Assembly (NCBI GenBank): GCA_017624235.1
Contig: JAGANL010000006.1
Coordinates: 124,001-188,000, forward strand
Direction of reading: 5' to 3'
Length of the DNA: 64,000 bases
Source of the DNA: Lachnospiraceae bacterium
GTDB taxonomy: Bacteria > Bacillota > Clostridia > Lachnospirales > Lachnospiraceae
Shown here: one piece after another, positions 1 through 64,000 of the stretch
How the letters are laid out: each line of letters begins with the position of its first letter
Position numbering within the stretch: the stretch's first letter is position 1
Made by a program: the position numbers and the translations under genes
Notes under the pieces: generated by a model
Database searches by the model: none
What the model saw: only the letters and a program-made list of their open reading frames with translations
Told to the model about the DNA's origin: nothing

Positions 1-1730
1 CTGACAATGTCATTGCCCGCCTGACCGGCAAGACAGAGGATGAGATTAAGCAACTGCGTTATGATAACGGCATCGTGGCTGCGTATAAGATGGTGGATAC
101 CTGTGCAGCAGAGTTTGAGGCGAGCACACCGTATTACTATTCCGTATACGGAAGAGAGAACGAAGCGGTCGAGACGAAGCCGGAGAAGAAGGTACTGGTA
201 TTAGGATCCGGACCGATTCGTATCGGTCAGGGTATTGAGTTTGACTATTGTTCCGTACATGCCACATGGGCATTTTCCAAGGCTGGTTATGAAACTGTAA
301 TTATCAACAACAATCCGGAAACGGTCAGCACGGACTTTGATATTGCGGACAAGCTCTATTTTGAACCGCTGACACCGGAGGATGTGGAGAGCATCGTAAA
401 CATTGAGAAGCCGGACGGAGCAGTCGTGCAGTTCGGCGGTCAGACGGCCATCAAGCTGACCGAGAGCCTGATGAAGATGGGAGTTCCGATTCTCGGCACG
501 AAAGCAGAGGACGTGGATGCGGCAGAGGACCGAGAATTATTTGACCGTATCTTAGAGCAGACTGAGATTCCACGTGCAGCAGGCGGCACAGTCTATACCG
601 CAGAGGAGGCAAAGGAGGTAGCAAACCGTCTGGGCTATCCGGTACTGGTAAGACCTTCCTATGTCCTTGGCGGACAGGGTATGCAGATTGCCATTTCCGA
701 TGAGGAAATTGAAGAATTTATGGCAATCATCAACCGTATTGCACAGGATCATCCGATTCTGGTCGATAAATACTTACAGGGCAAGGAAATTGAGGTCGAT
801 GCAGTCTGTGACGGAACCGATATCCTGATTCCGGGTATCATGGAGCACATTGAGCGTACCGGGGTACATTCCGGTGACAGTATTTCTGTCTATCCGGCGC
901 ATACGATTGACCAGACGGTGAAGGAAAAAATTGCAGAATATACCAGACGTCTGGCCAAGGCGCTTCATGTCAAGGGACTGATCAATATTCAGTTCATTGC
1001 GATGGGCGAGGACGTATATGTTATTGAGGTAAATCCCCGTTCTTCCAGAACCGTGCCGTACATCAGCAAGGTAACCGGTATTCCGATTGTCGATCTGGCA
1101 ACGGAGGTCATTATCGGTAAGACCATCAGGGAGCTGGGCTATGAACCGGGTCTTCAGAAGGAAGCCGATTATTATGCCATCAAGATGCCGGTATTCTCCT
1201 TTGAGAAAATCCGTGGCGCTGAAATTAGCCTTGGACCGGAAATGAAGTCCACCGGAGAATGTCTGGGTATTGCCAAAGACTTTAATGAAGCCTTATACAA
1301 AGCATTCCTGGGTGCCGGCGTGAATCTGCCGAAGCACAAGCAGATGATTATTACCGTGAAGGATGCCGATAAGGGTGAGGCTATTGAAATCGGCAGACGT
1401 TTTGAGAAGCTCGGTTATAAGATTTATGCAACACGAAGCACGGCCAATGCATTAAAGGAGGCCGGAGTCAATGCACGTAAGGTCAATAAGATCCAGCAGG
1501 AATCCCCGACCGTTATGGACCTTCTGTTAGGCCATAAAATTGATCTGGTCATTGATACACCGACGCAGGGACGTGATAAATCCAGAGACGGTTTCCTGAT
1601 TCGCCGTACGGCAATCGAAACAGGCGTTAACTGCCTGACCAGTCTGGATACGGCCAGAGCGCTTGTGACCAGTCTGGAGAATGCAAGTCATAAGGAACTG
1701 ACCCTGATTGACATCGCATCGATCGATTAA
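1..1730 (+). CDS. carB: Carbamoyl-phosphate synthase large subunit, C-terminal half (5' end outside window)
   Basis: The reading frame is open from base 3, so the gene begins before the window; about 575 residues are present. They cover the linker, the second ATP-grasp half and the C-terminal MGS-like regulatory domain. Visible marks are GSGPIRIGQGIEFDYC at the start of the second half, the ATP-binding RPSYVLGGQG and the NPRSSRTVP loop. The enzyme joins bicarbonate, glutamine-derived ammonia and ATP into carbamoyl phosphate for arginine and pyrimidine synthesis. The last ~140 residues form the allosteric domain. A terminator follows at 1776, so carB ends its transcription unit. Identity is certain; the small subunit is not visible. 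Confidence 0.97.
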   Translation, partial: DNVIARLTGKTEDEIKQLRYDNGIVAAYKMVDTCAAEFEASTPYYYSVYGRENEAVETKPEKKVLVLGSGPIRIGQGIEFDYCSVHATWAFSKAGYETVIINNNPETVSTDFDIADKLYFEPLTPEDVESIVNIEKPDGAVVQFGGQTAIKLTESLMKMGVPILGTKAEDVDAAEDRELFDRILEQTEIPRAAGGTVYTAEEAKEVANRLGYPVLVRPSYVLGGQGMQIAISDEEIEEFMAIINRIAQDHPILVDKYLQGKEIEVDAVCDGTDILIPGIMEHIERTGVHSGDSISVYPAHTIDQTVKEKIAEYTRRLAKALHVKGLINIQFIAMGEDVYVIEVNPRSSRTVPYISKVTGIPIVDLATEVIIGKTIRELGYEPGLQKEADYYAIKMPVFSFEKIRGAEISLGPEMKSTGECLGIAKDFNEALYKAFLGAGVNLPKHKQMIITVKDADKGEAIEIGRRFEKLGYKIYATRSTANALKEAGVNARKVNKIQQESPTVMDLLLGHKIDLVIDTPTQGRDKSRDGFLIRRTAIETGVNCLTSLDTARALVTSLENASHKELTLIDIASID

Positions 1731-1775
1731 AAACAATCAGGAAGTGCCTTGGGTTATCAGAAGAGAGGAAATTGG

Positions 1776-1808
1776 GCCGGAATCCGTATAGGATTCCGGC
1801 TGATTTAT
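1776..1808 (+). terminator. Intrinsic terminator after carB
   Basis: Perfect 10-bp stem GCCGGAATCC / GGATTCCGGC with a 5-nt loop, followed by a short T-containing tail. The tail is weak, so termination may be partial. Confidence 0.7.
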
Positions 1809-1875
1809 TGCAGGTGCGTCTGGTGACCGGCTAAGCCTGGGCACAGCGGCGGAAGGCCTGCATGACAGGGAAAAT

Positions 1876-2520
1876 ATGAATCAGAAAAATTATCAAAAGG
1901 AACTGGAACAAATATTGGAAAAAATTGGCGACGGGCCGGATGAAACAGAGAAAGCACCGACCCTGTTTCTGCACAGCTGCTGTGCGCCGTGCAGCAGCTA
2001 TGTGCTGGAATATCTGCATGTGTATTTTCGGATTACAGTTTTTTATTATAATCCGAATATTACCGAACAGGAGGAGTATCGGAAACGTGCCGACGAACAG
2101 AAGCGGTTTATCGAACAGTTAAATGCCAGAGGAGAGGGATATCCGATTCAGGTGCAGGAGGGTGCTTACGAGCCGGAACGTTTCCTGACTATGGCGAAGG
2201 GACTGGAGCAATGTCCGGAGGGTGGTGAGAGGTGCTTTGGCTGTTATGCGCTCAGACTGTCGGAAACCGCGAAGATGGCAGTCAAAAACGGAGCAGATTA
2301 CTTTACAACGACCCTGACCATCAGTCCGTTAAAAAATGCGGCAAAGTTAAACGAAATCGGTATGCAGTTAGCCGGACAGTATGGAATAAAGTGGCTTCCG
2401 TCGGATTTTAAAAAGAAGAATGGCTATAAGCGTTCGGTGGAGCTCTCGGCAGAATATGGTCTGTACAGACAGAATTATTGCGGCTGCTGCTTTTCCAGGG
2501 AAGCGTCAGAACGCGCTTGA
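1876..2520 (+). CDS. queH: Epoxyqueuosine reductase QueH
   Basis: A 214-residue DUF208/QueH protein that reduces epoxyqueuosine to queuosine in tRNA, the non-orthologous replacement of cobalamin-dependent QueG. The N-terminal HSCCAPCSS (vicinal Cys about residues 35-36) and the C-terminal YCGCCFS provide the cysteines known in this family to bind an Fe-S cluster and a second metal. A CFGCYALRL motif lies in the middle. Length matches the family. The gene stands alone between the carB terminator and argS. Translation of this family is cytosolic. Assignment is from motifs, with high certainty. Confidence 0.92.
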   Translation: MNQKNYQKELEQILEKIGDGPDETEKAPTLFLHSCCAPCSSYVLEYLHVYFRITVFYYNPNITEQEEYRKRADEQKRFIEQLNARGEGYPIQVQEGAYEPERFLTMAKGLEQCPEGGERCFGCYALRLSETAKMAVKNGADYFTTTLTISPLKNAAKLNEIGMQLAGQYGIKWLPSDFKKKNGYKRSVELSAEYGLYRQNYCGCCFSREASERA

Positions 2521-2580
2521 CAGGAAAAGGCAAGTCCATGTACTATAAAAAGTAAGATTTGGGTAAATTTGGAGGTAGTG

Positions 2581-4359
2581 ATGAAGAAGATTTTGGATAT
2601 GATTTCGGAAGAGGTCATGCAGGCATTCGAGGCAGCCGGCTATGCTGCAGAGCTGGGAAAGGTAACTCTTTCCAATCGGCCTGACCTTTGTGAATATCAG
2701 TGTAACGGGGCAATGGCGGGTGCGAAAAAATATCATAAGGCTCCTATTATGATTGCGCAGGATGTAGCAGCAAAGCTGTCGGAGAGCAGTGTGTTTGAGA
2801 TAGTAGATGCAGTTGCACCGGGTTTTTTGAATCTGAAGGTAAAAAGCGCATTTGTGGCAGAATATCTGCGCGGTATGGCAACCGATAAGAAGTTTGGTTT
2901 GGAAGTTCCGAAGAAGAAGACCATTATTATTGATTACGGCGGACCGAATGTGGCGAAGCCGCTCCATGTCGGACATCTTCGTTCTGCGGTAATTGGAGAG
3001 AGCGTAAAGCGTATTGAACGTTATGCAGGACACAATGTAATCGGAGACATTCATCTGGGTGATTGGGGACTTCAGATGGGCCTGATTATATATGAATTAC
3101 AGCTTCGGAAACCGGAGCTTCCCTATTATGATGAAGCCTACGAAGGAGAGTATCCTGAGGAAGCGCCGTTTACCATTTCCGAGCTGGAGGAAATCTATCC
3201 GACGGCCAGCGGAAAGTCCAAGGAGGATCCGGCATATAAAGAGAAGGCTATGGAGGCGACCTTCAAGCTGCAGAGCGGTGTGCGCGGCTATCGTGCGTTA
3301 TGGGATCATATTATCCGTGTGTCGGTGGCAGACTTAAAGAGAAATTATGAAAATCTGAATGTGGAGTTCGACCTTTGGAAGGGCGAGTCTGATGTGCATG
3401 ACCTGATACCGGATATGGTAAATTATATGAAGGAAGAAGGATATGCGCATGAGAGTGAAGGCGCATTGGTTGTGGATGTAAAGGAAGAGACCGATACCAA
3501 GGAAATTCCGCCGTGCATGATTTTAAAATCCGATGGTGCGGCACTTTATAATACGACCGATCTTGCAACCATTATGGATCGTATGGCAAATTATCAGCCG
3601 GACGAGCTGATTTATCTGACCGATAAGAGACAGGATCTTTACTTTGAGCAGGTGTTCCGCTGTGCAAGAAAAACAAAGCTGGTCAAGCCGGAAACAGAAC
3701 TGGTGCACATTGGCTTCGGTACGATGAACGGCAAGGATGGAAAGCCGTACAAGACGCGTCAGGGCGGTGTTCCGAGACTGGAGAACCTGATAGCGGAGAT
3801 CAACGAAGAGATGCTTCGTAAGATTAAGGAAAACAGCGCTGCTAAAAATTATGAAATCGATGAAAAGGAAGCAGAGGAAACCGCAAAAATCGTAGCACTT
3901 GCAGCGATTAAATACGGAGATCTTTCCAATCAGGCTTCTAAGGATTATATTTTTGATATCGACCGGTTTACTTCTTTTGAAGGAGATACAGGTCCGTATA
4001 TTTTGTATACGATTGTGCGTATCAAATCTATTTTAAATAAATATAAGGAGAATGGGGGAAATCTGTCTCAGGTAACGATCCGGGAGGCATGTAATGAGTC
4101 CGAGAAGGCGCTGATGCTGGAACTGACAAAATTCAATGCCATGATGGAAGCAGCCTGCGAGGAAAATGCACCGCACAAAATCTGTGCTTATATTTATGAT
4201 CTGGCAAATGAATTTAACCGTTTCTATCATGAGACAAAGATTCTGACGGAAGAGGATGAGACCAGAAAGGGTGGCTTTATCGCTCTGCTTGTACTGACCA
4301 GAGACATTCTGGAGACTTGTATTGACCTTCTTGGATTTTCTGCACCGGAGAGAATGTAG
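2581..4359 (+). CDS. argS: Arginyl-tRNA synthetase
   Basis: Class I aminoacyl-tRNA synthetase charging tRNA-Arg. The N-terminal Add-1 tRNA-binding domain covers about residues 1-100. The HIGH signature appears as LHVGH within PNVAKPLHVGHLRSA (about 125), and the C-terminal DALR anticodon-binding domain covers roughly the last 120 residues (NEFNRFYHE region). I chose ATG 2581 because GGAGG lies eight bases upstream; an in-frame TTG at 2569 lies before that ribosome binding site and would add four residues. About 592 residues, normal for ArgS. A short terminator follows at 4431. Confidence 0.95.
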   Translation: MKKILDMISEEVMQAFEAAGYAAELGKVTLSNRPDLCEYQCNGAMAGAKKYHKAPIMIAQDVAAKLSESSVFEIVDAVAPGFLNLKVKSAFVAEYLRGMATDKKFGLEVPKKKTIIIDYGGPNVAKPLHVGHLRSAVIGESVKRIERYAGHNVIGDIHLGDWGLQMGLIIYELQLRKPELPYYDEAYEGEYPEEAPFTISELEEIYPTASGKSKEDPAYKEKAMEATFKLQSGVRGYRALWDHIIRVSVADLKRNYENLNVEFDLWKGESDVHDLIPDMVNYMKEEGYAHESEGALVVDVKEETDTKEIPPCMILKSDGAALYNTTDLATIMDRMANYQPDELIYLTDKRQDLYFEQVFRCARKTKLVKPETELVHIGFGTMNGKDGKPYKTRQGGVPRLENLIAEINEEMLRKIKENSAAKNYEIDEKEAEETAKIVALAAIKYGDLSNQASKDYIFDIDRFTSFEGDTGPYILYTIVRIKSILNKYKENGGNLSQVTIREACNESEKALMLELTKFNAMMEAACEENAPHKICAYIYDLANEFNRFYHETKILTEEDETRKGGFIALLVLTRDILETCIDLLGFSAPERM

Positions 4360-4430
4360 GAAAAGAAGGAGATATGAAAAGTCCTGTTCGTGGCTGTGTG
4401 ACAGGTTCATACAGCCCGGACATAATCTGG

Positions 4431-4452
4431 AAAAGCAAATTTTTGCTTTTTT
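4431..4452 (+). terminator. Intrinsic terminator after argS
   Basis: AAAAGCAA / TTGCTTTT stem with a 4-nt loop running into a T stretch. Rather AT-rich and short. Confidence 0.6.
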
Positions 4453-4483
4453 CAAAATTTTAAAAGAATTTGTAGAAAAGTGC

Positions 4484-4512
4484 TTGACAATCCACCGTAT
4501 TCGTTATATACT
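4484..4512 (+). promoter_or_regulatory. Sigma-A promoter of the tRNA-Val/tRNA-Met operon
   Basis: TTGACA (4484-4489), 17-nt spacer, TATACT (4507-4512): a near-consensus housekeeping promoter about 50 bases before the first tRNA. Confidence 0.85.
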
Positions 4513-4561
4513 AGCAAAGCAGGTTGCGGATGAGACAACTCGTAATCAGCAGAAAAGATAT

Positions 4562-4634
4562 GGGATCTTAGCTCAGCTGGGAGAGCATCTGCCTTACAAG
4601 CAGAGGGTCATAGGTTCGAACCCTATAGGTCCCA
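4562..4634 (+). tRNA. tRNA-Val (anticodon TAC)
   Basis: 73-nt cloverleaf. Acceptor GGGATCT pairs with AGGTCCC, discriminator A; the D arm contains GCTCAGCTGGGAGAGC; the anticodon loop is CTTACAA giving TAC; the T arm contains GGTTCGAACC. No CCA is encoded. Confidence 0.96.
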
Positions 4635-4646
4635 TATATACCAAAT

Positions 4647-4720
4647 GGCGAGATAGCTCAGTTGGCTAGAGCATACGGTTCATACCCGTAGTGTCGAGGG
4701 TTCGAATCCCCCTCTCGCTA
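4647..4720 (+). tRNA. tRNA-Met (anticodon CAT, elongator type)
   Basis: 74-nt cloverleaf with acceptor GGCGAGA / TCTCGCT (G-U first pair), anticodon loop TTCATAC and T arm GGGTTCGAATCCC. The first base pair is formed and the anticodon stem lacks the three G-C pairs of an initiator, so it is the elongator Met or, less likely, an Ile-CAT tRNA needing lysidine. The 3' end abuts the accessory patch with an integrase remnant, so it may have been an integration site. Confidence 0.93.
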
Positions 4721-4734
4721 CTAAAGTTTAGGTA

Positions 4735-4771
4735 GCGGAAACCTTATAAAATCAAGGTTTCCGCTTTCTTT
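4735..4771 (+). terminator. Terminator of the tRNA operon
   Basis: Perfect 11-bp stem GCGGAAACCTT / AAGGTTTCCGC with an 8-nt loop and TTTCTTT tail. Confidence 0.88.
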
Positions 4772-4812
4772 ATGTTCTTAGGTTTTTAGTTACACTCTGT
4801 TACACTAAAGGA

Positions 4813-5070
4813 TTAGGCAACTTTCTTGAAGGTCTGATACATTTCTTTCAAGCAATTTACTTTGACTTCGTTCGATGTAATGTCGTAATTATAATGCTTG
4901 TCGTTTGTTTCGGGTAAATGACCAAGCATATCAGCAACGGTTGCAACAGGAAGAAAGGTTCTAAGGTGTGAAGATACGGTTCGTCTGATTGCATGAATGC
5001 TTCTTGTATCAATTCCAGCGTCCTTACATCGTCTTGTCATTGCACAAGAGATAGTATGACTGTTTGTGCA
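4813..5070 (-). pseudogene. Tyrosine recombinase (phage-type integrase), C-terminal fragment
   Basis: About 80-85 residues of the catalytic domain end of a tyrosine recombinase. The HxxR box (HAIRRT), the LGH box (DMLGHL) and the candidate nucleophile tyrosine (HYNYD) are all in order and correctly spaced. The N-terminal ~250-300 residues are absent. The frame is open upstream to about 5100, where it meets an IS91-type transposase fragment in another frame, so the break is a DNA junction and not a point mutation. It is transcribed toward tRNA-Met 90 bases away, the normal position of an island integrase. It cannot be active. Confidence 0.85.
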
Positions 5071-5081
5071 ATCATTTTCAA

Positions 5082-5312
5082 TTATCTGTCCTGAAAGTAT
5101 TTGACATCACAGGTTGGACAGAATCTGCTCTTGCAGCGGAAAGGGACAAATTTAAGATTGCCGCATTTGGAACAGGCATACATTGCACCACCGAAAGAGG
5201 GATCCCCACAGTTAATCATCTTGTCAACGTTATTAGTGACAGCTTGACGGGGATGTAAAATATATAGCATTTCTTCATAATGGTCATTAAAAATGGTTTG
5301 CAGTATATTCAT
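5082..5312 (-). pseudogene. IS91-family transposase, N-terminal zinc-binding fragment
   Basis: 76 codons matching the N-terminal zinc-binding region of IS91/IS801-type transposases: a NILQTIF..HYEEML start, then CSKCGN and CKSRFCPTC, the Cys pattern of this domain. After CPTC the sequence no longer resembles the family and stops after six residues. The HUH nuclease part is missing, so it cannot transpose. The break lies next to the integrase fragment, which suggests one deletion or one-ended transposition event joined them. Confidence 0.82.
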
Positions 5313-5339
5313 AAGACTATTATGAAGGAAAAGTAACTA

Positions 5340-5376
5340 AAAGAAAACCCCACTCCTCAAGATTGAGGGGCAGGGG
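5340..5376 (-). terminator. Minus-strand terminator-like hairpin
   Basis: On the minus strand CCCC and CCTCAA pair with TTGAGG and GGGG across a two-base loop, followed by TTTTCTTTT. It lies just upstream of the IS91-type fragment and would end transcription arriving from the 5.4-5.7 kb side. Confidence 0.6.
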
Positions 5377-5381
5377 AGCTG

Positions 5382-5403
5382 AATAGGCGAAGCCTATTTT
5401 TTA
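5382..5403 (+). terminator. Plus-strand terminator-like hairpin
   Basis: Perfect 7-bp AATAGGC / GCCTATT stem with a GAA loop, followed by five T residues. Confidence 0.6.
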
Positions 5404-5582
5404 CGTGTTGCATATTAATTAAAATAGTGATTCAAAATGGTTGCTAGTTTCGGCGGGCATTGTTCTGTCACTCATGGGGTGTCTGCATACGGCTTTTAGA
5501 CCTTATAAGAATACCATCCACCATGGGTACTTCGGATAGTCTTCAAGAGGTAGATATAGTTTTTTGAATCTATATCTTGTAG
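5404..5582. other. Gene-free spacer, probably decayed
   Basis: No intact reading frame and no recognisable protein fragment on either strand. Two minus-strand frames are interrupted by stops and I could not match them to a family. It separates the transposon debris from the SOS-type operon promoter. Confidence 0.5.
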
Positions 5583-5611
5583 TTGAAAATAAAGAACAAA
5601 TGTTCTAAAAT
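5583..5611 (+). promoter_or_regulatory. Promoter with embedded LexA (SOS) operator
   Basis: TTGAAA (5583-5588), 17-nt spacer, TAAAAT (5606-5611). The spacer contains GAACAAATGTTC (5594-5605), which fits the Gram-positive LexA operator core GAAC-N4-GTTC with both half-sites perfect. An operator lying wholly between -35 and -10 would block RNA polymerase. The next gene starts about 100 bases downstream, so the two-gene operon is predicted to be induced by DNA damage. Confidence 0.72.
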
Positions 5612-5719
5612 ATAAACGACCAGAATTATAAAATAAAAACAGGAAGAATTTCCTACATCCTGTTGAATATTGCATAGCCCTGTAGTACGATAGAGAAAAC
5701 GTTTAAGGGGGATTGCGAT

Positions 5720-6658
5720 ATGGCAAAATACAAGAGGACAATCAGATATCAATATTATCAAATTAAAGCTAAAGAAATAAATAAATCTAAAGCAAAGGAT
5801 AAGATTTTTAATTTTGCTCAGTGGATAAAGGCAATTAAAGATAATAATCTTATGCAAACAGCAATTGATTTTAATGATGCTAAGGCGAGAATAGAAAAGT
5901 GCGATTTTAATACTACAAGTGGTACGTGGGGGATTAGAATTTTTAAATTACGAAATACGAATATTCCATCTAAGGCAAAAGATAAGGAAGATGCTAAAGT
6001 GATAGAATTAGAGGAAGGGGAATATCTTGGCGAGGATATTTTTATTGTTTTTCATCCTAAGAATGGTATTGCAATGATTCAACAAAATAGATTATCTTTG
6101 GGTATTTCCAGAATCGAAGAATTTTTGGAGGAAACATATAATAGATTTGTGGTAGAGGATGAAAAAGTGGTTGTAAGTATTGAGGCTATTTTGGATTCGA
6201 ATGGAAAGAGTAAAATTAGAAGAAGTGATTATAAATATTTGGAGATAGGTTTTGCAAATATAAATAATTTTGTAGCGGATGATGATAGAAAGTCATTAGG
6301 TACTTTAATGACTCCTTTAAAAAATATATATGGTGTGAATGGCAACGTCAAGATCAGTTTAGGAAGATCTGGATTGGATACACTTAACAAAAAGGAAATT
6401 AGAGAGTTGGTAAGAGAAATAGGAATGCCAAGTAATAAGAGATATGTAAGAACAGCAAAGCTGAAGATAAAGGAAGAGGATGATATGGATGTTGAAATAG
6501 TTGATTTGTTCAATGATGTTTGCAACGAATTTATAGAATTTTCTATTGATAGTACAATTGGTCTGGTTTTTACAACTACCATATCAGCAATGAATGATAA
6601 ATTAGATAAAAGAAAAAATGAATTGCAAAATCTGATAGAATATAAGGAAAGGAAGTAG
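5720..6658 (+). CDS. Uncharacterised soluble protein of an SOS-type accessory operon (DUF6731-like)
   Basis: 312 residues, no signal peptide or membrane helix, lysine- and isoleucine-rich with much lower GC than the flanking core genes, so acquired. AAGGGGGA gives a strong ribosome binding site. The N-terminal half (a basic RTIRYQYYQ start, a W-x-I-R-I strand region near residue 70, then EYLGEDIF and IQQNRLSLG around 105-130) recalls the DUF6731 family of mobile-element proteins, from memory and with limited certainty. The C-terminal ~60 residues look helical (NDKLDKRKNELQNL). The next gene starts one base after its stop, so the pair is translationally linked with a membrane protein. A sensor or regulator role is inferred only from that pairing. 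Confidence 0.7.
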   Translation: MAKYKRTIRYQYYQIKAKEINKSKAKDKIFNFAQWIKAIKDNNLMQTAIDFNDAKARIEKCDFNTTSGTWGIRIFKLRNTNIPSKAKDKEDAKVIELEEGEYLGEDIFIVFHPKNGIAMIQQNRLSLGISRIEEFLEETYNRFVVEDEKVVVSIEAILDSNGKSKIRRSDYKYLEIGFANINNFVADDDRKSLGTLMTPLKNIYGVNGNVKISLGRSGLDTLNKKEIRELVREIGMPSNKRYVRTAKLKIKEEDDMDVEIVDLFNDVCNEFIEFSIDSTIGLVFTTTISAMNDKLDKRKNELQNLIEYKERK

Positions 6659-6659
6659 G

Positions 6660-7208
6660 ATGGAAAACATTAAATATTACTGGGAAAGAAGCTATCCATA
6701 TTTTGTAGCTACTTTGGTATTTATTGTTTTATATGATAAGGGAATGAATTTTACCAGTAATGCGAATATGAACGATGCTATTGATGGTGTAAACACCATT
6801 ACATCACTTATAATTGGTTTTTTAGGTGCAATACTTCCGGTGATACTTGGCATGAAAAATGAGTCCAAATTTGTCCAATATGTTTTTGAGAATGATAAAA
6901 ATCGTCTTTTTTTGAAGTATATTAGAGAAGATATTTTAGTTGGACTTATATTGTTATTTATTTCTGTAGGATTGTACTTTATTGACGAAGAAATGTTTCA
7001 ATTATATGTTCCTTATGCATTCTATACTTGGGTATCAATAATCGTTTTATTTTTGTTGGTAACATATAGATGTTTATCCAACATGCTTAATCTAATTTTT
7101 TCTTCCGATAGTGATTTAGGTAATGGTTTATATAGTGAATCGGATGAAGAAAAGAGGAAAAGAGAAGAGATACAGAATGAATTTGCAGATAAGGTCAGTG
7201 AAAAGTAA
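6660..7208 (+). CDS. Four-helix membrane protein of the SOS-type operon
   Basis: 182 residues with four predicted transmembrane segments at about 11-27, 45-65, 90-108 and 117-138, then a charged, helical cytoplasmic tail (EEKRKREEIQNEF). No enzyme motif is visible. It follows the soluble 312-residue protein with one base between stop and start. A soluble partner plus a small four-helix membrane protein is an arrangement known from anti-phage systems (for example the KwaA/KwaB pair of Kiwa, in the opposite order) and from lysis or pore-forming modules. I see no sequence similarity strong enough to assign it to any of these. Confidence 0.72.
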   Translation: MENIKYYWERSYPYFVATLVFIVLYDKGMNFTSNANMNDAIDGVNTITSLIIGFLGAILPVILGMKNESKFVQYVFENDKNRLFLKYIREDILVGLILLFISVGLYFIDEEMFQLYVPYAFYTWVSIIVLFLLVTYRCLSNMLNLIFSSDSDLGNGLYSESDEEKRKREEIQNEFADKVSEK

Positions 7209-7219
7209 TTTCCTTTTCA

Positions 7220-7248
7220 TTGACATTTTGCATCCAATGCGACATAAT
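7220..7248 (+). promoter_or_regulatory. Promoter of predicted antisense antitoxin RNA
   Basis: TTGACA (7220-7225), exact 17-nt spacer, CATAAT (7243-7248). No ORF follows; instead the transcript would run into the terminator at 7316-7360 opposite the toxin 3' end. Confidence 0.8.
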
Positions 7249-7254
7249 ATAGTT

Positions 7255-7360
7255 GCAAGATAATCGGAATATAGATAATTCATATCCATCCCGGTGAATC
7301 ATAAGGTTACATACAGTAAGCCGTCCGACCGACCAAAGAACAGGGCGGCTTACTTATTTT
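7255..7360 (+). ncRNA. Predicted antisense RNA antitoxin of a type I toxin-antitoxin pair
   Basis: About 105 nt from the strong promoter at 7220 to the terminator ending near 7360. It contains no plausible ORF and is complementary to the 3' untranslated region and last few codons of the convergent 26-residue holin-like toxin. This matches the layout of txpA/RatA-type systems, where an antisense RNA overlapping the toxin mRNA 3' end promotes its cleavage. The RNA itself is inferred from promoter and terminator only. Confidence 0.65.
7316..7360 (+). terminator. Shared toxin/antitoxin terminator hairpin
   Basis: GTAAGCCGTCC (7316-7326) pairs with GGGCGGCTTAC (7343-7353) with one G-U pair, then TTATTTT on the plus strand. 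The toxin stop codon lies inside the right arm. In the minus direction the T-run is poor, so it is best for the antisense RNA. Confidence 0.78.
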
Positions 7361-7430
7361 TCATGTTCAGAATGGCAACAATCAGCGATGCAATTGCGAT
7401 TATAACCATGAATTCTTCATATGTACTCAT
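7350..7430 (-). CDS. Putative holin-like type I toxin, 26 aa
   Basis: A 26-residue peptide too short for ordinary gene calling. It begins MSTYEEFM, continues as one hydrophobic helix (about residues 8-22) and ends in a basic NMKNK tail. This is the pattern of the Hol_Tox family (MSTYE..., single helix, Lys-rich tail) of membrane-damaging type I toxins in Firmicutes. ATG 7430 is preferred because AGGAGG lies nine bases upstream; the ATG at 7439 touches that site and would be too close. It would be repressed by the antisense RNA from the opposite strand. Confidence 0.8.
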   Translation of the reverse strand: MSTYEEFMVIIAIASLIVAILNMKNK

Positions 7431-7493
7431 AAGCGTCATCCTCCTGTCAAAACTCGGGACGGATGGCACGCACGCCCTTCTGGCTACCAGTAC

Positions 7494-7502
7494 AGTATAG
7501 CA
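7494..7502 (-). promoter_or_regulatory. Extended -10 promoter of the toxin mRNA
   Basis: On the minus strand TGC-TATACT, an extended -10 element, lies about 60 bases before the toxin start. No good -35 is present, as expected for extended -10 promoters. Confidence 0.6.
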
Positions 7503-7591
7503 TCATTGTTATAGAAATCACTATACATCAAGGTCTTGTCTGAGGCATTTTGATAGAATATAGTATGTCAAGGAAAAGGCTATCTGTTTGA

Positions 7592-7705
7592 AGCAAGATA
7601 GAAAGGATTTACCTATGACGAGGATAATGACTATGTGGACTTAGGTTTCTACAACAGATGATTGTGTTGCTATGTTTTGATTGGAATCAATCTTGTTATG
7701 AAAAG
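7592..7705 (+). pseudogene. DUF1016 (YhcG-type PDDEXK nuclease) relic
   Basis: One frame reads KGFTYDEDNDYVDLGFYNR, a stop, then LCCYVLIGINL. This matches the core of DUF1016/YhcG nucleases (a V-D-L-V-F-Y-N-R strand followed by C-Y-V-L-I-D/E-L-K). There is a stop between the two strands, another nine codons upstream, and the catalytic D/E-x-K has become I-N-L. About 35 codons remain of a protein normally near 350 residues, so this is debris from a restriction- or defence-type gene. Confidence 0.55.
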
Positions 7706-7795
7706 AATCATTGTCTTTGGAAATGCGGGAACCATTAGAAAACACGCTTATATTGAAATGCCAAGCATGTTTTTAATGAAAAAAACAAATAAATA

Positions 7796-7804
7796 TGTTA
7801 TACT
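7796..7804 (+). promoter_or_regulatory. Extended -10 promoter of the 7832 gene / ispF
   Basis: TGT-TATACT, an extended -10 motif, about 25 bases upstream of the first start codon; no clear -35. Confidence 0.5.
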
Positions 7805-7831
7805 GTCAAAGTAAGAAGCGAGGCGTAAACT

Positions 7832-8131
7832 ATGGCAATGAAGTTTTCGGATGTAAAAGTGCATAACGAAATAGAATTATGCGAAGTAGGAGATGTGGAA
7901 ACCAAGGATAAGATTGAAAAGGCTCTGTTAAAGGAGAGGATTTCCTTTTTTATCCGGTGGAAGGATAAGGGACTCTGGGGCAGGGTGTTCGGCAGCAGGG
8001 ATTCCACGGGTGTAATCTGCGTCAATGATTTGCAGCGTGAAGCGGCAGAGGCCTGCGTCAGGAGATTAGAAAAGGAAGAGAATATTCAGGTGAAGTTTCT
8101 CTTGCAGAAAGTGGACAAGGTGTATTTTTGA
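7832..8131 (+). CDS. Conserved small protein of unknown function
   Basis: 99 residues, cytosolic, no membrane segment. A basic-hydrophobic stretch ([17 protein letters not shown], near 40-56) is followed by [20 protein letters not shown], reminiscent of the small ferredoxin-fold DUF2007-type proteins, although I cannot confirm this. Its stop overlaps the ispF start (TGATG), so the two are cotranslated. No function is assigned. Confidence 0.75.
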
Positions 8132-8682
8132 TGAGAATCGGAATGGGATATGACGTGCATCGGCTGGTAGAGGGCAGGGACCTGATACTTGGCGGTGTGA
8201 AAATGGACTATGAAAAGGGTCTGCTGGGACATTCGGATGCGGATGTGCTGCTGCATGCTATTATGGACGCTTTACTGGGAGCAGCAGCGCTTGGCGACAT
8301 CGGAAAGCATTTTCCGGATACGGAAGAACAGTGGAAGGGAGCTTCCAGCCTTATGCTGTTAAAGCGGGTCGGTGAGCTGCTTACGGAGCATTGCTTTTGG
8401 ATTGAAAATATAGATGCGACGATTATTGCGCAGGCACCTAAAATGCGTCCGCATATTGATACGATGCGGGGAAATATAGCGCAGACGCTGGGGATAGATA
8501 TAGCGCAGATCAATGTCAAGGCAACCACGGAGGAAGGACTTGGCTTTACAGGAAACGGAGAAGGAATATCCGCACAGGCAATCTGTATGTTGAACAGTCC
8601 GGTCAATTTTATGGACAGGGCGGTCATGGCAGATGCTGGCTGTGAAGGATGTCAGGGATGCAGAAGAAGCGTTCAGGGGTAG
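8131..8682 (+). CDS. ispF: 2-C-methyl-D-erythritol 2,4-cyclodiphosphate synthase
   Basis: Cyclises CDP-methylerythritol phosphate to MEcPP in the MEP isoprenoid pathway; a trimeric zinc enzyme. Metal ligands are in YDVHRL (residues 8-10) and in [12 protein letters not shown], and [10 protein letters not shown] carries the C-terminal family signature. ATG 8131 is chosen over an upstream in-frame TTG because it is coupled to the preceding stop. The protein is 183 residues; IspF is usually about 157, so it has an extra ~25-residue tail with three closely spaced cysteines (CEGCQGC) that is not part of the fold. Confidence 0.95.
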
Positions 8683-8685
8683 GAT

Positions 8686-10617
8686 ATGCAATACGATGCT
8701 GGATATAATTTAAGTGCAGCCTGTGTGATTCTGGTAGTGATCTGTTATTATTATATGCGACAGCAGATTCCGGTCATGCAGAATAAATTATTTATATGTA
8801 TCGCGTGGACCGCATTGGGTTCATGTGTGCTGGATGTAGTATTTGGAATCATGCAGCTGAATCCGGCAGCACATAACTGGTATGTCATCTATCTGGTGAC
8901 TTCCGTATATTTTTTGCTGCGGAACAGTCTGCCGATCATGTTTGCCATGTATGTGGTGTCCATTACCGATACCTTCCGTTCTATGCCGGTCTGGCTGAAG
9001 GCTATGTGCGGGAGCATTGCGGGAGTCGAGATGGTAATCCTGGCCTTTAATCCTCTGTCTCATCTGGTATTTCAACTGGATGCGGATGGAAACTATTCCC
9101 GGGGAGGAGGGCTGGCAGTCATCTATGCGGCGGCGGCATTCTTTTTACTATTCAGTATGGGATATACAGTATGGATGAGAAATCGGATTACCCGGATGCG
9201 TCGTGGATCCATCTATGCGTTTGCAGTGTTATCCATAGCCGCTTCGATGATTCAGATGCTTGTACCGGAGCTTTTGGTTGAGTCACTGGGCATTTCACTT
9301 TGCATTCTGATGATTTATACCAATATTCAGCGGCCGGAGGAAATGATGGATGCCAAATCCATGCTGTGGAACAAGAATGCATTTTATGTCATGATGAATC
9401 AGAAGCTGAATGGCAGGAATGAAGTGAACCTGCTGTTGTTGGAAGCGGATAATATGGATGGTTACCGGTCGATGTTCGGGATACCCTTTGTGGATGATAT
9501 CCATATCCATATGGCCAATTATCTGCGGCAGTTCGGAAAGCAGTTCTGGATTTATGCAATCAAGGAAGGACAGTTTTTCCTGGTGCAGAAGAGAAATAGT
9601 CCGGCAGAGCTTTTGGAAGTGATGGAGCAGATGCACTATGATTTCGAGCATCCAAGACAGATTGGAACGAATGAATTAAAGCTTCATATCCATATCGGCA
9701 TGGTGGAGTGTCCGGAGGATGCCAGTGAGGTGGAACAGATTTTTGAATACTGTGAGGCCATGGGATATCAGAAGCATGAGAATGATGCACCAATCTGGTA
9801 TGCGAAGAATCTGGATCTTTCCGTTCAGAGGCGTGAGAAAAAGGTAGAAGGTGCCATACGAAAGGCTTTGGAGAAATCTAGCTTTGAGGTGTATTACCAG
9901 CCGATTTACAGTAATGAACAGAAGAAATTTGTATCGGCAGAGGCATTGATTCGTCTCAGGGACGAGGAGCTTGGCTTTATTTCACCGGAGGAGTTTATTC
10001 CGATTGCAGAACGAAAGAGTATGATTTTGGAAATCGGAAGGTTTGTACTGGAGGAGGTATGCCGGTTCTGGTCGGAAGCAAAGCTGGAGTGGTATGGACT
10101 GGAATATATTGAGGTCAATTTGTCGGTAGTACAGTGTATGCAGGTAAATCTGGTAGAACAGTTGGATCAGATTATGGACAGCTATCAGATTCCTTCCAAC
10201 CGGATCAATCTGGAGATTACCGAGACTGCGGCCGCTTATTCGGAAGAAATGCTGGAAAAGAATATGGAGCGGCTGGATGCAAAGGGAATCGGTCTTTCCA
10301 TGGATGACTATGGAACCGGATACTCCAATATGACGTATCTGCTCAGATTTCCGTTTTCCTTTGTCAAAATAGATAAGGCGATTGTCTGGGCTGCTTTTGA
10401 AAAGGAAACGGCAATGGTGGCGATGAGCAGTATCGTGTCTATGATTAAGAATCTGCAGATGAAAATTGTGGCAGAAGGGGTAGAGACGAAAGAGCAGGCA
10501 GAAAAACTGAGAGAGCTGGGATGTGATTATCTGCAGGGATATTATTTTTCAAAACCGGTTTCAAAAGAAGATTTTCTAAAGCTGATGGCTTCTCAGTCGA
10601 ATGTGATGGAGGTATAA
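8686..10617 (+). CDS. Membrane-bound c-di-GMP phosphodiesterase (7TM - degenerate GGDEF - EAL)
   Basis: 643 residues. Seven predicted helices occupy about 1-215, a degenerate GGDEF-like domain about 230-380, and an EAL domain about 390-635. The EAL catalytic set looks intact: EALIRL, NLSV, EITET, DDYGTG, KIDK, AEGVE and LQGYYFSKP. The GGDEF half lacks the G-G-D/E-E-F signature, having FFLVQKRN at that position, so cyclase activity is not expected. It probably hydrolyses c-di-GMP in response to a signal sensed at the membrane. It starts four bases after ispF and is likely in the same transcript. Confidence 0.9.
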   Translation: MQYDAGYNLSAACVILVVICYYYMRQQIPVMQNKLFICIAWTALGSCVLDVVFGIMQLNPAAHNWYVIYLVTSVYFLLRNSLPIMFAMYVVSITDTFRSMPVWLKAMCGSIAGVEMVILAFNPLSHLVFQLDADGNYSRGGGLAVIYAAAAFFLLFSMGYTVWMRNRITRMRRGSIYAFAVLSIAASMIQMLVPELLVESLGISLCILMIYTNIQRPEEMMDAKSMLWNKNAFYVMMNQKLNGRNEVNLLLLEADNMDGYRSMFGIPFVDDIHIHMANYLRQFGKQFWIYAIKEGQFFLVQKRNSPAELLEVMEQMHYDFEHPRQIGTNELKLHIHIGMVECPEDASEVEQIFEYCEAMGYQKHENDAPIWYAKNLDLSVQRREKKVEGAIRKALEKSSFEVYYQPIYSNEQKKFVSAEALIRLRDEELGFISPEEFIPIAERKSMILEIGRFVLEEVCRFWSEAKLEWYGLEYIEVNLSVVQCMQVNLVEQLDQIMDSYQIPSNRINLEITETAAAYSEEMLEKNMERLDAKGIGLSMDDYGTGYSNMTYLLRFPFSFVKIDKAIVWAAFEKETAMVAMSSIVSMIKNLQMKIVAEGVETKEQAEKLRELGCDYLQGYYFSKPVSKEDFLKLMASQSNVMEV

Positions 10618-10633
10618 AAGCCGACAATTTTGG

Positions 10634-10662
10634 TTGACAAATGCGACGGTTTTGCATATGCT
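10634..10662 (+). promoter_or_regulatory. Sigma-A promoter of the cysE-cysS operon
   Basis: TTGACA (10634-10639), 17-nt spacer, TATGCT (10657-10662), directly before the T-box leader. Confidence 0.82.
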
Positions 10663-10667
10663 TGAAT

Positions 10668-10941
10668 AGGAATAAATGGAAAGGAAAAAGGCAGAGAACG
10701 GAAAGAGTACATAGTAAGGAGAGCAAAGAGAGGAACGGTCATCGGCTGAAAGCGGTTCTGCAGGAATTATTATGGAAGTGCATCCGGGAGCTGACTGTGT
10801 GAAGGAATATTCAGATTCTGTTAGCATGGTACGTGTTACGCTCGTTACGCGCAAAAAGAGAAAGTTTTTTTAACTTTAAGTAGAGTGGAACCGCGGATAA
10901 CTTCGTCTCTAATGGGGCAAAGGTTAGACGCGGTATTTTTT
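10668..10941 (+). promoter_or_regulatory. T-box riboswitch (tRNA-Cys sensing) before cysE-cysS
   Basis: The T-box core GAGTGGAACCGCGG (10883-10896) is followed by an intrinsic terminator whose 3' arm GACGCGGT (10926-10933) ends in TATTTTTT. The ACCGCG of the T-box pairs either in the antiterminator or with this arm. Upstream is a long structured stem I region. TGC at 10779-10781 is in a suitable place for a Cys specifier codon and agrees with the genes controlled, although I did not fold the RNA. Uncharged tRNA-Cys would bind and allow read-through into cysE-cysS. Confidence 0.9.
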
Positions 10942-11010
10942 CTCCGAAAAATCGGGGTTATCAAAAATGAGTATCAGACAAGTGTGTATCGGAAAGGTGT
11001 GTTTGCAGAA

Positions 11011-11748
11011 ATGGGTTTTATCAGGCATGTAAAAGAAGAAATACGGGTCATTCGGGAGAGGGACCCGGCTATTCATTCTTCCATGGAGGTGTTTTTGTAT
11101 CCCAGCTTTAAGGTGATGATGCACTACAGGGTTGCGCACAGGCTTTATGAAAAGGGACATTATTTTTGGGCCAGATGGATTTCCCAGAGAGGAGTGCGTA
11201 AGACCGGGATTGAAATTCATCCGGGAGCACAGATTGGAGAAGGGTTTTTCATTGATCACGGGAACGGTGTCATCATTGGAGAGACGGCAATCATTGGCAA
11301 CAACGTAACTCTGTATCAGGGAGTGACGCTGGGAGGAACCGGAAAGGAGCATGGCAAGCGTCATCCGACGATTGGTGATAATGTCATGATCAGTGCCGGG
11401 GCAAAGGTGCTGGGCTCCTTTACTATCGGAGAAAATTCCAAAATCGGAGCCGGAAGCGTCGTATTAAAGGAGGTTCCACCCAATTCTACGGTAGTTGGTG
11501 TACCTGGCCGTGTGGTCAAGAGAAATAATGTAGCGCTTCCGCGAGAGGATATGGATCAGGTAGATTTGCCGGATCCGGTTCGGGAGGATATTGCTAATTT
11601 ACAGTATGCAAATACGGAGCTGACCAATCATATCATTGAATTGGAAAAAGAGCTGAAGGCTGTCCGTAAGGAATTAAAAAAGAAAAAGAATAAAAAGAGT
11701 AAAGAAGAAAAAGCTGAAAAGCAGAAGAGTGAGGAAACGATCGAATGA
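11011..11748 (+). CDS. cysE: Serine O-acetyltransferase
   Basis: Transfers acetyl from acetyl-CoA to L-serine, the first step of cysteine synthesis; CysK at 58984 would use the product. The N-terminal helical region ([14 protein letters not shown]) is followed by a left-handed beta-helix of hexapeptide repeats (about 65-175) with HPGAQIG, DHGNGVVIG-type and [10 protein letters not shown] signatures. ATG 11011 is chosen because the longer open frame runs through the T-box terminator. At 245 residues it carries a C-terminal helix and a Lys-rich tail (about the last 25 residues) not needed for catalysis. The stop overlaps the cysS start by four bases. Confidence 0.95.
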
Positions 11749-13154
11749 AAATTTATAACACGCTGACCAGAAAAAAAGAAGAATTTGTACCGATTGAGCC
11801 GGGAAAGGTGCGTATGTATGTTTGCGGACCTACGGTTTATAATCTGATTCATATCGGAAATGCCAGACCGATGATCGTATTTGATACCGTGCGCCGTTAT
11901 ATGGAGCATAAGGGATATGAGGTCAACTATGTGTCGAACTTTACCGATGTGGATGATAAGATTATCAAAAAGGCAATTGAAGAGGGAGTAGAGGCTGAGG
12001 TCATTTCCCAAAGATATATTGCGGAGTGCAAGAAGGATATGGAGGCTATGAATGTCAAGCCTGCTACGACGCATCCGCTTGCAACGCAGGAAATCTGTGG
12101 AATGTTGGACATGATTGGTACATTGATTGAAAAGGGGCATGCTTATGTGGCAGCGGATGGAACGGTTTATTTCCGTACCAGAAGCTTCAAAGAATATGGC
12201 AAGCTGTCCCATAAGAATCTGGATGATCTGCAGGGAGGCAACCGTTCTCTGTTGGTATCCGGTGAAGATCAGAAGGAGGATCCGCTGGATTTCGTACTCT
12301 GGAAGCCGAAAAAGGATGGGGAGCCGTTCTGGGAGTCTCCGTGGTGCAACGGCAGACCGGGATGGCACATTGAATGTTCCGTGATGAGCAAGAAATATCT
12401 GGGAGAGGAAATCGATATCCATGCAGGCGGAGAGGATCTGGTATTCCCGCATCATGAGAATGAAATCGCGCAGTCTGAGGCGGCTAACGGCAAGACCTTT
12501 GCCCGCTACTGGATGCACAATGCCTTTTTGAATATCGACAACCGCAAGATGAGCAAGTCTCTCGGTAATTTCTTTACCGTGCGCGAGGTCTGTGAGAAAT
12601 ACGATCCGCAGGTGCTGCGTTTCTTCATGCTGTCCGCACATTACAGAAGTCCGCTGAATTTCAGTGCAGACCTGATGGAAGCAGCCAAGAACGGGCTGGA
12701 TCGTATCGTGACTGCAGTGTCCAATCTGGACTATCTGGCACAAAATGCAAAAGCAAAAGAGGCAGATGAGACAGAAAAAGCACTGCTTGAGCAGGCAAAA
12801 GAGTTTCTTGTAAAATTTGATGAAGCAATGGATGATGACTTTAATACGGCAGATGCCATTTCTGCTATTTTTGAGTTAGTCAAATTTGCCAACACGAATG
12901 CTTCTGCAGAAAGCTCCACCGAATTTTTGGGTGCATTAAAGCAGGAAATCGCAGAGCTGGCAGATGTCTGCGGACTGATCGTAGAGAAGAAGGCAGAGAT
13001 GCTGGATTCCGATATTGAACAGCTCATTGAAGAAAGACAGGCAGCCAGAAAGGCCAAAAATTTTGCAAGAGCGGATGAAATCCGGGATGAGCTTTTAAGC
13101 CGCGGTATTATTCTGGAAGATACACGTGAGGGTGTGAAATGGAAAAGAGCATAG
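11745..13154 (+). CDS. cysS: Cysteinyl-tRNA synthetase
   Basis: 469-residue class I synthetase charging tRNA-Cys. The active-site [16 protein letters not shown] (about 28-43) includes the first zinc cysteine and the HIGH box as HIGN. Further zinc ligands are in WHIECS and HHENE, and the second signature is KMSKS. The C-terminal DALR region and a basic tail (RADEIRDEL) follow. It shares an ATGA overlap with cysE and overlaps mrnC by 16 bases, so translation is coupled. Controlled by the T-box upstream of cysE. Confidence 0.97.
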
Positions 13155-13576
13155 GACTGTTAGAGCTGATCAAACAGGAATTTGACTGTAAGGAAGTAGA
13201 CATCCGAACCTTTTCGCCGCTGACTCTGGCTTTTGTGGGAGACGGTATCTATGAGCTGGTTATCCGCACGGCCATTATAGAACGGGGCAATAAAAGTGTG
13301 GAAAGCATTCATAAAGAGAAGAGCCGTTATGTGAAGGCACAGACGCAGGCGGCGATGGCAGACCGTATTCAGGAGCTTTTGACCGCAGAGGAGGCATCCA
13401 TCTATCGGAGAGGCCGCAACACCAATATCCATTCCTCGGCAAAGAATGCCTCCATGTCGGAATACCGCAAGGCGACCGGATTTGAGGCTCTCTGCGGCTA
13501 TCTGTACCTGAACGGGGAAAATGAACGGATGTTAGAGCTGATCAAGGCCGGTCTGAAACGGGTGGAATTATTATAG
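13139..13576 (+). CDS. mrnC: Mini-ribonuclease III
   Basis: 145-residue RNase III catalytic domain without a dsRNA-binding domain; matures 23S rRNA in Firmicutes. The RNase III signature appears as [14 protein letters not shown] (about residues 30-43) with the metal-binding aspartate, and a second acidic site lies in the [10 protein letters not shown] region. It overlaps the end of cysS and precedes rlmB, the standard Firmicute order. Confidence 0.94.
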
Positions 13577-13589
13577 AAAGAGGATCAAG

Positions 13590-14330
13590 ATGGGATATCA
13601 GGAATTTACAATCGAGGGCAGGAATGCAGTCATTGAAGCATTTCGTTCCGGGAAGACGATTGATAAGGTATTTATACTGGACGGCTGCCAGGACGGCCCT
13701 GTCATGACCATTAAAAGAGAAGCAAAAAAGCATGATACGTTGATGAAATTTGTGACCAAAGAGCGTTTGGACCAGATGTCCGAAACCGGCAGGCATCAGG
13801 GGGTGATTGCCTACGCTGCCGCTTATGAATATGCAGAGGTGGAGGATATTCTGAAAAGGGCAGAGGAGGCGGGGGAAGCACCGTTTTTATTCTTGTTGGA
13901 TAATATTGAGGATCCTCATAATCTGGGGGCAATCATACGAACAGCGAATCTGGCAGGCGCACACGGTGTCATTATTCCGAAGAACCGTGCTGTGGGGCTG
14001 ACTGCCACGGTAGCCCGTACTTCGGCGGGAGCCCTGAATTATACTCCGGTTGCTAAGGTGACCAATCTGGCTAAGACCATAGAGGAATTGAAGGAAAAGG
14101 GGATGTGGTTTGTCTGTGCAGACATGGATGGTACCCGGATGTATGACCTGGATCTAAAGGGACCGATTGGGTTAGTCATTGGAAATGAAGGAAGCGGTGT
14201 CGGCAGACTGGTCAAAGAAAAGTGCGATATGGTGGCTTCCATTCCGATGAAGGGAGATATTGATTCCCTGAATGCTTCGGTCGCTGCCGGCGTGCTGGCT
14301 TATGAAATCGTGAGACAGAGATTAGCGTGA
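13590..14330 (+). CDS. rlmB: 23S rRNA (guanosine-2'-O-)-methyltransferase RlmB / TrmH family
   Basis: 246-residue SPOUT methyltransferase. An N-terminal substrate-binding domain (FTIEGRNAVIEA) covers about 1-75, and the catalytic trefoil-knot domain carries LLDNIEDPHNLGAIIRTA, LVIGNEGSGVGRLV and IPMKGDIDSLNASVA, the three TrmH/RlmB motifs. It 2'-O-methylates 23S rRNA near G2251 in the well-studied case. It lies 13 bases after mrnC in the same operon. Confidence 0.93.
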   Translation: MGYQEFTIEGRNAVIEAFRSGKTIDKVFILDGCQDGPVMTIKREAKKHDTLMKFVTKERLDQMSETGRHQGVIAYAAAYEYAEVEDILKRAEEAGEAPFLFLLDNIEDPHNLGAIIRTANLAGAHGVIIPKNRAVGLTATVARTSAGALNYTPVAKVTNLAKTIEELKEKGMWFVCADMDGTRMYDLDLKGPIGLVIGNEGSGVGRLVKEKCDMVASIPMKGDIDSLNASVAAGVLAYEIVRQRLA

Positions 14331-14342
14331 AAGGCCGTAGGT

Positions 14343-14972
14343 ATGGAAATGAAGCAGGATTATTCCGATTACAGCGACGAAGAGCTGATTGTACGGCTGC
14401 GTGACGGAGAAGAAGCGATTACGGATTATATTATGGACAAGTATAAGAATCTGGTAAAAAGCAAGGCGAAATCCATGTATATTCTGGGTGCAGACAGTGA
14501 GGATCTCATTCAGGAAGGGATGATCGGCCTGTTCAAGGCTGTGCGGGACTATGATATCGGACGCGATGCCAGCTTCTTTACCTTTGCGGAGCTTTGTGTA
14601 TCCAGACAGATGTATACAGCCGTGCAGGCATCCAATCGTAAAAAGCATTTTCCGTTAAATACCTATGTTTCGCTTTATACGGCGGGCGGAGAGGAAAGGC
14701 AGGAGGATTCCGAGGGAGAGGAAATGTCTCTTCTGAATGCCCTGCATGATGAAAAGGAAAAAAGTCCGGAGGAGCTTTTAATCGACCGTGAAAATCTGGA
14801 GGGTCTGGAGCGTATGATTGAGAAGGAGCTAAGCGGCTTTGAAAAGCAGGTATTGGATCTTTATATTACGGGAATGAGCTATTCTCAGATTGCCAGAGTG
14901 CTTGGAAGGGATGAAAAATCAACGGACAATGCGCTGCAGCGGATTAAGAATAAGCTGAAAAAAGCACTTTAG
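14343..14972 (+). CDS. sigH: RNA polymerase sigma-H factor (sporulation/transition state)
   Basis: 209-residue sigma-70 family member. Region 2 reads ADSEDLIQEGMIGLFKAVRDYD and FAELCVSRQMYTAV; region 4 contains the helix-turn-helix YSQIARVLGRDEKSTDNALQRIKNKL. The mrnC-rlmB-sigH order is the same as in Bacillus and Clostridium. In those bacteria it directs transition-state and early sporulation promoters. Its presence supports a spore-forming ancestry, although no other sporulation genes are in the window. Confidence 0.92.
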   Translation: MEMKQDYSDYSDEELIVRLRDGEEAITDYIMDKYKNLVKSKAKSMYILGADSEDLIQEGMIGLFKAVRDYDIGRDASFFTFAELCVSRQMYTAVQASNRKKHFPLNTYVSLYTAGGEERQEDSEGEEMSLLNALHDEKEKSPEELLIDRENLEGLERMIEKELSGFEKQVLDLYITGMSYSQIARVLGRDEKSTDNALQRIKNKLKKAL

Positions 14973-14981
14973 GAGAAGCAT

Positions 14982-15701
14982 ATGCAGAATGAACGGCTGG
15001 AGGAAATCCGTACCCATCTCATACAGGCAGCAGAGGAAGATTATCGCAGCTTTGCAGCAGGTCTTCTGCCCGGGACAGAGGGAATTTTAGGAGTCAGACT
15101 TCCGAAGCTTCGTAAGCTGGCAGTCCGATACGCAAAAGCTTGTGGTACAGAGCTTCTGAGTCAGATGGAGCAGTCCGTACAGGAAGGCAGAGAGCTTTTC
15201 TTTGAAGAAAGGCTTCTGTGGGGAATGTCGATCGGTTATCTGGAAATGGAAGCGGAGGAAAGAAAGCGAAGGCTCCTTTCCTTCCTTCCTCAAATTGACA
15301 ACTGGTCTGTATGCGATAGCTGTTGTATTACCTACAAATTCATGAAGGAAGAGCCGGTACTCTGGTGGGAGTTTATCCGTTCCTTTTTTCAGAGTCAGAA
15401 GGAATTTGAGGTGCGCTTTGGAGTGGTCTGCGGGTTGGATTTCTTTATACGGGAAGAATTTCTGGATGCCTTTTTGACGGAGCTTGAGCAAATCAGACAT
15501 CCGGCCTATTATGCACAGATGGCACAGGCATGGGCGCTTTCTATGTGTTACGCTGCTTATCCGGAGCAAACGGAGAAAGTCATTGCCGGCAGGAGTCTTT
15601 CCGATATGGTGCAGAATAAGACGATACAGAAAATACGGGAATCACATCAGGTGGAAAAGGCGGCCAAGGAACGCCTGCTGCAATATCGAAAGGGAGTGTA
15701 A
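14982..15701 (+). CDS. AlkD-like DNA alkylation repair protein
   Basis: 239-residue HEAT-like repeat DNA glycosylase family protein. It has the family opening GILGVRLPKLRKLA and the central NWSVCDSCCITYKF (NWDLVD-type) motif that contacts DNA; members remove bulky or cationic N3/N7-alkylpurines. It follows sigH with a nine-base gap and AGGAG upstream, so it is probably in the same transcript. The substrate is not determined from sequence. Confidence 0.85.
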   Translation: MQNERLEEIRTHLIQAAEEDYRSFAAGLLPGTEGILGVRLPKLRKLAVRYAKACGTELLSQMEQSVQEGRELFFEERLLWGMSIGYLEMEAEERKRRLLSFLPQIDNWSVCDSCCITYKFMKEEPVLWWEFIRSFFQSQKEFEVRFGVVCGLDFFIREEFLDAFLTELEQIRHPAYYAQMAQAWALSMCYAAYPEQTEKVIAGRSLSDMVQNKTIQKIRESHQVEKAAKERLLQYRKGV

Positions 15702-15706
15702 GAGGT

Positions 15707-16846
15707 ATGGCGGAACCGATTCTGGTTTTAAAAAATATACAGAAAAGCTTTGGAGAACAGAAGGTCTTACGCGGAATTGATCTCACCGTAGAACAGGGAG
15801 AATTTATTACGCTGCTTGGCTCTTCAGGCTGTGGAAAGACGACCACGCTGCGCATCATTGCCGGACTGGAAACCCCGGATGCAGGACAGGTTTTACTAAG
15901 GGGAGAGGACGTGACATCCCGCGTGCCGAACAAGCGGGATGTGAATACGATTTTCCAGAACTATGCGCTGTTTCCACATATGAATGTGGAGGATAATGTG
16001 GGATATGGCTTGAAGATTGAACGAAGGCCCAAAAGTGAAATCCGCAGGGAGGTAGAAGAGGCACTGCGTCTCGTACAACTGGAGGGATTTGAAAAAAGGC
16101 GTGTGACGGAGCTGTCCGGTGGTCAGAAGCAGCGTGTGGCGATTGCCAGAGCTATTGTCAAAAAGCCGCATGTGCTGTTGCTGGACGAACCGCTTGGTGC
16201 ACTTGACCTTCAGCTGCGCAGACAGATGCAGCTGGAATTAAAGCGTATTCAAAAGCAGCTGGGTGTGACTTTTATCTATATCACGCACGATCAGGAGGAA
16301 GCCATCAATATGTCCGACCGTATTGTCGTGATGCGTGACGGCAGATTTGAACAGATTGGGACACCGGAGGAGATCTACGACAGGCCGGAGAGCGCTTATG
16401 TGGCAAAATTTGTGGGAAATGCCAATATTTTAAGCGGTGTGGTAGATCATATCGAAGAGGATAAGGCGGTCATTTTGCTTGGCAAGACAGCGGATGACGG
16501 TGGAGAAAGCATAGCCGGAGACAAAAACACACAATCGGTAAAGGTATGTATAACCGGCAGGGAAAAGGTGGTGCTAAGGCCCGGAAAAACGGTGAGCTTT
16601 GCCGTGCGTGGTGAAAATATCTGTTTTGAAGAGGACTGCTGCAACCGGATACAGGCAACCGTGCTGGAAAAATCCTTTGCGGGCGGAATGCTGCGCATGG
16701 AGCTGGAATGCCGTGACGGCAGTCATATGACTGCAAACCGCCATGGCATCAACTGTGGCATACAGGAGGGCGAGCGGATAGAAGTCGGCTTCTGTCCCGA
16801 AAATGCTGTACTGGTAAAAGGAGATGACTATGAAGCGCAGGAGTAG
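15707..16846 (+). CDS. potA: Spermidine/putrescine ABC transporter, ATP-binding protein
   Basis: 379 residues. The ABC domain (about 1-240) has Walker A GSSGCGKTT, signature LSGGQKQR, Walker B LLLDEPLGALD and the H-loop ITHDQEEA. A C-terminal TOBE-type regulatory domain follows, slightly interrupted by a low-complexity insert near 255-275. It energises polyamine import with PotB, PotC and PotD encoded next. Overlaps the potB start by 23 bases. Confidence 0.92.
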   Translation: MAEPILVLKNIQKSFGEQKVLRGIDLTVEQGEFITLLGSSGCGKTTTLRIIAGLETPDAGQVLLRGEDVTSRVPNKRDVNTIFQNYALFPHMNVEDNVGYGLKIERRPKSEIRREVEEALRLVQLEGFEKRRVTELSGGQKQRVAIARAIVKKPHVLLLDEPLGALDLQLRRQMQLELKRIQKQLGVTFIYITHDQEEAINMSDRIVVMRDGRFEQIGTPEEIYDRPESAYVAKFVGNANILSGVVDHIEEDKAVILLGKTADDGGESIAGDKNTQSVKVCITGREKVVLRPGKTVSFAVRGENICFEEDCCNRIQATVLEKSFAGGMLRMELECRDGSHMTANRHGINCGIQEGERIEVGFCPENAVLVKGDDYEAQE

Positions 16847-17681
16847 TGCATGGCTCCTATTGGTGCCGATCTATCTGTTTACGATGTTGTTCGTATTCTT
16901 TCCCATCCTCTATATGATTGCCCTGAGCTTTATGGAGCGGGCAGAGGTATGGGGCTTTGTACAACGGTTTACGCTGGATAATTATAAAAAAATATGGGAG
17001 CCGGTTTACTGGGAAACCTTTCTCAATTCCTTAAAGCTGGCCTTTACTTCTACCATCTGCATTACCCTGATCGGGTATCCGTTTGGCTATTTCATGGCAA
17101 AAACATCGGAAAAGTGGAAAAAGAGAATTCTGCTGCTTTTGCTGATTCCGTTCTTTACCAGCTCGCTGGTAAGGCTGAACGGCTGGATTATCGTCTTCCG
17201 AAGCAATGGGGTATTGGATAAGCTGCTTATGGGGATGCGTATTACAGAGAAGCCCTTAAAGCTCCTTTATACCTATCCTGCTGTGGTTACGGGAATGATT
17301 TATGTGCTGCTGCCTTTTATGATTTTGTCGGTGTATTCCAGCGCGGAGAAGCTGGACTGGTCACTGGTGGAGGCTGCAAGAGATCTGGGTGCAGACCGTT
17401 TTACTGCTTTTGTCACGATTACTTTAAAGCAGACTCTGCCGGGGCTGTTATCGGGTGTGGTACTGACTTTTATTCCTTCGATGGGATTGTTCTTTATTGC
17501 GGATATTCTGGGCGGCAATAAGATTGTCCTGGTGGGAAGCGTGATTCAGGAGCAGATGACGAAGGGCAGGAATATGCCGTTTGCCGCAGCAATGTCCGTG
17601 GTGCTGATGATTCTGACCTCATTGATGATAGCGCTTTACCGCAGAGCGGCAGGTACAAGGGAACTGGAGGGATTGTCATGA
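16824..17681 (+). CDS. potB: Spermidine/putrescine ABC transporter, permease B
   Basis: 285 residues with six transmembrane helices and the EAA loop (LVEAARDLGADRFTAFVTITL) that docks on PotA. An N-terminal anchor (about 10-30) precedes the transport core. Start ATG 16824 lies inside potA; the second in-frame ATG (16830) is equally possible. Its stop overlaps the potC start by four bases. Confidence 0.92.
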   Translation: MTMKRRSSAWLLLVPIYLFTMLFVFFPILYMIALSFMERAEVWGFVQRFTLDNYKKIWEPVYWETFLNSLKLAFTSTICITLIGYPFGYFMAKTSEKWKKRILLLLLIPFFTSSLVRLNGWIIVFRSNGVLDKLLMGMRITEKPLKLLYTYPAVVTGMIYVLLPFMILSVYSSAEKLDWSLVEAARDLGADRFTAFVTITLKQTLPGLLSGVVLTFIPSMGLFFIADILGGNKIVLVGSVIQEQMTKGRNMPFAAAMSVVLMILTSLMIALYRRAAGTRELEGLS

Positions 17682-18469
17682 AAAAGAATACGGTCTGGGA
17701 AAAGCTGTACCTGGCAGTCATTTTGGCGCTGACCTATGTTCCGATTGTGTTGACGGTGTTTTATTCCTTTAATGAAGCCAAGCTGACGACCAGCTTTACC
17801 GGATTCTCCCTCAGGTGGTACCGGGAGCTGATGCGGGATCGGGATCTGATGGAGGCGCTGCGAAACAGCCTGATTCTGGCGGGGTTAAGCTGCGGTCTGT
17901 CGGTAGTGATCGGAACGCTGGGTGCATTGGGGATGCAGAAGGTGAAGTGCAGGGCCAATAGAATCATAGAATATATTTCCACGCTTCCGATTATGATACC
18001 GGAGATTATTCTGGGAATGGTTTTTCTGGCGGTATTTTCCTTTATGGGAATGAAATTTGGCATGACTACGCTTGTGTTGGCTCATACTACATTTTGTGTA
18101 CCCTATATTTTCATGCAGGTAAAGGCCAGACTGCAGGGTATGGACAAAAGCTTGGAGGAGGCTGCCAGAGATTTGGGCGCTACTCCGGTACGCAGCTTTT
18201 TTGATATTACGCTGCCGTTGATTCTGCCGGCTGTCCTGTCCGGTCTTTTATTGTCCTTTGCCATGTCCTTTGACGATGTGGTCATCAGTATTTTTGTGAC
18301 GGGACCAAAGGTCAATACCCTGCCGATTAAGATCTATACGAAAATGAAGACGGGTGTGACACCGGAAATCAATGCGTTGGCCTTTGTGATGCTTCTGGTG
18401 ACAGTTTTGTTGTTGATTTTGTCGGCAATTATAGGGAAAAGGCAGAAGACAGGAAAAGAGGGTATTTAA
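17678..18469 (+). CDS. potC: Spermidine/putrescine ABC transporter, permease C
   Basis: 263 residues, six predicted helices, EAA loop LEEAARDLGATPVRSFFDITLP. With PotB it forms the inner-membrane channel of the polyamine importer. Gene order potA-potB-potC-potD and overlaps indicate one operon. Confidence 0.92.
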   Translation: MKKNTVWEKLYLAVILALTYVPIVLTVFYSFNEAKLTTSFTGFSLRWYRELMRDRDLMEALRNSLILAGLSCGLSVVIGTLGALGMQKVKCRANRIIEYISTLPIMIPEIILGMVFLAVFSFMGMKFGMTTLVLAHTTFCVPYIFMQVKARLQGMDKSLEEAARDLGATPVRSFFDITLPLILPAVLSGLLLSFAMSFDDVVISIFVTGPKVNTLPIKIYTKMKTGVTPEINALAFVMLLVTVLLLILSAIIGKRQKTGKEGI

Positions 18470-18519
18470 TTTTTGATAAAAATGGTATATAAATAAAAAA
18501 AGACATACAGGAGGACATT

Positions 18520-19644
18520 ATGAAAAAGTTATTGGCATTATTATTGACAGGCTGCATGACCTTATCCATGCTGACAGGCTGTGGAAACAGTGAAAACAAA
18601 GGGACAGTACCGGAGGAGACAGCCGGAGCAGATACGGCGGATCAGAAGGAGGAGGCTCAGGCAGCAGGACAGACTGCAGGCGGTGAATTGAATCTGTTTA
18701 CCTGGGACGGCATGTTCCCACAGGAAATTCTGGATGGCTTTGAGGAAGAAACCGGTATCCGTATCAATTATTCCAACTTTGACTCCGATGAAGATATGCT
18801 GGCAAAGTTAGAAGAGGCAAAGGGCGGGGACTATGACCTGGTCATCGCAGACGATTACATCATTGAGATGGCGATAGCAGAGGGACTGGCACAGAAGCTG
18901 GATAAAGCAAAGCTTTCCAACTGGGGTAATATCAATCCGATTTTCCAGGGATACTTTTATGATGAAGAGGATGAATATACGGTTCCTTACGGAGCCGGTA
19001 TTCCGCTGATTGTTTACGATCCGGAAGTGACAGGCTTTGATCTGACGTCTTATGAGGATCTGTGGAATCCGGCCTTGGAGGATAATGTGGCACTGGTTGC
19101 CAATTACCGTGTGATTGACGGAATCGTCTTAAAATCCATGGGAGAATCCTTTAATACAGAGGATACGGCGGTCATCGAAAAGGCTGGAGAAAAGTTAAAG
19201 GAGCTGGCACCGAATGTGCGTGTCATCAATGACAACAATACACAGGATTTCCTGCTGAGCGGGGAAGTGGGAGCAGCGTTTTTGTATACCTCTCAGGTGA
19301 CGATGGCTCTTTCCATGAACCCGGATCTGAAGGTATGCTACCCGGAGGAGGGACTTGGCTTTGGCATTATGGCAGGATTTATTCCGTCTAAGGCACCGAA
19401 CCCGGATGCTGCACATGCTTTTCTGAATTACATTCTGGATGCAGAGCATGCGGCAGCCTGCTTTGAATATATGGGCTACTACTGCACCAATAAGGCAGCT
19501 GAGGAGTATATTTCCGAGGAGGTAAAGGATATGATCGTAGTACCGGATACGGTAACAAAGGGCGAGATCATTCAGAATATTTCTCAGGAAGCAGAGGATA
19601 TGCACAGCAAAATCTGGAATGAGTTTAAGTCCGCATGTGATTAA
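18520..19644 (+). CDS. potD: Spermidine/putrescine-binding lipoprotein
   Basis: 374-residue extracellular binding protein anchored as a lipoprotein: signal peptide ending in the lipobox LTGC (Cys about residue 21), then an acidic linker and a two-lobe periplasmic-binding fold starting LNLFTWDGMFP, typical of PotD/PotF (NVYNWSDY-type). GGAGG lies nine bases upstream. It delivers polyamine to PotBC. Confidence 0.9.
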   Translation: MKKLLALLLTGCMTLSMLTGCGNSENKGTVPEETAGADTADQKEEAQAAGQTAGGELNLFTWDGMFPQEILDGFEEETGIRINYSNFDSDEDMLAKLEEAKGGDYDLVIADDYIIEMAIAEGLAQKLDKAKLSNWGNINPIFQGYFYDEEDEYTVPYGAGIPLIVYDPEVTGFDLTSYEDLWNPALEDNVALVANYRVIDGIVLKSMGESFNTEDTAVIEKAGEKLKELAPNVRVINDNNTQDFLLSGEVGAAFLYTSQVTMALSMNPDLKVCYPEEGLGFGIMAGFIPSKAPNPDAAHAFLNYILDAEHAAACFEYMGYYCTNKAAEEYISEEVKDMIVVPDTVTKGEIIQNISQEAEDMHSKIWNEFKSACD

Positions 19645-19677
19645 TTTTTAAATTTGTACACAAAGTCTGAATAATTG

Positions 19678-19705
19678 TTTACACAAAGGTAAGATTTGGT
19701 ATAAT
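19678..19705 (+). promoter_or_regulatory. Promoter of the secreted repeat protein gene
   Basis: TTTACA (19678-19683), 16-nt spacer, TATAAT (19700-19705) preceded by TGG, making an extended -10. Confidence 0.75.
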
Positions 19706-19762
19706 ATAAATATATATGGAAGAAAGTTCATGAAAATCAAAAGAGGGTAAAGGAGAAATCAT

Positions 19763-20629
19763 ATGAGGAAAAAAATGAGAAGAATTGCAGCCTTCATCCT
19801 GGTGTGTACGATGCTGTTTTCCAGCACACTGATGGCATCGGCTGCAGAATTGAGCGATCTGTTTGATGCAAATTATTATGCAAATGCTAACCCGGATCTG
19901 AAGGCTATTTACGGCAACAATGAGGAGGCGCTCTATCAGCACTTTATTACGGTTGGTATGTATGAAGGAAGAGAAGCCAGCCCGCTGTTCAATGTTGTGG
20001 AGTATAAGAAAACTTATCCGACGCTGGAAGCGGTACTTGGCAACGATTATTCCAAATATTATCAGCATTATCTGAACAATGGAATCAGAGAAGGCAAGAG
20101 TAGCTGCGGCCTGTTTGACGCAGTGGACTATGCAAATAAAAACCCGGATTTGAAAGCAGCCTTTGGTTATGATCTGAAAACACTTTATAAGCATTATCTG
20201 ACCCAGGGAATCGATGAGGGAAGAGAAGGCGGCCTGTTGTTCAATAAGACCACTTATTCTACGCTGAATCCGGATTTGGCGCGTGCGTTCAGCAATTCCG
20301 GCCCGGCAATGTTCCGTCATTACATTCTGGCTGGAATGGCAGAGGGAAGAGAAGGCGTAAGACCGAGCGAAAAGTATGCTTATATTTGTGAGAAGAAGGA
20401 TACACATCTGGTAAAACACTGGAATGTGACAAAGGAAGCAACCTGCACCAAGGAAGGCAAGCAGGATGGTATCTGTGACATCTGCGGTAAGCATGTATAT
20501 ATCACCGTACCGGAAAAAGGACATATCAGAGGTAAGATTTACAATATCGTTACGATCAAGGGTGAACAGTATTATCAATGCGAATGCCAGGTTTGTAAGG
20601 CAAGAGATGTTTACGTAAAGATGAAATAG
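19763..20629 (+). CDS. Secreted repeat protein with C-terminal Cys-ribbon (paralogue 1)
   Basis: 288 residues. Signal peptide about 1-28 (ASAAE cleavage region). Four ~40-residue repeats follow, each of the form F-D/N-x-x-x-Y-x-x-x-x-P-x-L ... L-Y-x-H-Y/F-x-x-x-G-x-x-E-G-R, covering about 29-205. The C-terminus is a putative metal-binding ribbon with ATCTKEGKQDGICDICGK and CECQVCKA. The repeat resembles modules found in bacterial surface and calcium-binding-type proteins, but no function is established. It is followed by a clear paralogue, indicating tandem duplication. AAAGGAG precedes the start. Confidence 0.85.
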   Translation: MRKKMRRIAAFILVCTMLFSSTLMASAAELSDLFDANYYANANPDLKAIYGNNEEALYQHFITVGMYEGREASPLFNVVEYKKTYPTLEAVLGNDYSKYYQHYLNNGIREGKSSCGLFDAVDYANKNPDLKAAFGYDLKTLYKHYLTQGIDEGREGGLLFNKTTYSTLNPDLARAFSNSGPAMFRHYILAGMAEGREGVRPSEKYAYICEKKDTHLVKHWNVTKEATCTKEGKQDGICDICGKHVYITVPEKGHIRGKIYNIVTIKGEQYYQCECQVCKARDVYVKMK

Positions 20630-20702
20630 TATTCATAGATGGAAACGTCTGTGGGTATGGCAGAAACAGGAACAGACTTTGAAAGGGTATGGTTATAGAA
20701 GA

Positions 20703-21542
20703 ATGAAAGTAAGATTCATGAAAAGATTTCTGGCGGCAGTACTGGCAGGAAGTATGGTATTATCGACCGGAATGATGGCATCTGCTGCAGAACTGAGCGA
20801 TTTGTTTGATGCGTCTTATTATGCACAGATGAATCCGGATGTGGCTGCGGCAGTAGGAAATGATGAGGCAGCATTATATCAGCACTTTGTCACCAGCGGA
20901 ATGGCAGAGGGACGCAGTGCAAGCGCCATGTTTGATGTAGAGCAGTATAAGAAGAAGTATCCGGATCTGGTCCGTATTTTTAAAAACAATACGGCAGCTT
21001 ATTACAATCATTATCTGAACAATGGAATGGCAGAAGGGCGTGACGGTGGAGGCTTCTTTGATCCGACAGCCTATGCGAAGGCATATCCAGATGTGGTAGC
21101 TGCACTGGGAAATAATCCAAAGGCATTGTATCAGCATTTTATGACAGCCGGACTGGCTGAGGGCAGGACAGCAGGGCTGAATTTTAATTCTGTTGCTTAT
21201 GCGGCACTGAATCCGGACCTTAAGAAGAAATATGGTACGGATAAGGCTGCATTGTTCCGTGAGTATATTACAGAAGGTGCAGCACAGGGCAGAAAGGGTG
21301 CCCGTGCGGACAAGGCAAACAAATGGTATTGTGATCAGAAGGGTGATCACACGGTGGAAAACTGGGTGACAGAAACTTATGCAAACTGTACCGATCCCGG
21401 TGTGCAGAGAGGATTCTGCTCCATATGCGGTGAGGAAGTTACGAATATTTCCAAAGCAGACGGATATTCCCACATCGATAAGAATCAGAATGACAAATGT
21501 GATCTGTGCAATGCAAGACTGAATACTTACGCAAAGAAGTAA
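20703..21542 (+). CDS. Secreted repeat protein with C-terminal Cys-ribbon (paralogue 2)
   Basis: About 279 residues with the same plan as the preceding gene: signal peptide (AGSMVLSTGMMASAA), four LFDASYYAQMNPDV-type repeats ending in GMAEGR-like motifs, and a C-terminal CDPGVQRGFCSICGEE-like Cys motif pair. Two starts are possible, ATG 20703 and ATG 20718; neither has a strong ribosome binding site and the second gives the cleaner signal peptide. It is about 70 bases downstream of paralogue 1 and ends at a strong terminator, so the two form one unit. Confidence 0.82.
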   Translation: MKVRFMKRFLAAVLAGSMVLSTGMMASAAELSDLFDASYYAQMNPDVAAAVGNDEAALYQHFVTSGMAEGRSASAMFDVEQYKKKYPDLVRIFKNNTAAYYNHYLNNGMAEGRDGGGFFDPTAYAKAYPDVVAALGNNPKALYQHFMTAGLAEGRTAGLNFNSVAYAALNPDLKKKYGTDKAALFREYITEGAAQGRKGARADKANKWYCDQKGDHTVENWVTETYANCTDPGVQRGFCSICGEEVTNISKADGYSHIDKNQNDKCDLCNARLNTYAKK

Positions 21543-21593
21543 GACACGGGACAGGAAGGTCAGTATAGTAACTGGCCGCGTGTGAACATTTAG

Positions 21594-21629
21594 GCAGTCT
21601 ATGAGAAATTCTCATAGACTGCTATTTTA
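21594..21629 (+). terminator. Terminator after the paralogous pair
   Basis: Perfect 12-bp stem GCAGTCTATGAG / CTCATAGACTGC, 5-nt loop, then TATTTTA. Confidence 0.85.
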
Positions 21630-21632
21630 GTG

Positions 21633-21662
21633 TTGACAAGTAGAATAACTCTATGCTACAAT
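21633..21662 (+). promoter_or_regulatory. Promoter of tRNA-Thr
   Basis: TTGACA (21633-21638), 18-nt spacer, TACAAT (21657-21662) with an upstream TGC extension. Confidence 0.78.
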
Positions 21663-21707
21663 AACATTCGTTGGCGAGAGGAAAAGACTTGTCAAAATAT
21701 GAGATAA

Positions 21708-21780
21708 GCTGCTGTGGCTCAGTCGGTAGAGCGTCGCATTGGTAGTGCGGAGGTCACGGGTCCGATTCCCGTCAGCAGCT
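21708..21780 (+). tRNA. tRNA-Thr (anticodon GGT)
   Basis: 73-nt cloverleaf: acceptor GCTGCTG / CAGCAGC, discriminator T, anticodon stem TCGCA / TGCGG with loop TTGGTAG, T arm ACGGGTCCGATTCCCGT. Confidence 0.95.
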
Positions 21781-21784
21781 TGGT

Positions 21785-21819
21785 AAAACCCTGGCAGATG
21801 CTAGGGTTTTTCTTTTTTT
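21785..21819 (+). terminator. Terminator after tRNA-Thr
   Basis: AAAACCCT / AGGGTTTT stem with inner GC/GC pairing, followed by TCTTTTTTT. The next ~165 bases to the YkgJ gene hold nothing recognisable. Confidence 0.85.
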
Positions 21820-21988
21820 GTGTTGCATAGCATGTCCTTCCCTGGCATCGGATTTGACATCGGGGATCTTTTTACCGGATCGGTTCAAACGTCTTGTATA
21901 GATTCCGGTTTAATAGTAGAATTTCAATTAGGATGACATTTTATGCGAAGAAAATGTATGGTATGTCAAATAGAAATGGAGACTAATT

Positions 21989-22657
21989 ATGAAAAGACAG
22001 ATTTCATTGGAAGAAATATCGGACGGAAAGCTTTATGACAGCAATGACATGGTAAAGGCAGGCTGCAATGACTGTAAAGGCTGTTCAGATTGCTGCCGGG
22101 GGATGGGAAATTCCATTGTTTTGGATCCGCTGGATATTTATCGTCTGACAGTCGGCCTTCAGCAGGATTTTGAGACTCTATTGCAGGACAGGCTTGCACT
22201 GAATGCAGTAGATGGTATTGTTTTACCCAATCTGAAAATGACAGAGGAGGGAGAACACTGTCCGTTCCTAAATGAGGAAGGAAGGTGCAGCATTCATGTA
22301 TTTCGTCCGGGACTCTGTCGTATTTTTCCGCTGGGCAGGCATTATGAAAACCATTCCTTCCGCTATTTTCTACAGATTCATGAATGCAGCCGGAATCAGA
22401 CCAAGGTAAAGGTGCGCAAATGGATTGATACACCGGAGCCAGCCAAAAATGAACAGTATATTATTGACTGGCATTATTTTCTGAAAGCACTGCAAGCTTA
22501 TGCGGAGCAGGCAGAGGACGAAAAGCTGCTCAGAACTTTGAGTATGTATGTGCTGAAACAATTTTTTATAACAGCTTACGATACTGGACGGGATTTCTAC
22601 GAGCAGTTTTATGAAAGATTACGGGAAGCAAAAAGGGCTTTACAGATGGAGGAATAG
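21989..22657 (+). CDS. YkgJ-family cysteine-cluster protein
   Basis: 222 residues. N-terminal cluster CNDCKGCSDCCRG (about 29-40) and second cluster CPFLNEEGRCSIHVFRPGLCRIFP (about 92-115; individual short motifs CPFL, GRCSIH and RPGLCR) are the YkgJ (CxxCxxCC) pattern thought to bind Zn or Fe-S. The C-terminal half is helical without a motif. Function is unknown in all members. Start ATG 21989 follows a GGAGA site. Confidence 0.85.
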   Translation: MKRQISLEEISDGKLYDSNDMVKAGCNDCKGCSDCCRGMGNSIVLDPLDIYRLTVGLQQDFETLLQDRLALNAVDGIVLPNLKMTEEGEHCPFLNEEGRCSIHVFRPGLCRIFPLGRHYENHSFRYFLQIHECSRNQTKVKVRKWIDTPEPAKNEQYIIDWHYFLKALQAYAEQAEDEKLLRTLSMYVLKQFFITAYDTGRDFYEQFYERLREAKRALQMEE

Positions 22658-22732
22658 AGTGCAGAGGAGAACCATGGAGCCGACGGGTGGGGGCTCCTTG
22701 CGACATTATTTATTTTTCTGGCATAAAATTCC

Positions 22733-22760
22733 TTGACTTTGGATAGACTGGTGTTATAAT
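22733..22760 (+). promoter_or_regulatory. Promoter of tRNA-Asn
   Basis: TTGACT (22733-22738), 16-nt spacer, TATAAT (22755-22760) with upstream TGT. Confidence 0.75.
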
Positions 22761-22790
22761 CATACTTGAACTAAATAATTCAGTATGTAT

Positions 22791-22862
22791 TCCTCGATAG
22801 CTCAATGGTAGAGCACACGGCTGTTAACCGTGGGGTTGTAGGTTCGAGCCCTACTCGGGGAG
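22791..22862 (+). tRNA. tRNA-Asn (anticodon GTT)
   Basis: 72-nt cloverleaf: acceptor TCCTCGA / TCGGGGA, discriminator G, anticodon loop CTGTTAA, T arm TAGGTTCGAGCCCTA. Seven Ts follow directly, so it may be transcribed alone or leak into the dipeptidase gene. Confidence 0.95.
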
Positions 22863-22898
22863 TTTTTTTATACCCAAAGTACAGAAAGGAGTAGAAAA

Positions 22899-24347
22899 AT
22901 GGCAGTATTAGAGCAGCTTGCACCGAAGAAGGTATTTCAGTTTTTTGAGGAGATTTGCGGGATTCCGCATGGTTCCGGCAATGTGGAGAAAATCAGCAAT
23001 TATCTGGTACGTTTTGCGGAGGAAAGAGGACTGACGTATTTTCAGGATGATCTGTATAATGTGGTGATCATCAAGGAAGCTTCAGAGGGCTATGAGGAGC
23101 AGGAGCCTTTGATTTTACAGGGGCATATGGATATGGTAGCGGTCAAAAAGCCGGGAGCGGACATTGATATGAAGACAGAGGGGCTTCGGATTGCTGTAGA
23201 GGGAGATTATGTCTATGCGAAGGATACCAGCCTTGGCGGAGATGACGGCATTGCGGTAGCTTATGCTTTGGCGGTACTGGATGATGATACGATTCGCCAT
23301 CCGCGTCTGGAGGTTGTGTTAACCGTAGATGAAGAGGTTGGTATGGAAGGGGCATCAGGAATCGATCTTTCCATGCTGAAGGGACATCAGATGCTGAATC
23401 TGGATTCGGAGGAGGAAGGGATCTTCCTGACCAGCTGTGCGGGAGGAGGAAGGGTCAGAAGTACGCTTCTGGTTTCGTATGAGCAGAAAACGGGCCAGGT
23501 TTATCATGTCGTAATCGGAGGACTGCTTGGCGGTCATTCCGGTGGAGAGATTCATAAGGAAAGAGCGAATTCCAATATCCTGATGGGACGACTGCTGCAG
23601 AGAGTGAACGGCGTGGCTGCCTTGATGGAGCTTTTTGGTGGTTTGGCAGATAATGCAATTCCGAGGGAGACAACCGCAGGATTTGTCGTAGCGGTTGATC
23701 AGGAAGCGGTGTTCGAGGCACAGGTTCGCGAGCTGGAACAGGAAGTGAAAAAGGAGTTTGCAGTCAAGGACAGCGGTATTTTTATAAAGCTTGAAAAAGA
23801 GGGAACGATGGAAAACAGTGTGCCTGCGCTGACAGCAGAGTCGATGCAGAAGGCATCAGATCTGCTCTTTTTGCAGCCAAATGGCGTGCAGGCTATGAGT
23901 GCGGACATTCATGGCCTGGTGCAGACCTCTCTGAATCTGGGGATTTTGGAACTGAAGGGAAAGGAATTGAAGCTGGAGACCTCGGTCAGAAGCTCCCTTC
24001 AGAGTGAAAAGGATGTACTGGTGCAGAAGCTTATGACAGTTTCCAGACTGTGCGGTGCACAGGCAGAAGTCGGCGGCGAGTATCCTGCCTGGGAGTATAA
24101 GAAGGATTCTGTCCTGCGGGAACGTATGGTACAGGTCTATCGGGAACTGTATGGGAGGGAGCCGGAGATTCAGGCCATACATGCGGGGCTCGAATGCGGC
24201 CTTCTGGCAGGAAAGATACCGGATTTGGATTGTGTATCCATAGGGCCGGATATGAAGGATATCCATACGACAGAGGAAAAGCTGTCCATTTCGTCCGTAG
24301 AAAGGGTATGGGAGCTTGTATTAAAAGTACTGGAATGGAAGGAATAG
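22899..24347 (+). CDS. pepD: Aminoacyl-histidine dipeptidase (M20 metallopeptidase, PepD type)
   Basis: 482-residue M20 family zinc peptidase that cleaves dipeptides such as X-His. Metal ligands appear in LQGHMDMV (about 77-84), SLGGDDGIA (about 110) and TVDEEVGMEG (catalytic Glu); a further His is near the end (DIHTTEEKL). A lid or dimerisation domain occupies the middle. AAAGGAG precedes ATG 22899. It is seven bases from the following PLP enzyme, so the two are cotranscribed, fitting amino-acid salvage. Confidence 0.9.
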   Translation: MAVLEQLAPKKVFQFFEEICGIPHGSGNVEKISNYLVRFAEERGLTYFQDDLYNVVIIKEASEGYEEQEPLILQGHMDMVAVKKPGADIDMKTEGLRIAVEGDYVYAKDTSLGGDDGIAVAYALAVLDDDTIRHPRLEVVLTVDEEVGMEGASGIDLSMLKGHQMLNLDSEEEGIFLTSCAGGGRVRSTLLVSYEQKTGQVYHVVIGGLLGGHSGGEIHKERANSNILMGRLLQRVNGVAALMELFGGLADNAIPRETTAGFVVAVDQEAVFEAQVRELEQEVKKEFAVKDSGIFIKLEKEGTMENSVPALTAESMQKASDLLFLQPNGVQAMSADIHGLVQTSLNLGILELKGKELKLETSVRSSLQSEKDVLVQKLMTVSRLCGAQAEVGGEYPAWEYKKDSVLRERMVQVYRELYGREPEIQAIHAGLECGLLAGKIPDLDCVSIGPDMKDIHTTEEKLSISSVERVWELVLKVLEWKE

Positions 24348-24353
24348 TAAAAA

Positions 24354-25385
24354 ATGAAGATTTTATTTCAATGTGATTATAATGAGGGCGCTCATCCCAG
24401 AATACTGGAGCGCCTTGCAGAAACGAATCTGGAACAGACGGTGGGATATGGTGAGGATGAATATTGCTGCCGTGCAGCAGAACTGATTCGCAGGAAATGC
24501 GGTGATGATACACTGGCTGTCCATTTCCTGGTGGGTGGTACACAGACCAATGCCACGGTAATCGATGCGGCGCTTCGTTCCCATCAGGGAGTGCTTTGTG
24601 CAGATACCGGACATATCAATGTCCATGAAACGGGTGCGGTAGAGGCGATGGGGCACAAGGTACTGGCGCTTCCGAACCGGGATGGCAAGATTACGGCAAG
24701 GCAGGTGGAAGAGGCTGTTCTGGCACACGGTGGGGATGAACATATGGTACAGCCCAAGATGGTGTACATATCCAATCCGACGGAATTGGGAACGATTTAT
24801 TCCAGAAGAGAACTGGAGGAAATCAGCAGTGTATGCAGAAAATATGACCTGTATCTGTTCCTGGATGGGGCGAGACTGGGGTATGGTCTGGCTGCAGCTG
24901 ACAATGACCTGGATTTTTCGACACTGGCAGCCTGCTGTGATGTCTTTTATATCGGCGGCACGAAGGTGGGGGCACTATTCGGTGAGGCTGTTGTGATACG
25001 AAATGAAGCCTTAAAAAAGGATTTCCGTTATTTTATCAAGCAGAAGGGCGGAATGCTGGCTAAGGGAAGGCTGCTCGGCATCCAGTTTTTGACACTGTTT
25101 GAGGATCATCTGTATGAACAGGCATCGGGACATGCTGTCCGTTTGGCAGAGGAGCTTCGTCAGACCTTTCGCGAGTGCGGGTATCCGTTTCTGGTGGAAA
25201 ATACCACCAATCAGATTTTCCCAATCATGCCGGATGAGGATTTGAAGCGGCTGGAGGAACAGTTTGGATTTCAGTATGAGAGGAAGATGGATGACAGCCA
25301 TCATGCGGTGCGTTTCTGCACAAGCTGGGCCACCAGAGAAGAGAACGTAGGACGTTTGAAGGAGGCTTTGCGTGGACTTAAATAA
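24354..25385 (+). CDS. Low-specificity L-threonine aldolase / beta-eliminating lyase
   Basis: 343-residue fold-type I PLP enzyme of the threonine aldolase family, which splits L-threonine or allo-threonine into glycine and acetaldehyde. The FLDGARLGYG motif (PLP aspartate) and the PLP lysine in IGGTKVGALFGE are present, as is GGTQTNATV near the N-terminus. The exact substrate among this family cannot be told from motifs. It overlaps the start of the next gene by 14 bases. Confidence 0.85.
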   Translation: MKILFQCDYNEGAHPRILERLAETNLEQTVGYGEDEYCCRAAELIRRKCGDDTLAVHFLVGGTQTNATVIDAALRSHQGVLCADTGHINVHETGAVEAMGHKVLALPNRDGKITARQVEEAVLAHGGDEHMVQPKMVYISNPTELGTIYSRRELEEISSVCRKYDLYLFLDGARLGYGLAAADNDLDFSTLAACCDVFYIGGTKVGALFGEAVVIRNEALKKDFRYFIKQKGGMLAKGRLLGIQFLTLFEDHLYEQASGHAVRLAEELRQTFRECGYPFLVENTTNQIFPIMPDEDLKRLEEQFGFQYERKMDDSHHAVRFCTSWATREENVGRLKEALRGLK

Positions 25386-26580
25386 AAATAATATAAAGAA
25401 GCTGAGGGGACTGATTGTCTTTACGGCATTTGTGCTTTTGGCGGTTATTTATGTCAGGGATCTGGTGAATGTACTGCATATCGCAGTCGGAATCATTGCC
25501 CCCTTTCTGACGGGGGCTGCGATGGCATTTGTGCTGAACATTCCGCTTTGCGGGATTGAAAAGCTGTTGTTTCGCAAGCAAAGGAAGCGGCTGGAGCGGT
25601 TTCAAAGGCCCGTCAGCATTGTGCTTACGTTAATCAGCGTGCTGTTAGTGATTACCTTTGTCATTGTAACGGTGGTGCCGCAGCTTGGCAGGACATTAGT
25701 GGATTTGGGAAATCAGATTCCGACATTTATCAATCGGACGGTAACGGAGGTAGAAAGCCTGTTTGCATCCAATCCGCAGATTTTGGAGGGAATTGAGGAA
25801 CTGAATCTGACAGAAATGGATTGGAAAAATATGCTCAACAGTACGATTGATTTTCTGAAAAACGGTGTAGGAACTATGGTGCTGTCGACGGTGAATGTAG
25901 CTAGCAGTATTGTGAGCGGGGTGGTCAATGTTTTTGTGGCACTGGTCTTTGCGATTTATATCCTGGCGCAGAAGGAAAAACTTGGCCGCCAGTTTAGACG
26001 ACTGTCTCAGGCATATCTGCCGGAAAAGGTCAATCGATCCTTTTTGAAGGTATGCAGCCTGCTCTATGCAAATTTCAGCCGTTTTATTACAGGACAATGT
26101 CTGGAGGCAGTCATTCTGGGGAGCATGTTCTTTGTCGCCATGACCATATTTCGGTTCCCGTATGCCCTGTTGGTTGGTGTGCTGATTGCCTTTACGGCTT
26201 TGATTCCGATTGTGGGGGCTTTTATCGGGTGCTTTGTGGGTACCTTCCTGATTCTGGTGGATGACCCGGCAAAAGCGCTCTGGTTTATCGTTCTGTTCCT
26301 GCTTTTGCAGCAGATTGAGGGAAACCTGATTTATCCGCATGTAGTGGGTGGCTCGGTCGGACTTCCGTCCATCTGGGTGCTGGCAGCGGTTTCGGTAGGC
26401 GGAAGCATGTTTGGTATTATGGGTATGCTCGTATTTATTCCGCTTGTGTCTACGGTTTATTGCCTGCTGCGGGAGGATGTTAACAACAGGATTTCATTCA
26501 CGGAGACTTCACTAACGAAGGCATCACTAACGAAAAATTCCTTATCGAAAGCTTCCAATAAGGCAGAACAGAAGAAATAG
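25372..26580 (+). CDS. AI-2E family transporter (YdiK/YhhT-type membrane protein)
   Basis: 402 residues with about eight hydrophobic segments, including paired N-terminal helices, a central extracytoplasmic region (about 90-160) and a C-terminal block (FTALIPIVGAFIGCFVG and VGLPSIWVLAAVSVGG) typical of AI-2E transporters. GTG 25372 is taken as start because GGAGG lies seven bases upstream inside the preceding gene. The C-terminal ~25 residues are a Ser/Thr/Lys-rich repetitive tail (ETSLTKASLTKNSL). Substrate unknown; the family name does not prove autoinducer export. Confidence 0.85.
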   Translation: MDLNKNNIKKLRGLIVFTAFVLLAVIYVRDLVNVLHIAVGIIAPFLTGAAMAFVLNIPLCGIEKLLFRKQRKRLERFQRPVSIVLTLISVLLVITFVIVTVVPQLGRTLVDLGNQIPTFINRTVTEVESLFASNPQILEGIEELNLTEMDWKNMLNSTIDFLKNGVGTMVLSTVNVASSIVSGVVNVFVALVFAIYILAQKEKLGRQFRRLSQAYLPEKVNRSFLKVCSLLYANFSRFITGQCLEAVILGSMFFVAMTIFRFPYALLVGVLIAFTALIPIVGAFIGCFVGTFLILVDDPAKALWFIVLFLLLQQIEGNLIYPHVVGGSVGLPSIWVLAAVSVGGSMFGIMGMLVFIPLVSTVYCLLREDVNNRISFTETSLTKASLTKNSLSKASNKAEQKK

Positions 26581-26600
26581 AGAATCCTTCGATCAAATAA

Positions 26601-26641
26601 AAAGGAGAAACAGCGATATCTTGTGCTGTTTCTCCTTTTTT
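26601..26641. terminator. Bidirectional terminator between convergent genes
   Basis: AAAGGAGAAACAGC / GCTGTTTCTCCTTT, 14-bp stem with T-rich tail on the plus side and A-rich lead, serving the AI-2E-type gene and the convergent surface protein gene. Confidence 0.85.
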
Positions 26642-26680
26642 AGGATATTCTGAATCAAAAATTTCACTCCATATCCGGTA

Positions 26681-28030
26681 CTATGGGGTAGCAGAAGCTG
26701 TTCTGGAGGCACCGCAGTTGATACAGTAGCCATTGCTGTTATAGGTATGAGCCAGCATATCCAGAGAGCTTGTATAGGTATCGCCGCATTCCATACACAT
26801 GTAGGTGCAGTATCCGGCAGAAGTACAGGTAGCCGGTTTCATGGTGGCAATGGTGTAATTGTGTGTATGCTGTGTGGTATATGGAATTGTTTGAGAATCC
26901 ACGACAGCGCCGCAGCGGCGGCAGATTCTCTGGCGCAGACCGTCAGCCTCTGGGGTAGCCACGGTAACGGTAATCCAATTGCCCGGATTGTGGCCGTATG
27001 CCTTGATTTCCTCGGTATAGGAGTCTGTACAGGAGCAGGTATAGGTGTAAAGACCGTCTTCCGTACAGGAGGGCTGTTTGGTAATGGCCATCGTATAGGA
27101 GTGCTGGTGCGTACTTTCAGGAGAGGTAGTCATAGGAATGTCTGCCTCCTGCGTTTCTCCACAGCGTGTGCAGGTTCTGGTCTGCTTGCCGACAGCCGTT
27201 TTTGTCGGCAGGGTCGTTACGGTCCACGGGCCGTAGCTGTGTCCCAGAGAAGGCGTGGAATCCTGCGAAATGACTGCTTTGCAGATGGCACAGGAACAGG
27301 TCACCGTGCCGGGGGTAGTACAGGTTGCTGCGGTCACGATGGTCTGTCTGCTCGGATGTCCGGTTGCCGGAATCGCAGCAGTGTAGGTATTATCACAGGT
27401 ACAGGTATAGGTCATAACTCCGTCGGTCGTACAGGTGGGTTCGGTTGTTACAGTACCCACATAGGAGTGTACATGATTGTCCTTTTCTTCCGTCTTCTTG
27501 TTCTTGTCCGTAGTAGAAGTGGAGGAAGTGCTTGAGGAAGAAAGTTTAGCAATGGTCTCTTCCTTTAACAGCGCGTTACAGCGCGTACATCTTTGCTGTC
27601 TCAGGCCGGTAGCAGTAGTGGTTGCTTCTTGGACAGTCACCCAGTCGCCGGCTTTGTGCTGCAGTGTGGCGATGGATTCGATATAATAATCCCCGCAGGA
27701 GCACTGATACCGCATCTGGCCGACCTCCGTGCAGGTAGGGTCCTTCAGGATGGTGCATTGATAGGTATGCGTGTGTGTGCCGGACTGTGTAACGGAAGAA
27801 GCGGTCTCTGGCACTGCATTTTCCGAAATGGTGCTGACAGGCATGGCATCCGGGAATGTATTTTCCGAATCCAGTGTTTCTTCCGTAACAGAAGTTTCTG
27901 TTTCTGACTGGGAAGCGACATCCGTATCGCCGCCTTTGTGATTGAACCAGAGGATGACTCCGGTGCCGATCATACAAAGCAGTACCATGGCAATCAGTAC
28001 GCTTTGTATTCCTTTTAGAATTCCATTCAT
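26681..28030 (-). CDS. Membrane-anchored Cys-ribbon repeat protein
   Basis: 449 residues. An N-terminal signal anchor (about 8-30) is followed by a Ser/Thr/Glu-rich stalk and then about six modules of the form H-x-Y ... T-x-x-P-T/S-C-T ... G-x-x-x-Y-x-C-x-C ... G-H (about 85-440). The paired CxC/CxxC and His residues suggest small zinc or disulfide-stabilised ribbons on the cell surface. A Ser/Thr/Lys linker near 165-190 divides the array. The same module occurs singly at the ends of the two secreted paralogues at 19.8-21.5 kb. No function is known. AAAGGGAA precedes the start. Confidence 0.8.
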   Translation of the reverse strand: MNGILKGIQSVLIAMVLLCMIGTGVILWFNHKGGDTDVASQSETETSVTEETLDSENTFPDAMPVSTISENAVPETASSVTQSGTHTHTYQCTILKDPTCTEVGQMRYQCSCGDYYIESIATLQHKAGDWVTVQEATTTATGLRQQRCTRCNALLKEETIAKLSSSSTSSTSTTDKNKKTEEKDNHVHSYVGTVTTEPTCTTDGVMTYTCTCDNTYTAAIPATGHPSRQTIVTAATCTTPGTVTCSCAICKAVISQDSTPSLGHSYGPWTVTTLPTKTAVGKQTRTCTRCGETQEADIPMTTSPESTHQHSYTMAITKQPSCTEDGLYTYTCSCTDSYTEEIKAYGHNPGNWITVTVATPEADGLRQRICRRCGAVVDSQTIPYTTQHTHNYTIATMKPATCTSAGYCTYMCMECGDTYTSSLDMLAHTYNSNGYCINCGASRTASATP

Positions 28031-28130
28031 GGCGTTCCCTTTCTTTGATCGTTATTTTGTGTGCCGAACATCAATCTTATCTATTATTTATCGGCAGAAT
28101 ATGTTCATTTTTTTATGGTTTTCTTTCCTT

Positions 28131-28568
28131 TTATCCGTTTTTGGACTGTTTTGGTATGGAGAGAAGGCCCATTCCGTAAATTCGGACCTGTTCAACCATA
28201 TGCCCGATATTTCCTTCGCCGGCAAAGCGCTCCAAATCAAAGAAATTTTCGGAGAGGGGCAGCCAGCTCAGCGGATGCTTTTCACGGCGAAGTCTCACGT
28301 CGCAGTTTAAAATACCGACATAGACCTCGACATAACAGTTCTGATTATAATAAGTAAAATCCATCATATGAGAAAGGATAATCTGTTCCTTTGAGATACC
28401 GGTTTCTTCAAAAAGCTCTCGATAGGCGGCATGGAAACCGTCTTCTCCGGGCTCAATCTTGCCACCGACCAGATTATATTTTCCCAGATAGGGATCGCTG
28501 GTGCGGTAACAGAACAGCAGTCTGTCCTTCTCCTTTGTGAATACCATAATGCAATTATATCCCTGCAT
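28131..28568 (-). CDS. NUDIX hydrolase
   Basis: 145 residues. The NUDIX box is intact (GGKIEPGEDGFHAAYRELFEETG, about residues 31-53, read here as G-x5-E-x7-R-E-L-x-E-E-x-G). ATG 28568 is chosen because AAGGAGG sits five to six bases upstream; a longer frame starting at 28679 runs through that site. The substrate (8-oxo-dGTP, ADP-ribose, nucleotide sugar) cannot be deduced. Probably a stand-alone gene. Confidence 0.88.
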   Translation of the reverse strand: MQGYNCIMVFTKEKDRLLFCYRTSDPYLGKYNLVGGKIEPGEDGFHAAYRELFEETGISKEQIILSHMMDFTYYNQNCYVEVYVGILNCDVRLRREKHPLSWLPLSENFFDLERFAGEGNIGHMVEQVRIYGMGLLSIPKQSKNG

Positions 28569-28700
28569 AGAAGCCTCCTTATCATCTGTCTGTATTTTAG
28601 TATAAACGTTTTGGGGGATTTTGTCATTACTACTTGACGAATGTTTCGGAATATAGTAAATTATATCTTGTTGCACCACTTGTAACAGAAGTGCACAGAT

Positions 28701-28773
28701 CGGGGTGTGGCTCAGGTGGTAGAGCGCTACTTTAGGGAAGTAGAGGCCGCGTGTTCAAGTCACGTCACTCCGA
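28701..28773 (+). tRNA. tRNA-Pro (anticodon AGG)
   Basis: 73-nt cloverleaf: acceptor CGGGGTG / CACTCCG with the C1-G72 pair of tRNA-Pro, discriminator A, short variable loop, anticodon stem CTACT / AGTAG with loop TTAGGGA. The anticodon is therefore AGG, with A34 and G37. Bacteria normally use GGG and TGG for proline; A34 here would need TadA-type deamination to inosine or unusual wobble. Confidence 0.92.
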
Positions 28774-28778
28774 TGCAG

Positions 28779-28815
28779 AGAGTCCGCAGACACATGGTAA
28801 GCGGACTCTTTTTTG
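28779..28815 (+). terminator. Terminator after tRNA-Pro
   Basis: AGAGTCCGC / GCGGACTCT, 9-bp perfect stem with a 13-nt loop and TTTTT. Confidence 0.85.
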
Positions 28816-28842
28816 TACGATAGTAAGATGGAGGAAACGACA

Positions 28843-29598
28843 ATGAAGCTGATCTCATGGAACGTCAACGGGCTGCGGGCCTGCGTCGACAAGGGTTTTT
28901 TGGATTATTTCAGGGAAGCAGATGCAGATGTGTTCTGTCTGCAGGAGACAAAGCTGCAGGCAGGACAGATTGACCTGGAGCTGCCCGGATATTATCAGTA
29001 TTGGAACTATGCGGAAAAGAAAGGGTATTCCGGGACGGCAATCTTTACCAAAAGAGAGCCTCTTTCGGTTGCCTGTGGAATCGGCATAGAGGAGCATGAT
29101 CAGGAGGGAAGGGTCATCACTTTGGAATTTGATTCGGTGTATGTGGTGACGGTCTATACGCCGAATTCACAGGATGGGTTAAAGAGGCTGGATTACCGGA
29201 TGAAATGGGAGACGGATTTTCTGGCATACTTAAAGAAGCTGGAGGAGAAAAAGCCGGTAATCTTCTGTGGGGATCTGAATGTGGCACATCAGGAGATTGA
29301 TTTGAAGAATCCAAAAACGAACCGTAAGAATGCAGGCTTTACCGATGAAGAGCGGGAAAAGATGACGCAGCTTCTGGAACAGGGCTTTGTAGACACCTTC
29401 CGGTATTTTTATCCGCAGCAGGAGAATATGTATTCCTGGTGGTCTTATCGTTTTAAGGCACGGGAGAAAAATGCAGGCTGGCGTATTGATTATTTTATTG
29501 TCTCCAAAGCGTTGGAGGAGAAGCTGGAAGGCGCGGCAATCCATACGGAGGTATTTGGCTCGGATCACTGTCCTGTGGAGCTGCAGATTGCCTTGTAA
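28843..29598 (+). CDS. xth: Exodeoxyribonuclease III (AP endonuclease)
   Basis: 251-residue EEP-family nuclease for base-excision repair. Motifs: [10 protein letters not shown] (Asn), CLQETKLQ (metal Glu), [12 protein letters not shown] (catalytic Asp/Asn), WRIDYFIVS and GSDHCPVEL (catalytic His). ATG 28843 is chosen for GGAGG eight bases upstream, rather than the upstream in-frame TTG lying in the tRNA terminator. Confidence 0.95.
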
Positions 29599-29719
29599 AT
29601 GCAGATAGATTAAGGCAGAAGGGAACAGACCAAAAGAGACAGAGCAAGAGTCTGGAATGAAATAGAGAAGCATAGCGTATTTTATGAAAGAGCAGCATAG
29701 AAAGAAGGAGGAAGAAAAT

Positions 29720-30226
29720 ATGTGGAAGGAAATCAAACCGGAGGAATGCCGGGACAATGCCTTTTCTCTGATTGGAAAGGAATGGATGTTAATTACGGCC
29801 GGCGATGAGAAGAAAGCGAATGCGATGACTGCAAGCTGGGGAGGCATCGGCGTGATGTGGGGAAAGAACGTAGCCTATCTTGTGGTACGTCCGCAGCGTT
29901 ACACGAAGGAGTTCCTGGACAGGGAGGAACGTTTTTCCTTAAATTTTCTGCCGGAGGAGTATCGCAAGGCGCTGAATTATATGGGAACGGTATCCGGGCG
30001 TGATGAGGATAAGATGGCCGGCAGCGGACTGACAGAAGGTACGCTGGAAAATGTGCCGATGTTTGAAGAGAGCCGCATGGTGATGGTTTGTAAGAAGCTG
30101 TTTGTACAGGAGATGAAGGAAGAAAGCTTTTTACAGAAGGAGACGATAGAAAAATGGTATCCCCAGAAGGACTATCATACCCTTTATATTGCAGAAATCG
30201 AGAAAGTATATGTACAGGAAGCATAA
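29720..30226 (+). CDS. Flavin reductase family protein (FMN-binding split barrel)
   Basis: 168 residues. The pattern NAMTASWGGIGVMWGKNVAYLVVRP (short pieces: NAMTASWGG, VVRPQRYT) and the later FSLNFLP are typical of flavin-reductase-like FMN-binding proteins. Redox partner and substrate unknown. The start ATG 29720 has AAGGAGG upstream; a longer frame from 29684 contains that site. It overlaps the radical SAM gene if the latter uses its earlier start. Confidence 0.82.
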   Translation: MWKEIKPEECRDNAFSLIGKEWMLITAGDEKKANAMTASWGGIGVMWGKNVAYLVVRPQRYTKEFLDREERFSLNFLPEEYRKALNYMGTVSGRDEDKMAGSGLTEGTLENVPMFEESRMVMVCKKLFVQEMKEESFLQKETIEKWYPQKDYHTLYIAEIEKVYVQEA

Positions 30227-30242
30227 AAGCTGGAAAGACTAT

Positions 30243-31133
30243 ATGTCAGACTGCACCCTGTGCCCAAGAGAGTGCCATGCAGACCGTCTGCATGGCATTT
30301 TAGGCTATTGTATGGAGCCTGCAGCCATCACAGCGGCCAGAGCGGCGCTGCATTTCTGGGAGGAACCCTGTATTTCCGGCGAATGCGGGTCCGGCACCGT
30401 CTTCTTTTCAGGATGCAATCTGCGGTGCGTGTTCTGCCAGAATCATGAGATTGCACGGGGAAAGGCAGGAAAAGAGATTACGGTAGAGCGTCTCGCGGAA
30501 ATTTTTCTGGAGCTGCAGGAAAAGGGTGCGGCAAATATCAATCTGGTTACGCCGACGCATTATGTTCCCCAGATCGTGGAGGCCCTGAAGCAGGCCGGAG
30601 AACAGGGGCTTATGCTGCCTGTCGTTTATAATTGTGGCGGCTATGAAAAGGTGGAAACCCTGCGGCTGTTGGAGGGGTATGTGGATATCTATCTGCCGGA
30701 TTTCAAGTACATGAAAAGCGAAACGGCGCTTCGGTATTCCAAAGCGGCAGATTATCCCCAAAGGGCGAAAGAGGCGGTGGAGGAAATGGTGCGTCAGGTT
30801 GGCAGTCCGCGGTTCTGCGAGGAGACCGGATTGATGCAAAAGGGTGTCGTGGTCAGACATCTGGTACTGCCGGGACACGTAAAGGAAGCGGGTACGATCC
30901 TTCGGTATCTGCATGAAACCTATGGAAACCGGATTTACCTGAGTATCATGAACCAGTATACACCGCTTGCGGGGGTAGAATATTTTCCGGAAATCAACCG
31001 GAAGGTGACAAAGCGTGAATATGAGGCGGTGCTTTCTGTTGCTGTGGACTGCGGTGTAGAGAACGGATTTTTTCAGGAGGGAGATACAGCGAAGGAAAGC
31101 TTTATCCCGCCATTTTCCGGTGAAGGAATATGA
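30243..31133 (+). CDS. Radical SAM protein, PFL-activase-like (COG1313 type)
   Basis: About 296 residues. The N-terminal CTLCPRECHADR motif (an extra cysteine pair) precedes the radical SAM CxxxCxxC as SGCNLRCVFCQNHEIA (about 60-75). These proteins reductively cleave SAM; the COG1313 group is related to pyruvate formate-lyase activases, but substrates are unknown. Start is ambiguous: ATG 30243 gives the compact family N-terminus and has GGAAAG upstream, while ATG 30210 overlaps the previous gene. The C-terminus (NQYTPL) is typical. Confidence 0.82.
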   Translation: MSDCTLCPRECHADRLHGILGYCMEPAAITAARAALHFWEEPCISGECGSGTVFFSGCNLRCVFCQNHEIARGKAGKEITVERLAEIFLELQEKGAANINLVTPTHYVPQIVEALKQAGEQGLMLPVVYNCGGYEKVETLRLLEGYVDIYLPDFKYMKSETALRYSKAADYPQRAKEAVEEMVRQVGSPRFCEETGLMQKGVVVRHLVLPGHVKEAGTILRYLHETYGNRIYLSIMNQYTPLAGVEYFPEINRKVTKREYEAVLSVAVDCGVENGFFQEGDTAKESFIPPFSGEGI

Positions 31134-31269
31134 TTCTGAAATATGGGAAAATTTTGAAAATTATATAAAAACAAAAGAAGATACAGAAAATTTACAATTT
31201 GTTCACAGACAGGCACGAGCTGTGTTACATCTGCGGGATATACTGAATATAACAATGTATTCGGGGTGA

Positions 31270-32454
31270 ATGCGGATGAAAAAGAGAGGGATTAAGGTAC
31301 TTGCAGTCGTGCTTGTCACAGTGCTTTTGAACGTGATTGCGTGGCATAGCACAGCTTTTTGTGATTTTTATGTGCGCTATATTTTCCCAATATGGGTCAA
31401 TACATATGGGAGAGTGAGTGGAATATGGTCCTTTTCGGTAGGAGAATTGATGATCGCAGTCGGTCTGGCATTGACGGCATTTGCTGCTTTGCTGGGAATT
31501 GCTGCGGTCATTTTTCGTCTGCTGGTAAAGGATGCCGGTCTGGGGGAAAAAATGCGCAGACTGTGTAGAAGCTTTTACCGATTTTTTGGTTATACCTGTG
31601 TAGCGGTTATGGTGGTGATGACTCTGAACTGTTTTATTCTGTATCACTGCTCCACCTTTGATGTAAAATATCTGACGGGAAATAAGGAGGAGTATACGAT
31701 AGAGGAACTGACTCTGCTGCGGGATTATGTAGTGACACAGGCCAATATGCTTTCGGAGCAGATGGTGCGGGATGAAAACGGAAATATTATTTATGAGGGT
31801 GATATGGCACAGACGGCCATTGAGAGCATGCAGGCGCTGGGTGAGGAGTATGAGCAGCTTGCCGGCTATTATCCGAAACCGAAGGAAATTTACACCTCTG
31901 AATTTTTAAGCCAGCAGAAGATGGCAGGGTATTATTTCCCGTTTTCGATGGAGGCTAATTATAACGGTGTCATGCACATTACGAACAAGCCGGCTACGAT
32001 GTGTCATGAGCTGGCTCACTTGAAGGGCTTTATCTATGAGGATGAAGCAAATCTGATCGGCTATCTGGCCTGCATCAATTCGGATGATCCGATGTTCCGC
32101 TACAGCGGATATTTGAGCGTACTGAAATATATTGATAATGATTTTAAGAAATCCATCCACAAGAACAGTGAAATTTATAATTCCCATGTAAAAATCTCGG
32201 CACAGGTGAAAAAGGACAATGTTTTTCTGACAGAAGAGAGCTGGGCGAAGGTGGAGCATAAGGCGGTTGTGAAGACTGAAACGGTGGCGAAGGCTTCCAA
32301 TACCTTTGTTCAGACCAATCTGGTTATGAACGGTGTGGAGGATGGAAAATTGAGCTATTGTCGTGTGGTCGACCTTTTGATGAATTACTATGCGACCAAT
32401 GTGGATGCCATGGAGCCTGATGTGATGGAGGAGATGGCGACTGAAAAGGAGTAA
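31270..32454 (+). CDS. DUF3810 membrane metallopeptidase-like protein
   Basis: 394 residues. Three helices at about 8-28, 53-85 and 105-122 are followed by an extracytoplasmic-type domain with a zinc motif CHELAHLKGF (HExxH, about 241-246) and a downstream EDEANLIGYLAC (third ligand Glu candidate) region, the DUF3810 layout. Activity and substrate are unreported to my knowledge. The ~130 bases upstream contain AT-rich sequence without a strong promoter. Start ATG 31270 has GGGGTG close by. Confidence 0.8.
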   Translation: MRMKKRGIKVLAVVLVTVLLNVIAWHSTAFCDFYVRYIFPIWVNTYGRVSGIWSFSVGELMIAVGLALTAFAALLGIAAVIFRLLVKDAGLGEKMRRLCRSFYRFFGYTCVAVMVVMTLNCFILYHCSTFDVKYLTGNKEEYTIEELTLLRDYVVTQANMLSEQMVRDENGNIIYEGDMAQTAIESMQALGEEYEQLAGYYPKPKEIYTSEFLSQQKMAGYYFPFSMEANYNGVMHITNKPATMCHELAHLKGFIYEDEANLIGYLACINSDDPMFRYSGYLSVLKYIDNDFKKSIHKNSEIYNSHVKISAQVKKDNVFLTEESWAKVEHKAVVKTETVAKASNTFVQTNLVMNGVEDGKLSYCRVVDLLMNYYATNVDAMEPDVMEEMATEKE

Positions 32455-32526
32455 GACGAAGATATGTGTGAGCAGTCACAAACAATTGTCAGAGTCCGGT
32501 GGGTAAGTTATAATAGGGTTAGCGTC

Positions 32527-32557
32527 GAAGTGCAGGGGCAGTTTGTCCCTGCACTTC
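32527..32557 (+). promoter_or_regulatory. Perfect hairpin in the ndpA-like gene leader
   Basis: GAAGTGCAGGG (32527-32537) pairs perfectly with CCCTGCACTTC (32547-32557) across a 9-nt loop. It lies just downstream of a TATAAT (32511-32516) and 30 bases before the next start. No T-run follows, so it is not an ordinary terminator; it may stabilise the mRNA or be a protein-binding site. Confidence 0.5.
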
Positions 32558-32587
32558 AAATGAGCAGAGAAAAGGCGGTAACAAAGG

Positions 32588-33607
32588 ATGATAAAAGAGG
32601 ATATCAGAATACGGAAGGTCATTGTACACATCATGGACAGTACGGTCGGTATGCCGGTCCTATCGGATCAGGAGGTGGAATTTGGCTCGGAGTTCGCGGA
32701 TTTTTTGAAGGAGCATATTTATAAGATAGCAGGAGGAGATGACTGCAAAACATGTGAATTTTATAAAGAACAGTCGGAGGTATATCAGATGCTTGCTTCC
32801 TATGAGGATGAGCATTTTGTGGATATGAGCAAGCAGATTGCAGAGCTTCTGTATGGGATTATGAACAGCAACATTGATATTCCGTCTGCTGATCTGGTCA
32901 TTGTCCGCTTTCGTGCTTCAGATGCGGAATATTTGGGAATCCTGAAAATGAACTTTAAAGAGTCCTATACGCACCGGACGATTTCCGGGGAAGAGGGAAA
33001 CAACAATGAAATTGTGCGGTATAAGGCCATCCTGCCCAACCAGACACAGCGTCTGACGGAAGCGGCGGTGATTCGGCTGGCGGATTTTCAGATTCAGCTT
33101 GTGGAAAAGAAATATGAGGTCAATGGTGAGAAGACAAATTATTTTTCCTATCTTTTCCTGAAATGTGCGGCTCATCTGTCACCAAAGTCCAAGCTGAGTA
33201 TCGTGACCAAGGCGGTTGAGAGCATCCAGAAGGAGCATTATGATGAACTGGAGCAGTATGGAGCGCATATGGAGGCCAAAAGCATCATTCAGGAGGAATT
33301 GGAAGAAAGAGGCGGCTTTGTGGTAGAGGAGATAGCAGAGAAGATTTTTAAGGACGAACCGGAGCTGCAGACAGCCTTTCAGGATAAGATGGAAAAATAT
33401 GATATGGTAAAGGAAGAGGTACTGCCGCAGAGCGAGAATACGATGAAAAAGTATCAGAAGCAGTGTCTGTTGACTGATACGGGAATCGAGATCAAGATTC
33501 CGATGGAGCAGTATAAGGATTCTAAAAGTGTGGAATTTATTACCAATCCGGATGGAACGATTTCGGTTCTGATTAAGAATATCGAGCATTTACAAGCGAA
33601 ATTTTAG
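32588..33607 (+). CDS. Nucleoid-associated protein, NdpA family
   Basis: 339 residues matching the NdpA/YejK family (PF04245): N-terminal IRKVIVHIMDS, the central LGILKMNFKESYTH segment and a C-terminal FITNPDGTISVLIKNI. In proteobacteria YejK binds the nucleoid and topoisomerases; the Firmicute role is not known. ATG 32588 follows AAAGGCGGTAACAAAGG. Two related-length genes of this neighbourhood (DUF3810, DUF2974) are on the same strand and may share a transcript. Confidence 0.82.
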   Translation: MIKEDIRIRKVIVHIMDSTVGMPVLSDQEVEFGSEFADFLKEHIYKIAGGDDCKTCEFYKEQSEVYQMLASYEDEHFVDMSKQIAELLYGIMNSNIDIPSADLVIVRFRASDAEYLGILKMNFKESYTHRTISGEEGNNNEIVRYKAILPNQTQRLTEAAVIRLADFQIQLVEKKYEVNGEKTNYFSYLFLKCAAHLSPKSKLSIVTKAVESIQKEHYDELEQYGAHMEAKSIIQEELEERGGFVVEEIAEKIFKDEPELQTAFQDKMEKYDMVKEEVLPQSENTMKKYQKQCLLTDTGIEIKIPMEQYKDSKSVEFITNPDGTISVLIKNIEHLQAKF

Positions 33608-33636
33608 ACAGCGGAAGGAAATGTGAGTGTAAAGAT

Positions 33637-34767
33637 ATGGCAGGAAATATCATAGATTATGTAAGGCAGGAGGGGAACAGGTCTTTGAAGGAAAGGCCTT
33701 TTTGTGATGTGGACAGTCTGGTACTGTCCCAGTTCTCCTATTTAAAATTAGATGGTATGGTACCGGATGTAGACCGTGATGCAGCAGGAATCAGCCTGCG
33801 TGAACTGGCAGAGCATGCGGATTATGAGAAACTCTATGCGGACGAACGCTACCGGGAGGTGAACCGGGAGCTGTTTGAGGCTATGACGAAGAGCAGACGT
33901 TTCTGTAAAATGAAGCTGAATTTTCATGAGAACATCATTGATACCAATAAGGAAACGCAGTTCAGTGCGGTGACCTTTCTGCTGGAGGATGGCACTGTAT
34001 TGATTGCTTTTCGGGGGACGGATGAGACGATCGTGGGCTGGAAGGAAGACTTCAATATGGCATTTATGGAGCCGGTTGTCGGACAGCTCATCAGTGTCAA
34101 ATATTTGAATCATGTCGCACAGAAATTTGATGGGCCGTTTCTGATTGGGGGTCATTCCAAAGGTGGAAATTTTGCGGTTTATGCAGCCATGAACTGTGAA
34201 AAGAGCGTAAGGGAGCGCATTCTGAAAATCTACAGTCATGACGGTCCCGGTTTTCGGCCGGAGATACTGGCAAGCGGGAAATATGAAGCAATCGAAAGCC
34301 GTGTCTGCAAGATATTGCCGCATTCTTCCATTGTGGGGATGCTTTTGCAGAAGCAGGAGAAATATGAGGTGGTGCAGTGCCGGAAATTTGGACTGATGCA
34401 GCACAACCCATTTAACTGGCTGATTGAGGGGGCAGAGTTTGTACGGGTCAGGGACGTTTATTACGGAAGGAGACTGCTGGATGATGCTATGAACGAATGG
34501 ATTCTGTCACTGTCACAGGAACAGCTGACTCTGTTCGTGGATACCCTGTTTCGGATCATAGAGGCATCAGAGGCCGATAACCTGATTGATATGGCGGCAG
34601 AATGGAAAAAGAGTGCGGTAGGAGTGTTAAATGCCATAAAGGAGATTGATGAGGATACCAGACGCGCCCTCAAGAAGATTATCAGGAGGCTGTTTTACAT
34701 TACTTCCCATCGCATGAAGGAAACGATTAGGGCAGAGATACCGTCGTTAAAGCATAAGGAAAAATAG
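33637..34767 (+). CDS. DUF2974 / Mbeg1-like alpha/beta-hydrolase
   Basis: 376 residues. An N-terminal helical region is followed by an alpha/beta-hydrolase-like core with FRGTDETIVGWKEDF (oxyanion/lipase-class-3-like strand) and the nucleophile elbow GGHSKGG (Ser about residue 172). The C-terminal ~100 residues are helical. Lipase class 3-like DUF2974 proteins are common in Firmicutes; substrate unknown. Preceded by GGAAGGAAA and followed by a terminator. Confidence 0.82.
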   Translation: MAGNIIDYVRQEGNRSLKERPFCDVDSLVLSQFSYLKLDGMVPDVDRDAAGISLRELAEHADYEKLYADERYREVNRELFEAMTKSRRFCKMKLNFHENIIDTNKETQFSAVTFLLEDGTVLIAFRGTDETIVGWKEDFNMAFMEPVVGQLISVKYLNHVAQKFDGPFLIGGHSKGGNFAVYAAMNCEKSVRERILKIYSHDGPGFRPEILASGKYEAIESRVCKILPHSSIVGMLLQKQEKYEVVQCRKFGLMQHNPFNWLIEGAEFVRVRDVYYGRRLLDDAMNEWILSLSQEQLTLFVDTLFRIIEASEADNLIDMAAEWKKSAVGVLNAIKEIDEDTRRALKKIIRRLFYITSHRMKETIRAEIPSLKHKEK

Positions 34768-34773
34768 AAAATA

Positions 34774-34814
34774 AAAAAGCTTGAAATGTATAACCTCAAC
34801 ATTTCAAGCTTTTT
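34774..34814. terminator. Bidirectional terminator
   Basis: AAAAAGCTTGAAATGT / ACATTTCAAGCTTTTT stem with an ~9-nt loop; serves the DUF2974 gene and, in reverse, the convergent tRNA-Leu. Confidence 0.85.
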
Positions 34815-34818
34815 ATGA

Positions 34819-34903
34819 TGCAGGAAAAGGGACTTGAACCCTCATGAGCGCAATGCTCACACGGACCTGAACCGTGCGCGTCTGCCAATTCCGCCATTCC
34901 TGC
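34819..34903 (-). tRNA. tRNA-Leu (anticodon CAG)
   Basis: 85-nt class II tRNA on the minus strand: acceptor GCAGGAA / TTCCTGC, discriminator A, anticodon stem CACGG / CCGTG with loop TTCAGGT, long variable arm GAGCATTGCGCTC, T arm AGGGTTCAAGTCCCT. Confidence 0.94.
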
Positions 34904-34996
34904 GAACAAATAGTATTGTACATTGTTTTGATTCAAATGTCAACACTATTTTTCAAAAAAATTTATTTTTCGGATTTTTTTTATTTTTGCAATTGT

Positions 34997-35767
34997 TTAG
35001 AAATAACTTGCAAAAATATTACCCGAAGAATAGTTGCTGGAATAGGAACCGTAGGAGTTGTAGGTATTGGCCTTTTCCGCTTCACGTCCTGCGGTATAAT
35101 CAATCATCGAAGCGCTTGCCGATGTCTTGTAGGCATAGGATGCGTGTCCATTGAACAGAGACTTTACGGTGGACATATCGGCAGCCTTGAAGGCGGTTTC
35201 GTCCAGAGAAAGTGTATTGTCGGACTGGATTGTAATGCCGGCCTTGGATAAAAGTCTGGAATTTGCGGCGGTGTGGTTCACCATATTTACCGTCTGCTGT
35301 AAAATCGTCTTGCTGTTGGCATCACCGACAGATTTCAAAAGAGCATTGTAGTCATTGACAAAAGCCTTGACGCCTTTGTAAATGGCATCGGTATCATAGC
35401 CCCTGGCAGTGGTGGAAGTACCGTCCTCGTTTGTCGTGGTAATATCCTTTTCCTGAAACAGGGATTTGCTGCCAGTGGTAAGCAGAGCGTCCGCGGATTC
35501 CTTCAGGGCATCTGCATCGGCTTCGATCTGAGCCAGTGTCTTAGTCGTGTCTGTACTGGTGCTGGTATCTGTCTTACCGGAAATGGAAGAGGATTTACTG
35601 TCTGCGTCGGTTTTGTTATAGTAGGCCTTCATCAGCTTTAAATAGCTGCCGTTTTTGATGCAGGCATAATCAGACAGGAAGGAACTGGCCATTCCATTGG
35701 AGCTGCCTGAGCTTTTTGTACTGTTTAGACCGGAAAATAGAAAACTGTAATCTGTTCTGATATTCAT
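34997..35767 (-). CDS. Uncharacterised protein with FliD-like C-terminal segment
   Basis: 256 residues. The N-terminus (MNIRTDYSFLFSGL) has no signal peptide. A Ser/Thr-rich linker (about 80-105) is followed by AFVNDYNALLKSVGD and an L-SLDETAFKAADMSTVKSLFNG segment, which resembles the end of flagellar filament-cap protein FliD (FVxxYNxL; LSLDxxKL..A...). No flagellar genes are nearby. The start at 35767 has AAGGAGTG upstream; a longer frame begins at 35848. It may be a cell-surface relic or a co-opted filament-cap-like protein. Confidence 0.65.
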   Translation of the reverse strand: MNIRTDYSFLFSGLNSTKSSGSSNGMASSFLSDYACIKNGSYLKLMKAYYNKTDADSKSSSISGKTDTSTSTDTTKTLAQIEADADALKESADALLTTGSKSLFQEKDITTTNEDGTSTTARGYDTDAIYKGVKAFVNDYNALLKSVGDANSKTILQQTVNMVNHTAANSRLLSKAGITIQSDNTLSLDETAFKAADMSTVKSLFNGHASYAYKTSASASMIDYTAGREAEKANTYNSYGSYSSNYSSGNIFASYF

Positions 35768-35909
35768 ACTGATCACTCCTTGAAAAAGAAACTTCGCATC
35801 CATGCTTTTACTTACTTTCACTATAGCAGATATCGGCAGGAACCGCAATGGAAATAAGAAGTTGTTCTAATTTTCGGAAAATATTTTTAAATTTTTTTCG
35901 ACAAATATA

Positions 35910-35938
35910 TTGACATTATTCCGGGAGAATGTTATTAT
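35910..35938 (+). promoter_or_regulatory. Promoter of tRNA-Leu(AAG)
   Basis: TTGACA (35910-35915), 17-nt spacer, TATTAT (35933-35938). Confidence 0.8.
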
Positions 35939-35978
35939 ACTATTCGCGTGATGCAGACGCAATAATAAAATGGGATAT

Positions 35979-36063
35979 GCGCGAGTGTCGGAATTGGCAG
36001 ACGAGCTAGACTAAGGATCTAGTGATCATTGCGATCGTACGGGTTCAAGTCCCGTCTCGCGCA
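35979..36063 (+). tRNA. tRNA-Leu (anticodon AAG)
   Basis: 85-nt class II tRNA: acceptor GCGCGAG / CTCGCGC, discriminator A, anticodon stem CTAGA / TCTAG with loop CTAAGGA, long variable arm TGATCATTGCGATCGT, T arm ACGGGTTCAAGTCCCGT. Anticodon AAG carries A34; bacteria usually have GAG for this box. See also tRNA-Pro(AGG). Confidence 0.93.
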
Positions 36064-36070
36064 GTACAGG

Positions 36071-36105
36071 AAAGGATTTGCAGAGAGATGCAAATCCTTT
36101 TTTTA
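36071..36105 (+). terminator. Terminator after tRNA-Leu(AAG)
   Basis: AAAGGATTTGC / GCAAATCCTTT, 11-bp stem, 8-nt loop, followed by TTTT. Confidence 0.88.
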
Positions 36106-36172
36106 AGAAACTGCCATCTATGGTATGAAAAAATGCGGAAAACCTATATGGACCTTCCTTATGGAAAAACGA

Positions 36173-36222
36173 GGGAGCCTCGCTCACATAATTGACAAAT
36201 CAGTTATGTGAGCGAGGCTCCC
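36173..36222 (-). terminator. Long-stem terminator of the VanW gene
   Basis: Perfect 19-bp inverted repeat (36173-36191 with 36204-36222) around a 12-nt loop. On the minus strand the stem is followed by TCGTTTTT, ending the VanW-family gene. Confidence 0.85.
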
Positions 36223-36237
36223 TTTGTAAACGAAGAC

Positions 36238-37389
36238 TTAATCTTCCTCAGCCCCTTCTGCCTTCGGCTTCGGGTCGGAATAGCGGGAGGTTCCGATGAA
36301 CTTCTGCGCAATTTCCTGACCGGCTGCATTATAGGTAGAGAGATAGGTATTTGCTACATTATGCTTCGGCACGGTGGACCAGAGCCTGTAGGTCTGGCCC
36401 TGCAGCAGGGATTCGTTCAGAACGACGCTGACGGTCAGGTTCTTGCCGGATACGCCTGCCTGAAGCGTGACGGGAAGGTCGTAATCGTTACGAATCTTTA
36501 AGTCCTTACTGCCTTCGGAAATGGCTGCATCCAAACCGAGCGGCAGATAGTGAACCGGCATACTGTGCGGATGACGTTCTAAAATCGTAAGACCGGAGGT
36601 GATAGCGGCATTATAGGTGGTAGAAGATACCTGACAGATGCCGCCGCCCAGTGCGGAAATGACCTCGCCGTTCAAATACGCTCCGGCTTCCCTGTAGCCG
36701 TTTGCAGCGGTACGGGGCTGTATGGCCTGACTGATGGAAATGGTCTGTCCGGGCTGGATGACCAGACCGTTCAAATGGGAGGCAGCCAGCGTTACGTTGC
36801 TGATACGGTTAGAAGAGCTGCCGGACAGGCTGGTCGTACAGGAGCCGGCGGTAATTAACTGCTGACCGGGCAGAAAGCCGGTCAGATAACCGTCGTTCAA
36901 ATTGATGGTGATATCAGCAGGAGACATATCACTCATCAGCTGTGCACAAAGAGTGTTTGCCAGCAGTCCACTGAATTCGTGACGGAGCTGGCAGATCATT
37001 CCGGGCTGTGCCGTCTGATAGGTGTTGGTCTGTCGGTTGAAAATGGTCTCATTTCCATCGGCAGGAATGACTGCAAGCTGATTGTTGATGTTCAGGATAT
37101 GGGCATCCAGAATGGCGGTATCGGTAAAGACACCGGAGGCAATTCCGTTCTGGTTGGAAAGCAGCATGGGCATTGCTCCGAGATCGGCGATGCGGATAAT
37201 CCATGTCCTGTCATTTTCGTTTAGTATAATCTGCTTTTCAAGCCAGCTCTGATCCACCAGCGGATTCGTGTTTACAGTTGTTGCATAACCCTGCGGCGGA
37301 ATCACGCTTCCGTCCTTGGCAAATGCCTGCGTAGAAAACAGCAGACAGAACAGCAGCAGGATTGTGCTGAATTTTAACTTTGCTTTCAA
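36238..37389 (-). CDS. VanW family protein
   Basis: 383 residues. Signal peptide about 1-24 (STQAFA). The C-terminal third carries the VanW domain: PGQTISISQAI, GYREAGAYLNGE and the hallmark GGGICQVSSTTYNAA, then ERHPHSMPVHY. A peptidoglycan-binding-like domain probably precedes it. VanW proteins are common at clostridial cell surfaces; their biochemical role is unknown, and this is no evidence of vancomycin resistance. GAGGAGGG lies upstream of the start. Confidence 0.88.
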   Translation of the reverse strand: MKAKLKFSTILLLFCLLFSTQAFAKDGSVIPPQGYATTVNTNPLVDQSWLEKQIILNENDRTWIIRIADLGAMPMLLSNQNGIASGVFTDTAILDAHILNINNQLAVIPADGNETIFNRQTNTYQTAQPGMICQLRHEFSGLLANTLCAQLMSDMSPADITINLNDGYLTGFLPGQQLITAGSCTTSLSGSSSNRISNVTLAASHLNGLVIQPGQTISISQAIQPRTAANGYREAGAYLNGEVISALGGGICQVSSTTYNAAITSGLTILERHPHSMPVHYLPLGLDAAISEGSKDLKIRNDYDLPVTLQAGVSGKNLTVSVVLNESLLQGQTYRLWSTVPKHNVANTYLSTYNAAGQEIAQKFIGTSRYSDPKPKAEGAEED

Positions 37390-37469
37390 AATGGTCCCTC
37401 CTCAGAAAAAGTTTATAAAACGAGATAATCATATCACATAGCCTTGCGGAAGAAAAGAAAAATGTTGTA

Positions 37470-38174
37470 CTAAAAATGAAGTCTCCTTCTGACTGCATTA
37501 CGCAGCCGCTTTTTGGAGAGAATGGTCGTCAGGATGGCTGTCATAATAGCGCAGGCGGTCAGGACGACAGCAGACCAGCCGAGGGAAATGCTTCCATGAA
37601 AATAAATATCCAGTATGATTTCGATGCCGACACAGAGCAAAGCAGCTGCAATGACAAAATACAGGGCAGAGCCCAGGAAGGAAACCGGGAATTTGCGGTA
37701 TAAAAAGGCCACTGTCTCAATCAAAAGCGTCACCAGTATGACAATCGGTATGCCGATGTGGTAGAACCATTCGTTTTTTGCGGTCAGCCAGGTCAGCAGA
37801 TAGAGATAGAGAATGGTCGAGAGTCCGTCTAACAGGATAGAGACCCAGACGGAAATTTTTCGGTATATGACAAGTGGAATCGCAAAGACCCAGATAATCA
37901 TGCAGATGCCGATGATGGGAAGCGACCAGTAGGCTTTCTGGAAAACGAGAAGGTTTAACAGAGCACAGGCTACTGCTGAGGAAACAAGAAATGCAGTTAA
38001 CAGCACTGCCAGATCCTTTCGGTGCACCGTTTCCACCTGGCCGCGGTCTTCCGGGAAGGGGGAGGGCGGCATCATTTTTTTCAGTTCGTTCGGATTGATG
38101 ACAGGGGTATTGCAGAGCGGACAGCTCTGTAAGGAAGGGTCCAGCTCAACCCCGCAGTTTACACAATAAGACAT
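37470..38174 (-). CDS. DUF6320 zinc-ribbon membrane protein
   Basis: 234 residues. A zinc-ribbon at the N-terminus (CVNCGVELD and CPLCNTP, about residues 4-25), then six or seven predicted helices (about 55-220) in a DUF6320-type arrangement, ending in a basic KKRLRNAVRRRL tail. It is 27 bases downstream of the acyltransferase gene on the same strand, with a divergent esterase gene beyond that. The three genes are a recurring neighbourhood in clostridia as far as I recall; function unknown. Confidence 0.78.
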   Translation of the reverse strand: MSYCVNCGVELDPSLQSCPLCNTPVINPNELKKMMPPSPFPEDRGQVETVHRKDLAVLLTAFLVSSAVACALLNLLVFQKAYWSLPIIGICMIIWVFAIPLVIYRKISVWVSILLDGLSTILYLYLLTWLTAKNEWFYHIGIPIVILVTLLIETVAFLYRKFPVSFLGSALYFVIAAALLCVGIEIILDIYFHGSISLGWSAVVLTACAIMTAILTTILSKKRLRNAVRRRLHF

Positions 38175-38201
38175 ATAGGTATCCTCCTGTTATAATTGCT
38201 T

Positions 38202-39518
38202 TCAGAATCGATTGCTTTCTATTTTGACATGAATGCCGTCTGCGACCAGTTTGCGGAAAAAGAGTCTTTCCACGTCGGCTTCAATGATGCTGCTGGCAAA
38301 ATTGATCGTCAGGATATCTTCAAAGCTGATGATGGCACAGTTGGTACGGGAAGAAAAAGGCTGCCCCATATAGATGTCAAAACGCTCGATATAGGGTTTC
38401 ATATCATGGGGAACCTTGAGAGCACCCATGTTGGTCAGTCCTGCCGAGGAATTTTTATCCTGAATCTTCGTATAAAAGGTGCGAACTACAAAATCCTTGA
38501 TAAAGAGGGGAACAATGCGAATCAGAGGATTGCGTTCGGTGGCGGCATTGGTCGTAATATCTCCGCGCAGATATTTTTCATTGATGTAAAAGCGCATGTA
38601 GTTGTGAACATGGCGTATGATTTCCTCAAAGGTATAATCCCCGAGCCTTGGATCAACCGAAGGATAGATCATGGTAATAAAGTTGCGCAGCGTTCTGGAA
38701 GGAAAGAAGCGGCGCAGATTGACCGGCATGGCAATTTTGACCGGACGTTCCTTGAAATGTCGTTCGGACTGCTGTTTCTGAAGCAGGGCATAGAGAAGGA
38801 CTGCATTCAGATATTCTGTAATGGTGGCACCGTATTTGGAAGCCACGGCCATGACCTCTTTGACGGACATAATGCCGTCTATGATGTTGAGCGTATAAAA
38901 GGGCTCCTTGGTGCCGCGTACCCGGTAGGCCTTTTCTCCAAGCCTGGGAGGCCGAACCTTGGCATTGGCATAGCGCATATAAGCGTCCTCCAGTTCCTCC
39001 GGGTCGGGAGCCTGATCGACATCAAGGACAAAGTCCCCACAGGAAATATCTGCGCCTAACAGACGCAGGTAGGTGGCGGTCAGTGTCTGCAGCACACACA
39101 TGCCTCCTGTGCCGTCGCCCAGACAGTGATGCGCTTCCAGAGAAATGCGGTTTTTGTAATAATAGATGCGTACCAGATAACGGTTATTGGCTTTAAACGG
39201 CATCGGCATACAGGGGTTCTTGATATCTTCCTCCACAAAGGGGCCGGGTCTGTGATTCGGCTCCAGATAGCGCCAGAAGAGCCCCTTGCGGATGGCTGTC
39301 TTATAGGTGGGAAAGCGTTCCATCGTAATATTGACGGCCTGTTGCAGGATGCCGGGACGGATTTCCTCCTTTAACAGAACAGATAGTCTGTATACGGAAG
39401 AAAAATCCCTGCGCTGCAGGGTCGGATATACGATGGCAGAAAGATCCAGCTTATACCAGTCCTGCTGCGGCCGGGATGTATTGCGCCGCCTGCGGCGTTT
39501 GTTATGATTTTGCGGCAT
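38202..39518 (-). CDS. Condensation-domain acyltransferase (alcohol acetyltransferase-like)
   Basis: 438 residues, CoA-dependent acyltransferase/NRPS condensation-domain fold. The catalytic H-H-x-x-x-D-G motif is seen as HHCLGDGTGG (about 132-141); the latch region NMGALKVP is near 370. The N-terminus is strongly basic (KRRRRRN). It is not part of a multi-module synthetase. Related proteins acylate alcohols or glycolipids. Coupled with DUF6320 on the same strand and a divergent esterase, it may modify a surface lipid or metabolite. Confidence 0.82.
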   Translation of the reverse strand: MPQNHNKRRRRRNTSRPQQDWYKLDLSAIVYPTLQRRDFSSVYRLSVLLKEEIRPGILQQAVNITMERFPTYKTAIRKGLFWRYLEPNHRPGPFVEEDIKNPCMPMPFKANNRYLVRIYYYKNRISLEAHHCLGDGTGGMCVLQTLTATYLRLLGADISCGDFVLDVDQAPDPEELEDAYMRYANAKVRPPRLGEKAYRVRGTKEPFYTLNIIDGIMSVKEVMAVASKYGATITEYLNAVLLYALLQKQQSERHFKERPVKIAMPVNLRRFFPSRTLRNFITMIYPSVDPRLGDYTFEEIIRHVHNYMRFYINEKYLRGDITTNAATERNPLIRIVPLFIKDFVVRTFYTKIQDKNSSAGLTNMGALKVPHDMKPYIERFDIYMGQPFSSRTNCAIISFEDILTINFASSIIEADVERLFFRKLVADGIHVKIESNRF

Positions 39519-39674
39519 AATCAGCCTCCATATTTCTTTCAGATTGTCATAAAAGCTATTATAGCATGAAAATCCGGAAACCTGAACTTTTTGGATGGAT
39601 TTTTTGGAGCAATTCCATTATAATCGTTAATAATTGCGGAAATGGAATTTACAGAAGAAAGAAGGGAAGAAGCT

Positions 39675-40580
39675 ATGGCGGGAAAGAGCCGGGATGAAAA
39701 ACGGAACCAGAATCTGATGAATCTGATCAAACGGGTTCACAGTGTGGTAGAGAAAAACGATATTGAAAAGCAGAGGCAGTCGCAGGAAAGCATCGGAGCG
39801 CTGCTTGGAAACCGGACGGAAAACCTGATTCGGGAGATTTCCATAGACGGAATGTACGGAGAGTGGATCAGCGTAGACCGGGCACACATGAAAAAATATG
39901 TGATTCTCTATTGCCATGGCGGTGGATATATGACGGGCAGCAGCCTGTATGCCAGAACGCTGACGAACAAGCTGGCAGAAGCCACTTCCATGGACGTGCT
40001 CTGCTTTGATTACAGGCTGGCGCCGGAGCATCCGTATCCCTCGGCCTTGGAGGATGCCATGCGGGCGTGGAATTATCTGATGCTTCTCGGATACGGAGCC
40101 AGAGATATCATCGTAGCAGGGGATTCGGCGGGTGGAAATCTGGCGCTCTGCCTGGTACACAAGCTGAAGAAAGAAGGCAGGCTGCTCCCGAGAGGACTGG
40201 TGCTTCTGTCTCCATGGACGGATCTGACCGCTTCCGGAAAGACCTATCAGACAAAGGCAGAGGTCGATCCGGTGCTGGATGCGGAATATATCAGCCAGGC
40301 GGTCATGAGCTATGCAGCCGGAGAGGATTTGAGCAACTCATTGATTTCTCCGTTGTTTGGAGAATTTGAGGGCTTTCCACCTACCTATATACAGGTGGGA
40401 AGCAACGAGATTCTGCTGGCGGATTCCATGATGCTGCATAAGCGCATGGTCAAGGCAAATGTGTCTGTAAAAATGGACGTCTTTAAGGGGATGTGGCATG
40501 TATTCCAGATGTCTCCTTTTAAGACCGCCTACGAGGCGATGGATAAAAACGCGGAGTTTATTTTTGATATCTGTCGTTAA
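39675..40580 (+). CDS. Alpha/beta hydrolase, hormone-sensitive-lipase type esterase
   Basis: About 301 residues. HSL-family motifs: oxyanion-hole YCHGGGYMTGS (about 79-89), nucleophile elbow GDSAGGN, acid in the DPVLDAEY region and catalytic His in GMWHVFQM. ATG 39675 is preferred (AAGGGAAGAAG upstream); an ATG at 39642 in frame is possible. Transcribed divergently from the condensation-domain acyltransferase, so deacylation might counter acylation by that enzyme. Confidence 0.85.
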   Translation: MAGKSRDEKRNQNLMNLIKRVHSVVEKNDIEKQRQSQESIGALLGNRTENLIREISIDGMYGEWISVDRAHMKKYVILYCHGGGYMTGSSLYARTLTNKLAEATSMDVLCFDYRLAPEHPYPSALEDAMRAWNYLMLLGYGARDIIVAGDSAGGNLALCLVHKLKKEGRLLPRGLVLLSPWTDLTASGKTYQTKAEVDPVLDAEYISQAVMSYAAGEDLSNSLISPLFGEFEGFPPTYIQVGSNEILLADSMMLHKRMVKANVSVKMDVFKGMWHVFQMSPFKTAYEAMDKNAEFIFDICR

Positions 40581-40615
40581 GGCATGGAAAAAGAAAGGAA
40601 AGGTAAGTGATCGAT

Positions 40616-40996
40616 ATGAAATATATTTTCCAACTTGGGATTATCTGCAGCGTGAGTCTGGCAGGTGAGCTGCTGCATACGCTCCTGCCGTTTCCGGTAC
40701 CGGCAAGCGTTTATGGTCTGGTGCTGATGTTCCTGCTTTTGTGTACCGGACTTGTGAAGCTGTCATGGATTGAAGAGACAGCGGACTATTTTCTGCTCAT
40801 CATGCCGCTGCTGTTTATCGAACCTTCTGTGCGCCTGATGACATCGGTTGAACTGATTCGGGGCAGCGTGCTTTCCCTGCTTGCTTTGTGCATGGTCTCC
40901 TGGGCGGTGGTCATTGTAGTGACCGGAAGGGTGACACAGGCAGTCATCAGGCAGCGAAAGAAGCGGGAAGCCATGCGCTCTGCAAAGGAAGAGTAG
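40616..40996 (+). CDS. lrgA: CidA/LrgA family membrane protein
   Basis: About 126 residues, four hydrophobic helices, with the family motif PVPASVYGLVLMFLLL near residue 25-40. LrgA/CidA proteins resemble holins and act with LrgB/CidB in murein-hydrolase control or pyruvate transport. GTG 40607 in frame is an alternative start; GGAAAGG is nearer to it. Followed by lrgB, the usual pair. Confidence 0.88.
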   Translation: MKYIFQLGIICSVSLAGELLHTLLPFPVPASVYGLVLMFLLLCTGLVKLSWIEETADYFLLIMPLLFIEPSVRLMTSVELIRGSVLSLLALCMVSWAVVIVVTGRVTQAVIRQRKKREAMRSAKEE

Positions 40997-41039
40997 GGCA
41001 GAAAGAACAGGAAAGGAAAACAGGAAAGGAACAGAAGCG

Positions 41040-41735
41040 ATGAAGGAATTGCTTACAGACAGTGTTTATTTTGGAGTGGCAGTCAGCCTGGCTGCATATT
41101 TTATCGGAGTCAAGTGCAGGGAAAAATGGGATTTCCCTTTGATGAATCCGCTGCTGATTGCCATGATTCTTGTGATCGTGCTGCTTTTAGTGTGCAGGAT
41201 CCCTTTTGAAACCTATTCCAATGGAGCGAAGTATATTACTTATTTTCTGACTCCGGCTACCGTCTGTTTTGCGGTACCGTTATACAGACAGCTTCAAATC
41301 TTAAAGAAAAATATGGCTGCCGTGCTGGCGGGGATTCTTTGCGGCTGTCTGGCGCATGCGTTTATTATTGTCGGTATGGGATGGTGCCTTGGCATACAGG
41401 ATACGCTGCTTTTTTCCATCCTGCCAAAGAGTGTGACCACCGCAATCGCTTTAGGAATCAGCGAGGAAATCGGCGGAGTCACGGCTGTGACGGTAGTGGG
41501 AGTCACTGTGGCAGGGCTGAGCGGCAGTATTCTGGGGCCGACTCTGTTCCGATGGTTTCATATTGAGGAGGCGGAGGCACAGGGGCTGGCTATGGGGACG
41601 GCCTCTCATGCAGTCGGCACCTCCAGAGCCGTAGAGCTGGGAGAGGTTCAGGGGGCCATGAGTTCCCTTGCCATTGTCGTAACCGGGATACTGACTGTGG
41701 TGATTGGGCCGTGGGCTGCTTCCCTGATTCGGTAA
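41040..41735 (+). CDS. lrgB: LrgB family membrane protein
   Basis: 231 residues, about seven helices. The family block LPKSVTTAIALGISEEIGG and a later AMGTASHAVGTSRA are clear LrgB/CidB signatures. It is the partner of the LrgA-like protein directly upstream; the pair acts in membrane potential/autolysis control or small organic acid transport in other Firmicutes. Confidence 0.9.
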   Translation: MKELLTDSVYFGVAVSLAAYFIGVKCREKWDFPLMNPLLIAMILVIVLLLVCRIPFETYSNGAKYITYFLTPATVCFAVPLYRQLQILKKNMAAVLAGILCGCLAHAFIIVGMGWCLGIQDTLLFSILPKSVTTAIALGISEEIGGVTAVTVVGVTVAGLSGSILGPTLFRWFHIEEAEAQGLAMGTASHAVGTSRAVELGEVQGAMSSLAIVVTGILTVVIGPWAASLIR

Positions 41736-41899
41736 TCACCGGATAAAAACCACAAAATTTTTACAAAAAAAAGAAGGAATCTGAACGATAGAACAGAATA
41801 TTAAAAATAGAGTGGTTTTGTAATCGTTGTTTCAGGCACCCCTGGACAGAAAATGGTAAGAGGTGCCGCGTCCTGTGGGGAAAGGAGCATGGAATAACT

Positions 41900-42907
41900 A
41901 TGATGATCCGGGAACAGCTTGAAAAGTGGGAACAGGAATATTTAAGTCCTTATGCAGCTCTCAGTATGAATACCAGGGGAAGGGATAGACAGGAGGAACA
42001 GTGTGATATACGGCCGGTCTTTCAGAGGGACAGAGACAGGATTCTGCACTGTAAGTCCTTCCGACGGCTGAAGGATAAGACGCAGGTTTTTCTGACACCA
42101 CAGGGAGATCATTATCGAACCAGACTCACACACACGCTGGAGGTATCGCAGAATGCCAGAACCATTGCCAAGGCGCTTCGGCTGAATGAAGATCTGGTCG
42201 AGGCCATCGCGCTGGGACATGATCTGGGACATACCCCGTTCGGTCATGCGGGAGAACGGGCGCTCAATGAAATCTGTCCGCTCGGCTTTCAGCACAGTGA
42301 GCAGAGCGTGAGGACGGTAGAGATTCTGGAAAAGCATGGCATGGGACTGAATCTGACGTGGGAGGTGCGGGATGGTATCCGCAATCATCAAACAGAGGGT
42401 ATGCCGGCTACACTGGAAGGAAAAATTGTACGGTTTTCAGATAAAATAGCTTATATCCATCACGATATGGACGATGCGCTTCGGGCAGGCATCCTGACGG
42501 AGGCGGATGTACCGAAGGAAATCGGAGAGGTCATCGGTTACACGACCGGTGAGAGGCTGGATCATTTTATTCATGATCTGGTGACCAACAGCTACGGAAA
42601 GAATGACATTGCCATGTCCGAGCCTGTGGCAGAAGCCATGAAGAAGCTCAGGCAGTTCATGTTTGAGAGGGTTTATATCAATCCGGAGGCAAAGAGTGAG
42701 GAAAGCAAGGCTGAGATGTTAGTCAAGAGCCTGTATGAATATTACAGCAGGCATCTGGAGCTTCTGCCGAGAGAATTCCTCTGGCTGATGGAGGAAAAGG
42801 GAGAGCAGAAGGAACGCATTGTATGCGATTATGTCGGTGCAATGACGGACCGGTTTGCCATTGCCAAATATGAGGAGATTTACATTCCGCATTCCTGGCA
42901 TGGCTAA
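41900..42907 (+). CDS. dgt: Deoxyguanosinetriphosphate triphosphohydrolase-like HD protein
   Basis: 335 residues. HD-domain metal ligands: RLTHTLEVSQ (His) and GHDLGHTPFGHAGE (HD), with IRNHQTEG and a later Asp (FSDKIAYIHHDMDDA) for the HD pocket. The family hydrolyses dGTP or other dNTPs. ATG 41900 follows GGGGAAAGGAG. It is 32 bases upstream of dnaG and likely coexpressed, the usual clostridial order. Confidence 0.92.
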   Translation: MMIREQLEKWEQEYLSPYAALSMNTRGRDRQEEQCDIRPVFQRDRDRILHCKSFRRLKDKTQVFLTPQGDHYRTRLTHTLEVSQNARTIAKALRLNEDLVEAIALGHDLGHTPFGHAGERALNEICPLGFQHSEQSVRTVEILEKHGMGLNLTWEVRDGIRNHQTEGMPATLEGKIVRFSDKIAYIHHDMDDALRAGILTEADVPKEIGEVIGYTTGERLDHFIHDLVTNSYGKNDIAMSEPVAEAMKKLRQFMFERVYINPEAKSEESKAEMLVKSLYEYYSRHLELLPREFLWLMEEKGEQKERIVCDYVGAMTDRFAIAKYEEIYIPHSWHG

Positions 42908-42939
42908 GGAGTACATAGGACAGCAAAGGGAGCGAGAGG

Positions 42940-44712
42940 ATGTATTATCCGGAAGAGCTGATTGAAGAGGTCAGGATGAAAAACGACATTGTGGATGTGG
43001 TTTCCGGTTATGTGCGGCTGCAGAAGAAGGGAGCAAGCTATTTCGGACTCTGTCCGTTTCATAATGAGAAATCCCCGTCCTTTTCGGTATCGCCGGGAAA
43101 GCAGATGTATTACTGCTTTGGCTGCGGAGCCGGGGGAAATGTGTTTACCTTCCTGATGAACTATGAAAATTATACCTTTGGTGAGGCGGTCAAGGCACTG
43201 GCAGAGAGAGCCGGGGTCAATCTCCCGGAAATGGAGTATTCCGAGGAGACCAGAAAAAAGGAGAGCCGGCGAGCCAGATTGTTAGAAGTGAATAGAGAGG
43301 CTGCCAAATATTTCTATTATCTGCTCCGTTCCAAACCGGGGGAAATCGGACACCGGTATCTGGCGGACAGACAGCTGTCCGAGGAGACGATGAAGAAGTT
43401 CGGACTCGGCTATGCCAATAAGTACCGTGATGACCTGACACAGTATTTGAAGAGCAAGGGCTATGCGGAGGATCTGATTCGGGATGCTGGGCTGGCCACG
43501 GCGGATGAAAAGCACGGAATGAGCGATAAGTTCTGGAATCGTGTCATGTTTCCGATTCAGGACATCAACCACAGAGTCATCGGTTTTGGCGGGCGTGTCA
43601 TGGGAGAAGGAAATCCGAAGTACTTAAATTCGCCCGAGACGATGATTTTTGACAAAAGCCGGAATCTGTACGGCCTGAATTTCGCACGAACCTCCAGAAA
43701 AAATAATATTATTCTGTGTGAAGGCTATATGGATGTGATTTCCATGCATCAGGCGGGATTTACGCAGGCTGTGGCATCTCTGGGAACCGCATTTACGTCG
43801 GGGCAGGCCAATCTGCTCAGACGGTATACGGAGAATGTGATTCTCTCCTATGACAGTGACGGAGCAGGGGTGAAGGCGGCGCTTCGTGCCATCGGTATCC
43901 TGAAGGAGGCCGGACTGACCGGAAAGGTGTTAAATCTGGAGCCGTATAAGGATCCGGATGAATTTATCAAGAATCTGGGAGCGGAGGCTTTTCAGGAAAG
44001 ACTGGATCAGGCGGAGAACAGCTTTTTCTTTGAACTGCGTATGCTGGAGAGGGATTATAATCTGAAGGACCCCGAGGAACGCACCAGGTTTCATCGCGAG
44101 ATTGCCAAAAAGCTCTGTAGCTTTTCAGAAGAGGTGGAACGGGAAAATTATATTGCGGCAGTAGCGGATAAGTATCACGTGGGTTTTGAAAACATGCGGA
44201 AGCTGGTAATCTCTTATGCGGCAAAGACAGGCATGGTATCGGAGCCGGTACGGCCGAAGCCTACGATACAGCCCAAAAATCAGGCAGGCGAGGCAGCCAG
44301 GAAGGCACAGCGGCTTTTGATCACCTGGCTGAGTGACGAACCATATCTGTACCCGAAGATTACCAAATACATTTCCCCGAAGGATTTTACGGACGAGCTG
44401 TACCAAAAGGTGGCGGAGCGGCTGTTTTCGGAGCTGGAGCAGGGGGAATTGAATCCGGCCGGAATTGTCAGCATGTTTACGGATGAGGAAGAACAGCGGC
44501 AGGTTGCCGCGTTATTCAATACAAAACTGGAGCAGCTTGAGTCCAAACAGGACCGTGAAAAGGCGTTTCATGATATTGTGGTAAACGTGAAACGGTTCTC
44601 CTATGAACAGGATAGCGAAAAGCTTGGTTCGGATGTGGACGCGCTGGCCAGAGTCATAGAGGGAAAGAAAGCGCTGCAGGAATTGGAAAAAACGCATATT
44701 TCCCTGAATTAA
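42940..44712 (+). CDS. dnaG: DNA primase
   Basis: 590 residues. The N-terminal CHC2 zinc-binding domain shows CPFHNEKSPSF and YCFGCGAGG. The catalytic TOPRIM region follows with VILCEGYMDVI-like and SYDSDGAGVKAA motifs, and a C-terminal DnaB-binding helical domain closes it. It synthesises RNA primers at the replication fork. Precedes rpoD as in the macromolecular synthesis operon, although rpsU is not visible. Confidence 0.96.
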   Translation: MYYPEELIEEVRMKNDIVDVVSGYVRLQKKGASYFGLCPFHNEKSPSFSVSPGKQMYYCFGCGAGGNVFTFLMNYENYTFGEAVKALAERAGVNLPEMEYSEETRKKESRRARLLEVNREAAKYFYYLLRSKPGEIGHRYLADRQLSEETMKKFGLGYANKYRDDLTQYLKSKGYAEDLIRDAGLATADEKHGMSDKFWNRVMFPIQDINHRVIGFGGRVMGEGNPKYLNSPETMIFDKSRNLYGLNFARTSRKNNIILCEGYMDVISMHQAGFTQAVASLGTAFTSGQANLLRRYTENVILSYDSDGAGVKAALRAIGILKEAGLTGKVLNLEPYKDPDEFIKNLGAEAFQERLDQAENSFFFELRMLERDYNLKDPEERTRFHREIAKKLCSFSEEVERENYIAAVADKYHVGFENMRKLVISYAAKTGMVSEPVRPKPTIQPKNQAGEAARKAQRLLITWLSDEPYLYPKITKYISPKDFTDELYQKVAERLFSELEQGELNPAGIVSMFTDEEEQRQVAALFNTKLEQLESKQDREKAFHDIVVNVKRFSYEQDSEKLGSDVDALARVIEGKKALQELEKTHISLN

Positions 44713-44771
44713 GGACAAGAATATAGGGAGAATCATACTATTTTCCCGGTCAATATGGAGGATGACATTTC

Positions 44772-45893
44772 ATGGATGAGAACACAAAGGCAAAATTTGA
44801 GGAGAAGTTAAAAGAGCTTTTGAATATTGCCAAAAAGAAAAAGAACGTACTGGAGTACCAGGAGATCAGTGACTTCTTTGCCGACATGAATCTGGAGGAA
44901 GAGCAGTTTGAAAGAATCCTGGAGGCATTGGAGCAGAGCAATATCGATGTGCTTCGGATTACCGAGGAGGACGATGCGCTGGATCTGCCGGATGAGGAGA
45001 TTATGCTGTCGGAAGAGGATGAGGTGGATGTGGAGAACATCGATCTGTCCGTGCCGGATGGTGTCAGCATCGAAGATCCGGTCAGAATGTATCTGAAGGA
45101 AATTGGTAAGGTTCCGTTGTTAAGTGCAGAAGAGGAAATTGAACTGGCAAAGCGTATGGAACTGGGAGATGAGGAAGCGAAGAAGCGTCTGGCAGAGGCA
45201 AACCTGCGTCTGGTGGTCAGCATTGCAAAGCGTTATGTAGGCCGTGGTATGCTGTTTTTGGATTTGATTCAGGAGGGAAATCTGGGTCTGATCAAGGCGG
45301 TGGAGAAGTTTGATTTCCGTAAGGGCTTTAAGTTTTCCACCTATGCGACATGGTGGATTCGTCAGGCGATTACAAGAGCGATTGCGGATCAGGCCAGAAC
45401 CATTCGTATTCCGGTGCATATGGTAGAGACGATCAACAAGCTGATCCGTGTGAGCAGACAGCTGCTGCAGGAGCTGGGACGTGAACCTACCCCGGAGGAA
45501 ATTGCAGCGGAAATGAACATGCCTGTAGAGAGAGTCCGTGAAATTCTGAAAATATCACAGGAACCGGTATCGCTGGAAACTCCGATCGGTGAGGAGGAGG
45601 ACAGCCATCTGGGAGATTTCATTCAGGATGACAATGTGCCCGTACCGGCAGATGCCGCTGCTTTTACTCTATTGAAGGAGCAACTCGTCGAGGTGCTTTC
45701 TACCCTGACGGACAGAGAGCAGAAGGTGCTCAGACTGCGTTTCGGTCTGGATGACGGACGGGCGCGTACTCTGGAAGAGGTAGGCAAGGAATTTAATGTT
45801 ACCCGTGAGCGTATCCGTCAGATTGAGGCGAAGGCGCTCCGTAAGCTGCGTCATCCGAGCCGCAGCAGAAAGCTGAAGGATTATCTGGACTAA
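44772..45893 (+). CDS. rpoD: RNA polymerase primary sigma factor (sigma-A)
   Basis: 373 residues. Acidic region 1.1, then region 2 ([47 protein letters not shown]), region 3 and region 4 ([24 protein letters not shown]). GGAGG ten bases upstream supports ATG 44772. It directs all the TTGACA/TATAAT promoters listed here. Confidence 0.97.
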
Positions 45894-45895
45894 AC

Positions 45896-46708
45896 ATGGG
45901 TATGGAATTATCGAAACGATTAGAAGCGGTAGCTTCCATGGTATCGGAAGGAAATGTGGCGGCTGATATCGGCTGTGATCATGGTTTTGTGTCCATCTGG
46001 CTGGTGCGTACCGGTAGATGTCCGAAGGTCATTGCGATGGATGTCCGCAAAGGGCCGTTGTCGGCTGCCGAGGAGCATATTAGAGAATATGGTCTTACCG
46101 GTTACATAGAGACCAGACTTTCGGATGGGATGGCTGCGCTTGGTATGGATGAGGTGCAGACAGCGCTGGCTGCCGGAATGGGCGGCAGACTGATGGTCAG
46201 GATTCTTGAAGAAGGAAGAGAGAAGGCAGCCAGAATGCAGGAGCTGGTGCTGCAGCCGCAGTCGGAGCCTGCTATGGTGCGCCGGTATCTGAGGGAGCAG
46301 GGCTTTGGCATTGCAGAAGAAAAGATGGTGCTGGAGGATGGAAAGTTTTATCCGATGTTTCGTGTGCTGACGAGGGCCGGGCAGGAAGCAAAAAAGACAG
46401 GCTGTGGTGCAGACGGCTATATACGGTTTGCACAGGAGGCAGAGAAAGAGCAGGAAACAAAGGGGTGTCCTGAGAATACAGTGGAAGCACAGCAGGTCTT
46501 TGATGCCTACGGAAAGCTGCTTTTACAGAAGAGGGATCCTGTGTTGCTTGATTTTCTCAGGAAAGAAGAGAGAGTATGCAGCCAGATTATCTGTTCCATC
46601 AGAGAGCATGCCGCAGAAGGCAGGGAAGAAAGACTGCAGGAGCTGGCGGACAGGCAGCGTCTGATTCGGACAGCCTTTCAATTTTATGAAAATAGCGGTA
46701 TGGAATGA
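45896..46708 (+). CDS. trmK: tRNA (adenine(22)-N1)-methyltransferase
   Basis: 270 residues. Class I SAM methyltransferase with the motif ADIGCDHGFVSIWL (about 22-35) and AAGMGGRLMVRIL, matching TrmK/YqfN (COG2384), which forms m1A22 in tRNA-Ser and tRNA-Tyr. Starts two bases after rpoD; the stop overlaps the next gene by four bases. Coiled C-terminal half. Confidence 0.9.
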   Translation: MGMELSKRLEAVASMVSEGNVAADIGCDHGFVSIWLVRTGRCPKVIAMDVRKGPLSAAEEHIREYGLTGYIETRLSDGMAALGMDEVQTALAAGMGGRLMVRILEEGREKAARMQELVLQPQSEPAMVRRYLREQGFGIAEEKMVLEDGKFYPMFRVLTRAGQEAKKTGCGADGYIRFAQEAEKEQETKGCPENTVEAQQVFDAYGKLLLQKRDPVLLDFLRKEERVCSQIICSIREHAAEGREERLQELADRQRLIRTAFQFYENSGME

Positions 46709-47505
46709 AAGGAAAGAAGGATATGCGGTGCAGTGATGTCATAAATATTTTAGAGGAGCTTTCGGCACCCTCCTATGCGGAAGAGTGGGACAATGTGGGT
46801 TTGCTTGCCGGACGGAGGGATAAGGAAATTACATCGGTCATGCTGGCGCTGGACGCTACGGATGCGGTGATTGAGCAGGCGGTACGGGAAGGGGTATCGA
46901 TGCTGATTACACATCATCCGCTTGTTTTTGGAAAGCTGCGGAGCGTGACAACGGATGATTTTACCGGCCGGAGGATGTTTCGGCTGATTCAGAAGGATAT
47001 TTGCTATTATGCCATGCACACCAATTTTGACGTGATGGGTATGGCAGACGCTGCAGCCGATGAACTGGAACTGAAAGAGCGGTCGGTTCTGGATATCACC
47101 TATGAGGATGAAATTTCCAAAGAGGGTATCGGGCGTTTTGGCAGATTACCGGAGATTATGACTCTTTTGGAATGTGCGGAGTTTGTAAAGAAGCGTTTTC
47201 ATCTGACGAGCGTGCGTATTTTCGGAGATGCGGAGGCAGAGCTTGAGAAGGCGGCAGTCTGTCCCGGCTCCGGCAAAAGCTATATCAAAAAGGCAGCCCG
47301 GATGGGAGCCGATGTGTATATTACCGGAGATATCGATCATCACAGCGGTCTGGACGCCGTTGCCATGGGGATGTGTGTGATTGATGCGGGACACTTCGGT
47401 CTGGAGCAGATTTTTGTGCCGTATATGAAGGAATATCTGGAACGCAGGCTGGCGGGAATCAGGGTTCTCAGAGCAGCGGAGGCTGTGCCGTTTCAGGTAG
47501 TATAG
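46705..47505 (+). CDS. Nif3-like dinuclear metal-centre protein
   Basis: 266 residues. Motifs WDNVGLLAG, THHPLVFGKL and HTNFDVMG carry the metal ligands; YITGDIDHHSGLDA and DAGHFGLEQ are C-terminal Nif3 signatures. The hexameric toroid family has no settled biochemical function. Short form, without the inserted domain found in some members. Coupled to trmK by an ATGA overlap. Confidence 0.92.
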   Translation: MKGKKDMRCSDVINILEELSAPSYAEEWDNVGLLAGRRDKEITSVMLALDATDAVIEQAVREGVSMLITHHPLVFGKLRSVTTDDFTGRRMFRLIQKDICYYAMHTNFDVMGMADAAADELELKERSVLDITYEDEISKEGIGRFGRLPEIMTLLECAEFVKKRFHLTSVRIFGDAEAELEKAAVCPGSGKSYIKKAARMGADVYITGDIDHHSGLDAVAMGMCVIDAGHFGLEQIFVPYMKEYLERRLAGIRVLRAAEAVPFQVV

Positions 47506-47561
47506 ATGACCGGTCGGGTTCAGGACAGCCAGCAGTCCGTAGAGAGAAGGGAGCAGAGAGC

Positions 47562-49226
47562 GTGGAGGAAATGATAACATTGGTGATTGACGGAGTGGAG
47601 AAGCAGTATCCGGCCGGCATTACCTATGAGAAGATTGCGGAGGAATATCAAAAGTCATACGATCACATTATCGGCCTTGTGATGATCAACGGCAAGGTTC
47701 AGGAACTGATGAAGAAGGCAGACCGCAGCGGAGTTCTGCGTTTTATTACCTATCAGGATGAAATCGGACATAAAACTTACGTCCGTACGGCAATTATGCT
47801 GCTGATGAAGGCTGCTTATGATGTAATTGGGCGGGAAAATATTGAGAAGATCAAGGTGGAGTTTGCCATCGGACAGGGATATTACTGCAGTGCCAGGGGA
47901 GATTTCAAGCTGGACAGGACACTGATTGAGCGAATCAATGTCAGGATGCTGGAGCTGGTGCAGCAGGATCTTCCAATCGGGAAAAAGGCCTATCCGCTGG
48001 ATGAGGCAGTGGCCTTGTTTGAACAGCATCAGATGGAGGATAAGGTAAGGCTGTTCCGCTATCGGAGAAGCTCTACGGTCAATGTATACAATATAGACGA
48101 TTATTATGATTATTACTATGGTTACATGCTGCCCAGCACAGGCTATGTGAAATACTATAACCTGATTTCCTATGAAAAGGGATTTATGCTGCTTTTGCCG
48201 GATAAGGAGGAGCCGAAGAAGCTGCATTATTTTGAACCACGGGAGAAGCTGTTCAAAACACTGGATCGTGCGACCGAATGGGGAGAGCAGATGGGAATCG
48301 ATACGGTAGGCGATCTGAATGATCAGATCTGTCATGGCAATCTGAATGAGCTGATTTTGGTTCAGGAAGCATTGCAGGAGAGACGTATTGGCGAGATTGC
48401 ACGGGATATTGCAGAACGCGGCGGTGTGAAATTTGTGATGATTGCAGGGCCTTCTTCTTCGGGTAAGACGACCTTTTCCCACAGGCTTTCGATTCAGCTT
48501 CGGACACTGGGATTTGTCCCCCATCCGATTGCGGTAGATGACTATTTTGTGGAGCGGGAAGAGACGCCGAGGGATGAGAACGGACAGTATAATTTTGAAT
48601 GTCTGGAGGCCATTGATATTGAAAGGTTCAATCAGGATATGACGGCTCTTTTAAAAGGAGAAACCGTCGAGATTCCTACCTTCAATTTTAAGACGGGACA
48701 TCGGGAATATAAGGGCAATTTTAAAACGCTCGGGCCGGAGGATATTCTGGTGATCGAGGGAATTCATGGCCTGAATGATAAGCTGTCCTACTCGCTTCCG
48801 GTAGAAAGCAAATATAAAATTTATATTAGTGCCTTGACAAGTCTGAATATTGACGAGCATAATAGAATACCGACGACGGATGGCAGACTGTTACGGCGTA
48901 TGGTGCGTGATGCCAGAACAAGGGGGGCATCAGCCAAGCGGACGATTCAGATGTGGCCTTCTGTCAGAAGAGGCGAGGAAGAAAATATCTTTCCGTTTCA
49001 GGAGAGTGCGGATGCCATGTTCAATTCGGTGCTGATTTATGAGCTTGCGGTACTCAAACAGTTTGCCGAGCCGCTTTTGTTTGGTATCAGCAAGGAGGAA
49101 CCGGAATATTATGAGGCGAAGCGTCTCCTAAAGTTCCTGGAATATTTTCTGGGAGTCAGCAGCGAGGAGCTGCCGAAAAATTCGATTGTAAGAGAATTTG
49201 TGGGTGGAAGCTGCTTTAATGTATAG
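47562..49226 (+). CDS. Nucleoside kinase (uridine kinase-like with N-terminal TGS-type domain)
   Basis: 554 residues. An N-terminal TGS/threonyl-tRNA-synthetase-like region (about 1-200) is fused to a P-loop uridine kinase domain with GPSSSGKTTFS (about 290-300), the nucleoside site VDDYFVEREETP and EGIHGLND. Similar long kinases are widespread in Firmicutes. The initiating GTG 47562 is supported by GGGAG nine bases upstream; ATG 47571 is too close to the internal GGAGG. The substrate may be uridine, cytidine or another nucleoside. Confidence 0.86.
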   Translation: MEEMITLVIDGVEKQYPAGITYEKIAEEYQKSYDHIIGLVMINGKVQELMKKADRSGVLRFITYQDEIGHKTYVRTAIMLLMKAAYDVIGRENIEKIKVEFAIGQGYYCSARGDFKLDRTLIERINVRMLELVQQDLPIGKKAYPLDEAVALFEQHQMEDKVRLFRYRRSSTVNVYNIDDYYDYYYGYMLPSTGYVKYYNLISYEKGFMLLLPDKEEPKKLHYFEPREKLFKTLDRATEWGEQMGIDTVGDLNDQICHGNLNELILVQEALQERRIGEIARDIAERGGVKFVMIAGPSSSGKTTFSHRLSIQLRTLGFVPHPIAVDDYFVEREETPRDENGQYNFECLEAIDIERFNQDMTALLKGETVEIPTFNFKTGHREYKGNFKTLGPEDILVIEGIHGLNDKLSYSLPVESKYKIYISALTSLNIDEHNRIPTTDGRLLRRMVRDARTRGASAKRTIQMWPSVRRGEEENIFPFQESADAMFNSVLIYELAVLKQFAEPLLFGISKEEPEYYEAKRLLKFLEYFLGVSSEELPKNSIVREFVGGSCFNV

Positions 49227-49237
49227 TGAGGTAAAAA

Positions 49238-49579
49238 AGAAGTAATACAAATGATCGCGGCTGCGGGAGACCGCAGGTGAGGAAAGTCCGGGCTTCACAG
49301 GGCAGGATGCCGGATAACGTCCGGTGGAGGCGACTCCAAGGATAGTGCAACAGAAATATACCGCCGCAGCAATGCGGTAAGGGTGGAAGGGTGGCTTAAG
49401 AGACCACCGCCTGCACGGTAACGGGCAGGGCGTATGTAAACCCCATCCGAAGCAAGGCCAAAGCGAAGACCATGAACCGGCCCGGTTCGTCTTCAGGTGG
49501 GCCGCTTGAAGCGGCTGGCAACAGTCGTTCTAGATAGATGATCATTCACGACATAACCCGGCTTATCGTATTGCTTCTT
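49238..49579 (+). ncRNA. rnpB: RNase P RNA (bacterial class A type)
   Basis: Catalytic RNA that trims tRNA 5' leaders. Universal elements are present: the GAGGAAAGTCCGGGCT block (49281-49296) and the closing AGATGATCATTCACGACATAACCCGGCTTA region near 49535-49565 (only short pieces quoted). AAGAAGTAATAC at the 5' end pairs with GTATTGCTTCTT at the 3' end, forming P1, and the T-run after it doubles as a terminator. It lies between the nucleoside kinase and the protease gene. Confidence 0.95.
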
Positions 49580-49653
49580 TTTTCATAAATTTGTATTCCA
49601 AAGACCTTACAGGGCATCCCTGCATGGTCTTTTGTTTATGAGAAAGGATAACC

Positions 49654-50439
49654 GTGAAACAGATTCTTCAAAAGGTAGTGCAAATGGCAGTGCTGCTGCT
49701 TCTGGCGGCAGGAACGGGAGGCTGCGGGGCGGTAGAACAGGCGGAAACCGAACAGGCAGAAACGAAGCAGGAAGAGACAGCTGCAGCAGAGCAAAAGAAA
49801 GCAGCAGCAGAGAAAACGGCGGTTTATGAAATTGCATCCGTCTGGACAGGAAAAGAGGAAAATATTGATAAAGCCGTACTGGAAAATGGGTCTGCAGTAG
49901 TGAAGGTCGCGGATGGAACACTGTATGGAAGCGGTGTGCTCTGGAGCACCGACGGGGAGCAGCTCATCGTTGTGACCAATCAGCATGTGATTCGGGAGGG
50001 AGACAGTGGAAGCATCACCTTTGCGGATGGAACGAACGCTTCTTTTTCCGTGCTGTTTTCTGATGCAGAGAGGGATGTGGCATTTTTAGGAGTCCGGCTT
50101 TTGGCACTTTCGGAGCAGACCCGGAGGGCCGTACGGCTGGTGTCCTGTTCTGCGGGATGCTATGAGGCTTTGGAGAGCGGCAGTGAAATCGGATTGGTCG
50201 GTACAGCCGGGGACGGCAGCCGTATTTCCTATATCGGGGAAGTCATTGACAGAGCGTGGGCAGTCAGTGATTTTGAGATACCGATGCTGTATGTCAAGTC
50301 TCAGGCTGAGCCGGGGATGTCAGGAGGCGGTATGTTCGATGCCCATGGACATTATGTGGGAATGCTGACCGGAGGAAACGGGGACGAATGTGCGGGGGTA
50401 CCGTTTCCGGTGCTTTGGGAAATTTTTAGAAATTTTTAA
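49654..50439 (+). CDS. HtrA/trypsin-like serine protease, lipoprotein
   Basis: 261 residues. Lipoprotein signal with lipobox GTGGC-G (Cys about 24), a Glu/Ala-rich linker (about 28-55), then a chymotrypsin-like fold with catalytic His in VTNQHVIRE, Asp in ERDVAFLG and Ser in EPGMSGGGMFD. It has no PDZ domain, so it is a minimal DegP-type protease, probably on the outer cell surface. GTG start with AAAGGA upstream. Autolysis or substrate not known. Confidence 0.85.
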   Translation: MKQILQKVVQMAVLLLLAAGTGGCGAVEQAETEQAETKQEETAAAEQKKAAAEKTAVYEIASVWTGKEENIDKAVLENGSAVVKVADGTLYGSGVLWSTDGEQLIVVTNQHVIREGDSGSITFADGTNASFSVLFSDAERDVAFLGVRLLALSEQTRRAVRLVSCSAGCYEALESGSEIGLVGTAGDGSRISYIGEVIDRAWAVSDFEIPMLYVKSQAEPGMSGGGMFDAHGHYVGMLTGGNGDECAGVPFPVLWEIFRNF

Positions 50440-50574
50440 TCATCTGCCGGAAAGGTAGACTATGGCATTTTGGGACAGGTAGTGTTATAGTAGTAAATAG
50501 TGGTGCTTTGCCGGCATAGTGCAGAGCAGGACAGAAAGCAGGCACTTTATAGTTTGAAAGGAGCATGATATAAA

Positions 50575-51603
50575 ATGACAAGAATTGATATTGTATCCGG
50601 TTTTTTGGGAGCCGGCAAGACAACGTTGATTAAAAAGCTGTTAAAGGAAGCATTGGCAGATACGAAGGTTGTGCTGATTGAGAATGAGTTTGGGGAAATA
50701 GGGATTGACGGTGGCTTTTTAAAGGAGGCAGGAATTGAAATCAAGGAGATGAATTCCGGCTGTATTTGCTGTTCTCTGGTAGGAGATTTCGGAGCCTCGC
50801 TTCAGGAGGTCTTAAAGACCTATGAGCCGGAGCGGATTTTGATTGAGCCGTCCGGTGTCGGAAAGCTGTCCGATGTCATGAAAGCGGTACAGGATGTGAA
50901 AACGGATGTGGAGGTGCAGTTAAACAGCGCTGTTGCTGTGGTGGATGCTTCCAAATGTAAGATGTACATTAAGAATTTCGGAGAGTTCTTCGTAAATCAG
51001 ATTGCTCATGCGGGAACCATCATTTTAAGCCGTACCGGCAATCTGAGTGAGGAAAAGGTGGCAAAAGCGGTAGAATTGATTCGCGAGCATAATGCAAAGG
51101 CGACCATTATTACGACACCATGGGACAGACTGGACGGCAAGGACATTCTGGAGACCATCGAGGGAGCCAGAGATCTGGAGGCAGAACTGATGGAAGAGGT
51201 GCGCAGGGCGCATGAGCATCATCATGAGCATGACGAGGAGTGCTGCGGTCATGAACATCATCACCACGAGCATGGTGAGACCTGCAGCTGCGGTCATGAT
51301 CATGGTCATGAGGGACATCATCATGCCGACGAGGTATTTACCAGCTGGGGCATGGAAACGCCGGCTCATTATGAGATGAGTGAGATTGAGTATATTTTGC
51401 AGGAGCTGGAAAAGGAAGCGGAATATGGTTTTGTCCTTCGTGCCAAGGGAATGGTTCCGGCAGAGGATGGAAGCTGGATTTATTTCGATTATGTGCCGGG
51501 AGAGAGCGACATACGTACCGGAAACCCGGATGTAACCGGAAAATTCTGCGTAATCGGATCCAAATTGAACGAAGAGAATCTGAAGAAGCTGTTTGAAAAA
51601 TAA
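50575..51603 (+). CDS. CobW-family GTPase with His-rich metal-binding stretch
   Basis: 342 residues, G3E GTPase/metallochaperone. Walker A GFLGAGKTT, Zn-binding CxCC seen as SGCICCS (about 61-67), and ILIEPSGVG. The G4 box reads LSRTGN in place of NKxD, which may alter nucleotide specificity. A His-rich segment with ~20 His in 45 residues (about 210-255) contains several HEHHHEH clusters. CobW_C follows. Zinc chaperone role is inferred from the family; another CobW gene comes directly after it. Confidence 0.87.
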   Translation: MTRIDIVSGFLGAGKTTLIKKLLKEALADTKVVLIENEFGEIGIDGGFLKEAGIEIKEMNSGCICCSLVGDFGASLQEVLKTYEPERILIEPSGVGKLSDVMKAVQDVKTDVEVQLNSAVAVVDASKCKMYIKNFGEFFVNQIAHAGTIILSRTGNLSEEKVAKAVELIREHNAKATIITTPWDRLDGKDILETIEGARDLEAELMEEVRRAHEHHHEHDEECCGHEHHHHEHGETCSCGHDHGHEGHHHADEVFTSWGMETPAHYEMSEIEYILQELEKEAEYGFVLRAKGMVPAEDGSWIYFDYVPGESDIRTGNPDVTGKFCVIGSKLNEENLKKLFEK

Positions 51604-51620
51604 GAGGAAAGAGGGACAAC

Positions 51621-52562
51621 ATGAAACCGGTTTATATCATCAATGGTTTTCTGGAGAGCGGTAAGACAGAATTTATTACCTATACATTGGCACAGCCGTA
51701 TTTTCAGGTGAGAGGAAAGACATTGCTGATTCTGTGCGAGGAAGGCGAGGTCGAATACGATGCGGAGCTGTTACGAAAGAGCCGTACCATTCTGGAATGG
51801 ATAGAGGATGAAGAGGAGTTTACTCCGAAAAAGCTGACGGAGTTAGAGAAGGCCTATCGTCCGGAGCGTATTATCATCGAATATAACGGTATGTGGAATT
51901 TTAAGGAGATGAAGCTTCCGGCAAACTGGCAGGTGGAGCAGCAGATTACGACCATTGACGCATCTACCTTCCAGATGTATTTCAGCAATATGAAATCCCT
52001 GCTGGCAGAAATGCTGCGCCGGTCGGAGATGATTATCTTTAACCGCTGTGACGGCCTGAAGGATGAACTGGCCAATTATAAAAGAAATGTCAAGGCAATC
52101 AACCAGCAGGCAGAAATCATTTTTGAGGATGCCAACGGCGAGGTAGATGAGATCTTTGAGGATGATCTGCCCTATGATCTGAAAGCGGATGTGTTGAAGC
52201 TGGACAATATGGGATATGGTATCTGGTATCTGGACTCACTGGATCATCTGGAGCGATATCTTGGAAAGACGGTAGAGTTTACCGGAATGGTGCTGCATCC
52301 GAAGCATTTCCCGAAGGATCTGTTTGTACCGGGGAGAATGGCAATGACCTGCTGTGCGGAGGATATGGCCTTTTTAGGCTTTGCATGCCGGTATGAGGGT
52401 GCGGATGCGCTTGCAGATCAGGAATGGGTGAAGGTAAAGGCTGTAGTAGGGAAAGAATATCTGGCAGATTACCAGGGAGAAGGTCCGGTTCTGACGGCTG
52501 TCAGTGTGGAGCAGACGAAGGCTCCGAAACAGGAAATTATAGATTTTGCGGCGGCACAGTAG
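51621..52562 (+). CDS. CobW-like GTPase fused to a YcgQ/TIGR03943-type C-terminal domain
   Basis: 313 residues. Walker A variant GFLESGKTE, and G4 FNRCD, an N-x-x-D-type match. There is no CxCC zinc motif where the first CobW has one. The C-terminal ~100 residues (VEFTGMVLHPKHFPKD, RMAMTCCAEDMAFLG) resemble the end of YcgQ/TIGR03943 proteins, which in Bacillus sit beside a YcgR permease in zinc loci. Domain fusion plus the downstream heavy-metal-exporter-like gene suggest metal homeostasis. Assignment of the tail is by memory of motifs. Confidence 0.75.
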   Translation: MKPVYIINGFLESGKTEFITYTLAQPYFQVRGKTLLILCEEGEVEYDAELLRKSRTILEWIEDEEEFTPKKLTELEKAYRPERIIIEYNGMWNFKEMKLPANWQVEQQITTIDASTFQMYFSNMKSLLAEMLRRSEMIIFNRCDGLKDELANYKRNVKAINQQAEIIFEDANGEVDEIFEDDLPYDLKADVLKLDNMGYGIWYLDSLDHLERYLGKTVEFTGMVLHPKHFPKDLFVPGRMAMTCCAEDMAFLGFACRYEGADALADQEWVKVKAVVGKEYLADYQGEGPVLTAVSVEQTKAPKQEIIDFAAAQ

Positions 52563-52565
52563 CTT

Positions 52566-53336
52566 ATGGCAGGAACAACAGAGAAAGAGAACAGACAGCT
52601 CAAAAAGCGGTTTGAAGAGCTGGCAGAGAAGGCATATACGGAAAACCGGTTTACCTTTTCGGATTTTCTGGGCATGGCTGAGTTGGCCCTTTTTTATGAC
52701 TTTCTCGATGAATATGGAAAGACGCCGTATACCGTCTGGGGAGGCTATGATGGCAGCGAACGTCAGATGGTACGGTTTGGAAGCACAGAAGAGCTTGGGT
52801 ATGAGGTGGAATTTCCCATCGTATGTATCAAGGTCGTGCCGCTTTTGAAAAAATTTGCAGACGAACTTTCCCACAGGGATTTTCTGGGTGCACTCATGAA
52901 CCTTGGAATCGAGCGGGATACGCTGGGGGACATTCTGGTACAGGAACGGGAGGGGTATGTCTTTGCACAGGAGACGATTGCAGATTTTATTATCGAAAAT
53001 CTCACCAGGGTGAAGCATACGGCCATGCGTTGTGAACGGTGCGAGCAGCCTCCTGCAATTCTGAAGAAGGAGCCGGTGGAAAAAAGCATCGTGACAGCAT
53101 CCTGCCGGGCAGACAGTATCCTTTCCAAGGTATATAACCTGTCGCGCAGTCAGAGCCTGCTGCTGTTTCAGGAAAAGAAGGTCTATGTAAACGGCAGAGT
53201 GAATGAGAATAACAGCGGCCTGTTAAAGGATGGGGATGTCGTAGCCGTCAGAGGCTATGGAAAGTTTATTTATCGTGGCATACAATATGAGAACAAAAAA
53301 GGAAAATACTGCGTTCTGGTAGGGCTGTATGTCTGA
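52566..53336 (+). CDS. YlmH-type RNA-binding protein (S4 domain)
   Basis: 256 residues. The N-terminal FSDFLGMAELALF / YTVWGGYDGSERQM region and GALMNLGIERDTLGDI match YlmH, and a C-terminal S4 RNA-binding domain (SILSKVYNLSRSQ; VYVNGRVNENNS, about 175-245) follows. YlmH is linked to cell division loci and ribosome rescue in Bacillus/streptococci. Here it is beside metal genes and not beside ftsZ. Confidence 0.85.
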   Translation: MAGTTEKENRQLKKRFEELAEKAYTENRFTFSDFLGMAELALFYDFLDEYGKTPYTVWGGYDGSERQMVRFGSTEELGYEVEFPIVCIKVVPLLKKFADELSHRDFLGALMNLGIERDTLGDILVQEREGYVFAQETIADFIIENLTRVKHTAMRCERCEQPPAILKKEPVEKSIVTASCRADSILSKVYNLSRSQSLLLFQEKKVYVNGRVNENNSGLLKDGDVVAVRGYGKFIYRGIQYENKKGKYCVLVGLYV

Positions 53337-53386
53337 AAAGGACAGAATCCATGTGAGAGGGACGCTCTGAAACGAGGAGAGAAACG

Positions 53387-54340
53387 ATGTATTCTTACAA
53401 TATGACACAGTGGCTTTTTTTCTTTTATTTTTATTGCCTGTTTGGATGGTGCTTTGAATCAGCCTATGTGTCCGCGCGACAGAGACAGCTGGTCAACAGG
53501 GGCTTTATGAGAGGGCCTTTTTTACCGCTTTATGGGAGCGGAGCGATTATGATGCTGGTGGTTTCCATGCCATTTCGCGGCAATCTGCTTCTGACCTATA
53601 TCTCAGGCTGTATCGGTGCAACTGCGCTTGAATATGTGACCGGAGTAACGATGGAGGCACTGTTCAAGGTACGTTACTGGGACTATTCAAACCAGAAATT
53701 GAATTATAAGGGACATATTTGTCTGTCCTCTACGATAGCATGGGGATTTTTGACCATCTTTATGACGGATGTCGTGCATAAGCCGATTGAACAGTTTGTG
53801 CTTGCGATTCCGATGTCGGTGCTGTCCCCGGTTGTATTTGTGCTTACGGTTGTGATTGTAGTCGACTTTACATTATCCTTCAAGGCAGCTCTGGATCTGC
53901 GGGATGTCCTTGTGAAAATGGAGCACGTCAAGGAAGAGATGGAGCGTATGCAGAAGCGTCTGGATGTGCTGCTCGCTGTTGCAGACGAGGAGATTGAAAA
54001 TCGTATCGAGGCAAGAAAGCAGAAATCTGCCGATCGCAATGAAGAACTGCTGAATGCGCTGGAAGATCGTTTTGCAGGGGTGAAGGAGCAGATCAGGGAG
54101 CGTTATGAGGCGTTTCCGGAGGACGTCAGAGAGGAAATTGCAGAGCTTCGCATGAAATTTACATCGATTAAGGAGAAGAGGCTGCAGCTTCGTTCGGTAA
54201 GGGATTTCTATAAGAGACATCTGATTCTGGATAATCCTACCATGCACTCTGAAAAATTCCGGGAAGCATTGGAGGAATTGAAGCGCGCAGCAGCAGAGCA
54301 TAGGAAACAGGGCAGTAAGGAGAAGCAGGAGGAGGCATAA
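53387..54340 (+). CDS. Putative membrane permease (PF06541, CmpB-like)
   Basis: 317 residues. Four or five helices in the first ~165 residues (FFFYFYCLFGWCFE start, GFMRGPFLPLYGSGA, GATALEYVTG) identify PF06541 (putative ABC-transporter type IV). The C-terminal half (about 175-310) is a long Glu/Arg/Lys coiled coil (KEEMERMQKRL; AELRMKFTSIKEKRL), which may be cytosolic. No ATPase is nearby. Followed closely by the next membrane gene. Confidence 0.78.
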   Translation: MYSYNMTQWLFFFYFYCLFGWCFESAYVSARQRQLVNRGFMRGPFLPLYGSGAIMMLVVSMPFRGNLLLTYISGCIGATALEYVTGVTMEALFKVRYWDYSNQKLNYKGHICLSSTIAWGFLTIFMTDVVHKPIEQFVLAIPMSVLSPVVFVLTVVIVVDFTLSFKAALDLRDVLVKMEHVKEEMERMQKRLDVLLAVADEEIENRIEARKQKSADRNEELLNALEDRFAGVKEQIRERYEAFPEDVREEIAELRMKFTSIKEKRLQLRSVRDFYKRHLILDNPTMHSEKFREALEELKRAAAEHRKQGSKEKQEEA

Positions 54341-54371
54341 GGATGCCGTTTGGACAGAAAGGATATGATGT

Positions 54372-55217
54372 ATGCAGGAAGTAATACTGGATACGTTACT
54401 GGATACGGGAAAGCTGATTCCGTTTTTGTTCGTAACGTATTTATTGATGGAGTATATGGAACATAAGGCACAGAATAAGATGATGGCTCTGATACGCAAA
54501 AACGGTGTGGCAGGCCCTGTGATGGGAGCAGTCATCGGGGTATTTCCGCAGTGCGGTTTTTCCGCTTCTGCGGCGAATTTCTATGCGGGCAGGCTGATCA
54601 ATCTGGGAACGCTGCTTGCCGTATTTTTATCGACCTCGGATGAAATGCTGCCGATTTTGTTATCCGAGCAGGTGCCGCTGTCGGTTGTAGGAGGTATCCT
54701 GCTGTTTAAGATTCTGGTAGCTGTGACAGTGGGTGTGGGAATCAATCTGCTTTGGAGATTCTGGAAAAAGGATACCGAAGAGGTGGATATTCATGGCATG
54801 TGTGAAAAAGAGCATTGCCATTGTGAAGAAGGGATTGTGCGCTCGGCGCTGCATCATACGATTCATATTACGTTATTTGTTCTTCTGTTTTCCTTTGTGT
54901 TAAATGTACTCATCTTCTGGATTGGGGAAGAGACGCTGGCAGGCTTTATTCTGAATAAGCCGGTGGTCGGGCCGCTGATTACCGCTTTGGTGGGGCTGCT
55001 GCCGAACTGCGCGGCTTCGATTCTGATTACACAGCTCTATTTGAACGGTCTGATGGGCCTTGGGGCTATGCTGGCGGGACTTCTTTCCGGCTGCGGAATC
55101 GGACTTGCGGTTTTGTTCAAGGTCAATCATCACTGGAAGGAGAATGTGACCATACTGGGTATTCTGTATGCAGTCGGAACTGTGGTTGGAATTTTAGTGG
55201 AGTTGTTTTTGATGTAA
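54372..55217 (+). CDS. Heavy-metal efflux protein of the ArsP_2 / 10TM family
   Basis: 281 residues, about nine hydrophobic segments. GVFPQCGFSASAANFYAGRLI and, in the second half, GLLPNCAASILITQLYLNG are the duplicated PxCGxS-like repeats of the DUF2899/ArsP_2 putative metal (arsenical or divalent) exporters. A His/Cys-rich cytosolic loop (MCEKEHCHCEE, near 140) could sense metal. It follows two CobW GTPase genes and is followed by a terminator, supporting a metal-handling set. Confidence 0.82.
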   Translation: MQEVILDTLLDTGKLIPFLFVTYLLMEYMEHKAQNKMMALIRKNGVAGPVMGAVIGVFPQCGFSASAANFYAGRLINLGTLLAVFLSTSDEMLPILLSEQVPLSVVGGILLFKILVAVTVGVGINLLWRFWKKDTEEVDIHGMCEKEHCHCEEGIVRSALHHTIHITLFVLLFSFVLNVLIFWIGEETLAGFILNKPVVGPLITALVGLLPNCAASILITQLYLNGLMGLGAMLAGLLSGCGIGLAVLFKVNHHWKENVTILGILYAVGTVVGILVELFLM

Positions 55218-55303
55218 TGGTCTATGAATGTTCACTTTAAGAGATTTGCAGATTGTATTTCTGTAGAGGAAGCCTTCAGGTTGTTGCGGGCATAGTTTCG
55301 AAA

Positions 55304-55345
55304 AAATACCCTTCCGTATGGTACAGCGGAAGGGTATTTTTTTGA
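55304..55345 (+). terminator. Terminator after the ArsP_2-type gene
   Basis: AAATACCCTTCCG / CGGAAGGGTATTT, 13-bp stem with a 10-nt loop and TTTT. Confidence 0.88.
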
Positions 55346-55460
55346 AACCATAACTAAATGACATTGGTGTATACGCACTGCCTTGTCGGTGTTAAGAGGA
55401 TGCTAATAAAACGCCAAAAAAGCGTTAAGAAACGGCATAAATCATAGAAACAGAGACTTT

Positions 55461-55473
55461 ACTGTGATACAGT
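55461..55473. promoter_or_regulatory. Palindrome upstream of the two tiny membrane ORFs
   Basis: ACTGT-GAT-ACAGT, a 13-base inverted repeat 43 bases before the first tiny ORF. It could be an operator, but no regulator can be named. An extended -10-like TGCTAATAA lies further upstream (55398-55406). Confidence 0.4.
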
Positions 55474-55515
55474 CAGAATATCCAATAGATGGGGAGAAAA
55501 AGCAGGAGGGCATAT

Positions 55516-55596
55516 ATGGATATCTGGGCAGTAATCGCGATTGTCATATGCGTGGTTGGTTTTTTCGGAGGTATTATTTACGAACATAAGAAATAG
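55516..55596 (+). CDS. Tiny single-helix membrane peptide 1 (26 aa)
   Basis: 26 codons, too short for normal calling. One hydrophobic helix (about residues 3-20) with a GG pair and a basic EHKK end, so the C-terminus should face the cytoplasm. GCAGGAGGG lies seven bases upstream, a near-consensus ribosome binding site. No family is recognised; size resembles KdpF/CydX-type subunits or stress membrane peptides. A similar ORF follows 34 bases later. Confidence 0.65.
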   Translation: MDIWAVIAIVICVVGFFGGIIYEHKK

Positions 55597-55630
55597 CATA
55601 GGGAAAGGGTAATGGAAAGGAGGATTTTGA

Positions 55631-55708
55631 ATGACATACGCTATCCTGGGACTGACATTTGCGTCGCTTGCGCTGTGTCTGATTTATTCTTTTAAGAAGG
55701 ACGCATAA
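55631..55708 (+). CDS. Tiny single-helix membrane peptide 2 (25 aa)
   Basis: 25 codons: MTYAIL start, a helix of ~17 hydrophobic residues, then YSFKKDA. AAAGGAGG is nine bases upstream. Same size, orientation and helix-plus-basic-tail plan as its neighbour but different sequence. Ends just before the terminator at 55727, so the two form a closed transcription unit. Function unknown. Confidence 0.65.
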   Translation: MTYAILGLTFASLALCLIYSFKKDA

Positions 55709-55726
55709 AAAATCAAAGGAACAAAG

Positions 55727-55763
55727 AAGGGGAACTGCTTGTGTCGGCAGTTCCCCTTTTTAG
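55727..55763 (+). terminator. Terminator of the tiny-ORF unit
   Basis: AAGGGGAACTGC / GCAGTTCCCCTT, 12-bp perfect stem, 8-nt loop, TTT tail. It lies between the tiny ORFs and the convergent PHP gene and may serve both strands. Confidence 0.87.
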
Positions 55764-55802
55764 GTGCACCAGACGGCGCACGTGTCATGTCTTATAGAAT
55801 GA

Positions 55803-56591
55803 TTATTTTACACCCAGCTCCAGATAGTGATTCAGCGCAGCACGTCTCTGATGGGAGCGGAACAGTGCTGAGGTCTTGTTGTAGAGCCAGAAGGAATAAA
55901 GCAAAAGGTCGTTGGCTTTTCCAATCTTTTCCTTGGTCGTTCCGTGATAATATTCCCCTCCGCAGCTGACCGGCTGTCTGGCACGGATGTGGCGGATCAA
56001 ATCGGATTCGGTCTTTATATTGCCGTCGAATGAGGTAAAGCTGAGTCCGGCACAGTCGGCACGGTGTGCGTCGCTTCCACCGAAGCCGGGCAGATTGTAT
56101 TTTGCAGCAAGTGCAGCCGCCTGTCGGTTGGATTCAGCGGGTTCGCAGGCGTTGAAGGTCTCCAGAAAGTCAAAGGAGGCTAAAATACCGGGGTTTTTCC
56201 GATAACGTCTCGTATTGGTAATGCTCAGATATTTTTCACCGCATGGGTGAGCAGGGCCTAAGATTCCACCGAAAAAGTGTACGGCATCAATCAGAACAGA
56301 GACAGGAAGTCCGCGCAGCTCGATGAGAGGCAGACGAATGTGCTCCGGCATAATGACCAGAATGTGTCCGGCATCAATCGTATCATATTCAATTCCCTTT
56401 AAAACGGTAAAATCAGAAAAAACAGAATCCTGTTTATGTTTTTTATAATATCGATAAGCGTTATAAGAGTTGTGGTCTGTGATCAGCATGCCTTGAAAGC
56501 CTTTTTTCTTCAGAATCGCAACATACTCGGCAAGCGGCAGTTTCCCGTCCAGGGAACCTTCTTTGGTGTGGCAGTGCATATCAAATTTCAT
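55803..56591 (-). CDS. PHP-domain phosphoesterase
   Basis: 262 residues. PHP metal motifs: DMHCHTKEGS (HxH, about 4-13), LITDHNSY, HILVIMPEH, GPAHPC and GGSDAH. Members hydrolyse phosphoesters (histidinol phosphate, nucleotide or DNA-associated). It lacks the associated domains of DnaE or HisK, so a nuclease-type RNA/nucleotide phosphatase role (TrpH-like) is possible. Ends near the terminator at 55727. Confidence 0.88.
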   Translation of the reverse strand: MKFDMHCHTKEGSLDGKLPLAEYVAILKKKGFQGMLITDHNSYNAYRYYKKHKQDSVFSDFTVLKGIEYDTIDAGHILVIMPEHIRLPLIELRGLPVSVLIDAVHFFGGILGPAHPCGEKYLSITNTRRYRKNPGILASFDFLETFNACEPAESNRQAAALAAKYNLPGFGGSDAHRADCAGLSFTSFDGNIKTESDLIRHIRARQPVSCGGEYYHGTTKEKIGKANDLLLYSFWLYNKTSALFRSHQRRAALNHYLELGVK

Positions 56592-56796
56592 GTGGTGCTC
56601 CTATTCTGCAATCTGCGATTGCGGCATCAGTCAACGGTAGACCGACATAATCTTGTACTAAAGTACTATTATGCCCTCATCGTTTTCATCCTATCATACA
56701 AAAATGAAAAAAGCTATCCTAAAATATTGGAAAAGGCAAAAAGTTTTGAAAGTATTTGTAAAAAATATGCCGATATGTAAAGCAAAGGAACGAAAG

Positions 56797-56825
56797 TGAA
56801 ACCTTTCGGACACCTGATTCGTTTT
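56797..56825 (+). promoter_or_regulatory. ECF-type promoter, probably self-regulated
   Basis: TGAAAC (56797-56802), 17-nt spacer, CGTTTT (56820-56825). This is the -35 and -10 pattern of ECF sigma promoters (AAC and CGT cores) and sits 48 bases before the ECF gene, suggesting that the sigma factor activates its own transcription. Confidence 0.68.
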
Positions 56826-56872
56826 CCAGATAGATAAAGTATACAGACAGAGAAAGAAGGCAGGGAAGGAAG

Positions 56873-57388
56873 ATGGCGCAACGGCAGACCATGCAGCAGA
56901 GGGAAAAGGAATATCTGCTCGAGGAAATCTTTGAGCAATACAGAGCCGTGCTGTACCGGATTGCATTTACGCATATGAAGGATCATGCGGATGCGGAGGA
57001 TATGGTGCAGGAGGTTTTTATCCGCATGATGCGCAATTGTCCGATTTTAAAAACGGAAGAGCACAGGAAGGCGTGGATGATTCGCACTCTGCTCAATTTG
57101 TGCAAGGATCATGAAAAACAGGCATGGAACAGAAAACGGATACCGCTTACGGAGATACCGGAGACAGAAAAAGCGTATTTTCATATTCCGGTTGTCGGTG
57201 AGGATGAAACTCTTTGGAGAGTGCTTTCACTGCCGGAGAAGTACCGTGATCCGCTTTACCTTTTTTATTATGAGGATTATTCCATCCGGGAAATCTCGGA
57301 AATTCTCGGAGAACAGGAAAATACGGTGAAGACGCATCTGCGGCGTGGCAGGGAGGAGCTCAGGCAGAAAATAACAGCAGGGCAGTGA
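56873..57388 (+). CDS. ECF-type RNA polymerase sigma factor
   Basis: 171 residues, sigma-70 family. Region 2 is seen as YRIAFTHMKDHADAEDMVQEVFIRMM and region 4 as LPEKYRDPLYLFYYEDYSIREISEILGEQENTVKTHLRRGREEL. AGGGAAGGAAG precedes ATG 56873. ECF genes normally precede a membrane anti-sigma gene; none is found. The next ORF is soluble, so control of this sigma factor is unclear. Confidence 0.92.
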   Translation: MAQRQTMQQREKEYLLEEIFEQYRAVLYRIAFTHMKDHADAEDMVQEVFIRMMRNCPILKTEEHRKAWMIRTLLNLCKDHEKQAWNRKRIPLTEIPETEKAYFHIPVVGEDETLWRVLSLPEKYRDPLYLFYYEDYSIREISEILGEQENTVKTHLRRGREELRQKITAGQ

Positions 57389-57475
57389 AAGCAGAGCGGA
57401 TGATGGACAGGCACAAACCAGGCCGCGTGCCGGACAAGAGTATGCAGAGGAAGGAAAGGAGCAGGAAGAACGAAG

Positions 57476-58618
57476 ATGACAATAAGAGGTGTGGAAAGCT
57501 CATATGCTTTTCGGATGGTGCAGGGCGGACAGAAGCGGGAAAAGGACAGCCCGGTTGGAGGTTTTCCGAAGGGATTTACAGAGCAGAAAGCAGAATCAGA
57601 AACAGAAACAGGGGAAAAGGTCTATGCAAAAGGACGGGTCAGTTCCAAAGAGATGTATGCTTACCAGAAAGCAGCTGGTGGAAGTCCGGTTCGGGAAAGC
57701 GGACAGATGGCTTCTGGTGTCGGCGTGGAAACAGAGGTACGAAATGTGAAATATGAGGATTGTGACCGGGTCTCTGTGGACGTTTTAAACGGATATGTCA
57801 TGAAGGTTCAGGTGGATGCTCCGGGACGCAGTGTTTATGTAGAGGTGAAACGTGAGGATGGGGAGACCTGCGCCTATGAGTTTGATCCCTTTCATATTCC
57901 GCGAGGGACGGAAAATACCATGGAAAAGCTGGCTCTGGAATGTTATCACAGGGCTGTGGCTGAATCGGCCGGTGCAGAGCAGTCAGAGGAGCAAAATACA
58001 GAGGAAGCCACACCGGAGGAAGAAGAGGATGGAAGCAGCGGCGGCATGAATCTGCCGGGCGCGGAAAAGGCAGAACGGTATGCCTATCATCCGAAATACA
58101 TCGGAGAAATGACAAACGACGAATGGGATGAGTTGTTAAAGAAGACGGATCAGGGTATTGAGGAAGGAAAGGAAGCCAGCCGCCTGCATAAAGAGGAGAT
58201 GGAGAAGAAAGCAGAAGAAAAGAGCATTGACCGACGCAGCGCCATGCAGAAAAGGCTGGATGACACCAGAAAATATGTGCCCTATTCATGGCTTGCAGAT
58301 GAAAATGGAATCGTGGAATATAATGGTGTCATCTTTCGGTGTGATTATGAAAGCGGCGCGCTTTGCCTGGGTGATATGTCCAATAAAGAAAAGGTGCTGA
58401 CTATTCCTCTGAGCGGAGGCGGGTGTCTGAAGGTAAATCGGGATAATATCGGGGATCTTTCGGCGGCAATCGGTATGTTTTCCCCGGAGGATGTCAATCG
58501 TATTTTACGTGCTCTGGCACAGGATGCGAAGGTAAAGAAGGTGGAACAGGAGCTGGAGGAGGAAGCGGACAGTATCGGAGAGCCTGTGGAAGAACATCCG
58601 GATGAGGAAGTCGAATGA
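57476..58618 (+). CDS. Uncharacterised acidic protein downstream of the ECF sigma factor
   Basis: 380 residues, no signal peptide or membrane helix. The N-terminal ~100 residues (MTIRGVESSYAFRM) are followed by a compact region around 95-165 (RVSVDVLNGYVMKVQVD; FDPFHIPRGTENT), a Glu-rich linker (about 168-190), a helical coil (about 205-250) and a C-terminal region with Ca-binding-like acidic tail. No family recognised. It is probably the effector or regulator partner of the preceding sigma factor because nothing else lies between, and it ends just before the cysK leader promoter. Confidence 0.7.
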   Translation: MTIRGVESSYAFRMVQGGQKREKDSPVGGFPKGFTEQKAESETETGEKVYAKGRVSSKEMYAYQKAAGGSPVRESGQMASGVGVETEVRNVKYEDCDRVSVDVLNGYVMKVQVDAPGRSVYVEVKREDGETCAYEFDPFHIPRGTENTMEKLALECYHRAVAESAGAEQSEEQNTEEATPEEEEDGSSGGMNLPGAEKAERYAYHPKYIGEMTNDEWDELLKKTDQGIEEGKEASRLHKEEMEKKAEEKSIDRRSAMQKRLDDTRKYVPYSWLADENGIVEYNGVIFRCDYESGALCLGDMSNKEKVLTIPLSGGGCLKVNRDNIGDLSAAIGMFSPEDVNRILRALAQDAKVKKVEQELEEEADSIGEPVEEHPDEEVE

Positions 58619-58663
58619 TTGGATGAGCTGAATTTGATTCGTAAATTTCATTAGAAAAAATAC

Positions 58664-58692
58664 TTGACAAATGGAGTGATTCTTCATATAAT
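58664..58692 (+). promoter_or_regulatory. Sigma-A promoter of the cysK leader
   Basis: TTGACA (58664-58669), exact 17-nt spacer, TATAAT (58687-58692): perfect consensus. Start of transcription is expected near 58699. Confidence 0.9.
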
Positions 58693-58748
58693 GATTTCAT
58701 ACTTATCATACTAAATGTGTAGGAAATAAGAGAAAGGAGCGTAACGCT

Positions 58749-58850
58749 ATGAGAACAGGACATCAGGAAAATACAAAGGCTTATATGTGTTGTTGTTGTC
58801 AGGCTGTATTTATGTGTACAGTCCCGTTTGTCATGCGTTATGATACCTGA
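58749..58850 (+). CDS. Cys-rich leader peptide of a cysK transcription attenuator (33 aa)
   Basis: 33 codons with AAAGGAG nine bases upstream. Residues 14-17 are four consecutive cysteines, all TGT; a fifth Cys is residue 23. Leaders with runs of the regulatory amino acid are the hallmark of ribosome-mediated attenuation (trp, his, leu), and Cys-rich upstream ORFs do this in mycobacteria. Here GATACC near the end (58842-58847) and GCG at 58835-58837 can pair with GGTATC-CGC (58898-58906) in the terminator's 3' arm. A ribosome stalled on the Cys codons leaves those bases free; one that finishes covers them. Confidence 0.85.
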   Translation: MRTGHQENTKAYMCCCCQAVFMCTVPFVMRYDT

Positions 58851-58883
58851 ATGAAACACTTTCACAGAAAAGAGTGAGAGGCT

Positions 58884-58913
58884 GCGGGTACCATAATGGT
58901 ATCCGCTTTTTTT
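58884..58913 (+). terminator. Attenuator terminator before cysK
   Basis: GCGGGTACCA (58884-58893) pairs with TGGTATCCGC (58897-58906), a 10-bp stem with a TAA loop, followed by seven Ts. It is 33 bases after the leader stop and 70 before cysK, and its 3' arm overlaps the proposed antiterminator. Confidence 0.92.
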
Positions 58914-58983
58914 ATACGCAGCTCGCGGAGATGAAATGAGCCGTATAACGGCAGTAAAGAAAAAGATTAAGGAGGATAAAAAC

Positions 58984-59922
58984 ATGAGTCAGATTAAGGA
59001 AAGCGCATTGGAACTGATTGGAGGGACCCCGATTCTGAAGCTGAACCGCTATGCGGAGAAGGCGGGAGTCAGAGATGCAGTAATTCTGGGAAAGCTGGAG
59101 TACCTGAATCCGGCAGGTTCTGTGAAGGATCGTATTGCATTTGCCATGATTGAGGATGCGGAGAAACAGGGAATCTTGAAGCCGGGTGCGACTATCATTG
59201 AGCCGACCTCGGGAAATACCGGAATCGGTCTGGCAGCCGTAGCGGCAGCCAAGGGCTATAAGGCTATCCTGACACTGCCGGATACCATGAGCGTAGAGCG
59301 CCGCAATCTGCTGGCAGCCTATGGGGCTGAGCTGGTACTGACAGAAGGAGCGAAGGGAATGAAGGGAGCCATTGCAAAGGCAGAAGAGCTGCATGAATCG
59401 ATTCCGGGTTCCGTGATTCTCGGACAGTTTGTAAATCCGGCAAATCCGGCGGCACATAAGGCAACGACAGGACCGGAAATCTGGGAGCAGACGGAGGGCA
59501 AGGTCGATATCTTCGTGGCAGGTGTCGGCACAGGCGGTACGATTACCGGTGTTGGTGAGTACTTAAAGGAGAAGAATCCGAATGTGAAGATCGTGGCAGT
59601 GGAGCCGGCGACCAGTCCGGTACTTTCACAGGGAACTTCAGGTGCACATAAGATTCAGGGAATTGGCGCAGGCTTTGTACCGGAGGTCTTAAATACCAGG
59701 GTATATGATGAGGTGCTTGCCATTGAAAATGACGATGCGTTTGCAGAAGGAAAGGCCTTTGCAGTCAGTGAGGGTATATTAGTTGGAATTTCTTCGGGAG
59801 CCGCCTTAAAGGCAGCCACGATTCTGGCATCCAGACCGGAGAACAAGGGAAAGACCATTGTAGCATTGCTGCCGGATTCCGGTGACAGGTATCTTTCTAC
59901 GCCACTGTTTAGCAATAACTGA
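58984..59922 (+). CDS. cysK: O-acetylserine sulfhydrylase (cysteine synthase)
   Basis: 312-residue fold-type II PLP enzyme making cysteine from O-acetylserine and sulfide. The PLP lysine is in GSVKDRIAF, the substrate loop in [14 protein letters not shown], the phosphate-binding [14 protein letters not shown] and a C-terminal [14 protein letters not shown] 58984 is chosen because AAGGAGG lies eight bases upstream; a longer frame from 58936 runs into the attenuator. Preceded by a cysteine leader-peptide attenuator and followed by yezD. Its partner CysE is at 11011. Confidence 0.97.
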
Positions 59923-59966
59923 TCAGACCAGTCTGTGGCTTGGGAGTTGACGGAAAAGGGGAGATT

Positions 59967-60116
59967 ATGGAAAAGACATTCAAAAAGGAGCAGGTCAGTA
60001 GCCAGCTGGAGCTGATAGAGAAACTGATTCACAGCATACAATACGGAACCATAACGATTATCATTCAGGATGGAAAAATCGTTCAAATTGATAAAAGTGA
60101 GAAATACCGAATTTAA
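59967..60116 (+). CDS. yezD: YezD-family small protein (DUF2292)
   Basis: 49 residues, too short for ordinary calling. IHSIQYGTITIIIQDGKIVQIDKSEKYRI-type strands (short pieces: SIQYGT, IIQDGKIVQI, EKYRI) match DUF2292/YezD, a family common near sulfur-assimilation genes. Function unknown. GGGGAGATT precedes ATG 59967. It lies 44 bases after cysK and before a terminator, so it is probably cotranscribed. Confidence 0.85.
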   Translation: MEKTFKKEQVSSQLELIEKLIHSIQYGTITIIIQDGKIVQIDKSEKYRI

Positions 60117-60124
60117 CTGACTGG

Positions 60125-60196
60125 ACGACCAGAGGTTTTGCAGGAAAGCAAGCGGAGCAAAATGCCGCAGCCTGTAAAAAGCTCTGGTCGTTTTTA
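60125..60196 (+). terminator. Terminator after yezD
   Basis: ACGACCAGAG / CTCTGGTCGT outer stem encloses an inner GCAGG / CCTGT helix and a ~35-nt loop, then TTTTT. Elongated for a terminator; no riboswitch consensus seen. Confidence 0.72.
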
Positions 60197-60242
60197 GTTT
60201 GCTGCAATTAGTTTGCTGCAAAAAGAAGAAAGAGGAAATGAG

Positions 60243-61160
60243 ATGAGCAATAACTATGAAGCACTACAAAAGTCCCACCCCTGTTTTGGAGGGCAGAAAA
60301 ACAATGTGGGGCGTATTCATCTTCCGGTCAGTCCGGGCTGTAATATTGAGTGTCGGTTCTGTGAGCGTTCAATCAATGATGAGGAAAACCGTCCCGGTGT
60401 GACATCCAGAGTTCTTTCACCGGAGGAGGCGCTTGAGGTACTGGGAAAAGCGCTGGAATTGTGTCCGGAAATCACGGTAGCCGGAATAGCGGGGCCGGGA
60501 GATACTCTGGCCAGTGATTATGCGTTGCAGACCTTCCGGTTGATTGGAAAGAAGTATCCGGGGATGCTCAAATGTATGAGTACGAATGGGCTGCTGCTGC
60601 CGGAGCGGGCGGAGGAAATCGTAGAAGTCGGAATAGATTCACTAACCGTCACAGTCAACGCGGTAGACCCGGAAATTGAGGCGAAGCTGAATCAATACAT
60701 TGTGTATCACGGAAAACGTTATGAGGAGGAAGAAGCAGCCAAAATACTGATTGAAAATCAGTTAGCCGGCATCCGTAAGGTTGCAGAGGCCGGTATTACC
60801 ATCAAGGTCAATACCGTGCTGGTGCCTGACATCAATGGCAGTCATATAGAAGAAATTGCCAGATGCGTAAAGGATGCGGGCGCCAGCATCTATAACATTA
60901 TTCCGTTGATTCCACAGGCACAGCTAAAAGGACATCCCGCTCCTGTCTGCGCAGAGATTGATGAGGCCAGGACAAGGGCAGGAAAGTATATCGATGTATT
61001 TCGCCATTGTCAGCACTGTCGGGCGGATGCGGCAGGCGTGCCGGGCAAATCGGAATATGGGGATCAGATCTATCAGAGAATCTCTATACTTTTAGAACAG
61101 GTGTTACAGAGATGGGAACAGAGGTTGGAAAAACGTAAGAAATTAGTGGCAAGGAGGTAA
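60243..61160 (+). CDS. NifB-like radical SAM protein
   Basis: About 305 residues. Radical SAM CxxxCxxC is seen as SPGCNIECRFCERS (about 37-50), preceded by HPCFGGQKNN-RIHLPV and followed by NEENRPG-type (NDEENRPGVTSR), the NifB entry signature. A second cluster motif, FRHCQHCRADAAGVPG, is at ~260-275. ATG 60243 has AAGAGG upstream. NifB builds NifB-co for nitrogenases, yet no nifHDK-type gene is visible; the C-terminal NifX domain is absent. A role in sulfur metabolism is possible from the neighbours. Confidence 0.88.
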   Translation: MSNNYEALQKSHPCFGGQKNNVGRIHLPVSPGCNIECRFCERSINDEENRPGVTSRVLSPEEALEVLGKALELCPEITVAGIAGPGDTLASDYALQTFRLIGKKYPGMLKCMSTNGLLLPERAEEIVEVGIDSLTVTVNAVDPEIEAKLNQYIVYHGKRYEEEEAAKILIENQLAGIRKVAEAGITIKVNTVLVPDINGSHIEEIARCVKDAGASIYNIIPLIPQAQLKGHPAPVCAEIDEARTRAGKYIDVFRHCQHCRADAAGVPGKSEYGDQIYQRISILLEQVLQRWEQRLEKRKKLVARR

Positions 61161-61166
61161 GAAGTC

Positions 61167-61868
61167 ATGAAATGGCATTTTTTATACCGGACCTTTCTGC
61201 TGTGTTTAAAGGGTGTACCCACAACACTGCTGATTACGATATTAACCTTAGTGTTTTCCAGTATTCCGGCCATAGGGATTGCCGTAATCAGAAGTAAGCG
61301 GGTGCCCGTGCTACAGAAGATTTGTAGTGTGTATGTGTCTTTTATCAGGGGGACACCGGCAATCGTACAGATTTATCTGCTATATAATACCCTTGCAAGC
61401 ATACTGACCGTATGGTTTGAAAAAAATAATGTTTCCATTAACGTCTTTGACATTAGTCCGATTGTTTTTGCAGTAATTGTATTTACTCTAAACATTACAG
61501 CAACGATGTCGGAGGTAGTCCGGTCAGCTTTGCTAACGGTGGATAAGGGGCAGATGGAGGCAGCTGTATCCATTGGATTAAGTGAGCTGCAGGGGTTTTT
61601 ACGGGTGGTATTTCCACAGGCGCTGGTGTCGGCAATACCTAATTTATGTACCCTGATTGTTAATCTGATTAAGATGACCTCGTTAGCTTTTGCTATGACT
61701 GTAAAGGATATCACAGCAATTGCTAAAATTGAGGCGGGAAGCTCCTATAATTATATAGAGGCATATCTGGATATCTTTGTCATCTATTTGATTTTGTGCA
61801 TAGTGATTGAAAAAATGTTTCAGAAATTGGAGAGGAATTTGAGCAGATATAAGGCAATTGCAGATTAA
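61167..61868 (+). CDS. Amino-acid ABC transporter permease (orphan)
   Basis: 233 residues, five predicted helices. PTTLLITILTLVFSS and FIRGTPAIVQIYLLYN are the usual HisM/GlnP permease signatures, and the EAA-type loop appears as AAVSIGLSELQGFLRVVFPQAL. AAGGAGG lies eight bases upstream. No ATPase or binding protein gene is adjacent, so it must use partners encoded elsewhere. Context suggests cystine, cysteine or methionine import. Confidence 0.87.
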   Translation: MKWHFLYRTFLLCLKGVPTTLLITILTLVFSSIPAIGIAVIRSKRVPVLQKICSVYVSFIRGTPAIVQIYLLYNTLASILTVWFEKNNVSINVFDISPIVFAVIVFTLNITATMSEVVRSALLTVDKGQMEAAVSIGLSELQGFLRVVFPQALVSAIPNLCTLIVNLIKMTSLAFAMTVKDITAIAKIEAGSSYNYIEAYLDIFVIYLILCIVIEKMFQKLERNLSRYKAIAD

Positions 61869-61918
61869 AAAGAAGTAAGTGGAAAGAACTTAAATTTTGC
61901 GGAAAGGTCAGAAAGAAT

Positions 61919-63058
61919 ATGCGGGAAAAAACAAGACTGGTACATGGATATACGGGAATCGATCAAAACACGGGAGCCATCAGCTTCCCAATCTATCAGG
62001 GGGTTACCTTTGCTCATCCGGCGCTGGGAGAAACCACCAGGGGATTTGCTTATGCAAGAGCAGACAGTCCCACCAGACAGGAGCTGGAACGGACGCTTGC
62101 GCTGCTGGAGCACGGAACAAGGGCATGGGCCTTTTCCAGCGGAATGTCTGCTATTTCGGTCTTTATCAAGCTGTTTGAGCCGGGAAGCCATCTGCTCGTA
62201 TCCGAGGATTTATATGGCGGCACTTACCGTCTGTTTACGGAAATATATGGCAAATACGGATTGGAATTTGATTATGTGGATACCAGTAATCTGGAAGTGG
62301 TAAAAGCGGCTATCCGGCCGAATACGAAGGGAATTTTTATAGAGACGCCATCCAATCCGATGATGCACGTGACAGATATCCGTGCCGTTTCGGAGGTGAT
62401 TCGGGAGGCTGGTGGTGTTGTGGCAGTGGATAATACATTCCTGTCCCCCTATTTTCAAAAGCCGCTTGATTTTGGGGCAGATATCGTCATACATAGTGCT
62501 ACAAAGTATATCGGCGGTCATAACGATGTGCTGGCAGGAGCCCTGATCGTTCGGAATGAAAAGTGGATAGAACCTATTTCCCGGCTGGCCATGTCAGAGG
62601 GAGGCACGCTGGGACCACATGACAGCTGGCTGCTGCTTCGCAGCCTGAAGACGCTTTCCGTGCGCATGGACAGACAGCAGGAAAATGCGCTGCACCTTGT
62701 GGAATATCTGAAAAAGCATCCGAAGGTGGAAGCGGTGTATTACGTAGGTGATCCGGAGCATCCCGATTATGAAACAACGTTAAAACAGACGACTGGCTAT
62801 GGCGGCATGATTTCCTTTTCACTAAAGAGCGGGGAAAAGGTGCCGGATCTTCTCAAACGGTTTAAGGTCATTACCTTTGCGGAAAGTCTTGGAGGCGTAG
62901 AAAGCCTGATCACTTATCCGATGGTACAGACGCATGGAGCGATTCCGGTGGAGATGCGGGAAAGGCTTGGAGTCAACGAAAAGCTGCTTCGGATGTCGGT
63001 CGGAATTGAGGATGTGGAGGATCTGCTGGAAGATCTGGAGCAGGCGCTTTCCATCTGA
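61919..63058 (+). CDS. Trans-sulfuration PLP enzyme (cystathionine gamma-lyase/synthase, MccB/MetB type)
   Basis: 379-residue Cys/Met-metabolism PLP family. RADSPTRQELERTLA binding loop, YGGTYRLF (Tyr contacting PLP), VDNTFLSPYFQKPLDFGADIV and the PLP lysine in HSATKYIGGHNDV are clear, with ESLGGVESLITYP near the end. This family includes cystathionine gamma-synthase, gamma-lyase, and methionine gamma-lyase, which motifs alone do not separate. Next to cysK and a permease it would interconvert cysteine and methionine sulfur or release it. AAAGG precedes the ATG. Confidence 0.9.
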   Translation: MREKTRLVHGYTGIDQNTGAISFPIYQGVTFAHPALGETTRGFAYARADSPTRQELERTLALLEHGTRAWAFSSGMSAISVFIKLFEPGSHLLVSEDLYGGTYRLFTEIYGKYGLEFDYVDTSNLEVVKAAIRPNTKGIFIETPSNPMMHVTDIRAVSEVIREAGGVVAVDNTFLSPYFQKPLDFGADIVIHSATKYIGGHNDVLAGALIVRNEKWIEPISRLAMSEGGTLGPHDSWLLLRSLKTLSVRMDRQQENALHLVEYLKKHPKVEAVYYVGDPEHPDYETTLKQTTGYGGMISFSLKSGEKVPDLLKRFKVITFAESLGGVESLITYPMVQTHGAIPVEMRERLGVNEKLLRMSVGIEDVEDLLEDLEQALSI

Positions 63059-63125
63059 AAAGCAGGAAGCAGGCTTGCAGGAAAAATCGTAGAGATGCAA
63101 ATCGGAGGAAAGGAGACAGTCAGGG

Positions 63126-64000
63126 ATGGAAAAATTATTTTATCCGGATTTTTTTAATGATGTGTTCGGCCCCATTATGCAGCCGGGCTCCAGCGGCGCC
63201 TTTGCAGGAACGAGCAGAGTCGGCAGAGTGGCAGGCAGTCTGGTCAGAGGTAAATTGGAGGAGGTTCATTTTCTGTTTAATCAAAGCGACAGAGGAAGCT
63301 TTGATCGGCTGGGAAATATGATGGAGGACAGAGGATATCTGGGCGGAGCGCTTGGCTTTACGACGGATGATTACCGCCTTTTTGAGGCACATGAGATTGC
63401 AAGAGAGCAGAAAATTTCCTATGATTTTAAGCTGAGTGAGATGGTTAACGGCTATCCGGGAAGCATTACGATCCGGGTCAAAGGGAGGAATCGGGAAGAG
63501 GGATTTTTAAAGGGCGCTTCGGTAGGAGGCGGCATGATCCGTATCTATGAGATCAACGGCTATCCCTTGAAGTGGCAGTCGGATACCTATGGTATTCTGG
63601 TAGAGGTTCAGGATAAAAAGACGATTGGGCGGCAGAAGGAAGCGTTTGAAAGAGAACAGGGAGATGACCATATACAGACACTGTCTTTGAAAAAGAACGG
63701 AGAGGAAGAAAGCAGCGCTTATTTTATCGAACTTTCCAGAGAACCGGAGGAAGGGGATGCAGACCGGGCCTTTGCCGGGCAGCGGGTCACGATTCTTCCG
63801 GCTGTATTGCCGGTGGTAACGACCAGACAGAAAAGGCCACAGCTTTTTCAGACCGTGGCTCAATGGCGTGAGGTAGCGGAAAAGAAGAATATTTCCTTCG
63901 TGCAGGCAGCCATAGAGTATGAAAAGGCTTCTTCCGGCTGGACGGAGGAAGAAATCTGGGCCTACTTTGAGAAAATAGCCGATATTTTTGAGAAACAGAT
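63126..64000 (+). CDS. L-serine-dehydratase-like protein (3' end outside window)
   Basis: At least 291 residues, open to the end of the window. The N-terminus reads FGPIMQPGSSGAFAGTSRVGRVAG, like the SDH beta domain (GPSSSHTAGxxRIG), and a later GASVGGGMIRIYEING is typical of this fold. From about residue 240 (LFQTVAQWREVAEKKNISFVQAAIEYE) it changes to the start of an SDH alpha domain, so both halves are in one chain. Fe-S-dependent L-serine or L-cysteine deaminase is likely. The catalytic cysteines lie outside the window. ATG 63126 has GGAAAGGAG upstream. Confidence 0.72.
   Translation, partial: MEKLFYPDFFNDVFGPIMQPGSSGAFAGTSRVGRVAGSLVRGKLEEVHFLFNQSDRGSFDRLGNMMEDRGYLGGALGFTTDDYRLFEAHEIAREQKISYDFKLSEMVNGYPGSITIRVKGRNREEGFLKGASVGGGMIRIYEINGYPLKWQSDTYGILVEVQDKKTIGRQKEAFEREQGDDHIQTLSLKKNGEEESSAYFIELSREPEEGDADRAFAGQRVTILPAVLPVVTTRQKRPQLFQTVAQWREVAEKKNISFVQAAIEYEKASSGWTEEEIWAYFEKIADIFEKQ

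Follow-up and report, generated by a model that had tools for sequence, protein, structure and literature searches.

We identified a putative cysteine leader-peptide attenuator upstream of the cysteine synthase gene cysK in a Lachnospiraceae bacterium, within a 64,000-nucleotide stretch of genomic DNA (hereafter, the window). The most probable reading, to which we assign a probability of roughly 0.86, is transcription attenuation mediated by the ribosome, with charged tRNA-Cys as the signal and with cysK, probably together with the sulfur genes behind it, as the target. That cysK might be governed by such a leader in a Firmicute had been proposed in an initial annotation of the window, and comparison within a family of related leaders supports the proposal. 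The same comparison supports the predicted Cys leader ORF, a hairpin after the Cys codons, a terminator, and pairings between RNA segments designated R1:R2, R2:R3 and R3:R4, from which we infer that the RNA would switch between alternative structures.

Organization of the cysK leader locus

Features of the locus are as follows, with the evidence in brackets. R4 designates the 3' arm of the terminator, and R3:R4 the terminator helix.

58664..58692, plus strand: sigma-70-type promoter, TTGACA-17-TATAAT (12/12 consensus match)
58734..58753, plus strand: Region 1 (R1), leader Shine-Dalgarno sequence AAGGAG and start-codon region (permutation tests)
58749..58850, plus strand: leader peptide ORF of 33 codons, MRTGHQENTKAYMCCCCQAVFMCTVPFVMRYDT (sequence and relatives)
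58788..58799, plus strand: four consecutive Cys codons (14–17), proposed stall site (sequence and relatives)
58802..58823, plus strand: ORF hairpin GGCUGUAU/GUACAGUC just 3' of the Cys run, proposed pause hairpin (pairing in 10 members)
58833..58850, plus strand: Region 2 (R2), ORF end and stop codon, partner of R1 or R3 (permutation tests)
58884..58897, plus strand: Region 3 (R3), terminator 5' arm and loop, proposed antiterminator partner of R2 (permutation tests)
58884..58913, plus strand: intrinsic terminator (R3:R4) with seven U (terminator scan; covariation in 10 members)
58984..59922, plus strand: cysK, cysteine synthase A (NCBIfam TIGR01139, PF00291)

The promoter, the 33-codon ORF with four consecutive Cys codons, the terminator and cysK with its own AAGGAGG were all recovered where the initial annotation had placed them. 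Codons 14–17 are all TGT, and a further Cys is present at codon 23. The terminator hairpin (58884–58906) has 10 pairs and a loop of 3 and is followed by seven T; a terminator-scan match alone is not evidence, because the 3 kb around the leader contained 3 terminator-like sites compared to 2.4 expected from shuffles. The cysK product scored 445 bits against TIGR01139 (cut-off 351).

The leader RNA was more structured than 200 of 200 shuffled sequences (z −3.6 for 58700–58981 and −4.0 for 58790–58920). Such an excess would also be expected if a structured RNA, such as a riboswitch or a T-box, set termination and the Cys codons were incidental. However, no Rfam family reached its gathering score at the window leader, neither the window nor 18 related sources had an Rfam match at the leader (in the related sources, only three tRNA genes matched), and the T-box covariance model gave no match at the leader in these same sequences. 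The one T-box in the window is located far from the leader, at 10685–10913. T-box leaders, which in Firmicutes couple termination to the sensing of tRNA charging, have no leader ORF, whereas Cys codons were in frame behind a Shine-Dalgarno-like sequence in all 16 members collected here, an observation that is not an independent test because the Cys codons themselves served in part to find the members. We consider this explanation very improbable.

Two additional sequences were observed near the leader. Directly 3' of the terminator, 58917–58951 is a short interspersed repeat, with two more close copies in the genome (C44 and C9) and weaker matches in C49 and in genome G001. In 58700–58735 and in many other cysK upstream regions, a CCTA...TAGGAA-like motif was seen by eye near the promoter; it is reminiscent of the CymR operator, which we presume only as a putative assignment.

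Distribution of the leader family

When the window peptide was used as the sole query against 299 genomes of the same bacterial family, the one strong match was the window itself (next E 0.010). Since this search found nothing convincing, cysK upstream regions were read directly. A cysK match was present in 275 of the 299 genomes, and the upstream set consisted of 30 loci (including that of the window) and 40 more, minus L095, which had no cysK match, that is, 69 regions. ORFs with at least three Cys in six residues accounted for 10 of 300 forward ORFs in these regions and for 2 of 257 reverse-strand ORFs; with at least two Cys in six residues, there was no forward excess (29/300 vs. 34/257). 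No Cys-dense ORF (at least three Cys in six residues) occurred in 59 of the 69 regions. Among the ten Cys-dense ORFs, the same leader was clear in five besides the window (L038, L041, L046, L070 and L062, the last being the same place as L158), and the remaining ones were L044, L049, L056 and L093. L056 resembles L158 and was left outside the final set of 16; L044, L049, L093 and L104, which contain Cys-rich ORFs ahead of cysK, were also kept outside the family.

A profile of five leaders, searched against 397 genomes of the bacterial family, added L111 and, weakly, L135 and L113. An exact DNA pattern occurred in 14 stretches of a named genome collection. Five of these belonged to Lachnospiraceae MAGs and all five had the leader and terminator, a layout found in none of the nine stretches from other organisms. 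Three of the MAG stretches were identical to the loci of G236, G162 and G269 over the whole shared 2.8 to 3.9 kb, and two were new (L137 and L145). In 12 of the 397 genomes, a covariance model built from ten members gave 13 matches with E below 1e-5, eight already in the model and five new (L157, L158, L159, L160 and L161). One further locus, L164 (E 8.3e-5), was accepted by eye, as it has a CCC leader and a terminator ahead of a Cys/Met enzyme. Together with L164, the ten model members and the five new loci form the 16-member set, in which two are doubtful: L113, and L135 (G162:C19), a second leader copy in its genome whose ORF stops early and whose cysK is apparently reduced to a remnant (called by eye). 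The predicted leader family thus has 16 members, all in one bacterial family, which we call Lachnospiraceae because of the identity to named MAG contigs. The initial annotation had named absent conservation of the Cys run or of competing stems in relatives as grounds for rejecting it; at this family level, the Cys run is conserved, and so are competing stems when scored by pairing energy.

In addition, L162 (genome G339, E 4.6e-5), also ahead of cysK, has kept the terminator and the ORF-end segment and has lost the Cys ORF; it looks like a natural decayed copy. A class-wide search of 291 genomes with the covariance model gave no place outside the bacterial family below 1e-5, the best being L165 at 6.9e-5; L163, L165 and L166 were rejected by eye. 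Of 20 weak model places (E 2e-4 to 0.05), five had a Cys- or Met/Cys-rich leader (L173, L174, L175, L180 and L187) and the other 15 were not accepted, some from reading the sequence and some from an ORF scan only. In L175 (G171:C37), a CCCC leader ORF and a terminator precede a large ORF that is methyltransferase-like by eye only. A plasmid collection had 62 matching records, and among the five listed the match was confined to the cysK part of the query. The only genome of the same genus that was compared (G001, 88% complete) had just one cysK match at the applied cut-off, with no such leader upstream; this cysK adjoins metN, as does the second, leaderless cysK of the window genome.

Leader anatomy

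A (TGT)n run could by itself be a DNA repeat; the 16 leaders, however, contain 60 TGT and 17 TGC codons, and this mixture among relatives implies that it is Cys, not a repeated DNA unit, that is conserved. At least two adjacent Cys codons were present in 15 of the 16 members, the exception being L161, which has M-C-M-C only. Ahead of the run come 9 to 20 residues of variable sequence. Downstream, the hairpin that follows the Cys run (ACUGUAU/AUACGGU type) had 88.8% of cells paired in the ten members examined; one of its eight pairs was changed on both sides (in L113) and five on one side only. For the terminator, 7 of 12 pairs were changed on both sides in the ten members. The structure as a whole was 90.5% paired; shuffles gave 83.7%, and sliding gave no more than 47.7%. 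A hairpin with a U-rich tail was present in all 16 members, with a weak tail in L135 and L160.

The ORF stops at ACC UGA in six members (the window, L038, L041, L046, L137 and L145), and four of them (L038, L041, L137 and L145) share one identical peptide end, VYFSYALCT. This identity might suggest that the small peptide is a functional Cys-rich protein, for example a metal-binding one, rather than a regulatory read-out. Against such a function, the ORF ends early, soon after the hairpin, in L135, L157, L159 and L161, and the downstream RNA including the terminator is kept in these members. A role of the peptide as a protein in its own right is therefore highly unlikely in our estimate.

Competing pairings

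For each member, the pairing energy between its own R segments was compared with that of pairs permuted across members. In ten members, permuted pairs did as well as own pairs in fractions of only 0.0018 (R1:R2), 0.011 (R2:R3) and 0 of 5000 (R3:R4). Because the members are related, these fractions and those that follow are not exact probabilities. Six held-out members, which were found later and had no part in proposing the pairs, gave 0.009 for R1:R2 and 0.005 for R2:R3, and all 16 gave 0 of 20000 and 0.003, respectively. When scored by the longest uninterrupted helix in the 16 members, R1:R2 passed (0.0002) and R2:R3 was not significant (0.96). The negative control, R1:R3, was no better than permuted pairs (0.37, 16 members).

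In the window, R1:R2 involves 58740–58747 (CGUAACGC) and 58835–58842 (GCGUUAUG) at the end of the ORF. The corresponding segments are ACAAUGCA with UGCAUUGU in L041 and CGUCAUAAUGUA with UACAUUAUGAUG in L160. This predicted pairing of the leader ribosome-binding site (RBS) with the ORF end, absent from the initial annotation, is conserved better than R2:R3 by these tests. It is the best-supported alternative pairing, and the leader RBS is likely the protector segment. The initial annotation had instead paired the ORF end with the 3' arm of the terminator (GATACC:GGTATC, R2:R4). These 6 bp can form in the window, but across the 16 members R2:R4 was no better than permuted (0.23). A competing stem at the ORF end is conserved by pairing energy, but its partner is the 5' arm of the terminator (R3), not the 3' arm.

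Predicted switching and RNA folding

With enough Cys-tRNA, the ribosome would reach the end of the ORF and cover R2 or, alternatively, would come off the RNA and let R2 fold back onto R1; once R2 is covered or paired with R1, the terminator would form. When Cys-tRNA is short, the ribosome would wait at codons 14–17; if it is taken to cover ~15 nt ahead, its front edge would lie ~20 nt short of R2. A following ribosome on R1 would then leave R2 free to pair with the emerging R3, R4 would be left alone, and RNA polymerase would read through into cysK. The choice would have to fall between the emergence of R3 and that of R4.

We folded the nascent transcript, that is, before R4 is made, with assumed ribosome footprints. 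As means of the 16 members, the expected pairs were 7.0 for R2:R3 and 11.6 for R1:R2 in free RNA, 8.2 and 12.4 when a ribosome stood at the Cys run and the RBS was open, 11.4 and 0 when a second ribosome also covered R1, and 3.1 and 2.4 when the ribosome stood at the stop codon. The stalled-and-covered state exceeded the ribosome-at-stop state by more than one R2:R3 pair in 14 of 16 members (not L135 and L157, in which a ribosome at the early stop leaves R2:R3 unblocked) and exceeded free RNA by the same margin in 10 of 16 (not L046, L070, L111, L113, L135 and L137). A second ribosome on R1 would be needed because R1:R2 still forms when the RBS is open. Nascent folding thus suggests that completed translation leans to termination, and that stalling with a second ribosome at the start codon leans to antitermination.

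When the full-length RNA was folded at equilibrium, the terminator was favored on average in all states (mean P 0.84–0.92), so antitermination would have to be kinetic. L070 and L137 behaved in the opposite way to the model, with terminator probabilities of 0.10–0.25 when free or stalled alone and of 0.96 and 0.82, respectively, when the RBS was covered too. Full-length equilibrium folding does not demonstrate switching, and in these two members it contradicts it.

The persistence of the terminator in most states and members, together with the strength of R1:R2, would also fit an arrangement in which the leader is translated, R1:R2 closes its own RBS and acts mainly on leader translation, and the terminator is constitutive and partial. 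Two observations argue against it. R2:R3, which competes with the terminator, is retained by energy in the held-out members, and a promoter scan found no plus-strand promoter-like site between the terminator and cysK; one 9/12 site was found inside the leader ORF, upstream of the terminator. We regard such a constitutive terminator as improbable and favor attenuation by the translating ribosome.

Genes downstream of the leaders

In the window, cysK is followed by four genes:

59967..60116, plus strand: DUF2292 small protein (PF10055)
60243..61160, plus strand: NifB-like radical SAM protein (PF04055; NCBIfam nifB is the best model but under its cut-off)
61167..61868, plus strand: amino-acid ABC permease, with a cystine permease model closest (PF00528; cystine permease model under its cut-off)
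61919..63058, plus strand: Cys/Met metabolism PLP enzyme of the cystathionine lyase/synthase type (PF01053; best NCBIfam model under its cut-off)

The genes behind the predicted leaders are largely sulfur amino-acid genes, as judged from domain matches. The leader and terminator precede cysK in eight members (the window, L038, L041, L046, L070, L111, L158 and L159). Leaders were also found ahead of other genes. In L145, DUF2292 comes next, and then tRNA-Cys and genes for JAB-domain and ThiF-family proteins; in L157, the leader is followed by a gene for an NlpA/MetQ-type lipoprotein and one for a MetN-like ATPase. Solute-binding proteins of families 3 and 5 are encoded behind the leaders of L137 and L160, an ATPase with a NIL domain that was also matched in the MetN search behind that of L161, and a Cys/Met PLP enzyme and then a cysteine-synthase-like one behind that of L164. 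In L135, the cysK remnant is followed by DUF2292 and radical SAM-like ORFs, and in L113 the next ORF has a partial ABC ATPase match.

A tRNA-Cys gene (anticodon GCA) is located behind the leader in L111 (2896–2965), L145 (1043–1112) and L158 (286–355); no tRNA-Cys gene is present in the window. Genes for this tRNA were also observed in L056 (1599–1668), L037, L039, L042 and L061. In several members of the bacterial family they occur near cysK or DUF2292, some of them under a Cys leader.

Met/Cys-rich leaders upstream of metN

Because weak covariance-model matches included leaders rich in both Met and Cys ahead of MetN-type ATPases, metN upstream regions were surveyed. The set consisted of 93 regions, the first 90 in list order (G046 left out) plus L174, L180 and L187; L161 and L173 were removed from the count as duplicates. 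An ORF with at least eight Met or Cys in 15 residues was present in 15 of the 93 regions (12 of the 90 in list order: with the three added loci, L278, L273, L267, L259, L247, L279, L249, L238, L210, L180, L277, L261, L254, L187 and L174), and none of 404 reverse-strand ORFs in the metN regions had this composition. Examples are MKTTFHQNMNQNMMMTGCATMCMMCMMDMAY in L259 and MNTLSHPGFTSMNMMMCCCETMCMCNMCFTAF in L278. In all 15, a script detected a hairpin followed by at least four T no more than 170 nt from the stop codon, the weakest being that of L254. Support for R1:R2 was weak in this set (0.031), with the own pairing best in its row for 4 of 15. These leaders are possibly attenuators that respond to methionine and cysteine.

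Relation to known attenuators and implications

In the trp- and his-type attenuators of E. coli, a short ORF carries a run of regulatory codons, antiterminator and terminator are mutually exclusive, and a protector pairing (1:2) is present. The Lachnospiraceae leaders share the regulatory-codon ORF and would share the exclusive stems and the 1:2 protector. They differ from the E. coli systems in that a small hairpin follows the Cys codons and in that segment 1 is the leader RBS, upstream of the regulatory codons; because of this position, a stalled ribosome would not itself mask segment 1. Polycysteine leaders of actinobacteria are reportedly cysteine-responsive, judging from the title of a 2020 study by Canestrari. 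Where Proteobacteria rely on leader peptides, Firmicutes are described as depending mainly on T-boxes and riboswitches.

A few leader peptides of the regular kind are on record in Firmicutes too, for His (PMC2965389) and for branched-chain amino acids (PMC5794164). In bacilli, His leader peptides precede hisS and hisZ; they resemble our leaders in being regular leader peptides with a premature terminator and differ in amino acid, genes and sequence (PMC2965389). The leucine-rich attenuator peptide of Staphylococcus aureus ilv-leu, which has experimental support, is likewise a Firmicute leader ORF with codons for the product amino acid and a terminator, but it concerns branched-chain amino acids, other genes and another sequence (PMC5794164).

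Cys-codon leaders have been described in other phyla. The uORFC-8-2 motif ahead of cysS in Rhodobacterales, for which ribosome-mediated attenuation was proposed, also has Cys codons in a short ORF and then an intrinsic terminator (PMC8632094). Unlike the family described here, it is alphaproteobacterial, has two tandem Cys codons at 14–15 inside the first stem and regulates a tRNA synthetase; as described, gene, order and Cys-codon placement set the two apart (PMC8632094). Mycobacterial and other actinobacterial polycysteine leader ORFs also place runs of Cys codons ahead of cys genes (PMC1262725), and translation attenuation is given as their mechanism (PMC13236596). In these accounts, the mycobacterial ORFs are leaderless and no conserved terminator hairpin was found (PMC1262725, PMC13236596), whereas the window leader has both a Shine-Dalgarno-like sequence and a terminator. 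Among the open-licence literature matches listed, none concerned a leader-peptide attenuator for Cys or Met in Lachnospiraceae or other clostridia, an absence that is not proof because most subscription journals fall outside that scope.

The proposed mechanism, ribosome-mediated attenuation, is a known one; what is likely new is that cysteine would be sensed, in a group for which the matches listed gave no described case, with the leader RBS as the likely protector. Such leaders can be missed in annotation because their ORFs are so short. With its Cys run, three segments and natural variants (early stops and one copy without the Cys ORF), the system makes the order of events directly testable. 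The Cys leader family, together with the Met/Cys leaders of metN, would add a sensor of cysteine, and perhaps of methionine, to those of Firmicutes. On a broader view, whose chances we judge to be even, Lachnospiraceae may use leader peptides to govern part of their sulfur amino-acid economy, with Cys leaders for cysK, DUF2292/tRNA-Cys operons and uptake genes, and with Met and Cys leaders for metN that would sense both chargings together. As the protector in the Cys set would be the leader's own RBS, the switch would read whether a queue of ribosomes extends to the start codon, in addition to the position of a single ribosome.
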